Assembly (NCBI RefSeq): GCF_964355755.1
Contig: NC_092679.1
Coordinates: 16,544,932-16,608,931 of the forward strand
Source of the DNA: Antedon mediterranea
Lineage: Eukaryota > Echinodermata > Crinoidea > Comatulida > Antedonidae
DNA length: 64,000 bases
Direction: 5' to 3'
In this document: piece after piece, positions 1-64,000 of the stretch
How positions within the stretch are numbered: position 1 is the stretch's first letter
Layout: each line of letters opens with the position of its first letter
Notes under the pieces: model-generated
Seen by the model: the letters and a program-made list of their open reading frames with translations, nothing else
Databases searched by the model: none
What the model was told of the DNA's origin: nothing
Position numbers and translations under genes: made by a program

Positions 1-1427
1 AAAGTGGATATCACTATTATGTGACATTAAAATTGCATATTCAACAAAAAAAAATGTAAAAAAAAATGTTGATAATGATGATTCCATACAATAACAAGGA
101 CTAAATATTGCGGATAACTAATACAGATTTTATACAATAAAAATAGGTGATCATTTAGAATATAAAATGATTCACCATGATAAAAAGGTCCATAGCAGAA
201 ATTGAACTATTAACTATTTGTGTAATTGTTATTACACCAATGGTTCATAGTTCAATTTAACTCCCATTTACAAATTTTGTATTGCAATTAGCATAATCGA
301 ATTCGGCACTAAGACACACAAATAAAAAAAAAGAGATTTACATTAACAGTAGACGGACGTAACTCTCGGGGTGCCCGTCTAGTTAAATTATTTATTGGTG
401 AACATTATTTTTCAGCTTTTCACCATGTGTTCTTATACAAATGCTAACATCGGTTATACCATGTATTTGGATCTTGGAACTTAATGTCTATCATATAAAT
501 CTAGAGAAATTTGAACCGAAGTATGACTCCAGTATAGTGTTAATGGACAACACAACTACAAATTATTTTGTAACTGTAAGAATTCTTTACAATTTCTTTT
601 AATGATAATAATATTTGTTGGGTCTTTCATTTCATCCGTATTTTTTTACTATTGACTAAAAAGAATTACATTGCTTCTCAAGAGCATTGTTCAATTTAAG
701 AATTGTCTAAGATCTCTAATTCATTCTAATGAAAGCTAACTCTGCTAACAATTGGAGATGAGGGAATCACTGAAAGCCTCGAAGAGTAAGATCCAAAACA
801 ACTAGTATATTAGGTGGGGTTGACAAAGCTAAAACAATGTCTAAACGTAATAATGTTAGCAACGTTTGCAACAACGCCGTAGAAAACAAGGCCATATAGA
901 TGACTGCAGTCGCGTGCTCAAGTTAGTGTTTACCGACCAACTGACCGACCAACCGACCGAAATTGCTGAACATGTTTAAAAATGTTGAAAATGTTGAAAA
1001 ACATTTTTATTTTTTTAATTTACACACGTGCGTAGCTTGTCTCTTTTGACGTGCTCGTATAACGTAATTTTGAGTTGAAAAGTGAATCAAATATGATGAT
1101 ATTATTATAGAAAAGTTGTAAAACAGAAATCGGGCAAAAAGAGTGCATATTAACATTTAACGCGCAGTGCGCGTGCAAAAATCTGCGCACTCATGGCAAT
1201 TTTTGAAACGCTTAAAATTGCCTTAAACGTTGTCTTATTTCATCAAAAAAAAAATAAATAGAAAATTTTAAGCGCGCGTACGCATGCGTTACGCACGTAA
1301 TTGTATTGCCATATGATGATTTATGCCCTGAAATTTATGAGTACCAAATTTTATTTAATTGTGATTCATGCTTGTGAAGATATGATTACAAACATGATTT
1401 CGTTAAATCGTGCGTAGACCGCGTAGG
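1..1427. other. Non-coding, AT-rich stretch with repeat debris
   Basis: I see no credible coding exon here. The stretch contains a short GACCGACC-rich motif near 930-960 that recurs near 2190-2210, which suggests two copies of one dispersed repeat. At 1020-1300 there are several GCGC-rich alternating purine-pyrimidine patches in otherwise AT-rich DNA. Upstream exons of the TMEM26-like gene could lie here or outside the window; none was recognised. Confidence 0.5.
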
Positions 1428-1727
1428 GGCGTGTGGTGCAGTGTGTTGGACGTTGGACTACCGATCGTCAGACCTAGGTTCGAATCCAACTCTCGCCGCA
1501 TTGCTTGTATCCGTAGGCAAGATACTTTACTTACGTTGCCTCTCTCCACCCAGGTGTATAAATGGGTACCCAGTTAGATCTAGACACAACTTTGCGCTGG
1601 TTACCGGCTGCATGGGAGTATGTTTCCATACGTGTTTGATCCCAAAAAATACTGGGGTAATAATGCTTGTAAAGCGCCTTTGAGCATGATTACTCATGAA
1701 AAGGGCGCTATGTAAATGTGGTATTAT
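1428..1727 (+). mobile_element. tRNA-derived SINE, nearly full length
   Basis: The 5' part (1428-1499) looks like a tRNA: a GTGGTGCAGTG A-box-like motif, a GGTTCGAATCC B-box, and matching GGGGCG/CGCC ends. The body contains the phrases CTGCATGGGAGTATGTTTCCATACGTG and AAAGCGCCTTTGAGC split over 1609-1690, and ends at a GGTATTAT tail. The 3' half recurs at 14104-14260, and weaker tails occur near 12530-12590 and 55975-56040, so this is a dispersed family. The tail has been hit by the MITE that starts at 1728. Confidence 0.75.
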
Positions 1728-2049
1728 CAAAGAACTTATAACGCAAGAATCTCCTGTTCGTCCGAAGCGCGTAACAATTTCGAAAGGCATTGTGGGATAG
1801 AATAGAGCTATGAGTGGCGCCATTGTGAGCCATGGAGTAGGGCGCCCGCATCAAATTAGAAAGTCAAAATCATAGAGGGGATCTGCTAATACTCTAGGGG
1901 GTAGAATAATTGACTTCCTAGTTTGGAGGGGGCGCTGCTCCATGCTGTGAAATGGCGTCGCCCAGTTTGACCTTTTAACCCTGTACTTCCGATACTGTGT
2001 TTTGAATGCAAATTGAAGAACAGGAGATTCTTGTGTTATAAGTTCTTTG
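1728..2049. mobile_element. Non-autonomous DNA transposon (hAT-like MITE), 322 bp
   Basis: The terminal inverted repeats are about 30 bp: the left end starts CAAAGAACTTATAACGCAAG and the right end is its near-perfect reverse complement (TTGTGTTATAAGTTCTTTG). A direct repeat GTATTAT flanks it on both sides (1721-1727 and 2050-2056). A 7-8 bp target duplication fits the hAT superfamily. There is no transposase. The insertion sits in the tail of the preceding SINE, so it is younger than the SINE. Confidence 0.75.
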
Positions 2050-2378
2050 GTATTATTTAATATTATTAATTTTTGATGGCGCACCGTGAAAACATAACCA
2101 CATCGATTCCTGGCCATAAGGAATACACTGTGAAAAACTGACTTACCTAGGTGAAACTGATATCAAGACAAGGCCATATACAAGTTAGTGTTTACCGACC
2201 GACCGACCGACATAGTGAGCTGTAGAGTCGCGTTGAACGCGACTAAAAATACTGTAATGATAACGATATCACTGTCCTATAAAGCAAAGTTTCACGTGAC
2301 ATGGAGATTTAACAATATTCTAATAAATGACTTTAAATTTTATAAACTAAATTTATTGCGCTTTACATTTTTTTTCAG

Positions 2379-4565
2379 ACGAGCAGTGATCGTGTCTTTG
2401 ACCCACTTTCAGTAATAGCGCAGCAGATCTTCATATTTGTTCACATCATTGGCAGATTCTTTCTTCTAAGAAGGCGCATTTCTCCTGATAAACTGTCAAA
2501 ACTGTTATTCATGTATATTGGCATGGCAGCTGACATCTTTGTGTTTATCACCGAAGGACTGAATGTAGTCTACATCAAGGATTCTGATGAAAGTACGATG
2601 TATATGATCTTGAGTATCTGGTCATGGAGTATGTTGCAGTTTACCATCGGTCTAACGTTAACAAAACGTCGCAAGACTCGAGCAGTTAGTGGTACTGTTA
2701 CGCACTCATATCGACGTTTCTTTGAAACGGACGTATGGGCAATAATGATAACAGTGATAATGCAGGATGGTCCGTTTCTTGCCATGAGAATTTATATAAT
2801 CACACAGTTTAATTTCATATCACAGATGTGGTTGTTCTTCACAGCCAAAAATGCACTTGTTATACTTCTTCAATTATTTCGCCTGATCGTTCTTTATGGT
2901 GCTATCAAAGAAGAAGACAGAACATCTAGTTTTACTACAGAACACACAGGAGAAGATCGTGATGTTGCTGACAACAATGGGACAAATGAACACGTTCCTT
3001 CTGATGCTATTAAAGAAGAAGACAGAGAATCTAGTTTTACTACAGAACACACAGTAGAAGATCGTGCTGTTGCTGACAACAATTCGACAAAGGAACACGT
3101 TCCTTCTGATGCTATCAAAGAAGAAGACAGAGAATCAAGTTTTACTACAGAACACACAAGAGAAGATCGTGATGTTGCTGACAACAATGGGACAAAGGAA
3201 CACGTTCCTTCTGATGCTATCAAAGAAGAAGACAGAACATCTAGTTTTACTACAGAACACACAGGAGAAGATCGTGATGTTGCTGACAGCAATTCGACAA
3301 AGGAACACGTTCCTTCTGATGCTGTCAAAGAAGAAGACAGAGAATCTAGTTTTACTACAGAACACACAGGAGAAGATCGTGATGTTGTTGATAACAATGG
3401 GACAAAGGAACACGTTCCTTCTGATGCTATCAAAGAAGAAGACAGAGAATCCAGTTTTACTACAGAACACACAGGAGAAGATCGTGATGTTGCTGACAAC
3501 AATGGGACAAAGGAACACGTTCCTTCTGATGCTATCAAAGAAGAAGACAGAGAATCTAGTTTTACTACAGAACACACAGTAGAAGATCGTGATGTTGCTG
3601 ACAACAATGGGACAAAGGAACACGTTCCTTCTGATGCTATTAAAGAAGAAGACAGAGAATCTCGTTTTACTACAGAACACACAGTAGAAGATCGTGATGT
3701 TGCTGACAACAATTCGACAAAGGAACACGTTCCTTCTGATGCTATAAAAAAAAAAGACAGAGAATCTAGTTTTACTACAGAACACACAGTAGAAGATCGT
3801 GATGTTGCTGACAACAATGGGACAAAGGAACACGTTCCTTCTGATGCTATTAAAGAAGAAGACAGAGAATCTAGTTTTACTACAGAACACACAGTAGAAG
3901 ATCGTGATGTTGCTGACAGCAATTCGACAAAGGAACACGTTCCTTCTGATGCTATCAAAGAAGAAGACAGAGAATCTAGTTTTACTACAGAACACACAGG
4001 AGAAGATCGTGATGTTGCTGACAACAATGGGACAAAGGAACACGTTCCTTCTGATGCTATTAAAGAAGAAGACATAGAATCTAATTTTACTACAGAACAA
4101 ACAGGAGAAGATCGTGATGTTGCTGACAACAATTCGACAAAAAAACACGTTCCTTCTAATGCTATCAAAGAAGAAGACAGAGAATCTAGTTTTACTACAG
4201 AACACACAGTAGAAGATCGTGATGTTGCTGACAACAATGGGACAAAGGAACACGTTCCTTCTGATGCTATCAAAGAAGAAGACAGAAAATATAATTTTAC
4301 TACAGAAAACACAGTAGAAGATCGTGATGTTGCTGACAGCAATTCGACAAAGGAACACGTTCCTTCTGATGCTATCAAAGAAGACAGAGAATCTAGTTTT
4401 ACTACAGAACACACAGTAGAAGATCGTGATGTTGCTGACAACAATGGGACAAAGGAACACGTTCCTTCTGATGCTATCAAAGAAGAAGACAGAGAATCTA
4501 GTTTTACTACAGAACACACAGCAAAAGCCGGTGATATTGCTGTCATTGGGATAAAGGAACATTGA
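2379..4565 (+). CDS. TMEM26-like: TMEM26-like membrane protein, last coding exon (5' exons missing)
   Basis: A polypyrimidine tract plus CAG at 2376-2378 gives a clean splice acceptor, and the frame stays open to TGA at 4563-4565 (728 codons). The first 174 residues carry about five hydrophobic segments, e.g. AQQIFIFVHIIGRFFLL, a MYIGMAADIFVFITEG segment, WAIMITVIMQDGPFLAMR and MWLFFTAKNALVILLQLFRL. The DGPFL and FFTxKNxLVxLLQLxRL blocks are what I recognise as the C-terminal half of TMEM26, a multipass membrane protein of unclear biochemical role. After the last membrane segment the protein runs directly into an acidic 35-residue repeat tail that vertebrate TMEM26 lacks as far as I know. The Met at codon 45 (2511) is internal to the exon and is not the true start. 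The N-terminal half must be encoded upstream and was not found in 1-2378. Confidence 0.8.
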   Translation, partial: TSSDRVFDPLSVIAQQIFIFVHIIGRFFLLRRRISPDKLSKLLFMYIGMAADIFVFITEGLNVVYIKDSDESTMYMILSIWSWSMLQFTIGLTLTKRRKTRAVSGTVTHSYRRFFETDVWAIMITVIMQDGPFLAMRIYIITQFNFISQMWLFFTAKNALVILLQLFRLIVLYGAIKEEDRTSSFTTEHTGEDRDVADNNGTNEHVPSDAIKEEDRESSFTTEHTVEDRAVADNNSTKEHVPSDAIKEEDRESSFTTEHTREDRDVADNNGTKEHVPSDAIKEEDRTSSFTTEHTGEDRDVADSNSTKEHVPSDAVKEEDRESSFTTEHTGEDRDVVDNNGTKEHVPSDAIKEEDRESSFTTEHTGEDRDVADNNGTKEHVPSDAIKEEDRESSFTTEHTVEDRDVADNNGTKEHVPSDAIKEEDRESRFTTEHTVEDRDVADNNSTKEHVPSDAIKKKDRESSFTTEHTVEDRDVADNNGTKEHVPSDAIKEEDRESSFTTEHTVEDRDVADSNSTKEHVPSDAIKEEDRESSFTTEHTGEDRDVADNNGTKEHVPSDAIKEEDIESNFTTEQTGEDRDVADNNSTKKHVPSNAIKEEDRESSFTTEHTVEDRDVADNNGTKEHVPSDAIKEEDRKYNFTTENTVEDRDVADSNSTKEHVPSDAIKEDRESSFTTEHTVEDRDVADNNGTKEHVPSDAIKEEDRESSFTTEHTAKAGDIAVIGIKEH
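2901..4562 (+). repeat. In-frame 105-bp (35-aa) tandem repeat, 15 full units plus a partial
   Basis: The unit begins AIKEEDRESSFTTEHT and continues GEDRDVADNNGTKEHVPSD. Fourteen units are exactly 105 bp, the 15th is 102 bp (one Glu codon lost, at 4371-4472), and the 16th degenerates into the C-terminus. Units differ at few sites: E/T at position 8, G/V/R at 17, N/S at 25, and G/S at 27. The G/S change replaces GGG with TCG. The tail is acidic, hydrophilic and predicted to be disordered, and lies on the same side as the protein's C-terminus. High similarity between units implies recent expansion or concerted evolution. Confidence 0.95.
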
Positions 4566-4685
4566 AAATATTACTGTTACAATTTTAATAGAACTGGTAT
4601 TAGACTATGAACAAAAGCTAATCTATGTAGAACTAGGAAATCCTTTGTTGTAAATAGTATTTATGTATTCAGTTGAAACTCTGTG

Positions 4686-5230
4686 AGCGGCCACCTCCCT
4701 TAATTAGTACATTTGGTACCTTCCGTAAGGGGCCACCTCCCTTAATTAGTGCATTTGGTACCTTCAGTAAGCGGCCACCTCCCTTATTAGTGCATTTGGT
4801 ACCTTCCGTAAGCGGCCACTCACCTTATTTAGTGCATTTGGTACCTTCCGTAAGCGGCCACCTCCCTTATTAGTGCATTTAATACCTTCCGTAAGCGGCC
4901 ACCTCCCTTATTAGTGCATTTGATACCTTCCGTAAGGGGCCACCTCCCTTAAGTAGTGCATTTGGTACCTTCCGTAAGGGGTCACCTCCCTTAATTAGTG
5001 CATTTGATACCTTTCGTAAGCGGCCACCTCTCTTAATTAGTGCATTTGGTACCTTTCGTAAGCGGCCACCTCCCTTAATTAGTGCATTTGGTACCTTCCG
5101 TAACGGGCCACCTCCCTTAATTAGTGAATTTGGTACCTCCCGTAAGCGGCCGCGGCCACTTTTTTTTTTACAAAAAATTAGATTTTTTGTATGGTAAATT
5201 ACCTCTCGTAAGCGGCCACCCGAAAAATTT
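4686..5230. repeat. Minisatellite, 41-42 bp unit, about 11 copies
   Basis: The unit reads GCGGCCACCTCCCTTAATTA then GTGCATTTGGTACCTTCCGTAA. Eleven tandem copies cover 4686-5147 with point changes and 1-bp indels; a broken copy (GCGGCCGCGGCC, poly-T, then CGTAAGCGGCCACC) extends to about 5220. Almost every copy has a GGTACC. The array starts only ~120 bp after the TMEM26-like stop codon, so it probably lies in or next to that gene's 3' UTR. Confidence 0.9.
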
Positions 5231-6060
5231 GTATTGACTTTTGACAACAAAAATACAGTTTTCATACTTATGTGCTTTATATATTAGTTTTATTTCGAAG
5301 CGGTTTTAAAAACATTTCTGTAAAAAACATTCCTGTGTTTTTAGGTGAGATGAGAAAACTGCACAGATTTTGACCATGTTTTGACCGACCATTTTCATAT
5401 GATAAAAGCTTCTAAAATGTGTCTGAAAATCATCATAAATAATACTAAACCACCTGATCATAAGCAATAAAATACAACCATTTGGAGAACTTAGAGGCCC
5501 GTTGCGTTAAAAACGCCGAAAATACAGTACATAGCCCAACGGCGCAGATCCGTTTTTAATAGTGAGGGGTGGGTAGGGGGGGGGGGTATAAAAATGAAAT
5601 ATTTTTCGAGCGAAGCGAGCAACATTAGGCTGGGGGCCAGGAGGCCGCCAAGGGGTCGAGGGGCGAAACTAAGATTTCATATTTTATTGGACCATGATTA
5701 TTTGAATCTACTTTAATTTACAGGTGCAGCTAAGTTGAGAAAAGCTGTGGCAGATTTAGGATTTTGAATTACATGGGTAGGGCTCATTAAAAGAAGTACT
5801 AACCTAAAATATCTTTTACAATTGTAATTTTAAATATAAAATTTGCATTTTAACAATACAATTATAGAAATCAATGGAATTTAATTGCAGCATTATCATC
5901 AAATTGATTAGTTTTTTGTTTTAAAGATAAAAAATTAAAATTTGTCTCTAGTAAAACATTGTACAGTAAATAAAGTGCAGTAAAATATTAAGTGATTATT
6001 GTAAAATAATAATACTGTAATGCTTACACTAAGCTTAATAAATTCCTTAATATATTTACT
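5231..6060. other. Intergenic, between convergent TMEM26-like and CRLS1 3' ends
   Basis: AT-rich sequence with a G-run (about 5570-5587) and a CGAGCGAAGCGAGC patch. The CRLS1 3' UTR must be in the right part. No coding sequence recognised. Confidence 0.5.
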
Positions 6061-9000
6061 TCATCTGATCTTCTTTAAATACTTGACTGTGTCTTTTGTG
6101 AACATGTAACTTAAACTAGATGTTATTGTGGTCGCTGCTGTAGTGTACCTATTACAAGGGAAAAAAAATGTGCTTTGGTCTTTTGATTGTGAGGGTTGGG
6201 TTCAAGTCCATATAAAAAATCCTTTTAACTTTTATACTTTCTCATTTGGGTCACACATGTCATGGTCAGAGAACACCTCTATTATTGGGACACTTTCCTA
6301 TGATACAAACAAACTGGAAATATATTTTGTAACATATGATCAACCCTGATTCTGGGGACACCTCTATTCAGTGGATACACTTATTCAGTAAAGCGACTTT
6401 TTGTTGGGTCTCAAAGGTGTCTCCTCAAATTTGGAGATAAAAGAATTATAAGGATTTATAATGTTTTAACACTATGGCCAAAACTAGGTGATAAGTTTAC
6501 TCAGGGGTCATCAGTATTCAGACGATACCCCTACTCAGACACCCGTATAGGAGGAATTTTGTTGGGTTCCAAGTGTCCCCCTTTAATAGGGGTTCCGCTA
6601 CACTTACCTTAACATTTGTAGATAGGAATGGTCAACATAATTGAAAACAGGAGCACCAAGAGTGAATCCAAGAAGAGCTAATGTAACAGCAGTATGAAAC
6701 TAAAGAAAATAATGAAACTTTGTCAAAACATAAGCTCCTAAGTGGAGGTAACAAAACTTCCTGAAATCTGGAAATTGAAAAATTTAGATCTGCCTATGTA
6801 CATTAATCCATGGTGTTTTGTTCGTGTGTTCGTTTTCCCATGACATAGGTGTCGTAGGGGCGTAGCAGAAGCCATATCTCCTCTCTGGGCCGGCGTGGGT
6901 TTTTGCTGGATGGCCGTCGTCGGTTCTCTTGAACCGACGCCCTTGTGGGTGTCCAACCACCTTCCACACCATGCTCCTAAAGGAGTTGATATGGTTACCG
7001 GTTTGGTCGCCAGTTTGTGACAGTGGCTGTGTTTTGTTGGACTAGTACACCGGGGTAACCCCCTAAAGATGTACTAGGTTCTTTAAAGTGCACATGAGCT
7101 ATGTGTACATTGGACTTACAGTTGAGCAAACAAATAATTGAACATCTTAATGAATGTATGAATGACTCACCTTTCCAAGGAATGTTGGTTGCATCTGAAT
7201 GGTGGCATGCCGTACATCAAAGAACCGTTGTAAAGTGAATGGTGGTGGTAGTGATATAAAACGGTAATAAAACCCAGCAAGAACCAAACCAATATCTCTA
7301 CCAATGATCAAGGCTGTCAGAGACACTGTAAAAGAAAATGTTCTTGAATGGAAACTGTACTACAGTGGAAACCCTATGTGTGTGTGTGCTAAAATTATGA
7401 ACTACATTTTGATGTCTATTTAGTATTAATATTATTAATTACCAATAGTAAATAAATCACTGAATAAATCAGATAGGTGGTAATCCCCTTGAAGAGGGGC
7501 AATCTTGTGAACCAGTTCACCAGGGTAACCCCCTACTCGTCTCGAATGATGAACTGGGTTCTTTAAAGTGCACACAGACAAACTTTTATTTTATAATTGT
7601 ATTTTTGGAATTTTTTTCTTTTTAGACACATTTTATGTTTCCTTTTCATTTTTCACTCCTTTTTAAAACATTGGAAATATTGTCGGTCTTTGTATTTGTA
7701 TTAAACTTTTATTGAAAATTGTTTAATGTCTTTTTATGAATGTTTTTAATCTATTGTTCTAAAAAGACAGGACCATATCCTGTCTAAAGATGTTTTTAAA
7801 TAAATACAAAAGTTTATAGTCCTCAATTTTAAAAATATCTTGGATATGCCTCTGAGTAGTGAATTTAATTTTTTTTTTTTTTAAATGGATAAAATACCTG
7901 GTATAAGTCCTTGCATACATAGTGTTATCATTAATATTCCAACCAGAAACTTATCTGCTAACGGATCTAAGATTGATCCAAGGACGGATTGCTGGTTTTT
8001 GAAGTTGCGGGCAATGTAACCATCAAGCTGAAACAAAAATGATAATTTTGTTGGTTATCCTTCTTTACTTTGAGTTTAATATAGACATTGTGGGTGTAGG
8101 GGAAAATTATGCTTGGTGATTTTTCCACCCACACCTCGAACTACAGTAGAAAATAAAGAACAAAAATTAAAGTCAAGATTGCGGCAGTTTTCCTTTTCTA
8201 TATCAGAGCAATAATTGGAACGACTTATCACTTACTTAGAAAGCAGTTGTGGCACCAACGATTAATAAATATAAATCAGAGATTGAGAGCTACTGGACAA
8301 ACCGCCCATTGAAGTTTAACCCATTAGGAGAACGTAGGAAGGAAGGCCCAGCGAGGCATATAGTACAAGCACTTGCTTTAAGTGCAAAAAGAAACTAAGT
8401 AAAACCAACCATATCAGTTATCCCTGTGAAAACGAATAATCCAAAGCTGAGAAGGTAGTATTCATTAAGCACTAGATAGCCAAGAACAGGTGAGAGAATG
8501 ATTCTTGAGGTTGTCAGAAGATTTGGTATAGTCATGATGTTTTCTCTCTAAAATATAAACAATTAAAGTCAATTTTTTGTATGGTAAATTAATCAAACAT
8601 TTAAATCAGGTCAAATTACCTGAATATTTGCATTTAACAAATCATTTATACATTTTTCTATTGTATTCAAATAACAATAATAATATATATATATATTTGC
8701 TTTTCTGGCTGTTTTGATTTAGCTTTTCTCTTTTTTTTTAAATCTCCATTGAGATCCAGCCACTGATACCCACAGCATTTCCTTTGTTTTGTCATTTTCA
8801 CTAATTTGACTTTGGATTTATATAATAATTTTAAAAATATAATATCCGTTTCTAATCTTACCCATTCTTTCACTTTCTTCTCAACCTTCTTGGTCACATT
8901 TCTTGCTTTTGTTTGGATTTCTCTTCTAGAAAAGCTTTGGAAATAAATTGGTGACAGACAGCCAAACTGACGTGTCAATCTTCTGCAATCTTGACTCCAA

Positions 9001-9332
9001 AGTTGGTGAGAAGTCATTGATTTTGTTATTATTGGCAAATGTTTTATTGCATTATTAATATTAGATGAATGTTTGTATATTTCATTATCATAAAATGGGT
9101 TTATATAACAATCCGTTTGTAAAAACAAGTCATCGCCTCCATGTAGCTTCCTAGGCTTGCTTCCAACAGTGTTCAAAGCCAGCTTCTGTGTGTTCTGACC
9201 GTGGGGTGTTTCGGATGAGCAGTCCGTTTGAAAGTTTGCCACAGGCCTAGCCCTACTAGACCAGGAGAACGACGTAGATTCACAGGCTAACAACCTGCTT
9301 TGCAATCTATTCATTAAATAGTAACCTTTCAT
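6061..9332 (-). CDS. CRLS1: Cardiolipin synthase (CMP-forming), mitochondrial; 6 coding exons
   Basis: Joins phosphatidylglycerol to CDP-diacylglycerol to make cardiolipin in the inner mitochondrial membrane. Coding exons on the minus strand: 9332-8862, 8547-8410, 8027-7898, 7325-7171, 6699-6608, 6148-6061; all boundaries are GT-AG and in phase, giving 357 aa (human about 301). Exon 2 encodes [20 protein letters not shown]. Exons 2-3 join into the CDP-alcohol phosphatidyltransferase signature: TDMLDGYIAR, then GSILDPLAD, which supplies the metal-binding aspartates. Exons 4-5 give the membrane helices ([32 protein letters not shown]). The last short exon ends YLKKIR-stop and matches the family C-terminus in layout. 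The first 157 residues are a poorly conserved, basic, Ser-rich stretch suited to a mitochondrial transit region. Head to head with GNPNAT1. Confidence 0.93.
6240..6605. repeat. Copy of a dispersed GAATAGGGG/GTGTCCCC repeat
   Basis: Contains repeated phrases such as GGGACACCTCTATTCAGTGG, GGTGTCTCCTC and TTTAATAGGGGTTCC in CRLS1 intron 5 (6149-6607). The same phrases recur at about 43980-44135, 45560-45650, 46283-46345 and, tandemly, at 47040-47345. Probably a MITE-like family; ends are not defined. Confidence 0.5.
7030..7112 (-). mobile_element. SINE core fragment
   Basis: In reverse orientation this carries the core phrases seen in the SINE at 24563-24842: CCGGGGTAACCCCCTA and GGTTCTTTAAAGTGCACA. 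It lies in CRLS1 intron 4. Confidence 0.6.
7462..7575 (-). mobile_element. SINE 3' part (same family as 24563-24842)
   Basis: Reverse-strand match to the last ~110 bp of the 24563-24842 element: GATAGGTGGTAATCCCC, GAACCAGTTCACCAGGGTAA, CCCCCTACTC, GAACTGGGTTCTTTAAAGTG. Lies in CRLS1 intron 3 (7326-7897). Confidence 0.7.
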
Positions 9333-9740
9333 CTTTTCTACGCCATATATAATTGCATATTGTACTTAATAAATAATACAATTACCTAGGTCTAGTCTCT
9401 AGTCTGGCGAAAAAATGTTTGTACAACATGGGCGCAGACATTTTGATTTGCTAAGGCTTTTCAACATTTGTTTTATAGTATTTCATATTGTTAGACTCTT
9501 TATTTACCAAATAAAAATTTTAAAGTTATTCATAAAACATTAAAGTTAATATAATTATTATAAGTTATACTAAGTTGGAAAACTATAGTATATGTTTAAG
9601 TAAATATATGAATAAAACTAGTTTTTTTGCAAATGTTCGTCTGCTAACTTTGTAGAGAGCGTGTGACGTGTACTTGTCAACCGTCAACAATACCTAAAAT
9701 TAGTTTTTCCTGTGTTTAATTACTTTTACATTCCTTTTAA
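9333..9740. promoter_or_regulatory. Probable bidirectional promoter between CRLS1 and GNPNAT1
   Basis: Only 408 bp separate the start codons of two divergent housekeeping genes, and no repeat lies between them. Transcription of both must begin here or in nearby non-coding exons. I see no TATA box at a convincing distance and no CpG island. The promoter role is inferred from geometry. Confidence 0.6.
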
Positions 9741-11934
9741 ATGGAGGTAGTATTTCAATCATTTTATTCCAAAGATATATTTTATAAAACATTGTATTTT
9801 TACTATATATCTGATCATAGTGACACCGAAAGTGTAGGCCGTTTTGAATTTGTGTAGATTCGCTGCGAGTTTAGCCAGAGTCGGCGTTTTTTCAGAGCTA
9901 GTGAAGTTTTAACTTGGTCGTTTCGTCCCAATTTGTATTCAAACATAAGGCTACTGTATATATAATATAATTTACTTTTATTATCTTTCAGAACGTAACA
10001 GATGACCTCCCAATTTTTGATCCAGATATTCTAAAAAGACTTGATTATGAAACCTTAACAAATCTATCATATTCCACGCCAAGGTCGCCACAAAAGCCAG
10101 GAGAATCTCTGATTATGAGACCACTGTCTGCCACTGATTATCAAAAAGGTTTAGTTTATTTAAATTGTACAATATAACATTTTTTTAAACTGTAAAATAT
10201 AAATAGAATTGACAAACAATGATAAACCTAATAAGTAAGAGTAAATACATGGGGCATTCAGTTCAGTGTTGATTCATTAGTCTGTTTTTAAATATATATT
10301 TTTTTGTTTATATAATTTACATTACATACGGATGTCATATATCATTGATCCACATTAATCCACTGGATTATAGTGCTGAAATCAGCGATGTCCAGTCATC
10401 ATATTGTTGTCAATATTTTATCTGTCAGCCATAATGACATTTTTCCATTTTTTTTCTCAGTATTTTTTTATTTTGTGACAACTTTTAATGTACTCTTATT
10501 TTGTTAAATGTCTTTATTTACAGGATTCCTTGACCTTTTAAGGCAGTTGACATCTGTTGGTGAAGTAACAGAAGAACAATTTATAGGTAGAATAATGTTT
10601 TAAGAGCAGGTTTCTTTATGAACCATGGTAATGCCCCTCCCCCAAATAAACTGCTTTATTGTACTCAAAATACTGTGTGCTTTGAGCACTGACTTCATTA
10701 CTGTATAAGCACATTTCTTAAATGTGGGCTGATTTGTTAATGTTGGTGTTTCAACTTATTTCCTTTGCGAAGAAAAAGAGCATTTTGGCCAGATTAATGT
10801 TGGCTAATATGGTATTGGTATCAGCCACATATTTTGAGCATCAACATTTCTTGTATTTAGGTGATTAAAACTGACATAGAATTTCATAAATTGACATACA
10901 ATTTCCATAATTAAAACATTTTTTATTACAGAGCAATTTGAACATATGAGATCATGTAAGAATACATATTATATAATAGTGATAGAAGATGTATCAACCG
11001 GGAGAATAGTAGCATGCGGAACATTAATAGTGGAAAGAAAATTTATTCATGCCTGTGCTACTGTAAGTATTCAAGCCATATTTTATATGTAATTCTATAT
11101 AGCGCACAACCCAATTATATTATGTTGTGAGGTAATTTCCCGCATGATCACAATCAAAAACGGTACTGGGTTTGGTCTACTAGCAGAGTAAAATAATGTT
11201 TAGCATTCCCTAAAAATGACTTGTATCGGCAATCACCAACAAAACTCATTCGAACTTGGAATAGGTCTTTTAAAATTTCTTCTAAAAGCAGTTATCAATT
11301 TAAGGCATCTACAGTAGTACAGTAGAGCTCACCCTTATTGTTGACACTTTCCAGACAAACAAACAAACAAACAAACAAACAAACAAACAAACAAGGGCAA
11401 TATAAGTTTTAACACAACAGCCAACCCCTATTATGCGGAGAATTTGTTGTATGGGATCAACTGTATTGCTTTTCAAGCACAAAGTAAAATAGTGTCCCAA
11501 TGTGTCATTTCCATGCCATCAATCAAAAACCATTGTCCCTATTCAAGCAGTTACTAAAGAGTTTTTGTCATTTCTCAGAGAGGACTAATTGAAGAGATTG
11601 TGGTTGATTCAAATTATAGAGGTCAGCAACTTGGTAAATTGTAAGTACTGTAAATTATTATATCAACATTGATGTTAAATATTCATTTGATTTATTTAGC
11701 TAGATAAGTCTTTACATTTGTTGTTCTAAAAACGACTGATTATAAACACACTAAAACTAGTTTGTTTTTCATAATTTTTTTAGAATAATGGACACATTAA
11801 CAATAATCAGTAAACACATAGTAGGCTGCTACAAGACGACACTTCAATGCAAAGTTGAAAATGTTCCATTTTATGAAAAGTTTGGCTATAAACAAGATGA
11901 ACAAGTCTTCATGCAATATAGGCACAAGTTGTAG
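9741..11934 (+). CDS. GNPNAT1: Glucosamine 6-phosphate N-acetyltransferase; 6 coding exons
   Basis: Acetylates glucosamine-6-phosphate with acetyl-CoA in the hexosamine pathway to UDP-GlcNAc. Exons: 9741-9746, 9992-10148, 10524-10586, 10932-11062, 11579-11640, 11784-11934; phases all agree, 189 aa (human 184). The start MENVTDDLPIFDPDIL aligns with the family's MFDPSLL region; GESLIMRPL, then EQFEHMRSCKNTYYIIVIED and RKFIHACATRGLIEEIVVD follow. The acetyl-CoA loop of the GNAT fold is RGQQLGKLI, and the C-terminal VENVPFYEKFGY is typical of this enzyme. The first coding exon is only ATGGAG, inferred from an in-phase GTAGTA donor, so it is the weakest part. A polyadenylation signal AATAAA is at 12045-12050. 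Confidence 0.92.
11354..11395. repeat. (CAAA)n microsatellite
   Basis: About ten perfect ACAA units in GNPNAT1 intron 4. Confidence 0.98.
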
Positions 11935-13613
11935 ACTCATTTTAAGGGAAGTAACTATCTGCACAGTCAACCGTGCGTGTAAATTATAAAATTCTATCGG
12001 CATGGTCAAACATGCATCTTGCTCTCTATATTGATAAACTACAGAATAAAGGTGCCTGGTTGAATTTGCTTATAGAAAACATTGCCAAAGATCAATAGAA
12101 AAAATGAATTTACACATAAAGTCAACTGTGCCTATAGAAAATGTTAAAACTATAAGCACAGTTAACTGTACTAATAGCCTTTTCCTATTTAAATACAGCT
12201 TATAACATGAAGATTCATATTGAATGGTCTACACACACTAAAGAGGTTCCAATGTCAGGTTTCAAATAATAATGGGGTATACCTTGATTGGCACTTATTA
12301 GCCAATTCTGTTCAGTTTAATTCCAGACCAACATGGTCGTGACCTTCCATCCTGAAATATGTTAATATTATATTAATGTTAACATTTTGGACATGTGCAA
12401 ATACACATTTGTTGTGAGTTGTAGCACAATATTTTATTATGCAGTCATTTTTAGCAGTTATTTATATTTAATTACATTTAAGTGAGCATCTTTTTTGTGT
12501 CATTTTTTTTGTTATTTTTAGGATATTTCATGTGTAAAGCGCTTAGAAATTCTATTCTATGCTAATATGAGACAATTGTTATTATTGTGGTGATGGGTAT
12601 TTGTTTATCTGACTGTACTGCTCAATCAGAAAAAAAAATATGTTTACAATGAAGATGTGGTCTAGTTATAAACCTATTTTTTTTAGTCATTGGCCATTCT
12701 AAACAATTGTAATGCACTGCTTGGCACCAAAGACCTAAAGGAATAAGAGTGAAATGAAGTATGCACTTGTTTGTTATGATAGCTTCTGTTGCTATTAAAT
12801 TCTGCAAAAGGTATCACAATAATTTAACCTGATTTAATATTAAGTATATGACCATAATAAAATAATAATGTTACATATTTGTATAATTATATTTGAATAT
12901 TTTGAAGATATTTATAAAGACTATATTTCTATAAAGTTGACAGTACAGTAGTTTTATGTAAAGTATTTTAAAGAAAATGAATTGTTCTTAATAAAAGTAT
13001 TTAACTTTAAAAACAAACTCAATATGATTTAAATAAATACATTTTGAAATATTGAGTCATGGCTTGCCTCACTTTTTTCAGTTTGTTTTAAACTATTGTA
13101 TATCAAGTGGACATTCTAGTAACTTACTTAATTTTAAATTTAATCGTAATTTTTAGGTTTATTTTTGAATGTTACCTCACCATTGTATGTATGGACATTA
13201 TTATTGTTTAAATAAAATCAAAGTATATGAATAATAATAAATTTAATAATTATGAAAATGAATAGTGTTACAATATATCTGGTATTGTATGATATTGTGT
13301 GTACAGTTTTGTAATTTGTTAGTGATATGACAAAGTAACATTGATTGCGTAGTACTTCATAAAAACAGCATTTCATGCAAAAAAATAATTTAGTAGCTTA
13401 AAAAACACATGATTCAACTTCAAGAATTTTAATTTTGCTATGTTTTATTTGCAATACATTTTTAAAAAGGTGTAGTTTAATTAACTACTAGTATATATAA
13501 GACTAAGTATTTGATGTCAATTTAATGAAAACACAAAATCAATATCACAGCGTAGTGTCTGTAGTCACATTGGTATCACTTTGTGGTGTTCTGTCTCCAG
13601 CAAATTCGACTAA
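11935..13613. other. Intergenic, GNPNAT1 3' UTR then AT-rich DNA
   Basis: Begins with the GNPNAT1 3' UTR. A short SINE-like tail (GTGTAAAGCGCTTAGAAATTC) lies at about 12533-12553. The remainder is AT-rich with no coding signal that I trust. Confidence 0.5.
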
Positions 13614-13813
13614 AGGCCAATTTACAGACAAGCAGTTACGGTAAGCGGAAAACAAAAATATAGAACCATGTTATTTCTAATGACTATTTAACACAAAAAC
13701 ATAGATAGGATTGGCAGTTGAGCGGAAACATGCTCAGGATAGATACAGATTCTACATGGGACAAGCACACGGTTTTCTGCTTACCGTTACCGATTTTCTG
13801 TGTAAATTGGCCT
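13614..13813. mobile_element. Palindromic MITE, 200 bp
   Basis: About 40-bp terminal inverted repeats: AGGCCAATTTACAGACAAGC on the left, and TTTTCTGTGTAAATTGGCCT on the right; the inner part GTTACGGTAAGCGGAAAAC is mirrored by GTTTTCTGCTTACCGTTAC. No open reading frame. Confidence 0.75.
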
Positions 13814-14103
13814 GATTGGTTTGATGTAATATACAAATTTAAGAGTGGTCATTCACTAAAGCAGTTATACTACTGGCCCGAATTCAATTTTACTGGTCAT
13901 TAGTAATCTTAACACATACAGTATATATGTAAAAACATTTAATGGTCAAAATAGGCCAGTTACTTGGACGTTTTACATGCCTGCCATAATTTTTACTGGC
14001 TACTGGTCAATGGACTTGTAGTATTAAATAAGATAAAAGATATTTTTAAAATGTTAACTTTTATTAGTATTTTTTGTATTTATCATGTATAGCCAGATTA
14101 TTC

Positions 14104-14260
14104 AGTGTATATTTGTGCTGATTACTAGCTGCATTATGGGAGTATATTTCCATACGTGTTTGATCACAAAAAAACGACTGGGGTAATATGTTCAGCGCTT
14201 AGAGGTTTCACAACATTACAGTAGGCGCTATATAAATCCAGGATATTATTATCAATATTG
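14104..14260 (+). mobile_element. SINE 3' fragment (same family as 1428-1727)
   Basis: Shares CTGCATTATGGGAGTATATT, TTCCATACGTGTTTGATC, GACTGGGGTAATA and GGCGCTATATAAAT with the body of the SINE at 1428-1727, and ends in an ATTATTATC tail. The tRNA head is absent. Confidence 0.75.
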
Positions 14261-14393
14261 TTATTATAAAAGATGACAAAGTTGGCAGCCGGTCATACCC
14301 CTTAGGAGTACTTTATAGATGCCATGCATTTACTGTATTGCTTGTACAGCCAGTTCAGTTTATAACTCAACCACAAACAAAACAATATTAATT

Positions 14394-15837
14394 TCAATAT
14401 CTAGTGTCATACGTTTCATATGCAAAATCTTCAGTATGTGTAGGGTCGTATTCCGCTGATATCAAATCTATTTCTAAGGCAAATTCTCCGTCTACAGCGT
14501 CAGCCATCGTCAATCCAATACAGTTTATTATTTCTAGATCAATCGCTGACTGCTTATCTTGGATACGACCTTTGTTGGACAGAAAGAATTTTGAAAATGG
14601 TACCTGAAAAAGATTGAATCATTCTATTAATAATTAAAACAGTAAAAACAAAACAATTAAAAAAATGTAATTGTAAACTTTGGTCTTTTTCATTCAAGTG
14701 GTAGGCATAGTATCCTTGCACAGTCATATATCATTTGCTTATGGTTATCCTTGGCAATTTGCCTAAATATATAAAAAATTAAAACTTGGTTTAACTAGTT
14801 TCTAAGTCTTAAGATTGAAAAAAATTCCTTCCTAATATTTAAAATTATTAAGTAAATATGTACATTTAAAGTTATTTTTAATGTTTAACTGTCAGAATAT
14901 CGAACTCTCTGAAAACATGAAACTTTCCCCAAATCAGATTTTTCTTTAATTCTTTTTTTAACCATTAAAAACACATTCCAGAAAACCAGACATATCAGTC
15001 CAAAAGTGTCCAGTATTGTGAGAGTTTACTGTAAATAATTACCGTCACTTCTTGCCAATGAGGGCCTCCTCTCGTGAACAGAAAGTAACTCCAGATGTCG
15101 TCATTTGTTGCAGTGTAATAATTATCAGCGTACAAGTTCACCATGTACGATCTTCCATCACCTCTTACTCGGAACTTCAATACATTAAATTGCGTTAAAT
15201 CTATTTGAACTTTCTTGTCAAATGCACCCTTCAAAATGAAAAAAATTAATTACGATAAATGACTAGATGTCAGCTAAGTACAACTGATTGCTGATACTGT
15301 ACATGAGGTTCCAAAATAAAGGGGAATGGGTGGGGGTTAACATGGTGTAGGTGGGAGTGATACATTGTTATTCCCATTTGAAATCAATTATACTAGAACG
15401 GATAGAAATATATTATTCATCATCATACTTACATATAATTGTTTAGATTTAATCCCACAGTAACCACTTCTTTCCGTTACTCCGTCTTTTGGTAGAGTTG
15501 TTTTTAGTTCGCCATGAAATAGAAGCCGATTATTTCTACTCATGCATAATTTCGCCCAACTTTTTCCCCCAATTGCGTGATCGGTATGAACGACAAATTT
15601 GTTTATAATATCTTTACTTTCGCTACTCATTATCACCTTATGGGTGTCATACATAGTATCTAATTTTGACCCCCTAAGTTTGTCAAAAACTTCGCCACTC
15701 AAGAGCTTCAGGTTCCTCCTCCAATATGCTGTTATGCTTTCATCGCCGCCAGTGAGCGTTTTGAGTTGGCGTGTCACTGTTGAATTTTTAATCATTTCCT
15801 TTCCAAAGAAAATGCAGTTTTTTAAAGTGGCCTGCAT
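14394..15837 (-). CDS. NDUFAF1: NDUFAF1 / CIA30, complex I intermediate-associated protein; 3 coding exons
   Basis: Chaperone in the MCIA complex that assembles the membrane arm of mitochondrial complex I. Minus-strand exons 15837-15433, 15228-15043, 14603-14394, all phase 0, total 266 aa (human about 327). The CIA30 domain covers most of the protein: HTDHAIGGKSWAKL, then ERSGYCGIKSKQLY in exon 1, FNVLKFRVRGDGRSYMVNLY and SYFLFTRGGPHWQEV in exon 2, VPFSKFFLSNKGRIQDKQ, LTMADAVDGEFALEIDLI and HTEDFAYE in exon 3. These blocks are nearly identical in order to the human protein. The N-terminal ~70 residues are basic and suit a transit peptide; the Met at 15837 is the first in frame, although an upstream 5' exon cannot be excluded. 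Confidence 0.93.
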
Positions 15838-16888
15838 GTTGCTGTCAGAGAAGCATCATAGAAACCTACAAAATATTTTTGTAATGTATTATTATTATAT
15901 TATATAAAAAAATAATAATTGTAATTTTATAATGTCACTAAAAAAAGTTTTGAACGAAATAGAAATCTCTCACATAATAAAAGAGAAAATGGGGGTGGGG
16001 TTATGGATGGGTTTTTTTTAAAAGGGTGGGGGAGGATGCCGTTGGCGTTGGATCTTTTTAGACTTTTTTGGGTCACAATTTTGGGAAATCTCACCCAAAA
16101 GCCAGCAGCAACTTCAAACTGGACATGCTGTAAGATGAGTTTTTTTTTATTTTAGCTACTTGGGAACTTTCATTAACTTAAATTGTAGGCCTAGGCCTAG
16201 TATACTAACCAAGCTCCGTTAGACTAGGTTAACGGGCTTCGTGAGCCGAACTAAACTTTATCCGATTCCCACACACCATCCCCATGGCGCCTACTACCAG
16301 GGCCTAGAGTAAAGTCTGCTCTTTCTACTTGTAGTAGACAGATCGTACGCTACACTTTGATCTCAGACTACTTATTAGCTATAATATTAACTATATTTTC
16401 TCCTTTACCTTGCATAAATATAAATTATCAGGGAATTATAATGCTTTTTAGGACCGGCGAATACACATTTCTCAAAGACCATGCAAAATATACTGTATTA
16501 CTGGTTTCTTTTCAAACTAAAGAGGTCTCACTGCAGATTTGTGAAAGAGTGTGTGTACGTGTCATGATTGATCTTAAGTTCCTTTTAAAGATGAAATAAC
16601 TAAGTTCGCTATTATTATATCTCTATAAGTTTAAATTAAACATTTCGTTTAATTTTGCTTTAATACACAACCATATGAATAGACTTATGTTATCACACCA
16701 TGTTGAAATTAATAAATAGAAACAAACACAAAACATATAATCAATTGATGTCGATTGATGTGTAATGTTTCATAATAGATTAGTTGTCCTACAACATGTT
16801 GTCTGGTCAAACTCTCCACGCACTGTTTATGATAAATCAACATAGTTTTTTCTTGTGATGGGTCTCGGGCATTATCAGGTACCAAGAT
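15838..16888. other. Intergenic, no gene seen
   Basis: Contains the NDUFAF1 5' flank, a G-rich patch near 15990-16035 and a few AGGCCTAG runs (about 16185-16200). No coding signal. Confidence 0.5.
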
Positions 16889-16955
16889 CAGGGGCGGACG
16901 CAGGGGTATTGTTGCCCCAGTTGCCTTGTAATTTCATACTAATTTTTTTTCTTCT
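16889..16955 (+). mobile_element. DNA-transposon terminal end (CAGGGGCGGA type)
   Basis: Starts CAGGGGCGGACGCAGGGGTA and includes TTGCCCCAGTTGCC and AATTTCATACTAAT. The reverse complement of 25735-25799 has the same start and the same order of phrases. CAGGGGCGG ends are common in hAT-like transposons. No transposase is present nearby. Confidence 0.55.
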
Positions 16956-17029
16956 GTCATTTAACCCATTTAATCATAATAATAATAATCATTAACGTCA
17001 GCATATATATAGGCCTATATATTTTTTTT

Positions 17030-17665
17030 TATTCAGGTTGAAATTATCAGACCGTTAGGTATAGAGTGCTCAATACCTAGGTAGAGCATAAATAAATAAA
17101 ATAACAGCAGAAAACTTGGTTTCATTGTTTTAATCACTACAAATGTGTTTCGTGCGTCCAGCTACATGCTGGTCGTACGAAACAAATTTTAGTGATTAAA
17201 ACATAAGTGACACAGTTGTCTCATAGTGCTTAATAGAAGTGAGATCAAGAAGTCGTATACAATAGCCTATTGTTTTAGATTTAGATAAACTATTTGGATC
17301 TGCAATTTAGTAAGAATTTTTTCCTATGTCAACAAGTAGAGACTAACTCGTTCTTACGGTTCAGTGAGCATAGCTCTGGTTGACATTATAATAATATAAT
17401 TTTCATATATATACATAAATTGCATCTTTTGTTAATATTTGAGTAAGGTTTGCATTTCTTTATAATTTTCCATTTAATTGAGTAATTTGTTTTAGAGTCT
17501 TTAAGTGTCCATATATATTTACTGAGTTCCGTTGCGTTTCTTAGTTCGTTCCGGAATGAAGACGTATGGTTTCTGTATCTGGTTTTAAACTGGTTTTCAA
17601 TTAGTCCGACATATGTTTCTTCTTTTGATGAATCTGCTCTCTTTACTGTAGCTTGGTAAACTACT
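17030..17665 (-). pseudogene. Penelope-like retroelement remnant: GIY-YIG endonuclease part
   Basis: On the minus strand from about 17665 downward the translation reads VYQATVKRADSSKEETYVGL, then a FKTRYRNHTSSFRNE block and ATELSKYIWTLKDS. This is the end of a GIY-YIG endonuclease domain as found at the C-terminus of Penelope-like elements. It continues NKRCNLC, then PELCSLNRKNELVSTC, the usual Cys-containing tail. It is broken: a 22-bp local duplication (two copies of CCAAAAATATAGTAGTAGTT near 17660-17700) shifts the frame, a stop falls after the CNLC motif, and another stop separates TC from HRKKF. Reverse transcriptase sequence was not recognised upstream. Confidence 0.65.
17127..17202. 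repeat. Long hairpin at the 3' side of the Penelope-like remnant
   Basis: GTTTTAATCACT at 17127-17138 pairs with AGTGATTAAAAC at 17191-17202; inner arms GTTTCGTGCGTCCAGC and GCTGGTCGTACGAAAC also pair. It lies just downstream (minus strand) of the endonuclease remnant, so it is probably part of the same element's 3' end. Confidence 0.7.
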
Positions 17666-19016
17666 ACTATATTTTTGGTAAACTACTACTATATATATTT
17701 TGTAGATATTTTTCTGAACATTCTCAGAACAACATTTCTGACTGTTTGGATTGCTTGTGTGCGTCATGAGAGAGTACGAAAAGCCGGCCACACACACTGT
17801 GTTTGTGGAAAGCTCCGTCATTGATTTGCCCATAATTTTTGCATTTTGCCGGGATTCCACATCATTTAAGTATGCCGTAACGTACCATATTTATCTTCAT
17901 TTCCCTACGTCGGTATTTTGAGTCCGTACTTTGAAATAATTCAGTGTTCAATTTCTCCTTTCTGCAAATTTCAATCATATTTTCTTTTCTGGAGTGTGAT
18001 TTTTGTGGTTTGTACGTGCGAGAGTACCATTTCTGGTCATATAGGGGTGTCATCAAAATTCGCTTCCCTACAGGCCCCACAATGGAGGAAGACCTGTGGC
18101 GCAATACTTGATATCTACGGCCTTGGACTCTTAGGCAACCCCTTAAAATAGTCCTGGAGTATGATCAAGAAAGCCAGCTTTACTAATAGCCTACTTCTAA
18201 TGTTCTGTTTGTGTTTTAAAACTACAGGCATGATATTCGAATTACAGTATTTTAGCACCTTTCCTTGTTATTTCGTTTTGTGTTTTTCTTGTATTGTAGG
18301 CCTATATGGCAGAAATTCAATAAATCAAATAAATTTCCTCATATTTCAGACAATAATTTAAATAGGCCAAAAATAATTAAAAGAACAATACGTATGAAGC
18401 GTGTTAGAACTTAGCAATACAATAGCTTTATAAAATAAATGATACAATACTTTTAAGACACACAGATTCACGGACACTGTTTCTCTATTCATGTTCGTTG
18501 TTGTTTATTAATTAAAAGTTTCATATTCTAGGCAAAAAATAATTATGACTATTTAAAGTAGGCATTATTGATTTAAACTAGGTTAGGTCCAGGCCTAGAC
18601 TATGCCTACTCACTTTTATTAAAGAAAGCGGGACCAAGTGCGATTTTTATTTTGAATCGGAAGAAGATTCACCGAGAAAAGGGGTCAACCTTCATGAATT
18701 GAGATCCGGCCGGCCGTTTCCTTTCTCCCTGTTGGTGCAATGCTGCCATATTAATTATTATGTATTCCACTGTTATTTAGCAGGTAACATGTTAGGAAAT
18801 TCTGGTAGCCCTTCCGTAAGCATTTTTTGACAATTTAAACATGAAACAGTGCTTTGGTTATTTTTTTTTTTTTGCAATAGGCCTACTGAAAATGGAATTC
18901 GATAGAATTTCGAATATTGTATCCTGGCAACCATAGAACATTTCGACCGTTAGAACCGCGCGTAGAACAAAAAGATGCATTTCGAACATGTGAACGCACA
19001 CGCGCTCAAAATTATC

Positions 19017-19024
19017 TATATAAG
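19017..19024 (+). promoter_or_regulatory. TATA box for the kinase gene
   Basis: TATATAAG lies 165 bp before the proposed start codon at 19182. A transcription start about 25-30 bp further on (near 19050) would leave a ~130-bp 5' UTR. Confidence 0.5.
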
Positions 19025-19181
19025 CAGCGCATCGACGACCAGCTAAAAATCGACAACAACCTGAGATTTCTCTCAACCAGTTGTTTTTAACGTGCTACTG
19101 TATAGTCTACACATAACGTGTTGCTAAGCAAAATTCGAATTCGAAAATTCTAAGATTCTGTTAACTTAACAACCAAGCATC

Positions 19182-22143
19182 ATGGCCAACAAATCGATTG
19201 AGCTTCAAGAAGAAGAAGAAGAAGGAATTATGATGGACCAGTCACAACAAGAAGAAGAAGGGTAAGTCTTTAGGCTAGTTTAGGCCTCGGGCTTTTCTAA
19301 TGTAGCCTGCCCTAACTAAGCCTAGGGCCAGGCCTACTACTAGCCTAGGCCTAGCCCTAGCCTAGGCCTAGCCTAATACTTAATAGGCCTAGGACTTAAA
19401 AAACTTTAAAGAGTTTGTTTTACCAATATTATTAGGGTCTAGGCCTAGGCCTAGGCCTACTCTGGCCTAGCCTAGGCTAGCTAGCTAGGCCTAGTAGGCC
19501 CTAGGCTAGCCTACCTGCCTAGGCTAGGCCCAGATAGTAGGTAGCTAGCTAGCTAGCTAGGCCTAGCCTCTCGTCTAGGCCTAGCTTAGTAGGACTAGGC
19601 TAGGCTAGGACTATACGCTAGCTAGAGGGCCTAGCCTAGGCGCGCCTTAACTTAGGCCTACTAGTAGTAGCTAGCTAGGCCTAGGCCTAGCCCTAGATAG
19701 GCCCTAGCTAGGCCTACTAGGTCTACCTAGGGCCTAGGCCTATATAAGTATAGTATAGGCTAAGTATAAATAAGTATATGCCTACCTGTCCTAACTAGGC
19801 CTATATAGGATATGCCCATGGGCCCTAGCCTACTAGCCTAGGCCTACCTAGATAGGCATCATATAGGCTAGGTAGGTAGGCCTAGTTTAGGGCCTAACTA
19901 AATAGGCCTAGGCCTATAGCTAGGCTAGGCGGCAGGCCTAACCCTAGGCTAGACTCCTAGTTTTCTTTTAGTTAGGGATAGTCTATTATATAGTATAATA
20001 GGAGCTAGGCTAGCTAGGATAGGACCTAGCCATAGTAGGCTATGTCTATACTACTCTAGGCTAGGCCTAGTAGTAGGGCCTAGCGTGATAGTAGGCTAGT
20101 AAAAAGTAAAATATAGATAGGCTAGCCTAGACTACTAGCTAGGGTCTGGCCTACTGACTAGATCATATAGCATAGGTAGAGATGAACCTACTAGTACTAC
20201 CTAGACTACTAGGCCTACTTAGTTACTAGGCCTAGCTATCAACAAGCTAGGAGTTGAGCTAGCTAGCTAGCTAGGGAGTTACTACTAGCATAACCATAGA
20301 ATAGGCCTACTTATTATTAATATATACTAATTAGGCCTAGCTAGTAATAATAGACCCTTGCATGTAGCCCTTTAAAAACTAACCTAACCATTTAGTTAGG
20401 TATGATTTACAGTTCAAGATATGACTGTAAGGGCCTAGTAACCTAGTATTGGGCATCTCTCTGTAGTCTAGTACTACTAGTAGGAAGTAGACAGCTTATG
20501 TAAGTTCTAAGTACCACACACAAGACTAGCTCTAGTAGTAGCAATACTGTAGGTTACTTATACCAAGCTAGCTGGGGGAGCATATTCTTAATCTTATTAT
20601 ACAGATCTTATTAAATTATTATTATTGAGTAAATATATTGTGAATTTTGTTTCTCCAATTAAGTAGATCTCAACCAGATGCACCACAGCAAGCAAGAAGA
20701 AAGTCAGTATTTGGAAGGATTTGGGCAGCAGTGCTTCATCTTTTGTGTATCAGAAGCGACGAATCATCGGATAGCAACTTAAGTTCGTCATCGTTGTCAT
20801 CATCATCATCGCCATCTCTATCAGCGGGCACAGTGTCGGCATCACTGTAAGGGGTACACGTATCAGTACGACAGTCATCATCAAAGTCTCTATCAAAGTC
20901 ATCAAGATCACATTCGTCTCTGTGGCCAATGTCATCCACATCGTCATCTTCAAAATTTGCGCTTTTTCCAGGCCAGATACTTACCACACCAGGTCTATCA
21001 CCAGGGGAGGTGATTCTCCCAAAGCAACGTGTGTATAGCTCGTCGTCGTCATCATCTTCATCGTCTACCGCTCCGGTCCAGCGTATTTTCAGACAACCAA
21101 CATCAGAGTTATCACCCGGTGAGATACTAGAAAGGAGTGTGCCATCATCGTTATCATCGCAATGGCCATTGTCACCTGCCAGTAGCTTCAATGGTTCGTC
21201 CCGTTCTTCGAAAAGTAACACCACCACTTCAACACCTAAACCCGTCCTTAACGATATAGAGGCTACAATAAAACTTGCTGACATTCTGCCGCCTGCTCGG
21301 TTATTAGTTAGTTCAAGTGTTTCCCACCTTAGTAATCCTGTACGTCTTGGACAGGGAAGTTTTGGCCGCGTTGACCTGATGACATCCGATCTTTTTCCAG
21401 GCCACTATCACCTCGTCGCAGTCAAGACGGCTTCTTTGAACAGTTATAGCAATCCTAATCATGCATGGGCCAAGATGCTGGCAGAAGCGCGTGTGATGAA
21501 GTTTTTAGACGATCTGCCTTCTGTTCCTCGCGTCTTTGGCGTCTTCCGCCAAGGTGACATATGCTGTATGGTGCAGGAGTTTATCGGAAATACCTTCAGC
21601 CTTTCCAGTACCACATTCCTGGATGTATTGCGAACCGGACAGCCGTCTTTGAGCGCGCTTGAATGTATCTCTATGACATCAGAGGTTGTCATTGCGCTCA
21701 ACGAAATGCACAAACGCGGGATTCTTCACAACGATGTAGCTGCGAGAAACATTCTGATCCACCACGATGGAACCAGCTACAGAGCGAAGCTTACAGACTT
21801 CGGGATGGCATGCAGAGTAGAATATCCAAGAGGTAACAGAAAGGTAATTTTTTCATCGATGGACGAAGTAATTCAATACATGGATAATCATCCAGAGGTA
21901 GCACCAGAAAAATACATTGACGGTGCTTGCGATTCTGTTAGCGGTGACGTGTATTCCATCGGTTATGGTATACGTATTGTAGGAGTGGCAATTAGACATA
22001 GTGACATGGTTGAATTTGGAAAGGCTTGTGCATGTTTCGACGCAGAAGATCGACCATCTCTGGATTGGGTAATCAACATCTTGGACATCTATAAAGAAAA
22101 GGAGAAGAGCAATCCAAAATGCCAGGGTATCAACGGGCCTTAG
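19182..22143 (+). CDS. Serine-rich protein kinase-like gene, frame interrupted by an in-frame stop
   Basis: Exon 1 (19182-19261) starts MANKSIELQEEEEEG; its GTAAGT donor joins in phase to an acceptor AAGTAG at 20664-20666. Exon 2 continues SQPDAPQQARRKSVFGRIWA and a Ser-rich run, then meets TAA at 20848-20850. The same frame reopens and runs to TAG at 22141-22143. Taking Met 20929 as residue 1, a Ser/Pro-rich linker (1-125) precedes a kinase domain: LGQGSFG 140-146, VAVK with Lys166, Glu186, HNDVAARN 267-274, DFG 290-292, APE 325-327, Asp340. The HxDVAARN form resembles tyrosine kinases; the HRD arginine is Asn. I cannot assign a named family. AATAAA is at 22193-22198. The stop may be read through, avoided by an unseen splice form, bypassed by starting at 20929, or mark a decaying gene. 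Confidence 0.7.
19300..20560. repeat. CTAGGCCTAG low-complexity tract
   Basis: About 1.2 kb made largely of the palindromic words CTAG, AGGCCT and TAGGCCTA in changing order, e.g. CTAGGCCTAGGCCTAGGCC near 19439. It fills most of intron 1 of the kinase gene. Smaller islands of the same words occur at 16185-16200 and elsewhere in the window. Confidence 0.9.
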
Positions 22144-22690
22144 TTTTTTTTTAATATAGTTTTTAATTATTAACATATAAACAATATAAACAAATAAAGC
22201 TCAGATATAATAATAAGAATAAATTAATATTAATTATGTTTCAATAATGATTATAATAAAATAATAATAATATAGTAATAATGAAAAAATTGATAATAAA
22301 TAGTATTAAAATGACAATCAAGAACATTAATAATAAAATCCCGCCAATTTATGTGCGTTTCTTTTTTAAGTTCATTCTTAATTAAACATTTTAAATAAAA
22401 TTACAAAATAGATGAAGCTCACAAAACATTATTTTAAGAACGAACATTTTAAGTTGCTATTGGTAAGTATTGTAAAAAAGTAAGTATAAGACTTATAGTT
22501 TCTATTTTTAACATATATATTTAAAAAAGTAATAAAAAACTCTTTTATTTGTTTAAACAAGGTTAGATGTCCTATAATTTTTAATTATAATTCTTTATTA
22601 TAATTTTTATATTTCAATATATTGTAATCAAAAACATACAAAAAGCTCGCGTTTATAAAACATCATTTTTCTTATATTTTTTTTTCTCTA
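22144..22690. other. Kinase 3' UTR and AT-rich DNA
   Basis: Very AT-rich, with TAATAATA runs. At 22698-22773 an exon-like segment follows (acceptor CTATTTTTAG, donor GTAAAT, one open frame), but its product is not recognised. Confidence 0.4.
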
Positions 22691-22904
22691 TTTTTAGGTT
22701 ACCACGATACAGTCTTGCTAAAAAGTACATGACGTTTATTCACGAAAGTCATCCTTTAACCCAATATACTGTAGGTAAATTATTATTCTATTGTATTTAA
22801 GATTGTAATACATCGATCTATATATTTTATTATATTTATATTATTAAACGTTTTCTCTTACTCAAATAAATACATTTTATTATAGTATAACTTAACTTGT
22901 TATT

Positions 22905-24530
22905 TTTTCTTTTCATGCAAACCTGCCACGACTACAAAATGATGATCAAGAGGTAATTAAAATTGTATTTATTTCTTTAAATATTTTTGTGGAAAATCTG
23001 TGTATCTTTTATAAGCTTACCTAACTAACTGTTTTCTTTTCGTTAATACTTGTCGAGTAAATTACAATCAACAAGACCTCGATACCAGGCTAATGTTGTC
23101 AACATAATATTAAGTAAGAGCAGTCATAATTGTTACCTAAAACTCTATCCACCAAAATATTAAAAAACGTACAATTGATTTGTTTATAACCGTGTAATAG
23201 AGTAATTATTATTTATTTATTTTTTTAAATGTTGTTTTTCATTGATACTTGTCGGGGGAACTACATCAACAATCGACACCAAGCTGATGTTATCAACATT
23301 TTATGTAAGAAGAGTCACAATTGTTAACTACAACTCTATCCACCAAACTGTCATATACAATATTTGTTTATAAGTGTGTAATAATTATTGTTTTTTTGTT
23401 ATAAATACTTTCTGATGGCGACACGACATAATCAAGTCAATATCAACATTTTAGGTATGAACATTTAATCACGTTATACTACTCTAGTCTGGCCAAGGCA
23501 ATCGAAATTGGTCGAGCTATTACAAGTTATACCAACATTAAGTATTGTTTAATTTTATTATGTTTAAAACTTTGATAATTCTTTCATTTTATTAATTGGC
23601 GAGAGCACTATTACTACGACTTATCAAAAAGAAGTCAAAATCGTGATGTTAGCAACATTTTAGGTAACGACATTACATTTTTGTTATGAATTCGAATTTG
23701 AATTAACCTAGTTGAATTAGCCTAAGCGTTTTACATACAAATATCTTTTTTTATATAACTTTGTAATTTAATTTTTTCCTCTCATTTTCGGGAAGTACCA
23801 CAACTTATCACCAAGAAGGTAATATTAAATTTATGTCTCCAACATTTTAGGTACCACTGACAGTTGATGTTTGAAAATTATATTTTAGTTTTTAAAAGTT
23901 AAATTAAACGTTTTACAAATAATATACAAATGCTTTACTTGCTTTGAAATTCTTTTTTCTTTTCATGAATACGCAAACCAACTCATCACCAAGAATTTCA
24001 AGATGATGTTTTAATATTTCAGGTACAACAACCAGTCACAGTTAAATTCGAGTCTAGATTGTGAAATTTTAACCATACAAATATGTATTTAGTTTATACT
24101 TTTATAATTTTTTTTTTCTTTTCATGAACGGGAAGCAACTCATCACCAATAATTTGAAGAGGGTGTTTTAATATTTCAGGTACAACGACCAGTCACAGTT
24201 AAATTCGAGTCTAGATTGTGAAATTTTAACCATACAAATATATGTTTTTTTATACTTTATAATTACGTTTTCTTTTCATGTGCTGGAACCTACCCAAGAA
24301 GTTAATACCAAGATGATGTTCTCAACATTTTAGTTTAGGTAAAAAGAGTCAACCTGATATGACCACAGTTGTTACTTTAAAGTTGAATCTACCTTGCTTT
24401 CAGATATGGCATTTATTTTATCTGTCTTGTCTTTTCATGAATACGTTTTGATGGAACTATCTCACAACTCATCAAGTTACTGTATATATTATCAAAGAGG
24501 ATGTTCTTATTTTGTACATGACGAACCTTT
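22905..24530. repeat. Degenerate tandem array, about ten units of ~130-200 bp
   Basis: Units start near 22910, 23040, 23240, 23400, 23590, 23780, 23960, 24120, 24275 and 24430. Each has a T-rich lead ending TTTTCATGAATACG (variants), then CAACTCATCACCAAGAA, then GATGATGTTNTCAACATTTTAGGTAC, then an A/T-rich spacer. Two adjacent units (about 24000-24065 and 24178-24242) still share CAGTCACAGTTAAATTCGAG followed by TCTAGATTGTGAAATTTTAA. Copies are too diverged to align by simple sequence and have no common open frame. The conserved block ends in a splice-acceptor-like TTTTAG or TTTCAG followed by GTA. Confidence 0.75.
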
Positions 24531-24562
24531 TTATTCTTTTTTTAAATGACAATTTAAATTTG

Positions 24563-24842
24563 AGCGAGTCATATGGCCGAGCGGTTAAGGCAGGGGCGCC
24601 GTTTACCGTACCTAAAGAGCCAACAACAACATCGGCAAGGGTTCGAGGCCGACTCGCTCCTAGTTCTGGTGGTGGAACAAGTCTTCTCGGATAAGGACTA
24701 TAAACCGTAGGTCCAGTGTACACAGTTATAACCTGTGTGTACTTTAAAGAACCCAGTTCATTATTCGAAAAAGAGTAGGGGGTTACCCCGGTGAACTGGT
24801 TCACACAATAGCCCATGTATCAGGGGGATTACCACCTATCTG
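24563..24842 (+). mobile_element. SINE with tRNA-like head
   Basis: The head has GAGCGAGTCATATGGCCGAG (A box TGGCCGAGCGG), a B box GGGTTCGAGGCC and a closing GACTCGCTC stem, resembling a class II (Leu/Ser) tRNA with an enlarged middle. The body includes GGTGGTGGAACAAGTCTTCT, TGTGTACTTTAAAGAACCCA, TTCGAAAAAGAGTAGGGGGT and ends at CCACCTATCTGATAGG. Related copies: 7030-7112, 7462-7575 and 61470-61705, all reversed. Confidence 0.8.
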
Positions 24843-25734
24843 ATAGGACAGTGATTACATAACACTTGAATGTGTTTATTTAGGTGATCTATGTAACAGA
24901 ATGAAAGATGATAATTCAGAATCGTGGTATTTTAATGATTGAATCCCCTGGACATTTTGATTTTTCAACTCTCATTCCTTTTAAACAAGTTAAAATTAGA
25001 TCGTGGCGGGGTGAACATCTCTCGACATGCGGCCTCGGTAACAACTGTTATAAATAATGCTATTCATGAATGCAATAATAACGTCATTTAACACTGTATG
25101 GTATTGACAATCTAATAGATCTCAGATTCCTATTAAAATGATATAGTAGTTTGTATTAATATTAGTACAATGTGTTGCATCCGAAACATAACTTACTTAC
25201 TTGTTAATTTAAACAAGAATATAAATCTAACAATATCATTACTACTAAGATCTGCCGTTTACAGTAGTTTAACATTTTAAATAATGACAATAATAAAGTT
25301 TGTTCGGCAGTTAATGTACTGGGGAACCTGGGGAAAAGTAAGTCATGCTTGTTTAAAAAATTCTCTTACTCTATTATTAACTATTTTGCTGCTATTACAA
25401 ATAAATCAATTTAATAAATAAATATTACGGTACAACACATAATTCGTTATAGTATTCAAATTAAACGCATGCTTGTAATTTGTAAAATGCATTAAAACAA
25501 TACATATTTGACACCTACTATCGTGTGTGTTATTATTCATTTGCAGAACTTGTAAGTCGTCTGTTAGTGTTAGTAGAGCGATTCCCAGAATCCTGAACAC
25601 TAGAATCTTCCACCACCATTGTTTGTCGGAAACAACATGATTTTTCATTCGTGCAACACCCGATCAATTCCGAAATTATACCTCCCTGATTACAGTATAT
25701 ACTCGATGAAATGGGATCAACATTTCAATTTGGT
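24843..25734. other. Non-coding stretch, no gene seen
   Basis: AT-rich, with no repeat family that I recognise and no supported coding sequence. Confidence 0.45.
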
Positions 25735-25799
25735 GGCAGAAAAACATTTAGTATGAAATTAAGGGTGTTGCCTGGGCAACATCCCTGGGTCCGCCCCTG
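25735..25799 (-). mobile_element. DNA-transposon terminal end (CAGGGGCGGA type), inverted
   Basis: The reverse complement begins CAGGGGCGGACCCAGGGATG and includes AATTTCATACTAAATG, matching the end at 16889-16955 in the opposite orientation. Confidence 0.55.
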
Positions 25800-25949
25800 A
25801 AGATCCATCCAAGATCAAACTTGTTCTGATATATTGTTCGCATGATTGATGCAATTAAAATTAGAACAAATTGAATTAGAGCACATGGCTTATCACAGTG
25901 GCAAACCAAATTATTAAATTATCTGAGTATTTATTTTTTAAATAAGTTT

Positions 25950-26152
25950 GATATTGAAAATATGTGTAGTTGGTCGCTTCCTTGTAGATGCTTAATTGTA
26001 GATTGTATTTTCTTTTGTGCTCTGTTCTGGGTTGACCAACTAGCATATAGGTGTTTGGTATTTCTTTGCCTTTTATATTTGTTTTGTTTTCTTTGTATTG
26101 TATAATATGGCAGAAAATTGAATTAAATAAATAAAATAAATAAATAAAAGAC
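25950..26152 (+). mobile_element. Non-LTR retrotransposon 3' tail
   Basis: Shares GATATTGAAAATATGTGTAG, GTTGGTCGCTTCCTTGTAG, TGTGCTCTGTTCTGGGTTGA and TATGGCAGAAAATTGAA with 53320-53540; both end in AATAAA-type simple repeats. No open reading frame is attached, as expected for 5'-truncated LINE copies. Confidence 0.6.
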
Positions 26153-26345
26153 AAGTAAAATTGATAATCTTAGCAGCATGCACAACGCCACGTAGTTTTA
26201 TTGTGTCTGTAAAAATATAACCTCTTATTCAATTACACATTAAACCGTCTGAAAGCCTATTTTACCAAGTTAGTGCTAATGAAGAATCCTCGGATACGTG
26301 AACTTTTTTGCTTTTGTGATTCAGTATAAATTATCTTATTATGTC

Positions 26346-29300
26346 CTACTCAATTGTTATCAATTGCTTTACATCAGATGTATACCGCTTATTGAGAGAC
26401 GTGTCGTCACCAAGCATAAAGTGCTGACTCATGTCTTTTGAATATTTTGAAGCAGGGGGACGATGCCCCACGCTTTCTGCCAGAGCTCGCGTGTAGTGAG
26501 GAGAGTTACCACAGCACACACCTACATAGCCAATTCCCATTTCTTTGCAGCGTTTTCCAAATTCATAGATGTCAGCTCGTGTACAAAGAGCACAGTCTAA
26601 GTTGTCTGGAAACAAACGTTTTCCTGTAGAATGCAAATAAAAAGAGTTGTTGCTTCCTTTTATACGGGAAATTTGAATACATAGAACAAAAAACGGAATT
26701 AAGGTATATAAACACTCGCAACAAAAAACAAGAATTAAACCTGTTTTTGAATCAGTTAAAAGCTGCATGTTTGGTTTGTCGTCTGTAGTGCGGTAAGGCA
26801 CAGGTACGCAGGCCAGTGGTTTCTGAAAAGTAAAACAATTATACAGCTTTCAGTTTTATAAATGAAAGAAAATAAGAATTACTTATCTGTATATAAAGAC
26901 AATTTAAAAAGGTGTGATCGGGTACTCTGTGAAAACGAAGGTTTTTACAAAAAAAATCCATATTGAACAAATGGATGTGGTGGGTACCCTCATAAAACCC
27001 CTCTCTGTCCACACGTCACTGCTTGACAGTACAGAAAAAAGGGATACAATAGACTGGCATGGGTTAGAGTTAATGATTTTTATTTATTTATTTTTTTATT
27101 CAACTTTATTTATAGAGGGTGACCCTCAGCGTATGCTGGCAATCAAGATAATTGTCTGTGTGTGACAGTGGCTGTGTGTATTAATACTGTTATAGTATTA
27201 CGTATGCCTAAAACCCGATGATTCATTACTCGACACAACAATTAAAGATTGCCTTCTTAGCTCTACTTATATTTACCTTACAATTTTCCTTAACTATATG
27301 CATGATATTCAGTGTCGTCTCTGGTCCACGTGCGCAGTTCAGACCAATCACATCAGCTCCTGCATCTTCCAGCATCTTGATGGCATCACTAAGTTTTACA
27401 TTATCAAGCGTAGCTGGAACGCCTTCGATTGTATTCTGGTAAATTGAAATGGTTACAACAGCTGGGAGACCTGTAGAAGAATAAGGAAATCTAAAAAATA
27501 GCCAATATCGATGTAATTTCCGAGAAAATTGACCGAATTCGCCTATCCCATTTAAAGCTCTGTCTACACATCAAACTTTATGTGACAAAAAAAAAATGTG
27601 ATGTGCCCATATAAAGCTCTGTTACACTATCAAACTAGTTTGATAAAAAAAAGTGTGACGTGCCCAAATATGGTAATGACACCCAAATATGGTTGTGATA
27701 TGACATCATCACGTCATAAAATGTGATAGTGTAGAGAGAACTTTATAGACATGATGATGTCATATCACTGCCATATTTAGGCATATCGCCACCATATTTG
27801 GAAACATCACACCTTTTTTTGTAAAACTAGTTTGATAGTGTAGACAGCGCTTAAGAATGGATATGAGACTCTCCCCTCAGTCCAATCCTATTCACGTTGG
27901 AGAAATTGACTCAAATGTTACCTGAACCATATTCCTTGATGGCTTTCACGGACAATAATGCTTCCCCAATATCACCACAAGTTTCAGATAGGATATAGTC
28001 TGCGCCTTCTTCAACAGCCCATACAATTTGTTCCTGAACATTAAAAGTAACTTAGTAGTACTTCGTGTTATTAAATAACACATTTTGTTGTAGGCTACAC
28101 TAATAATTCACGTGATAGACCTAGATGTAACCAATACGTAAATAATCTCTCTACCCGACGCGCGACGACATCTGTAATTTCAGAGAACAACATTATCGTG
28201 CCCATTAATTTAGTTTTGATTTAAAGCTAAAAGCCAACTCTGACAGCGTCGTTTGAAACATGTTTAAAGTTCCCGCGACGACCTGCTAGCCCGACGCTAT
28301 CTCAAGACGACTTGTTGTCAGCACCGACGAGTCAAGACGTTTCGTCGGGCCTCGTCGTAAGACTCTGTTTGAGCATGGACCTAATGGTCTGAGTTGGCCT
28401 TTAGAAAGTGGAGTAGAAAGAGTCGTGAGTACAAAATTACAACCCAGTGGCACAAGGTCAGGATTGAACCCTGGACCTTAGGATTGGAAGGAACCACCAA
28501 TCTAGAGATCGACTACAAAAAAAAACAGCATTAGGCCTACCCTAAATATTTCCATAATTTTACTTTCACACGTAGGATCGTCTGGTTTATATAATGTTGT
28601 GTTGCAGATATTTCCCGCCATTAGCGTCCCAGTCTCGTCTGCCACCTCTCTCGCCAACTTTAACGCAGTTCGGTTCATTTTTTCAAGATCTTGTTCACGT
28701 CCTATTAACCTCATCTTCTCACGATGGGCATAATACTGAAATAGAGAACAACTTGTATTATCATTTTTCATCTTCAGGAAGAAATGGGTTACCTGCGTTT
28801 TCTAATAGGATAAGATACGTATGATTAGACGTGCGTATTAGGTTACGTAAACGCAATTAAATGGTATTATACGTTTTCGTCGTGTGTAGAGCGTAAAAGT
28901 ATAGGCCTATTGAATTAAAAGAAATTCTGATTTTAATTATTTATTGTTACATGAGATTTATAACGCATTCTGAATTTGATGACAATTTTTGTATAATTCT
29001 GTTAAAACGTTTCGTATCGAGATATAATGGTCTCCATATCACATTTGACTATATTGAATAATGCCCCTGAGCGCAGTCAATATTTGTATTATATAAAATT
29101 GCAAAGATCATACGTACGGTAAACGCTACAACAACATCGCTACCAGCATGTGTGAATTCCCAGTACTGCTGACGAACCAACTCGGGGTACTCTAAAATAA
29201 CTTCTGGGACAAAAGCCCCCGCTTTCAGCAAACCCCTTCTTTCAAACAAAAACAGGTATCCCTCAGCCACCACGACAGTTTCACCATTGTTCAAGCGCTC

Positions 29301-30852
29301 TAACAAACCTGATGAAAAAATGAAGTTTTTTGGTTTTCTTTATTTTATTACTAAAAATAGGCCTATATTCATTTCATAATATTCATAGCTTAACATATAC
29401 AATACATCTCCTTAAATGTTAAGTTCTTAACACATTCACTTAGCGTATTAATTCTTTAACGTATTCATTTTCTTAAACATATTCATTTCTTAACAAATTC
29501 ACTTAGCGTATTCATTTCTGAATAACGTATTCATTTTCTTAAACATATTCATTTCTTAACATAATCATTTTGGCATCCTTTCTTAACACAATTCATATTT
29601 TGGCATAGGCCTATTCATTTATTAACAATCATATTTTAGCATTCATTCATTTAATAAATTTAAGTTGCCATTTTAAAAATTCATCTAATCATATTTTTAG
29701 TTACCGGTACTTTATATCTATTTAAAATACTGGTAGCTCTTGTATTCAGTGAATTAATTGAAAAAATTTAAGGGAGTTGTTTCCCACAATGACGCAGGGG
29801 TGGGGGTGCGGTGGGGGTATACACAAGCCCTAAAGGTTCAAGGGTAAGCATTGGTGGAGTTTGGGAGCTAGAAAAATGTTTGTTTTTGCATTAGATTAGG
29901 AACACATTACTTAAACGAGAAAAGATAAATTAGTACGATAAGATTAGGGCGGAACGTTGTAAAAGATATACGACTGCTGTGCAATTTATTTCATAATATG
30001 GCCTATGTTGGCTATCCAAAGTAGTATTCATCGAGATAATTACAAAATTTTGGTTCCCACTAGCGACGCAACGTAACGCAACCTACGCAACGTAAGAAAA
30101 TGCCCTTCCGATAATTGCGTTGCCCCGCCAGTGTGAAGTCAAACCTTCGATGTTGTTTGCAGCACTATTGCGTCGTCGGTTCCCGGTCCCACTTGTGATT
30201 ACGTAACAATACAGCACGTCGATACGTCGCTGCGTTACGCTGCGTTGCGTTCTAGTGGGAACCACGCTTACCGTCGATGATGTGATATGATGTTACGTGT
30301 GATACAGACCGCTCTTGGCTTGTTTAAATTTAATAATACTTTTTTTTTTTTACAAATACAAATCATGGCTTGAACAAAGTAACCAAATTAGTCATTAGGT
30401 TAAAGTAGGCACTTCACTTTCCTCATATTTATGAACACTAATTACATAATGATTATTTCCGATAACAGTCACACAGAGACCAGGTCACATAGTAGGCCTA
30501 TGCCTAATCGAGAACGTTTAGTTGAACATGGTTGTATGAAATAGGCCACACAATCAATCAAAATAGTAGCCCTATAAAAAATGATACAAAATGCATAATG
30601 CGTATTTCTCAGAGCTCAAGGCACAATTATTATCTCCTTTGATGTGTTTTACTGAACGATATATTTCCATGTGGACGTCAGGTTGAGCTAGCTTCGTACC
30701 TCAACATGTGAACGTGCATAGAATAGAAATGGTTCGAATCATAATGCTTCCAACAAGACCATGCAAATAAGAATAGGCCTTAAAGCTCAGTATTACGACA
30801 ACCCAATTAATCTTCCACACCCCCACGTCCTACCTTTTACTTGTGTAGCCAT
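26346..30852 (-). CDS. BHMT-like: Betaine-homocysteine S-methyltransferase-like protein; 7 coding exons
   Basis: Predicted to move a methyl group to homocysteine, making methionine. Minus-strand coding exons: 30852-30834, 29308-29118, 28735-28541, 28033-27922, 27470-27277, 26822-26741, 26623-26346; all phases agree, 356 aa. It starts [20 protein letters not shown]. The homocysteine S-methyltransferase barrel is recognisable: [53 protein letters not shown], then GADVIGLNC (Cys218) and GYVGVCCG (Cys301, Cys302), which are the three zinc ligands. Vertebrate BHMT is about 406 aa; this protein stops ~50 residues earlier, after KQLITIE, so the C-terminal oligomerisation arm is missing. Substrate (betaine versus another methyl donor) cannot be settled from sequence. 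A non-coding first exon probably ends at 32008 (donor GTAAGT) and joins the acceptor at 30867. Confidence 0.9.
27552..27854. mobile_element. TTAA-flanked MITE (family 1), nested or rearranged copy
   Basis: Left end TTAAAGCTCTGTCTACACA, right end TAGTGTAGACAGCGCTTAA, with TTAA at both edges. A second internal left end (AAAGCTCTGTTACACTATC, from 27614) and an internal GATAGTGTAGAG near 27725 show one copy inside or joined to another. Lies in BHMT-like intron 4. Confidence 0.8.
28228..28403. mobile_element. Possible MITE, 176 bp
   Basis: Imperfect 16-bp terminal inverted repeats TAAAAGCCAACTCTGA and TCTGAGTTGGCCTTTA enclose a CGAC-rich interior that stands out from the AT-rich intron. No clear target duplication. 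Confidence 0.45.
28404..28505 (-). mobile_element. SINE fragment with a tRNA-type B box
   Basis: The reverse strand has GGTGGTTCCTTCCAATC, a B box GGGTTCAATCC and CTCTTTCTACTCCACTTTC. Similar phrases occur at 38585-38815 (reverse) and 31590-31760 (forward), marking another tRNA-derived SINE family. Confidence 0.5.
30051..30264. mobile_element. MITE, 214 bp, GGTTCCCACTAG inverted ends
   Basis: Starts TGGTTCCCACTAGCGACGCA and ends TGCGTTCTAGTGGGAACCA; the inner ACGCAACGTAACGCA and TGCGTTACGCTGCGT extend the inverted repeat to ~30 bp. Lies in BHMT-like intron 1. Confidence 0.75.
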
Positions 30853-31589
30853 CCTCACCCAGGTGCCTGCAGAATAATACAGTATGGTTGACCTTTTCAC
30901 GAAAGACTGGTTTATCATAAAAAGAATGAGATTATATCATGGATGAATAAACACACATAAACGATTGAACTCAACCCTGGTTAAACATTTATGGACAGTG
31001 GAAGCAAATATGACTTACGAATGGAAGGGGCATGGGGGGACGGGAATACCCTGAATTTATGTTCTATGTGCTATGATTTAATACAGGTAATAGGACTACT
31101 TAGTCTTCTAAAATCTTGGATTGTCCAATGTATAAAATTAGTCGAGACGACAGCATTTTATGCCAGGGCCAATTCTAACTCAGCTGATCACACGCTCAAA
31201 GAAGATGCCGCATTTCATTGCTATTTATAGAGTTGCGATTTATTTTTTGTCGGACTTTTTTTTAATCCACTCCCCTACTACTGTAGTACTTGAAGAGTTG
31301 GGAGAATATTGACACGTAGGTGAATTTGTGTTAGTTACAAAATGATTGCACGAAATCATTCGAACTAATGTAATGTTAGTTTAATTTTCTAGCCAAAGGA
31401 AGAACACCCCACCCACACCAAACCATCTCACATTTTCTATGAGAGTATAAGAAAACAAAGACCAGGTTCAGGTTTGATTTCTCGAAAACAGAGAACCACT
31501 AAAACTACTCAAATATTATTACGTAATATAGGGTGTCAGTCTCTGTTCTCGTTTATTTCCTCGAACAAACATGCATATAACACAATATT

Positions 31590-31760
31590 TTAGAATTTAG
31601 TGGAGTTGTTGCTTGGTGGTTATGATGGCTACCACTCCTGGGTTGAAGTCCCGTCACATGTCAGGATTTCTTCTAAGGACAAAATTACAACTCCACTCCC
31701 AAAGACTTGTAATAAGACATTGTTTATGTAGAGCATCTTGTGTATATGTTTGTCTTGTGA
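31590..31760 (+). mobile_element. tRNA-derived SINE copy
   Basis: Contains GGTGGTTATGATGGCTACCA followed by a B-box-like GGGTTGAAGTCCC and TACAACTCCACTCCCAAAG, parallel in layout to the reverse copies at 28404-28505 and 38585-38815. Confidence 0.5.
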
Positions 31761-32069
31761 ACCTCTGATGATCCCTAATGATCAGCAATTGCTGGATGGA
31801 TCACCCTCATTAAATATGGTAAAAAAACCACCAAAAAAAAACACAATGTGTAGAATTATTTGACTTCCGTGATCTACAATTTACCAAGCATTTTGACACA
31901 ATATGGGGTATTTATTTGATTACATATGTCCCCCTTAAACACCCCCTCCCAAACAATAAACAATACGGAGTTCTAGCATCATGCTAGCTGCATGGAAAGT
32001 AACTTACCATGACCACCTGCAGAGGAGAAGAATGTGATTGGCAACATTGCCCTAAGTTTAGAATGAATA

Positions 32070-33249
32070 TGGTATTCACTTATATTGCTGATTCAATATA
32101 TAATATTATAAAATGAATTTTTCTATTATGTTATCTACAAAACTTTAAAAACTAAAAACAAAATACTCTGAAGCGTAGATGTTGTACTGCATTTATTCAA
32201 TTAATCTTGAGTTGTACGTGTTACATATTTTAGCACTTCCTTGGATTTCTTACATTTCTATAATTTACATAAATGATTAATAAAATAATATATTTCATGA
32301 AATTTGGTCTGAAAACCCAATAACTAACCACCTGCGGGGACCGAGGTTCCTACTTGTGTGAAGTTTAATTACAGGTTTGATAATGTACAGTAATACTAGT
32401 ACTGTACATTATTTATACCATACACAAATATTTATGGAATAATTAAAAATTCTGTTTCTTTACCAGCTTTTAAATGTAAATTAAAAAATAAATATTTATC
32501 ACTGCTGTACCAACAATAATTTTATATAGCATTAATTAAGGTAGCCTTTTATATGTTTTTTTTTAATCTCTCGGGGTCATGGTGAGACAAGTTTTTTACT
32601 TCTGAATCATGACCCCAATGATGGCATTCCTTTCTATTGTTTACCTTTTCTTGTTTTTGTATTGTATTACTGTTTCTTATTGTTTATTATTCTTGTATTA
32701 TTTGTCTTACCATTATTAAATAAATGTTATTATTGAAATATTATTGAAGTACAGTACAAACAACAGGATGTAACAACCTTAAATAACAAAGCACCCAATA
32801 GAATATTTAAAATATTAATTAACAACTTGAGTTAACATAATAAAAAAAAAAAACAGGAAAGTAAAAGGCCTATACATTCTATTTTAAAAAATCCCCAAAT
32901 TAGCATTTTTGTTTGTTTTTAATTCCTTAAATTGGCAAGTTTTAAACATTATATAAGTTTGTTAATATATGTTATATTATATTTTATAGATATATTTAAA
33001 TCAAATTTAAATTGGCAAATTAAAAAAAGAAAAAAAAAACAAAATTAGCATTTATTTTTGTTTTTAATTTTTTGAATTAGCAAATTTTAAAACAAATTAT
33101 ACAAGTTTTTAAATATATGTTATATTATCATATTATTATAAATTATATTTAATTTCATAAATTGGCAAGTTTTAAATCAAATTTAACATAATAAAATCTC
33201 TTATAAATTGACATATTAAATTTCTTATATTTGCATTCTCAAAATATAT
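32070..33249. other. Intergenic between BHMT-like and PGAP4, AT-rich
   Basis: Mostly A/T runs and diverged repeat tails (AATAAATG-type ends near 32720). Repeated AATTGGCAA-type phrases occur from 32930 to 33190. No gene seen. Confidence 0.45.
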
Positions 33250-33342
33250 AACAGTGGTACAGTATTATGTAACATTTGATAACAGTGGTACAGTATTATG
33301 TAACATTTGATAACAGTGGTACAGTATTATGTAACATTTGAT
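33250..33342. repeat. 31-bp tandem repeat, three copies
   Basis: AACAGTGGTACAGTATTATG then TAACATTTGAT is repeated exactly three times, just past the PGAP4 stop codon, so it is likely in the 3' UTR. Confidence 0.95.
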
Positions 33343-33400
33343 TTTTTGTGTTTATATCTACGCCCCCTCTAAAAAACTGAAATCACACATATATTATTCA

Positions 33401-34654
33401 TTATGTCATAAAAGAATGTGGATCTTTTGGGGTTTTATGAAGCGATGAGAAAACACCAATATGATCAAAAAGATTCGGCACCACTAAATACTGCTTAAGA
33501 GATACGGTTTTAAAGAACCTACTTATGGCAACATCCAATGGAAAAGTTGTATAGCACTGTATACCATTCAAGTGGTATTCCAAATTCTGTAAAAACTCTG
33601 TTTTATAAAGCACCGCTGGTATGCAGCATTCTGGAGCACCGGTAACTGTGTAGAAATCCGGGAAGACTAACCTAAGCCACAACAAATATGGCCGTCCGAT
33701 AACAAACATTAAAAGTCCGAAATAAAACGAGCACAACGAATACAACAGAATGCGCTGAGGGGTAGTCATAAACTTGACAAATATGTTAAAAATAGCGTAA
33801 AGAACACCGCCACCAAGCAAACCAGTGGCAATAAGCTCTAAAATTAGGTTATTGTCCGTCCCGTAACCTTCCCATTTTTCAGGAAAATAAAATTTCAAGG
33901 ATGCTAAATTATCTAAGTTTTTTTCAAGTCTATCATGAATAAATTTATTCTCTATTCTAGTATTTACTATCCGATCCAAGTGTTTTATAAACTGCGGATA
34001 CGGTAAGGCATCATCCTGAACGAGGATAGAATACGTTGCGTTAAATTTGCGCATTTGATTTATGCAAAAGACGTAATCCTGTTTTTCCTGTTCCCGTGCA
34101 TGAACTGTACGCCGGTTAGTTGATTCTATTGGTTGCTTCTGAACTGACGGAACATATCTTGATAACTTTATAGCTGCTTCATGTTCCTCCGGCTCCGTCT
34201 GCGCATTACAGATAAAAAATAAAATATCTTTTCTATTGTGCTCTACGAGTAGTTGATCAAATTTGGCAACAACACGAGGTAGGTACTGTGGTGAATATGC
34301 CTCAGAATTCTTATCCACTGTATGCCTACTAACAGTGATAACTCCAATGGCATATTTTGGTTTCTTTTTAGTAAAAGCTTCCTCATAGAAATTTCTTTCT
34401 TTTAAGTCCTCCATTTCTGAGAAATACTTATAAGCTGCCTCCCCTTCAAGCCTGTCTTTTTTTATCGCCACGTCAAGAGTATGTGTGCTTTTTCCTCGGA
34501 TGTAGTACCTCGAGAATGGTAGATTCCAGCATGTTATCGGTAATATTAGGCCAAATGTTAAAATGTATAGCACAACAATTATTTGGATTATATAACTGAA
34601 TTTTTTAAACCTCATCTTCCACTTCCAGGTCAACCTACCATGGCAACCTACCAT
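33401..34654 (-). CDS. PGAP4: PGAP4 (TMEM246), Golgi GPI-GalNAc transferase; single coding exon
   Basis: Adds the N-acetylgalactosamine side chain to GPI anchors in the Golgi. The 417-aa frame (human about 403) has the family's unusual layout: an N-terminal membrane segment (residues ~19-42), a split GT-A glycosyltransferase domain, and a pair of membrane helices inserted within it (~270-294 and ~301-326). The metal-binding acidic motif is QDDALPYP (213-220). KPKYAIGVITVSR and DKNSEAYSPQYL are further recognisable blocks, as is FYTVTGAPECCIPAVLYKTE after the insertion. The start may be MVGCHGRL (34654) or the later MRFKKFSY (residue 14). An acceptor (TTTATTTTCAG) ends at 34682, so at least one 5' UTR exon lies upstream. 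Divergent from CEBPZ, about 1 kb away. Confidence 0.93.
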   Translation of the reverse strand: MVGCHGRLTWKWKMRFKKFSYIIQIIVVLYILTFGLILPITCWNLPFSRYYIRGKSTHTLDVAIKKDRLEGEAAYKYFSEMEDLKERNFYEEAFTKKKPKYAIGVITVSRHTVDKNSEAYSPQYLPRVVAKFDQLLVEHNRKDILFFICNAQTEPEEHEAAIKLSRYVPSVQKQPIESTNRRTVHAREQEKQDYVFCINQMRKFNATYSILVQDDALPYPQFIKHLDRIVNTRIENKFIHDRLEKNLDNLASLKFYFPEKWEGYGTDNNLILELIATGLLGGGVLYAIFNIFVKFMTTPQRILLYSLCSFYFGLLMFVIGRPYLLWLRLVFPDFYTVTGAPECCIPAVLYKTEFLQNLEYHLNGIQCYTTFPLDVAISRFFKTVSLKQYLVVPNLFDHIGVFSSLHKTPKDPHSFMT

Positions 34655-34669
34655 CAGTTGTTCATCAAA
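34655..34669 (-). promoter_or_regulatory. Minimal upstream ORF overlapping the PGAP4 start
   Basis: The spliced leader reads ATGAACAACTGATGG on the minus strand: a three-codon ORF (M-N-N-stop) whose TGA overlaps the ATG of PGAP4 (TGATG). This arrangement permits termination-reinitiation; a regulatory role is inferred only. Confidence 0.5.
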
Positions 34670-34682
34670 ATCTTATTTTACC

Positions 34683-35692
34683 TGAAAATAAATATACAAT
34701 TGAATGTAATAATAATAATAATCATTTTTAACTTATAATTTCTAAAAATTCAACACAATATAATATGATGTGCTATTTAAGTTACAAGTTTATTATGAAA
34801 ATATTTACATAATACAAAATATTTATCGACCAAAATATGATTTGTTGTTGTTTAATAACTATATAACATGTCAAAATTATTGATTAAAAATAAATAAGCT
34901 CAATTTTTGCAGTTTAAAGTTTATTAGGTCAATTGTTGTATACTACAGTTAAAATAGACAAACCGGTTTTGCTGTTTACCATGGATATGATTTAGTAAAA
35001 CCATGCGCTTTTCACCCACTACTTCCTGAAAGAACTGGACTTCCTGCAGTGTGTCTGCTGTGGGCCACATACACCATGAAATGAGGCCTAACTAATGTAC
35101 TGTATTATTTATTATAGGCCTACACTGGGCCGGGCCCGTTGCTCCTTCTGTCTAGCTAAATACAGATAGGCTATGTTTGTTTTGCACTATTTAACAAATA
35201 ATACCTATATTTATGAACCAACTTTAGGTATTTTCTTGCTAATCTTCGGCTGATAACAACGAGTAAAATCAAAGAAAATCAAAGCTACTTTTTTGGGAGA
35301 GGATGTGCAATATTTATTTGATATGGTTGAGTAGGTAGGCTCCTAGGACTATTCTATTATGAGTGAAGGGAAATTATATTATGTATTACTATATGAATTA
35401 AATATTTGTAGAGATATACCAAGTAAATTTTCTTTAAAAAATAATTATTATATGTTTAAATATATTTTAAAGGTTATACACTCTTTATATATTAAACTGC
35501 TAAACATATACTATGTTTGTAAAATTGTACCTCCCGGCCCTTGTTTTGGATTTTAAATTGCAGTATGGTGATTGTCTATATACACTCAGGTTTCATGTGA
35601 TTTCGCTACTTATTTATACTAAAAGAATCAGATCAATTCCGTTTAAATAGACTTTTACACACATCAATCAAGAAGACCGATACACGTGAAAA
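34683..35692. other. Divergent intergenic region between PGAP4 and CEBPZ
   Basis: AT-rich, with AGGCCTA words near 35100-35120. It must contain the 5' exon(s) of PGAP4 and the CEBPZ promoter. No distinct core promoter motif was identified. Confidence 0.5.
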
Positions 35693-38600
35693 ATGGGACG
35701 TAAAGTTGGTAAAAGAAAACACAAATTTGAAGTAAAAAATGAGGCAAAAATACCCAAAGATGTAGTACAAGGAAATATTGATGAGAAAGAACAAAATGAC
35801 AAGTTTGATGTGAACCTTGTTCAAGAACTTGGCGGAGACGAAGTAAAGTATTGTTTGACTATTTTATGAAGCAAGGCTAGGCCTGCCATAGCTAGCTGCT
35901 GGAGTGACTATCTGAGCCGTGTGATCTGAGACGAGGAATGTGTGTGAAAATGCAAGTTGTGGAGATGCAGGTCATTTCGTCCCAAATTCAATATTTGTGA
36001 ATATCACAAAAACTGCACGACTGATCATATTGATAATGAAAATGATAACAATTGCCCTGTAATTCGTAAAATTTAATATTAATTTAATAATACCCTTACT
36101 TGCTTTAAATTGAATATGTAAATCTTTTTTTTTTTTCAGGAAGACTATAATTTATTAAAAGATGTTGAAGATGACCCGTTGAAGGAAGAGTTAGAGCTCA
36201 AAGATGATGGAACAGAGATTAGTCAACAAGAAGTTGCTGCATTCCTTAATAGTTTGGGTATAAAAAAGTCAAAAGATATCAAAAGGTTTGTCTATATTAA
36301 TATTAGATATATTATTCATGAATTATACCAAAATGCTGGGGTATTGAATTACTCTTTAAACATCTGAATATTATCAGCTAATTAAAATATTTTTCATTTG
36401 TCATCATTGTTCTCGTTTGTGACTTACACCAAAATTATTAATCATGTTTTTATGCATAAATATTGCACAGCATTTTACAGAATATTAAGAAAAAAAACGA
36501 ATTTACAATTTCTAATTATTATTTACATGTTTCCGATGTTTATGCACTTGTCAATTGCATGACCCACTATACGACCCCCGGGAGAGGTGCGTCATTTGTC
36601 CGATGTACGTCATACTTTTGAATACCATGACGCACCCGTGCGTCAAAAAGGTGACTTACCTTTAGGTGACCATGACGCACCCATTTTGACGCACTGTGAC
36701 CATGTTGTTTATGATATGGTGGGTGGTAAAGTGACGGTCATTGACACACCTTGTTCATTGATGCGACGTACCATCTAGGTTTTTTGACGCACCCCTGCGT
36801 CAGTAATTATTTGTAAATGACGCACCCATGACGCACCTCTCCCGGGGGTCGTATAGTGGGTCATACAATTGAAAAGTGCATTATGTACTCAAAGTATCCC
36901 TATATAACTTTTTATCTTGTATTTTTAATCTGTTATAATACTGCACGTTTTTAAATTGTTGCAATATTGTTGTTTTAATCTACCAAGCAAAGTGAATTTT
37001 CATTTTTATGGACAAATAAAATTTCTTGAATCTTGAATAGACATTCATTTGTTTATAGTATATTTATTATTACATAATAAAAATCAAATAAAAAAAATAT
37101 GACACTGCAAAGATAAATATTAAAAAAAAAATTCTAAAAGAATATAAGTTACACTACACAGTTTTAGTTTCATTAATCAATCAATTTTCCTCTTTATTTT
37201 AATTTATTTGAAAAAAAATAATTTTGTTTTGTCATCATTTATACATAATTATTCATTTTTAATTTTAATCGTTTGAGTAAATATTTTTTTTTTCATTTTA
37301 AGTAAAAAAACAAAAGAACAGAAAGTAACGCCAACAACCAAGAAGAATACACACGAGCAAAAAATAAACAAATTCATAATAAAACCAGATTTATTGAAGA
37401 AACTAACGCAGTCGCCTACTTACAAATCTTATCTATTCAAGCCTGGTAGTAAATGGTATGAAAATAGGGTAAGATCAATGCATTTATCACCTTTAACATG
37501 TGTAGAAGTGCATGTATTTTACTGGCGGAAAAAGTAGGCTATTATCACTTTTTCTGGCAAACTAAACCCATTTCCAGATCCATCCTGCCGGGGGCCTGTG
37601 CCTCAAATACTCGTGTCCGAACCCGCATTGTTGGATCCTGTCCACGGCCCTGGTAAGTTAATATACAATATCTGAATGTTTTTTTGTTATATCCAAAACA
37701 ATCGAGAGTCGTTACGATTGGAATATTGGTAGACTTAAGGGTCTGATGTTAACAGGTCAATTTTCCAATGACACTATTAACTGTCTGGTTTTTGGAATAC
37801 ATATTATAGTGATAACGGTTTTAATTATTTTAACAGTTTAATGAGGATCCATTGAAATTTAAGCAGATCAACGATGAAGCACTGAAAGTTTTCCAGACCC
37901 ATGCTGCTAAATTGTATGCTAATGAAGTGGAACTTTACAAGCAAAGTATGTAAATATTTTCCTATAGGTCCATGATTAAAACAAGCTAAATGCAGGTTTC
38001 AAGAGATGGAGATCAAAAGATTAATATCTGGTGTTGCATGTTAACCCCAATGGAATGTTATTTAATAACAATAATATACGTTATACTTACTTACTGTGAC
38101 CTCTATCCACTCATATATACTGTATACTATCTTTTTTTTTTAACATTTGTTTGAAGAGTGGAAAAATAAACGAAACTTGGGCCAAGACATACTTAAACTT
38201 ATATGACTAGATTCCTCCATTTTTTCCTATCTGCCATTATGACAGCCAGTTATTTTGTCTGCATACAAATCAGTCCCTAGTACATCAATTATAATATCCT
38301 TTATAAAGCGCCTAATTGGAAACCTGTAAAGTGTGTACGTATTATTATCCTACAAAGTTGTGTCTTGACCTTTCCAGGTACTCATTTGTACACCAGGGAA
38401 AATGCAAATAAAGTGTCTTGCATAAAGAACCCACTATCTCACAATCAGTAGACACAATTCTCATAGATGGCACCTTTCAATCTTAATTTAGATTGAGTTA
38501 GAGTAGAAGACTATTATTTGTATTAATTTCATACACATTTAAAAGTGAATTACAAGATGGATAAATTATAATCGTGCTTATAAACTCAGTTTTAGGCTTA

Positions 38601-41600
38601 GAGAGTGGAGTTAAAAGAGTTGTGAGGATTGAACTCTGACACTAGGCCAGTATTGAACCCTCACAATAGGCCAGTATTGAACCCTGACACTAGGCCAAGA
38701 TTGATTGATCCCTGACACTAGGCCAGTATTGAACCCTGACACTAGGCCAGGATTGAACCCTGGACCCGGAGACTGGAAGGCTCTATTATGCAGTGGTTCC
38801 ATTATGACTGAGTGAAATGTAAGAAATTATTTTATTTAATTTTTAGGAAAAGATTCTGGTAACAGCTCTAAGATGCAATGGATGAACACTGTGATATCAG
38901 CTGGTGTACTTGCAGACAAGGTTGCTGCTCTTACTCTACAGATACAGGACTGTGCCCTCCATAACCTGTCAAGCCTAGACTCTTTACTGCAAATGGTGAA
39001 TAAGAAAGGCAGAAGAGAGGCTCTAACTGCACTGGAAAATCTCAAGGAGCTTTGGATGTCAGAGCTCCTTATTGAGGACAAAAAACTGAAGTTATTTTCA
39101 CAGGTTTGTATGCCTAATAAACACATTCTTTATTTCCTTTACTGTACACATGGCTTGGTCACATTTATGCAGCGAAGCTTAAGCTTTGTCTACACTATCA
39201 AACCTTATGTGAAGTATATATATGGACATGATGATTGTCATACCATATTTGACCACATCACACCTTTTTTGTCATAGTAACTAGTTTGATAGTCTAGAAA
39301 GAGCATTAGATTTGGTGTTCCAAATGTTTTATTATGTTTTGAAAATTGTTTCTATTTTTTTTTCTTGTATCTATCAATAGTATTAATAATGAAATATTGT
39401 GTTTTGATTTGAGATTCAATTATTAAATAAAGTTGAATTTATAATATATATTTATTAGTTAAAGATGTAATGTCCCCCTGAAAAATAATTCTTAAAAACA
39501 TTTTTGGTGAATATGCCATTTTAATGTAACATAATGTTTATCCACTTTGACAACAAATTGAATCAAAAAAACATTTATTTACCTGAAAAAACTGTAAATT
39601 AAAGCTAAAAATGGTCAAATTGGCTGCCAGCCAATTGGTTTTTGGTTAAATTTAACCATTTATTTTATCATTTTATAAGTGAAAACATAATTTTTTTTTT
39701 TGTGGTTTTTTCTATGGAAGTGAATTACTTTATTAAAACTACAAAATAACATATTCAAAGTCTTATTTAATTAATTATTTATTAATTTCATGTTTTTGGG
39801 GGACAATACATCTTTAAAATTTAGACATAACTTAAGGTAAAATATACCTACTGCATATGTGTCAAACTTTCTTCACATTAGCCCACATAATCCTTTTAAT
39901 TCTGATTATTTTCATTGGCAGCATCCATTTGATCAGCTGACTGCAATATGTGGTAAAAGCAAAGAAAAACGAGACAAAAGGCTGCTGATGTGGTACTTTG
40001 AGGATGCTGTGAAGAAACGCTACTCAGAGTTTGTGAAGACATTAGAGGTTGGTAGATTTGGAATTAAGAAGAAAAAAAATTGGTTAAAATTATGAAATCA
40101 CTATGCACTACAGAACAACCTAAAGCCTTGTCTAGACTATCAAACTAGTTGACAAAATAATGTGATATAACATCATTGCATGTTTTTATTGTCATTATTC
40201 TTTTTATATGTAGGGTATGCATACAAATCTTGAATTGCTGCAGTCCTAGAAAGCCCATCCTATTTTCTTTTAAATGTTTATATTGATTTTAACTCACTGT
40301 AACGTTTTATTCTCTCCCACCCCCCCTCCTTGATTTTTAACTGTATGTTTTGATGTTTTATTTTTTAAACAGAATCGAATACAATGATTTAGTCCATGTA
40401 GATTGACGCTGGTCTCCCCAAATTTCAGTTTCTTTTTACTTATGTAAATATTAAAAAGCACCAAATAAACAATGATATGATAAATAATTTGTTATTGCAA
40501 TTTTTCCAAAGACCCTTTGTCAAGACACTGTACAAGCAGTAAAGACCAAAGCACTTAGCACAATGAAAGAACTGTTGGTTGGTAATCCAGAGCAAGAACA
40601 GGTAGGTTTCATACCAGTTAATTGATTATGCCTGTCCATGACATTTGATTGGTTAATTTCCTTCAGCATTAGTTCTATTGCACATTAAATATAGTTCTAT
40701 TGAATAGTTTAAAAAAGTTTATAATTTAATTTGCAATGCAAGGTTGTTGACACTTCTAATATATGAAGTGAAACTAACTGTATTTTGACCTTTGACATTT
40801 CTTTGAAAGGTGTTACTTGGAAAACTTGTAAATAAGGTCGGAGATCCAGAATCAAAGGTCGCATCCAAAGCGGTCTACCTGTTGCAGCAAGTTGGTAAGT
40901 GAACATCATTTGTTCATGTGTATGGATTTCTAGGCCTACTACGTTTCTCTATGTGCATGTAAATGAGAGTTATTAGGCACAAATAAGTTGGCCTTTTGAC
41001 TGCGTTTATGCTGCAATGGGATAAAGATAAACATCTATTGAGCCTAGATCGCTTTGAGTTAATGGATGAAGAAGGCTTATTTAAATAATAGACAATGAAA
41101 ATAAACCTTGTCTAACCAAAGCAGTCTAACAACAAGACATTGGGCCCGCCTTGTCAAGATAGGAACTCGTAACAGTTCTTTTATTGTATGTCTGGCTGCG
41201 ACAAATACCAACAGTACTGTACTATGTTCCGCAGTGTCTGTTAAGGGGCAAGGAGGAACTGATTGTGGCGGAGCCACAGATAAATCCTTTGATCTCTAAA
41301 GCTCAGGATCCTTAACCATACATTTTGAAATATTTGTTTTGTTCTATATTCAGTTTCAATACATCCAAGCATGAAAGGAATTGTTATTCAAGAAATTGAA
41401 AGAATGCTGTACAGACCTAACATTAGTGCCAAAGCTCAGTAAGTATCACTGTGAAATGTATGGGCTCATTAGATTTTAGGATTTCTGCAACTAAACTGAA
41501 TGTGGTCAGATATTCCCCAGAGGCCATATTCTCCATTCAAAATTAAGCTCATTTGCATAAACTCACAGGGGTCGTTTACATTATGTTATCGAAAGCTACT

Positions 41601-44600
41601 GTATGTGCTGAGCAGTGAATCTTAAATGCTTTTGGTTGGGTCGCTTTCATAGCTGCTTTTTTTTAGCTAATTCGTCAAAATACACAGCTGACTGTAAGGC
41701 CCTCGCTAATGCGGAATGCTTCACCGTTCTTGATTCTGCAGATTCCGCTTTCAAACATGAGGTCAAGGAAGCCCTCCACATCATGTGAAGTAAACCTTCC
41801 TTGAACAAACATACTTGGATGTCATGCTTGCCATATGATTGTTTTACGCCTACGTTCCTTGTTGTTTTATCATGCTAATTACTTCCTCATTTACATACAA
41901 CCTTTCCTATTGGTATATAAGTACTCTGTTTTCTGTTCTGATGATCAGAATAGTTTCTCGAAATGCCTCACAATCGTTATTTTAACTCGAAAGTTCAGTG
42001 GAATCATTCATGATTTATCTAACAGCTCACTCTATAATAATGCAATTTAATATTTAAATTAAATTTATTTTCCATGTCTGTCTAGGTATTTTGGTATATG
42101 TTTTATGAATCAAGTTATTTTAAGTCATGATGAAGAAGATTTAGCAACTAGGTTAATGGTCATATACTTTTCTTTTTTCAAGGTAAGGTTTGATTTTGAC
42201 AAGAACTATGTTATTCTTTGAAGCTCTGTCTACACTACCCCACTTTATGTGACAAAAAAATGTAATGTGCCCATATATGGACGTGATGATGTCATATCAC
42301 TACCCTATTTGGGCATATCACTACCGTATTTGGGCACATCATATTTGTTGTCAGACTACTTCGACAGTGTAGACAGAGCTTTAGCATTTTTGTGATTGGT
42401 TAAAAGACAACAAATAAATAAATATTTCTTTTACTGTAGCTAGCCAAGTCAAAGAATCGCATAATAAATAATTTTGTGATAAAAAGAATGGCAGACAAAC
42501 TCATTTTGCCTAATGTGAAGTCATATATAAACAGTTTCTTTTATAACCAATGTTTGTAGGCTTGTACAAAAAAGAAGAAAGTCGATCATAAAATGATAAG
42601 TGCTGTACTCACAGGTGTGAACAGAGCATACCATTATGCTAAGAGTAAGTTAGTGTTTCTTCCGAAAAATTGAAACAAAAATGTGCACACAAGCCTGTGG
42701 TTATATTCACCAATCACACTTAAGTGAGATATTTCCCTTAAATATTAAGTATTTCATTTAACTCAATAAATATTTAAGTATTTCCCTTAGGGTAAGTGTG
42801 AATGGTGAATTAGGTAAGTGTACACTAAACCTGAATTTTTAACTAGTTATTCAAGAAGACTGTTTCTTACCACCAGAGGGCCCCTGGATCAGCTTGCCTG
42901 CAGGTTCAGCTGGAAGTGTTACCCTCTCTAAATAAATTTCAAATCAAGAATAAAATGGTCCTTTAAATGATTTTTGGCCTTGACTGCTCGACCACTCAAC
43001 TCAAATTCATCCAGCATAAATGTTACTTTGTTTTTTGAATTTATGTTTTGTTTAGTTGAAGATGACAAGTTGGATGAGCAGACAGACATGCTGTTTAAGA
43101 TGGTGCACACGTCACCTTTCAGCACGTCAGTACAGTGTCTCATGCTGCTGCATCAAGTCATGAGTTCACGGTAAACATTCAGATCTTCAGATTCACTATC
43201 CTTATAATACAGCCATACAACGGTTCTCTTCAGATCACTGAAGTTAAGCAACGTTTGGCCCGGTTGCATTCTGGATGAGATACCCTCTGAGAATAGCTGC
43301 AGGTGCTGTATATACCAGAGGGTGGTGATGTATGATAATATTGGACTAGCATGTGATAGGCATGGGTTAGAGCCTATCTGTACCATACTGATTGCATCCT
43401 TTAGGCAAGATGCTTTACTCTCATTGCCTCCTATTATATGCACATAATAGCTAATATTTCAAGTTTCACCTATAGATTATTATTAATATATTATATTAAT
43501 TTAACGGTGAAGACATTTGTGTTTTTAATTTGATTATCTGCTGTCCCCTTTGATACTGCACAAGCCGGCATATTTAGAAACAATTTCATTAAAGAGTTTT
43601 CATCACAAAATTAACTTGTTATAAGAAGGAAAATAGAGCTAAAATGAATAAATAAATACTATATTGTAAAACCTCAAATCAGCTTCTTTTTCAGGTTTTA
43701 CAATAGTAAAATAAGTACACTGATAACAAAACAACTGTATTCTAAATTACAAGATAAATATTTAAATAATAAATAACATTTTATAAATTGTTTTCAGGCA
43801 ATCAACATCAGATCGTTACTATAGTGCACTTTTCAAAAAGCTTTTAGACCCATCTTTAAAGCAATCTCCAAAACTATCAATGTTTTTAAATTTGTTATAC
43901 CAGTCATTGAAAGGTGATGTTGTTGTCAAGAGAATAAAAGTAAGTGAAACTACATCTAAATGTAGAATCTATATTAAAGGGACACCTTTGGGACACAAAA
44001 AAGGGTTGACTAATAGAGGTTGCCCATAGTGTTGAATCATTATGGGTATGTGTCCCCTTTATTGGCCGTATTGTTAAAACAATCATTAATAGATGTATCC
44101 TGAATAGTGCTGTCCCAAAGGATGGTTCTATTGTACTGTGTATGCTATGTCTCTCTGATGATATTGATATTAATTCCTGCATCAGGGTAGAAGATATTAA
44201 AATTCAGGTGTGAATGGAAGCCTCCCATTGCCTCAACAAATCCCTTTCTTAAACATACAATCTTTTCCAGTGAAATATTCTGTTTTTACACTAGTATCGT
44301 GCATAGTGTTATGGAAACCAGCCGTGGAATACCCATGTATGTTATTAACTTTTTACACCTTTTTTTTTTGCTAGGCATTCATAAAGAGACTCCTTCAGAT
44401 CAGCTGTGAGCAGCAGCCTCCTGCCATCTGTGCAATGCTGTTCCTTATATCAGAAGTCATTCAGTCAAGGCCGCAATTGAAAAGTATAGTAGAAAAAATT
44501 GTGGTAGGTTACTTTTCCAATAGTTAATATACTACACAACCACATAATGTAAGGGTCAGTTTTGTCTTGGGATGTCTGCAGCGATGTTCACAAATTTTAG

Positions 44601-47600
44601 GGATTAAAAACATGTAGCTACAGGATGTACCAATAAATGTTCAGTCATTTCAGCTGTTGGTAAATAATTTTGATTGAGGACATTCGGAGGGGGTAGGTGT
44701 AGTTGGAAGAGGGTGGGGATGGTGTGGGTGGAGATAATTATTACCAGCTTTAGCTGAAATTCCTTTATGTGTTAAGCTCTGTCTACACTCTCAAACTTAA
44801 CAAAATGTGATGTGGTATATATGGACACGATGATGTCATATCACTACCATATTTGGGCACATCACACTTTTTTTGTCAATCAAGTTTGATAGTGTAGATA
44901 GACCTTTAGAAATGTCTTGTTTATATATACTCTGGAACTGTATAACAGACTATCGCTTTTCTTACAGGATTCTGATGATGAAGAAGAACATTTTCATGAT
45001 GTAGATGATGGCAGTACAGATGAAGATAAAGCTAAGGAAGCATTATCAGATAGTGTCGCCATGAATTCATCAAATACTGGAGAAAAACATTCCTGGATTC
45101 ACAAGGATACTAAACCAAAAAACAAAGGTACTGTAAAAAAAATATAAAAAGTTCTCAAATTTTTGCCCATTCATGATGTCATATCACTAACATATTTGAG
45201 CATATCACTACCATATTTGGGCATATCACTACCATATTTGGGCACATCAAACTTTTTTTCTCAAACTAGTTTCATAGTGTAGACAGAGCTTTAGAAACAC
45301 ATGGTGTACTGCAAATTATATTGTATTTATATAAAGAGAAATTAGTCCCTAAGTAGCTGTTTTATTATTTACCATTTATTTATTTTTGCACTTAAAACTG
45401 ATTTATTATTACTGACAGGGTTGAAGACAACTTATGACCCTTTAGCAAGAAATCCATTGTTTACTGGTTCTGAGAATTGTGTATACTGGGAACTGAGAAA
45501 GGTACAGTTATATTTTAAAAACTAATAGCATAATAGCTTTAAGTTTCGTTATACTAAAAAACCCCTATTTAGGGACAATATTTTTGGTCCTGAAGATGTC
45601 TCCTTAGTAGAGGTTCTTATTCAGAGACTGTTCACAGACTGTTTAGTCCCTATTATATGTTTGTCTGTGAATACATATTGGTATTTATTCTGATCAAGAC
45701 AATCCCAACAACAGGACACTGAGCTCGCCTTGCCAAGATAGGAACTTTGATCTTATGCCTGGCTGTGACTAATACCCACAGTACTCTACTATGTACATAT
45801 TCTCCGCGGCGTGTAGTGTATGTTAAGGGGCGTGGAACTGATCACGTCCTAGTCACAGATAAACCCTTTGATCTCCGAAGCTATGCATCCTGTTAGGTTG
45901 CCTTGTTGTGCCTGATTGAACCAAGAACCTTTGATGAAAAAGCAATCATGTAAAACCTCAAACTACTGTGCCACTGTACACTGCTTAATTGTCATTAATA
46001 TACTGAAAGAACCATGTATTTATGTTAATAATATTTTATATATATATATATTAGCTTTCAGAACATTTTCACCCAACGGTATCGTTATTTGCAACGCATT
46101 TGCTAGCTGGTGATCCTATTGTCTATATGGGGAATCCCCTTCAAGATTTTACGCTCATCCGATTCCTGGACAGATTTGTCTACCGTAATCCAAAGACAAA
46201 AGAAACAGGTACGTTGATATTATTTGCATAATTTATTATTTATTATAGGCAGAAGTGTACAAAACAATGGTAATAATATCTTTTGTAGAACCCCTTGCAG
46301 GGGGACACCTTCAGAACCCCCATAATAGAGGTGTCCCCTGTATTGCCATAGTGTTAATATAACATATATTGCCCCATGTTAGTTTCATGGGAAAGTTTCT
46401 ACATAGAGGTGCAAAGAATAAGAAACTCAATTCCAAAACACACACAATGTTCTGTACATAAATTATAGATATAAAAGTGAAAAAAAAGATAATATAATTC
46501 TTTTAAATTTAATTGATTTTAAATTGTTTTTTTTCCCTCAGAAAGAGTATCTGTCATGCAGCCTCGTGTTTATGTAGCCCCTGAAATCAGACGACTTGCT
46601 GTCAATAGTAAAGAGTTTCTAGATAAAGATGAGAACAGTATTCCGATGGATGAGCTTTTTTTCTATAAGTAAGTCATCTATATAAGTCATCAAAACAACT
46701 GATAGCATGGCCTGGTCCAGGATTGCTTCACTTAGCTAAAGCTCTGTCTACACTATCAAACTTTATGTTTTCAAACAGAATGTGATGTGTCCCAAATATG
46801 GACATGGTGATGTCATATCACTACCATATTACTTACATACTATGTACAGTATAATGCTACAATGTCAAATATTTCCTAACTGTTGCATTGTGATCATATT
46901 TCTAATAGGTACTTTGAGCTGAAGAATAAGAAATTTACCAAAAAGAAGGCGAAGGTAGTTGACGACATGGACTCTGACGCCTCAAGTGTCAGTGATGATG
47001 AGTTTGAGAAATGCCTTGGTAAGTGTGATCTTGTGTGTCATCCTTTGAATAGGAGTCTCCTTTGAATAGGAGTGAATAGTAGGTTTCCCCTGAATAGGGA
47101 TCTTCTTTGAGTAGGAGTCTCCTTTGAATAGGAGTGAATAGAGGGTAACCCCTAGATAGGGGTCATCTTTGAATAGGAGTCTCTTTTGAATCGGAGTGAA
47201 TAGAGGATGCCCCCTAAATAGGGGTTATCTTTGAATAGGAGTCTCCCCTGAATAGGGGTCTTCTTTGAATAAGAGTGAATAAAGGGTGTCCCCTGAATAG
47301 AGGTCTCATTTGAATAAGAGTGAATAGAAGGTGTCCCCTGAATAGGGGAGAGAGTGAATTTTTAAAATTTATTTTATTTAAAACATATTTATACAGGATA
47401 AGAACATCAGGTATCAGGTAGCACCTGTTTTAAATATAGTCCTGTTTATAGAAAATAAAAGGTTAAAACATGCATACAAAATTCTTTAAAACTTGTAAAA
47501 ACAGTAAAATAACAAATTGATAATGAATATGGAATAGTGGTCTCCTTTGAATATGAGTGAATAGAGGGTGTCCCCTGAATAAGGGCCTCCTTTGAATAGG

Positions 47601-49561
47601 AGTGAATAGAGGGTGCCCCCTGAATAGGGACTGCCACAGTTCTGAAACTTATATTTTTCCTTGTTCATATCATAAGTAAGTTTCCCTGAATAGAGGTGTC
47701 CCAAAGGATGGGTTCTACTGTAGTTAATTTGTAATTAAATGTTTGCAATTTATATTTTATTTGCTTGTTTATGCAAGAAAATGTTATGAGTTCAAATTAA
47801 AATCTGTTTACCAAGCAAATTAATTGTTTTTACTCTATTGAACTCTAGATGAACTTGAGAGTGGCGAAATGGATTATGACATAGATTTTGCTGGGTAAGT
47901 CAACACAGTATATCCGATTTGTGAGACTATAAATATGTACCCAAGTTATTTAATCCTACTAAATGTTCCTAAATAAAACTTAAGAGAAAAGGCACATAAT
48001 ATCTTTTTTAAGCTTTTTTCAATTATTAAATTAAGCGTTCAATTTTTTGCAGAGATTTTCATAAATCAAAAAGCAGCAAAAAGAAACATCAAACAGATTC
48101 GGACGAATCAGATTTTTCAGAAGATTTAGACAATCCAGATATTGACGATGATTTCAGTGATAATCCAGATATTGATGATGATTTAAGTGATGATTTTGAT
48201 GCAGATGATTTTAAAATTGAGAATGATAATTTTGATGAAGAAGCATTTGATATGTCTGAAGATGGTAAGATCGATATCCTAGGCAATTTGCCTAAATATA
48301 TAAACAAAAAACAAAAAAAAATCTATACAATATAAAATACAATATAGAAAAAATACATAATAATAATAAACAATACATAAATTTAATAAACTAATTTTCT
48401 ATATTTTTTAAATAGATGAAGAATTTGCACTTGATAGTAGAAAGGGAGGGAAAAGTAGCGCAAATAAAGACAAGAAAGGTTTAAAGGACAAGAAAGCGTC
48501 CAGTAAAGCTAAGAAACGAAAAACTGATTCTGAAAGTAATGTGTCGAAAAAATCCAGAACAGGAAATGATGTCACATCGGTTGTTGAAGAGGTTAGTAAC
48601 ATTTGCCATAATATTAATCATTTTAGCACCATGATCTAATGTCGCTGTTTCTCATTACTGTATACTTTGTCCAGTATCATTGCAAATTCTGTAATACAGT
48701 GTCATAATGTGTATCACATTGTGATAGCCTGAAAAGCCTGACCTAACAGTAACCTTATTCCCATCATTTCCATCATAACTAAACACCACCCGCACCACAT
48801 GCCAACCAATGCTATATATAATAGTACCACATGTGTCTAAACCTAACACTATCCTGCTGCGGGTTTTATAATTCTGTATAGCATTGTCAGGCGTGTGATG
48901 TTTAGTAGGATCGTTAGCATTCCAATGTTATTTTTTTTCTTCATTTGTAGGCCAGAAACTTTACTTTTCTTTTGTGACATGTATCTTCTGTTATTTTAGT
49001 TTTCAATGCTTATGGATGAAAATGTTGGATCAAAGAGGAATGCCGTTGGAACACATGCTTTAATCAATCGTGACAAAGCCAGTAAGTAACGCAAATTAAT
49101 TGTCTAAGCAAACCTGAATTGTAAACATTTCCACTGAAATCTATTTTGATTTTCTACATTATTTATTTGCCCTTGGCCTCCAAATAGTATATATATTCTT
49201 ATTTTGCTCTCTTGAAATGCACCTTACAAATACTCATTTAAAACTCACAGGGTACTGCCGCAGATCCTGTCTTTCCCACCCCACCCTCCCTGGGCATATT
49301 TTTTGGAATGTGTGATGGGTGGTCACTTTTATGGCAAACCTTAACAGTTTGGGTAAATCAGAAACTATGTTTTAGGGTTTTTTTTGGTTCTCAAATTAAA
49401 ATCATTTGTTTTCAGGTGCTAAGCAGCTTGATTGGGAAGAGAGGCGTGATAAATGGATGAGAGGAAAAGACGTAAAGTCGATGATGAAACTAAAGAGGGA
49501 GAGATCAAACCTCAGGAAAATAAAAGGACAAAAAAGCAACAAAAAATTCAAGAAAAAATGA
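35693..49561 (+). CDS. CEBPZ: CEBPZ / NOC1 / Mak21-type ribosome biogenesis factor; 24 coding exons
   Basis: Nucleolar factor needed for pre-60S assembly (yeast Noc1/Mak21), also described in vertebrates as a CCAAT-box-binding protein. Exons: 35693-35842, 36140-36285, 37303-37468, 37837-37945, 38847-39103, 39922-40047, 40512-40601, 40810-40894, 41354-41438, 42086-42182, 42560-42644, 43056-43170, 43798-43939, 44375-44503, 44968-45127, 45419-45501, 46055-46208, 46542-46668, 46909-47018, 47849-47894, 48053-48264, 48416-48591, 49000-49081, 49416-49561. The lengths sum to 1025 codons plus stop (human 1054). Landmarks: YLFKPGSKWYENR; RDKRLLMWYFEDAVKKRY; LYRPNISAKAQYFGICFMNQ; LTGVNRAYHYAK; STSDRYYSALFKKLLDP; YDPLARNPLFTGSEN; NPLQDFTLIRFLDRFVYRNP; LAVNSKEFL. 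The middle is the CBF/Mak21 domain. An acidic region (about residues 780-900) precedes a Lys/Arg-rich C-terminus (SNKKFKKK-stop). AATAAA at 49692-49697. Confidence 0.96.
36541..36883. mobile_element. Palindromic MITE, ~343 bp with ~55-bp inverted ends
   Basis: Left arm contains GACCCACTATACGACCCCCG then GGAGAGGTGCGTCAT; the right arm (36828-36883) is its reverse complement with only two or three differences, including outer CAATTG and GTGCA. The interior repeats TGACGCACC words. In CEBPZ intron 2. No coding capacity. Confidence 0.85.
38585..38815 (-). mobile_element. tRNA-derived SINE with a tandemly amplified B-box segment
   Basis: Reverse strand: GGAACCACTGCATAATAGAG, GGGTCCAGGGTTCAATCCTG, then a 24-bp unit (CCTAGTGTCAGGGTTCAATA-type) repeated about six times, then CTCTTTTAACTCCACTCTC. 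The unit contains the Pol III B box, and the flanks match the simple copy at 28404-28505. In CEBPZ intron 4. Confidence 0.65.
39179..39307. mobile_element. TTAA-type MITE family 1 copy
   Basis: Left end TTAAGCTTTGTCTACACTAT; right end AACTAGTTTGATAGTCTAGA followed by a degraded terminus. Interior GACATGATGATTGTCATACC. CEBPZ intron 5. Confidence 0.75.
39459..39817. mobile_element. TTAA-type MITE family 2, ~359 bp
   Basis: Starts TTAAAGATGTAATGTCCCCC and ends GGGGGACAATACATCTTTAA, with TTAA at each edge. A second copy is at 51233-51486 and a fragment at 63474-63540. CEBPZ intron 5. Confidence 0.8.
40131..40192. mobile_element. MITE family 1 fragment
   Basis: AAAGCCTTGTCTAGACTATC, AAACTAGTTGACAAAATAATG and a short piece of the interior; right side missing. 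CEBPZ intron 6. Confidence 0.55.
41094..41315 (+). repeat. Dispersed ~190-bp repeat, copy 1
   Basis: Shares with 45705-45895 the phrases GCCTTGTCAAGATAGGAACT, GTCTGGCTG, ACAGTACT, TCCGCAGTGT, GTTAAGGGGC and CACAGATAAATCCTTTGATC. Both copies lie in CEBPZ introns in the same orientation. Class unknown. Confidence 0.65.
42221..42384. mobile_element. MITE family 1 copy
   Basis: Left AAGCTCTGTCTACACTACCC, right GACAGTGTAGACAGAGCTTT, interior GGACGTGATGATGTCATATC and two ACTACCNTATTTGGGCA units. CEBPZ intron 10. Confidence 0.85.
43206..43442 (+). mobile_element. Composite SINE: 5S rRNA-like head joined to a tRNA-like segment
   Basis: 43210-43313 follows 5S rRNA in order: GCCATAC, CGGTTCTCTTCAGATCACTG, AAGTTAAGCAACGTTTGGCC, CGGTTGCATTCTGGATGAGA, TACCCTCTGAGAATA, GGTGCTGTA. 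About 14 bases near the 5S loop B region are deleted. It is followed by a segment (43330-43435) with a B-box-like GGTTAGAGCC that matches 50305-50405 closely (GACTAGCATGTGATAGGCAT; TAGGCAAGATGCTTTACTCT). The downstream core is truncated here. CEBPZ intron 12. Confidence 0.8.
43978..44135. repeat. Dispersed GGGACACC/GTCCCAAAGG repeat copy
   Basis: Begins GGGACACCTTTGGGAC and ends GTCCCAAAGGATGGTTCTAT, inverted to each other in part; middle has AATAGAGGTTGCCC. Related to 6240-6605 and 47040-47345. CEBPZ intron 13. Confidence 0.5.
44772..44909. mobile_element. MITE family 1 copy
   Basis: Left TTAAGCTCTGTCTACACTCT, right TTGATAGTGTAGATAGACCT then TTA; interior GGACACGATGATGTCATATC. CEBPZ intron 14. 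Confidence 0.85.
45160..45294. mobile_element. MITE family 1 copy, left-truncated
   Basis: Interior TGATGTCATATCACTAACAT, three ATATTTGGGCA-like units, right end TAGTGTAGACAGAGCTTTAG. CEBPZ intron 15, starting 33 bp after exon 15. Confidence 0.8.
45705..45895 (+). repeat. Dispersed ~190-bp repeat, copy 2
   Basis: Partner of 41094-41315: GCCTTGCCAAGATAGGAACT, GCCTGGCTGTGAC, ACAGTACTCTACTATGTAC, CCGCGGCGTG, GTTAAGGGGCGTGG, CACAGATAAACCCTTTGATC. CEBPZ intron 16. Confidence 0.65.
46737..46829. mobile_element. MITE family 1 copy, right-truncated
   Basis: Left AAAGCTCTGTCTACACTATC, interior GGACATGGTGATGTCATATC; the right inverted end is absent. CEBPZ intron 18. Confidence 0.75.
47040..47720. repeat. 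Irregular tandem array of GAATAGGAG / CCCCTGAATAGGGG units
   Basis: Units of about 45-65 bp mix CTTTGAATAGGAGTGAATAG with AGGGTGTCCCCTGAATAGGG. About six units occupy 47040-47345; two or three more follow at 47535-47720 after a ~180-bp AT-rich interruption. The array fills most of CEBPZ intron 19. Confidence 0.8.
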
Positions 49562-50302
49562 AAGAACAATTTATTATAATTGGAATTATTAAATACAGTA
49601 TGTAACAAAATAGTAACAATTGCTCTATTGTCTTGAACCTTTTACTACTGTATGCATCATTCTTTATATGTATCATTTGTTTGAATATATTAATAAAAGA
49701 TTGAGGAAGAATATTTCTTATATGATTGTTTGCTTGGCTAAGGAGGTGATGCACTTTTCCTAACCAATCCAGGTTCTTACAAAAACTTTTTAAATGTATT
49801 ATTTGAATAGCCATAATAGTTTTATTAGGATCGATCCGTTTTATTAATTTAATAAAAGTTAATAAATGTATTGCAAAAACACCATTGATTACATTATATG
49901 AAAGTTCAAATAAAATAAACATTTTTACATAAAAAAATTGTTGATACATCCATATTTTTGTTTCTTTGTGTAATATTAGTTGTGTTAATTACCACAAACT
50001 ATAAAACGTAAATAAATAAAGATTATAATTTCTTAATAAAGAAACATAATTATTTAATTAATTTAATTTTAGATACAGTATTATAGCCTACTACTACTGT
50101 AGGCCTAGTAATTAATCTGACTAACTTGCTAACTGGGTATATAAGATCCTAGAGTTCTAATTGTTGTAGACACTTGTGTTTATTAAATATAGTCTTTTAA
50201 CTTATATGAATGTCATAGTTTTCTTTTTACTTTGTTGGAATGATTAAATTCGTTGGATTTTCTATTATAATTTGGTTTCAAGTTAAAATGAAATTTAGCA
50301 AA
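49562..50302. other. CEBPZ 3' UTR and AT-rich flank
   Basis: Poly(A) signal at 49692-49697. The rest is AT-rich and holds nothing coding that I can support. Confidence 0.5.
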
Positions 50303-50632
50303 CTAATGGTAATATCGGACTAGCATGTGATAGGCATGGGTTCGAGGTTATCTGTACCATACTAATTGCATCCTTAGGCAAGATGCTTTACTCTCATTGC
50401 CTCGTCCTTCGGATGGGATGTAAAGCCGTTGGTCCCGTGTACTTAACAGTGCACGTTAAAGAACTTGGTACACTATTCGAAAAGAGTAGGGGATCGTCTC
50501 CCGGTGTGCTAATCTGGTAGGCGCTGCACTGCTGGCTGCCGTGGGTCCGTGGAGGGCCTAATCCGAATTTCCTCAGTTTCCAGTTAAGCTTGAGGACAAA
50601 TACAGTATGAATACCTTTACCTTTACCTTTAA
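50303..50632 (+). mobile_element. SINE with tRNA-like 5' part and Deu-type core
   Basis: 50305-50360 is tRNA-like (GGGTTCGAGGTTATC B-box region). The core matches the pattern of the Deu domain: CCTTCGGATGGGATGTAAAG, CCGTTGGTCCCGTGTAC, GCACGTTAAAGAACTTGG, TTCGAAAAGAGTAGGGGATC, CCCGGTGTGCTAATCTGG. It ends in a (CCTTTA)n tail. Its 5' segment is shared with the 5S-headed element at 43206-43442. Confidence 0.8.
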
Positions 50633-51232
50633 TGTACTGTATTTGCGAATATACAATACAACCTCCATTCATTATTTAGTATGTTTTCACAACAATAACA
50701 ATTCAAAGTTTAATTACGGTCCAAATTGTTTGACTTGGCTGGTTGTGGTTGTAGACCCGGAGTTGTGAGTTTGTTTCTCCGCTTGACAAGTTAGAATTTA
50801 TGTAGTTTTAGTAATGATTAATAAAAATTAATTTTTTTATAAAGTGATTGTCCTAGAAATAAAAGGTTTATTTCTTTTTTTCTCCTATTATTAAACAATA
50901 CAACTCAGTTTTTATTATCTATTTTGTTGTTTATTCACTCGTAATTACAAGGTTAATGCATGGAGGTATAATACCTCCATGGTTAATGTAAAGCCTCAGA
51001 CATCACATCCTTAGTTTATTATTTTAAAGGATTTTATTTGGGTTTGATCTATTTCCTGTTTCAATCCAAAATATGATTGTAAACAGTCATAGAATTTTAG
51101 TTCTTTACAGTACAGGTTATTGTTGTTGTTTATTAGTTTTCCACAAATAATGATTTATATAATTTTCTTTAAAAATCATTAAATATTATAAATGTAGATG
51201 GTGGTCACAATACAATAGTCTAGAAGTACACT
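50633..51232. other. Gene-poor AT-rich stretch
   Basis: No gene and no clear repeat family; a small inverted ATGGAGGTATAATACCTCCAT palindrome split at 50959-50981. Confidence 0.45.
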
Positions 51233-51486
51233 TTAAAGATGTATTGTCCCTTGAAACACAAACAAATTAAGGTGAAAATATTCTAAATTTAAATTGGCCA
51301 TATCAAAGTAATATTAAAGTTATTTTTTGAACAAAAAAATGTCTGTATTTCAGTTAAATGATTTTTTTTCGACAAATTTTTGGTGAAAGTTAAGAACTAT
51401 TTTGATACTTTAAAATTACCAACTTTTTTAAGAAATCTTTTTTTTTTTTTTTGGAAAATTTAGTCAAAGGGACAATACATCTTTAA
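51233..51486. mobile_element. TTAA-type MITE family 2, 254 bp
   Basis: TTAAAGATGTATTGTCCCTT at the left and AAAGGGACAATACATCTTTAA at the right (positions 51466-51486), TTAA on both edges. Same ends as 39459-39817. Confidence 0.85.
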
Positions 51487-53319
51487 GCAGAGGCTACTAC
51501 TATTAACAAAATAGAAAAAACATTACAATGAGATTATTGTACAATAAATAAAGGTAGAAATTATTGGTTAATGCTCAATTCAAATCAGGGAATGAGAATA
51601 TTTGGTCTGCAGACCACTTAAATGGGTCCTACCAAGCCCTACTGTACCAAGTCCTAATATACTGTAGTACTGTATTTTACAGTATTCAAGTACAAGTAGT
51701 AGTAGTAAGTATAGGTTGTACTTTGCATTTGTCTGATACAGTAGTTTAATGAATAAATAGCAAAAATGTACAATTAAATTGTTTGTATGAATCCGTTACT
51801 ACTATTATACATACTAATGAAATGAAATATTGCAATTGTGAATCCGGTAGTAATTATGTTGCTTCTCTGTTATAAGATATTTCATACAGTAGAGGAAAAT
51901 AATAATACATGTTTTTCACTATAGTACTGTATTTAAATAATAATACATGTTTTTCACTATAGTACTGTATTTAAATCAAAATTACTGAAAAAATGACATG
52001 TTTTGGGTATCAGTGGCTTTATCTCTATGGAGATACAAAATAAAATAATCAAGGAAGAGAGAAAAAACCAAAAAGTGAACCGAATCATCATTACATGGTT
52101 TCCCGTGTGCTGTGCTAAAGCCAGGACAATATTCAAAGAATTTGATTCTGTGATAAATATATTTAAAATTCATTTTGAATTTGATTAAATGCACAAGAGT
52201 AAAGAAATCTATATTTAGAAGCACAATAGTAAAGTAGATTAGTAATGAGCACTGTATTCTAAGTATTGATTTCAGCCTTATATTAGGAGTTTTCATATCA
52301 TGTAAAATCATCGTGTATTAATGCAATTACATTTGTACGCTTCAAACGATCGTTTTTAGATGACTCTGTTATTGGTGACTCATACAGTAATGCAATCATA
52401 CAGAATTATGTATCGTGTGCTGCTGGATATTAAAGGCTAATTGCTGTTAACTAGTTATTCCAGGTCATGTTTTGTTGTAAAAGGACTCAAAATTATTATT
52501 TTTTATCTAGACTACCAGGGGCGAATCGAGCATTATAGATGTTGGAGGCGGGGGCTAAATATTTCATTAATGGTAAAAACAATTTGTCAGATTGCAGAAA
52601 AATAGTCATTATTTTATTTTAAAAAAAGACATGGCTGTTAAATCTATGTCTTACTACTCTCTTTAGTATAGTTGTACAAAATTTAACTAGAGAGAAATGA
52701 ATAACCAAAATATCAAATAAGCGAATGCAAAAAGTTTAATTTACAGAACTTGGCTGGCCATGCCTAGTCTAAAAACTATTTACTTTTTTTTTTTTCAAAA
52801 TTACAATCCAGAAAACATTAGCTGGATTTGGAAAAGCACCAAAATATGAAGTAGGTTTCAATAATGATGTGTACAGTAATGATATGATACAGTACCTGTC
52901 ATAATGATTGATGATGCATCCTCAATTCAATAACGATATAATTTAATGTTAAGTTTCTAAATGAAATTAAACAGATACTGTACAGTCAAAATATAGTATA
53001 TTGATATTAATTTTAATTATGCACTGAAAAATTTAAAATGCATTTTACCATATTTCATTTTAATTTATTATTTTATTCTGATGGCCATGACCTAAATTTT
53101 GCCAGCAAACGTTTTGCTTCATTCTATTATTTAAATTTGTTTTGTGTGCAAAAAACATTAAAAACAAGTGTGCGGTAGGGTATTTTGTACATTTGCAAGA
53201 ATATAAAAAAAAAGGTAAACATTCAAATCATTCTGAAAAGAGATTACAATTAGAAATTATTGTTTTACACAGAGTCTCATTTAGCTACAGTTATCACTTT
53301 TAATGTATTATCTAGACCC
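51487..53319. other. Gene-poor stretch rich in TACTGTA/TACAGTA words
   Basis: Contains a 38-bp direct duplication at 51900-51975 (ATACATGTTTTTCACTATAG shared) and a CAGGGGCGAATCGAGC transposon-end-like motif at about 52519. No coding sequence supported. Confidence 0.45.
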
Positions 53320-53540
53320 CAACATTTTGATATTGAAAATGTGTGCAGTTGGTCGCTTTCTTGTAGATGCTTATCATATTGTATTGTTTTGTTGGTTTAT
53401 TTCTGTGCTCTGTTCTGGGTTGACCAAATAGTATACCTAGGTGTTTAGCACCTGTTTGGTATTTGGTCCTTGCCTTTTATATTTGTTTTGTCTTCTTTGT
53501 TTTGTATATGGCAGAAAATTGAATAAATAAAATAAAATAA
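53320..53540 (+). mobile_element. Non-LTR retrotransposon 3' tail, second copy
   Basis: Matches 25950-26152 over about 200 bp (GCAGTTGGTCGCTTTCTTGT, GTGCTCTGTTCTGGGTTGAC, TATGGCAGAAAATTGAATAA) and ends in AATAAAATAAA. Confidence 0.6.
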
Positions 53541-56077
53541 ATTATTTAATTGCATCTACAGTAACAGTAATAAAATTCACACAATAACCCATGACACCTA
53601 CCTTCTGTCAAGGGAAGTGTCAATTATTCGATTACCGTAGGTATACTGTACAATTCAAGTACAGTGCTTGTGTCAAGATACAAGTATCATTATTGTGCAA
53701 GACAAGGATGTACTGTAGGCCAGGGATGGCGGTTAGTTAGGATCTATGGGTGGGAAAGAAATAAAACAATACTTAATACAGGTACCCAGAGTTTTCTTGG
53801 TAGTTTTTGCATTAAATTTAAGCTTGGTGGAAGGCTGCTTAGCACAATTACTGTTCTGTATGCTATTAGTTTCTTGGAAAATGTGTTATCTCTAGGGGTA
53901 CAGTGTATAGTTAGATGGGTATTTAATGTGATTTTAGTGTGGGTTCAGTTAGACCAACGCTAATAATGGTTGATGGGGGTCATTAGAGCACCTACTGGTA
54001 AACCATATTAAAGGCCTACAGTACAATACAATGTGATTATTAAATGTCTGTATTTTTACTGTAATTAATGCTGCTGAATTATGTCCTTAACTTTTATATA
54101 CAATTGGGAATAAATGTGTGAGGTAATAAAAAAACTGGTTGGTAATTACTGTACATACTGTAACTTAGTCTAGATTTTACCAAGACAGAGTTTTGACTTA
54201 ATATTAGTTTAAAAATATTTTTGCACATATGGCGTTTCATACGTATACTACTTGAGCTCGTACAGACAAAATCGAAACGCTGACTGGTGGACTAACATAA
54301 AAAAGACAATAAATACAGACTTGGACAAGTATTACTGTAAAAATATCATTAATTATTACATTTAAGTATGTTATTGTTAGGTTATACTGTAGTAAAGATG
54401 GTGACCTTTATATAATTGTAGGAGAGCCAACAAAAATCATGTGCAGACTGATATTATGAGTTTATGGAGTATGATATAATTTGTCAATATTATAATTAGT
54501 GTATAAAAAATATTGCTGATCGTTGTTATGCCAACACTTAACAATTCTCAGAGGATTACGATAAATGTATTAAGTGCATTCAGTTATTTCACATCATATA
54601 ATATTTATTAAATGGGAATATTTATTATGAATATACGAATATGTGCATACAGCTAACTAATTAACATATTGTTTCTGTAGAATTTCCACATTGTCTATTA
54701 TTGTATTGTAAACCTAGAATCATCTAATCTAAAGACCAATACATCCGCCCACGCGAGTTATGTGTGGAAATTGACATTATAATATTTGCTGATATTTAAA
54801 ATTAAAACGTAATTATAATCTGTGTAGCAGTATTGGTGAAAGAATTAGTGCATTACAGTATAACTATATAAAACAACATTATACTATTTTAAACACTTTT
54901 TTGCTGTCATGTCAATGTTTTATACAAGGGCAATTCTATGGTAACTAATTGACATTCTGACACAAATGTAGAGTAAAGCCTAAATTGTATTTTTTGTTGT
55001 ACCAAAGAATGTAGCCACACTGTACATACTCTAACTCCTCTATCCAATTAAACCATTTAAAGGAGGGTACTGTACTATAGCTCCGGGTATAAAATTTCTC
55101 CTGTTTATTATAAAATATAAATGTTGGCAACAGATTAGAATAATCCCTACATATTTTCCGTAAGCAGTAAAGAGAAGGAACATCATGACATAAAACAATG
55201 GTGCTGCAGGACTTCTTATCTTAAAGCATTACAGTATATTAAAAATTGACTTTACTAAAAATACTTAACTGTTATTTAATTACGGGAAATATCTCACAAG
55301 AATAATTGGTGAATAAGGCCACAGTCCTGTACTTATTGAAACTTCTTTCATTTGTGTAGTAATCTCATTAATCAGAAATACTGTATTCCACCAATTTCAG
55401 TTAATATTGCACTACAATGTTTTGCTAAATCAACACCTCATATTTACACTACATGTCATTTGTTTGTTGTTCCTGCCTATGTATTGTATGTAGTTTATTC
55501 CAAAACTTATGGCTTCCTACCAAGAAAAACACACATCAATTGTATTGAGAAATTGAATACTCTTCTGTACTGTTAGTATTTGAATACCAATACATTTCTA
55601 TGTGAATACACTCTCAGATAACACTTTACATTACTGCACTATTCACAAAATTCTTCAATAGTATTTAATCTATTGTTTAACATCCTTTTTAGAAAATCTG
55701 TTATCATTATGTCTATACAAATATTAAATTCAGACTATTGACAAATTAGTATAATACAGTAGTGTGGGGTTTGTGTAATCTACCATTTTGTATTTTTAAA
55801 GGAAGTAAATTGTTGATAAGTTAGATCTTTTCCATGGTATAAAATAAAAATATTTTTATAAAGTATAGTTAAATTCTGTGTACTGTACGTTATGATTCCT
55901 GTCTTCATAGTTTTTAAGAGGTTTATTTTTATTCGACCACTATATTATTAATAATGATAAAATAATAAGGATACGACATTTATATAGCGCTATTTCGTTA
56001 AGATCAGAGCGCTTTGAATGGATCTAGACTCTGAGCAGGAAATAGGGTAACAACCCATTAATGACAACAAAAATAAC
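53541..56077. other. Gene-poor stretch upstream of BTBD7
   Basis: AT-rich with many TACTGTAC/GTACAGTA words. A SINE-like tail in reverse orientation (ATTTATATAGCGC ... AGCGCTTTG) lies at 55978-56036. No coding exon recognised. Confidence 0.45.
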
Positions 56078-56395
56078 AAACAATATTTAACACCTAAGCT
56101 TTTTATTTTAGGTACAGTACTACTCTCGATACATAATAATAAAATCTAGAGGGTATAGTATTTAATAGGGTATAATATTATTATAAAATTGACCTCCTGT
56201 ACTGTATGTACAGTATGGGAAATGTTTTTCAACATTAAACAATATTTAACACCCAAGCTTTTTATTTTAGGTACAGTACTTCTCTTGATACATTTTTCCA
56301 TTTTATAAAAATAAAATCTAGAGGGTATAGTATTTTACAGTGTACAGTTGTTTTTATAAAATTGACCTACTGTACAGTATGGGAAATGTTTTTTA
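56078..56395. repeat. ~159-bp tandem duplication (two copies)
   Basis: AAACAATATTTAACACC..AAGCTTTTTATTTTAGGTACAGTACT and AAATCTAGAGGGTATAGTAT recur after ~159 bp (second copy from 56237), with scattered differences. It lies just upstream of the BTBD7 5' exons. Confidence 0.85.
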
Positions 56396-56790
56396 ACAAT
56401 GAGCTGTTTGGATGGGTCAGGGATGAGTCAATAACATCTACCAGGTGAGCTCAATTCTACTTCATAAATTTATATGAGTCATCCGGCTCTGTTAAATTCA
56501 ATCTTTATAATTTTGTCTTCTAGGACGCAGAACAATCAGTGACATTAAGGGAAATCATCAACACATGCTGAACCACTGTTGCTTAGCGGATTGATATAAA
56601 AGATGTCTTGAAACAAAACCAAGAAAAAAAATCTGTTGATTGCGCACCAGTTGTTGTTTTGAATCTTGATTGATTGTAGCAAGTGTGTTCTGTACTATTG
56701 TGAAAAACACACTTGAATTTTATTGAAAATTATTACCATTATGTAAGAACGTATTTTGTAAAAGTTTGAAGTATACTCCAAAGCGTTGTT

Positions 56791-59700
56791 ATGGGGAACA
56801 ATGCTACATCGATACCTGGACAAGGTCGAGATAGGTCCAAGCATCGAACAGTAAACTTTGACATGGACCGTGAACATAGTGCCACTCTATTCCCACGAGA
56901 TTCGTCTGTTCGTGGCGATGAGGTCCTTGAACCGAGGCATGCCACAATGCCCGTGAAAGTAGAGAAGGAAAAGAAGAAGAAAACAAGTTTAGCAACGATA
57001 AAGAAAAAGCTAGTGGGTAAAAAGAGACACACAAAGTCACTTGATTATGCTCGTGCAGTCAAAGACATGCTGTCGTCGTGGAATATACGTGATGTTAAAG
57101 CGCTAGTTGATGAATATGAATCCCTAGCAATTTTAAAACAAATGTCAATTCAAACGACATTGGCTCGACCGAAAACGCTTTCCTTAAGCCAGAATTTAAG
57201 CCATCTTTACGCGTGTCAGCATTGTGCTGACGTAGACTTGATTTTTCTGGGAACCGTGTTCCCGGCACACCGAGCGATTCTTTCTGTACGGTGTCGGTAT
57301 TTTCGCGAAGTTTTAGCAAAATTTCCCGGCTACTGCAACAGTATTCCAATCAATCAGTTGCCAGGCGTGGACGTTACCATGTTTTCGGTGTTGTTGAAAT
57401 ATTTGTACACCGGAGAAATTGACACTCACGACCCACGATTAGAAAGCCTTGATGTGTTGATACAATTAGGAGATAAATTTGGTACACCAAATATTTTAGA
57501 ACAAGATTTTAAATACTTATTAGATACGGGTGAATTTGCAGATGCTATTGTAGTATTTGCGTCGGATTCACAATCAAAACAAAGTGAACAAATGCCAGTA
57601 AGTGCCAGCAGATCCAGCAGAAACACATTCCTCTGTCACAAAGCCATCTTGTCCGCAAGGTCGCCATTCTTCCGCAACCTCTTGCAAAGGAAGCACAGAG
57701 AATCGGAAGAGAGGAGAGAAAACGAAATGCCAAAAAGGACCAAAATTGTACTGGACGCTAATGTAATTCCTAAAAAGTATGCCCATGTGTTATTAAACGC
57801 AATTTATTTAGACACTTTGGATTTGTCGTTGATTAAAGACGATGGGCTTGAGAGCAGTTTAGGTGAAGCTCAAGCTATGGTTCTTGGTAGAAAACCAGTT
57901 TCGCGGATTGATCAAGCTATGGAGTGCTATCAGATAGCGCAGTTTCTTGATATGACATCCATGGCACAAGGTAGGTCAGAAACAGAATCTCAGCTTCTTT
58001 TCAAAGCTGAAATCAAGGTCCATCCTTGTATAATTTATAATATAAAGAAATCCAATATGCTGAAAATAACTCTACTTGAATGTGATGTGGAGAATGTGAT
58101 CGAAAAACGCTCTATTGAGTTTTCACAAGGAAGTTGGTAAAAAAAAACACACCTAGGCTATTAAAAGTTGCCCCATCTCAAACGGTGCAAGTTTTAGTCA
58201 AGTTGTTTAGGAGGAGTTCAAGTAACAAATTTTGAGTTGCTACAGTAGTGATTTTAGATTTCTGTTAAATTACAATAATGCCTGTAAAAGGGGTAAATAT
58301 CTCATTAACTGCAGTGTAAATTGGTTAATATTTAATGCTGTGTTTACAATAAACCGATCATTTGAACTATAAATTACCTACATTTTAGGGAAAGTATTAT
58401 TGCACTGACGGACAGTACAATATCTTCCTGTTTCCATATGAAATTAAGCAAGCATTAACAATTTATTGTAGAAAAACAGCTTGCTTCATTAACCAGTAAT
58501 AAGTTCACTAGTAGCACATCCGTGTACTGTACATTAATGGAATTACTTTTCTGATTATGAATTTGTTATTGCTATTTTTAAAATGCAAAAGCTAGAAATG
58601 ATATTAAAATATTGTGCAGTGATTAGAACTGCTTCTTGGAAAAATGATTCCTCTCAAGAATTAGAATAATAAAATTTGTATCAAAAACATTTCTCTCTGA
58701 AATTATTAATTTCTAAATTCATATTCGTAGTTCACCATTGTTTCAACAACGTACAAATATTCAGAATTAACATTGTAGAATAAGCATTTAGCCATTTTCC
58801 CGTTCTTACAATAATAAATGCATACTACATACTGTACATACTAAAGGTTATTTATTAAATAAAGTAACAACTATATTTCACTCTCTACAGTAGATTTTAT
58901 TTGAAACTGAAATTTGTTTGTGACAATCTTTTTAAATGGTCCCTTTGCCAAAAAGGGAAAAAGTCAGATTATAAATTATTCAAGTATATTTCCTTCTTAC
59001 TGGGAAAAAATGTTTTAGAAAACATCATTGAATTGTAGTAAAAATAGCCACGAAGAAGGATTTAGTGTTTTCCAAAAGCTTGGCACTGCTTTCTGGCTGT
59101 TTTATACCCAACTGTTTTTTTTAAAACTTTATTTGTATCTTCATTGAGATCCTGCCAGTGATTTCATTCATTCATATTTTCATTTATTTATTCGACATCA
59201 TCATGTCCTGGCACCCCAAAAGCAACAGAGTCCATCATCATGTCCTGGCACCCCAAAAGCAACAGAGTCCATCATCATGTCCTGGCACCCCAAAAGCAAC
59301 AGAGTCACCATAACATGAAATGCCTGGGGCCACAGAAGAACTTATAAAATTAAAAATCAAAATAGTTCAAAATACATTTAGCATTTTTTTTCAGTAATTT
59401 ACCTTTGGATTAACACATTTTTTGTATATGTTATCTGTCTTCTATAGCCTGTGAAGATGTAATAGCAGAGAGTATCAGCACTGAAAACATAATTACTATT
59501 TTGAGTTGGAGCTGTCAACCTCACGGTTCAAGCTGGGTGCATAGACAAGCCATGCATTACATGAAAGAAGAGTTTCTGTCAATTATGAATTCTTCCACAT
59601 TGTGTGACATCACAAAGGGTGATTTGCTAGCTGCCCTTAAATCAGACTTTTTGCAGGTGATTGGTGTTATTCAAATTTTCATTTCGTCTCTTAAACTCCG

Positions 59701-60756
59701 TGTACACTATAACAAATGTGATGTGCCCATATGATGATGATGTCATATCACTACCATTTTTGGGCATATCACTACCAAATTTGGGCACATCACAATTTTT
59801 TTCAAACTAGTTTGATAGTGTAGACAGAGCTTAATAAGATTATGTCATGTATAATGATTCAAAATGTTGTCTTGGTGCAGAAAATATACCCTATTGCTGA
59901 TATATCTTCAGCCATTAGGCTTTGGTTGTCAGAGGTCTAAACTCACTTCATCTAGTAGTTCAGATTTAAGACAAGTCCCATATATGGACTTGATGATGTT
60001 ATATCACTACCATATTTTGGCACATCACACTTTTTTGTCAAACTAGTTTGACCATATATTGTATTGTTGGTTGTCGTCTGCTCCTCTAGAATTAACTAAA
60101 ACTGTGTGAGAAAGCTAGTGAGGAAGCATGTCCCAATGGCACTAATGGCACTGTATGTGCACAATGATAACATAACGTAACCAGTTCCTAAGTTGTTTCA
60201 AATTGAAAGCTCCCTACAGTAGCCCAATAATACAATTTAATTTATTATATTTTCTAGGCAAGCGAACTTGAAGTATTAAAAGCGGTGGTCAAATGGGGGG
60301 AACAGCAACTTGTCAAGAAAATGGAAGAACGAGGTAAATAATCAAATTAATTAAAAGCTAATAATACAGACAGGCCTTCTAAATATAAAAAATCTATTAG
60401 TACTAGATCTCAATACATGGAAGTTAAAATCCTAGCTTTGTCTTTGTACCAGTATTATGGTCAAAACAGGGCCACTTCCTCAATACCTTATTCAGACATG
60501 TAAAACAATTAAGATTGAAATGCGACACCCAATTGCACCTATTTATAATGCAAAACCTTATGTAAAAGTTATAGGATAAGTAGTCTAATAGAAGACCTTA
60601 CTGAATATGAAAGTTAAATGATAACTATTCTATATTACTTTTATTGAATGTTGCAATGAAATTCTATAGTAATCGATCACATGGAATTGCTGTGCACTGA
60701 TTGGCCGAGTTCACTGACACTAAAATTGTCATTCATGTACAAATGGTTCCTTCCGG

Positions 60757-60810
<54 letters not shown>

Positions 60811-63800
60811 CATACTGTAAATTATAGAAACAGTGCTCAGCTACCCTACATTTTTTTATTTTCCATTTTAATTTTCGCATTCAATTTTTTACCAGTAAGG
60901 TATTATTAATGCATTGTCATAAATGTGAAATATGTGAAAAAAAAATTGCTTTTCTTGATAACTTTACAATAGAAAATCTTTTTTTGATATATCTACTTGT
61001 ATTTTTTTATTTTCAGAACCTAATGTAGTCAGCAACACGCAGCACAGCCTAAGTCGTAAAGGTATTAAACGGCGTGACTTGGACAACATGGAACTACGAG
61101 AGATTCTCAGTGACATCATACCATATGTACGAGTACAGCACATCATTCCACGTAATCATGACATTCTGAACAGCGCCATCAAGCGTGGACTAATCCCAAT
61201 GTTACCGTCCCACATGGTTGATGGGGAAGAACCATTGTCTGTGAATTACTGGGTGAAAGGCAAATCAAGAAGACGGTATCCAAGGCCTAGGCTTTTCAGC
61301 CCTTATATGGAAGAAGCAAAGGTAAATGTCAATGAGGAAATAACCTGTGACTTGTAGCCTACTGGGCTGAATTGCCCACACGTATGGACGACACATATCA
61401 CAACTTTCTTCTTCCCTAAGGATCCCTTCGTGTCGAGTGCTGCCACCAAACGGTGCTTATTCGTCTGTCCACAAAAACGGGCTGAATAGATTAGTATACC
61501 CGGGTAACTCCCTACTCTTCTGAAAGATGTACTCGTGCAAACGAACCAGATGTGTACACTGAACCTCCAGTTTTAAGTCCTTATCTGAGAAGACTTGTTC
61601 TACCACCAGAACAATGGTCGAGAAGTGTCTTAAACCTGTGCCGATTTTGTAGCTATGGTTTGCCGTGCCCCTGCCTTAACCGATACTCAACTGGGCAAAA
61701 TAAAGCTGGTTTTCCACTATTGAAAGTGAATCGCAAGTGTTCATTAATTCGCATGCACATTTTCACTTTTGTGACATGGAAAAATGTTTGTGAGAATATA
61801 TTTATGATTTATTTATATACCTGAGCTTGTATAGACATTGTATTAGGCAGTTCATCTACCTAATCTGAATGATTTTCTATTTTAGACAATGCTAGAAGAG
61901 CAAATGGCAGCAGAGATGGAGCTGGTACGTTTACGCATGATACGCATGTCGCACGTACCGGATACGCTCTATATGTTGGATGATACAAAGTACTCTCCAA
62001 ACCAGCGAGGGCAGTGTGCATCATACCCACCATCAGTTGTTACAAATAACTTACCAGGTATGACATCATAATGAGAGTGTGTCAAGAAAAAAATAGATGT
62101 TTTTATTTCTGTGCCGCCCTCTATCTGTGTAAACTATTGTTTTTGCCACATAAGCTTAGAGGTGACTGAACGACAAATTGACTTTCAAGCAATTCATTTT
62201 TTTACAATTGAAATATATCCCATGATGCCTACTACATCCTTGTTTGTCAAATATTCTGCCGTACTTGTATTACATTAGGGATTACTAACCTCCGGATGGT
62301 ATTCGCAAATTGCGGATATATCATGATTTTAACTTCCATTTGTCAGATGGTCAAAGGTTAATCTAGAACATTGACATTCTTTGTTAATGCTGTAGAAATG
62401 TTCTGCTTTGACCTTGCTGCTGTTTATATGAAGTCTGATATACATTGTAGTTTAATGTTTATTCTTGATAACTGTTCTAGATCCTGATAAATATCTGAAA
62501 ATATCAATGATGATTAATATCAGGTCTGAGAATTAACACTTGTCTGGCTGAGTGTTAGCCCAGCTGATAAATCTTTAATTAGGCGGCTTCTGTCTAGGAC
62601 TGTGACAAATCGTTAATTATTAGACCGGTCTTCTACCAGGATTTGAAACAGCTAGGGATTTATTTGAAAAATAATTTAGGCATTATGATAATAAAATCTT
62701 TTTTTTTCAATTTTACCATTTATGGAATATTTGGTAATGATCTAGTCACATGAAGTTAAGCATACACTTTACATGCATAATATATCTTAAAACAAATTTA
62801 AACACAGTGTTTAATATAAGGGACAGTACACTATGTAGCATAACTTTCAACTATTAAATAGATATTCTACCATAACTTGATGATGAAATTATGCTTCTTA
62901 CGCGTTTCAAACCTGTGACAGGGCTTTTATACAATACAACACTTAATTTTTAGATTTCTATACATGGGTTTATAAGGTTTGCTTAATAATGGGGATATAA
63001 AATTGTGACAATACTGCTACATCTAAATCTGTCCAAAATATGTGCTGAAATTTATATCCTACAGTAAATACATGAAAAAATAGTGATAATATGATGTGGT
63101 GGAGATACATGTCATTGTATAAATTGCTTTTCCAAAATGATCTAGTAATTTGGTAAATGGTTGTGATTGTGTTTGGTAGTACATCAGCCGTACCCACATT
63201 TGACCATTCCAGGGTTGGATGTTGAATCATTTAGATTGGGGTCATGGCCTAAAACTTATGCAGACAGGGTCTTACAGTAGAGCTTGTGGGTTAAGTAAAC
63301 AATCTTTTACTCACTAATGTAGACCGTAACCTTTACACATAATACGATTTGGTTGTTTAAACAAACTATTGGATTCATTCAAATTGATTTTTAGTTTGAC
63401 ATGTAGGATAAATATAGATTGTATTTATTTGTTCTTTTATAGTGTGTTCGCATTCAGTAGTTTTGTATTACTTTATTGTCCCCCAAAAACATGAAAATGA
63501 AAATTAATAAAATCAGATTTTGTATTGGCCATTTTGTAAGTTTAATAAAGTTAATATCTTCTGCAGAAAAAAAAATGGAATAAAATAATATTTTCACAAA
63601 AAATTGTTAACTTCCACAAAAAAAACAAAAAACTGTTTTTTATGTTTATCCAAAGAAAGCGGTCTTTAATTGGCGGCATCTTTGATGGAAGAAAACCTAC
63701 ATTTACAAATAAACTTGTATTTTTCAGTACCTGATAACTCGACGGTAACAGCAATGTTACAACGTGAAAAAGAGCTGAGAAGATGCAACCTTACGCAGCG

Positions 63801-64000
63801 AGCATTTGCTCTTGCGCATACTGATAGTGCAGCCGTTTCACGTGAGATTCGGACAAGGGTAGTCCGTGAATTTGGCCTGCCCGACGAGTCGGTTGAAATA
63901 TTTCAAAGTATACCAGAACACTATGGCGAGGATTGTGGACGTGACGACGAAGAAGAAATGTTCGGACGAGTGTGGGATGTTCAACATGGCTCACAAGATG
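56791..64000 (+). CDS. BTBD7: BTBD7, BTB/POZ domain protein; first six coding exons (runs off window)
   Basis: Regulator of epithelial branching and cell adhesion in vertebrates. Exons: 56791-57970, 59448-59656, 60258-60333, 61017-61321, 61886-62057, 63728 to the window end; phases agree and 738 residues are present. MGNNATS is a plausible N-myristoylation start. A Lys-rich stretch (residues 58-84) precedes the first BTB (~145-245: CADVDLIFLGTVFPAHRAIL, LLKYLYTGEID) and second BTB (~250-345: FLCHKAILSARSPFFRNLLQ, VIPKKYAHVLLNAIYLD). A BACK-like region follows (WVHRQAMHYMKEEF, VKWGEQQLVKKM), then RRDLDNMELREILSDIIPYV, RPRLFSPYMEEAK and RMSHVPDTLYMLDD, all familiar from vertebrate BTBD7. A 5' UTR exon probably ends at 56444 (CAG|GTGAGC) with an 80-bp intron to 56524. 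The C-terminal half lies beyond 64000. Confidence 0.95.
59197..59307. repeat. 37-bp tandem repeat, three copies
   Basis: ATCATCATGTCCTGGCACCC then CAAAAGCAACAGAGTCC, three near-perfect copies in BTBD7 intron 1. Confidence 0.95.
59688..59835. mobile_element. MITE family 1 copy
   Basis: Left TTAAACTCCGTGTACACTAT, right TTGATAGTGTAGACAGAGCT then TAA; TTAA on both sides. BTBD7 intron 2. Confidence 0.85.
59965..60055. mobile_element. MITE family 1 fragment
   Basis: CCATATATGGACTTGATGAT, ATATCACTACCATATTTTGG, TTTTTGTCAAACTAGTTTGA; both inverted ends are lost. It lies 130 bp after the previous copy, in the same orientation. Confidence 0.7.
60759..60803. repeat. (TA)n microsatellite
   Basis: About 22 perfect AT units in BTBD7 intron 3. 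Confidence 0.98.
61470..61705 (-). mobile_element. SINE, reverse copy of the 24563-24842 family
   Basis: Reverse-strand phrases: CGGTTAAGGCAGGGGCACGG, TTCTGGTGGTAGAACAAGTC, TTCTCAGATAAGGACTTAAA, AGAGTAGGGAGTTACCCGGG. The B-box side of the head is diverged. BTBD7 intron 4. Confidence 0.75.
63474..63670. mobile_element. MITE family 2 fragment
   Basis: TATTGTCCCCCAAAAACATG at 63474 matches the reverse complement of the right part of 39459-39817 (CATGTTTTTGGGGGACAATA). The other end is not found. BTBD7 intron 5. Confidence 0.55.

Follow-up and report, generated by a model that had tools for sequence, protein, structure and literature searches.

We identified, in a 64,000-nucleotide stretch of the Antedon mediterranea genome (the window; C10:16544932-16608931, in a genome of 354 Mb and 18 contigs), a TMEM26-family gene whose last exon runs on into sixteen tandem copies of a 35-residue unit, the last of them divergent and shorter. 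The array looks, from sequence comparison, as though an inherited C-terminus with two copies had recently expanded, because the adjoining sister gene, L003, carries two copies of the unit, the window gene is without the linker that precedes them in L003, and a genome search gave no further copy of the unit. The best explanation overall, which we consider likely, is that the gene is a coding paralogue whose tail grew recently, probably varies in length and is weakly constrained. In this tandem pair a short, ancestral-looking C-terminal motif sits beside its own expansion, making the origin of a long coding repeat, and likewise its effect on a membrane protein, directly open to study.

The window holds a TMEM26-family gene with a repeat tail

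Residues 13-168 of exon 3 match positions 130-285 of the Pfam Tmem26 domain (PF09772) at 147.1 bits (E 9.6e-43; curated cut-off = 22.2 bits), which bears out the TMEM26 identity that a sequence-only reading had given to the membrane part of this exon. The upstream TMEM26 exons that the same reading presupposed were also found, with matching splice phases; they contain the part of the domain before position 130 and were located by comparison with L003 (C10:16538363-16542257), which lies 2 kb upstream on the same strand. With the exons joined by this comparison, the gene has an intact three-exon model of 848 codons without a stop (Table 1). Exon 2 is bounded by the acceptor TTTTTCAG/C and the donor ACT/GTAAGA (slashes mark the exon boundaries), with phases that match L003. 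Exon 3 begins in phase 0 at 2379 after ...TTTTTTTTCAG, and the open frame at 2346-4565 contains zero internal stops. Splice sites are canonical across the gene, and its intron phases are the same as those of L003. In a maximum-likelihood (ML) tree of the membrane part the two genes were joined with support of 99/98, and their DNA is 75% identical across the initial 585 bases of the exon 3 region. By this gene model, the repeat gene is a complete TMEM26-family gene and the tandem sister of L003.

Table 1. Features of the repeat gene. Positions are those of the window unless a contig is named.
Feature	Position	Strand	Description	Evidence
Exon 1	C10:16544229-16544428, just upstream of the window			Found via L003 exons
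Exon 2	416-575	+	Helix 3 and the loop after it; sequon Asn-Thr-Thr at protein residue 112	tblastn with L003 exons
Exon 3, membrane part	2379-2900	+	174 residues spanning TMEM26-domain helices 4-8	Pfam PF09772, paralogue alignment, hydropathy
Fifteen near-identical units	2901-4472	+	14 x 105 bp and one of 102 bp; consensus AIKEEDRESSFTTEHTVEDRDVADNN[GS]TKEHVPSD	TRF, in-frame unit table, identity
Last divergent unit and stop codon	4473-4565	+	30 residues; its counterpart is the last L003 unit, which likewise ends after a KE motif	Unit table, L003 tail

TMEM26 is described as conserved among animals and of unknown function in PMC3182993 and PMC5122400. The former gives 5-8 predicted helices and lengths of 367/368 residues for the mouse and human proteins, with no recognisable domain beyond the hydrophobic segments; its available text mentions no repeats, and it reports a single orthologue in most animals and several paralogues in zebrafish and Ciona. 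Eight hydrophobic segments, the multi-pass topology expected of TMEM26, are present in both the window protein and the L003 protein. The window gene resembles TMEM26 (PF09772) in its domain match, its eight predicted helices and a sequon in the helix 3-4 loop, whereas it differs by its 16-unit acidic tail and is without several residues kept in the genome's other paralogues. TMEM26 and coding minisatellites are each already known; for a TMEM26 protein with a repeat tail we found no precedent in the literature searched, which was covered in part.

A Pfam search of the genome gave 28 TMEM26 exon matches, including 13 different last exons (the window's counted). The genes number about 13 in total, more than the single orthologue that PMC3182993 reports for most animals, and several occur in tandem clusters (C10:20126665-20139932, C9:1410163-1420505 and C3:2124471-2135470). 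One paralogue, L005 (C10:1581999-1582493 and following), has short acidic C-terminal repeats of its own (about 18 residues, P about 0.02) that are unrelated in sequence to the 35-residue unit, and acidic repeat tails may recur within the family.

The array is a coding minisatellite that probably grew at least partly by pairs

TRF detected 15.8 copies of a 105-bp repeat at 2888-4542 (93% matches, score 2862). Cut in frame, positions 2901-4562 comprise 14 units of 105 bp, one unit of 102 bp, in which an in-frame 3-nt deletion leaves 34 codons instead of 35, and, at the end, a diverged unit of only 90 bp. Units 1-15 have a mean pairwise DNA identity of 94.6% (range 88.6-100%), and the tail of about 555 residues makes up 76% of exon 3. 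The sequence-only reading had placed the repeats within the TMEM26 exon, in one continuous frame, starting directly after the last helix and forming a long soluble acidic tail. TRF together with the open frame agrees with this placement, the repeats do start directly after the helix, and the tail carries a net charge of -95.

As an in-frame period of 105 bp (35 codons) in near-identical tandem copies, the array is a coding minisatellite. It shares its in-frame unit, near-identical copies, unit multiplication and association with disorder with known coding minisatellites and disordered-region repeats (the Prdm9 array, PMC3890296; a census, PMC7230257), and differs from them in that its unit is not a folded zinc finger, is without a known target and is seen here in one assembly. 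Units alternate between G and S types (NNG/NNS) in the order GSGSGGGSGSGSGSG (P 0.006), with one break, at unit 6, and with the alternation resting on few nucleotide sites; unit identity is likewise higher at even lags (2, 4, 6, 8) than at odd lags. Both patterns suggest that the array grew at least partly by pairs.

The tail is predicted to be a flexible cytosolic chain

Hydropathy divides the protein into eight segments, with basic residues in the even loops, which would face the cytosol if the protein is so oriented. The sequon NTT at 112 lies in the helix 3-4 loop, as does the N-110 site of human TMEM26, which is N-glycosylated and belongs to a domain presumed to extend outwards (PMC5122400). 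Because of the eight helices, the basic even loops and this correspondence of sequons, we infer that the C-terminus, and with it the tail, would be cytosolic. All full units (15/15) carry N-G-T or N-S-T, sites that would not be used since the C-terminus is predicted to be cytosolic, and an extracellular glycosylated tail is not preferred, as the eight helices and basic even loops place the tail in the cytosol.

The tail falls on the disordered side of a charge-hydropathy plot. AlphaFold run without an alignment, where disorder and lack of information are not separable, gave a pLDDT under 50 for the tail in the exon 3 model and a mean of 48.7 for five units alone. A fold search with the exon 3 model (pLDDT 61.5) returned no match at E <= 0.001, and a sequence search of solved structures returned nothing relevant (best E 1). 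A Pfam match of the tail to NAD_binding_11 was rejected: one stretch reached 30.8 bits against a cut-off of 30, and the two-unit consensus gave no match. Two antisense open frames over the array (558 and 489 aa) are not evidence of a gene, because any stop-free frame stays open along a repeat whose unit length is divisible by three.

Comparison of units 1-15 shows 21 distinct nonsynonymous and 6 synonymous changes, where 5.6-6.9 synonymous changes would be expected without constraint, and no purifying selection on the tail's amino acids was detected in this variation. Taken with the structural predictions, the tail is most likely a long, flexible acidic cytosolic chain with little constraint on its letters. 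It would carry about 15 copies of a short segment with the core S-[SG]-F-T-[TK]-E, which the old L003 copies also have. Its length probably drifts, since its amino acids have been without detectable constraint since the expansion.

A different explanation is that the length of the tail is itself selected, as a multivalent binding or spacer segment, and that the expansion was adaptive. In its favour, the core is common to the old L003 copies and the new units, and the frame is open through all 16 units. However, the ratio of nonsynonymous to synonymous changes is that expected without constraint, and the open frame adds little evidence, since with so few changes an array would escape stops with a chance of about one half. 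We regard selection on length as possible but unlikely, and a multivalent or spacer function for the tail is speculative. The more specific proposal, that the array is a cytosolic tail of variable length under selection, holding many copies of a binding motif with this core, of which the sister has two, is in our judgement quite unlikely. Should the motif bind something, the sixteen-copy tail would be a good bait for a TMEM26 partner, and were the tail selected, the pair would offer a natural experiment on multivalency as well as a way into TMEM26 function.

Constraint on the membrane part is uneven

The window gene has an ML branch five times longer than that of L003 (0.84 vs 0.17). At 45 family-invariant positions, defined by agreement in 11 or more of the 12 other members, it keeps 34 residues and departs at 11, nine of them in helices 4-5; the other members change 0-6. 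Against L003, dN/dS was 1.19 in exon 1 (0.61-2.42), 0.79 in exon 2 (not clearly below 1) and 0.63 in helices 4-6, and fell to 0.13 in helices 7-8 (0.04-0.34), a ratio that mixes the branches of both genes. All indels relative to L003 (8/8) are in frame, the sequence has no stop, and 120 random neutral substitutions left the sequence stop-free in only 0.9% of simulations. Because of these in-frame indels, the small chance of remaining stop-free and the low ratio in helices 7-8, the window gene has most likely remained a coding gene, under strong constraint in helices 7-8 and little in the first helices. Its role as a TMEM26 protein may be changing or being lost, as dN/dS in exon 1 is about 1 and 11 family-invariant residues are lost.

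Outright decay, in which the TMEM26 role was lost after duplication and the array grew under little constraint, would account for the long branch, the changes at invariant positions concentrated in helices 4-5 and the exon 1 ratio. It fits poorly with an intact frame and splice sites, with indels that are all in frame and with the constraint on helices 7-8, mixed as that ratio is between the two genes, and we consider it conceivable yet improbable.

The array probably descends from a two-unit end shared with the sister gene

Units of the array differ by a mean of 5.4%, whereas the sister genes differ by 0.56 per synonymous site, so the present array either is young compared with the duplication of the gene or continues to be homogenised. 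The recent growth proposed from the sequence alone thus holds relative to that duplication. Near-identical units are a known hazard for assembly, and copies could have been added or collapsed; but units carry private changes, one has an in-frame deletion, the 1.7-kb array is short relative to long reads and the 354-Mb assembly consists of 18 contigs, making an artefact very unlikely, although the exact unit number may be off.

L003 resembles the window gene in exon structure, phases, near-identical helices 7-8 and two 35-residue units at its C-terminus, which corrects the earlier description of a family without repeats. It differs by a slow branch, by two degenerate units (KSGFTKEHT... and ESGFTKEND...) instead of sixteen, and by a kept linker of 189 residues between helix 8 and these units. 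The self-similarity of the two L003 units was reached by 0/200 shuffles. Aligned to a dimer of the window unit, the two-unit stretch scored 114, a value to be compared with at most 57 among 3000 shuffles; the linker gave no match to the dimer. In DNA, the end of L003 matches the window repeat with E about 7e-18 over 234 bp. When the unit was searched across the 354-Mb genome, only the window array and the L003 C-terminus matched, and among 11 other TMEM26 paralogue tails tested none clearly has it (L009 reaches only P 0.02). Aligned as a pair, the L003 units gave seven hits of 66.8-82.5 bits in the even-odd phase and 56.8-71.1 bits in the other phase, and there are hints, from few diagnostic bases, that the G and S types descend from the two old copies. 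Acquisition of the repeat from another genomic locus, through fusion or insertion, which the abrupt start after helix 8 and the missing linker might suggest, is extremely improbable, as the unit is homologous to the L003 C-terminus, the genome search found no other copy, and the two genes agree in their order and in the context of the stop.

For the expansion of an inherited end that we prefer, the common ancestor most likely had a linker of about 190 residues and two diverged 35-residue acidic units before the stop, as L003 has now. We infer that a gene with this two-unit C-terminus was duplicated, and that the window copy then lost the linker and expanded its units. That the linker was lost and not gained is suggested by the one sister gene and by the long non-repeated tails of the more distant paralogues L002 and L004. 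The junction between helix 8 and unit 1 (GTTCTTTATGGTGCTATC) resembles a unit boundary (GTTCCTTCTGATGCTATC); the linker would have been lost in frame, joining such a boundary-like sequence to the end of helix 8, perhaps through recombination at this short similarity. Unequal exchange or slippage, acting largely on pairs of units, would then have built up the 105-bp coding minisatellite.

Other features of the window

A second tandem array (42 bp x 11; 4686-5151) begins 120 bp after the stop codon, and fragments of its unit are scattered over about 30 further genomic sites. It was considered as part of the repeat gene and rejected, as it looks like an amplified dispersed element. On the + strand at 20851-22140, a long open frame encodes a protein kinase domain after a serine-rich stretch and is overlapped by an aspartate-rich antisense open frame of 222 aa. 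A 423-aa open frame on the - strand at 33404-34672 has hydrophobic stretches and no Pfam match, and by eye only resembles PGAP4/TMEM246. Within intron 2 of the repeat gene, at about 1430-1730, a tRNA-like head followed by a SINE-typical tail was recognised, by eye only.
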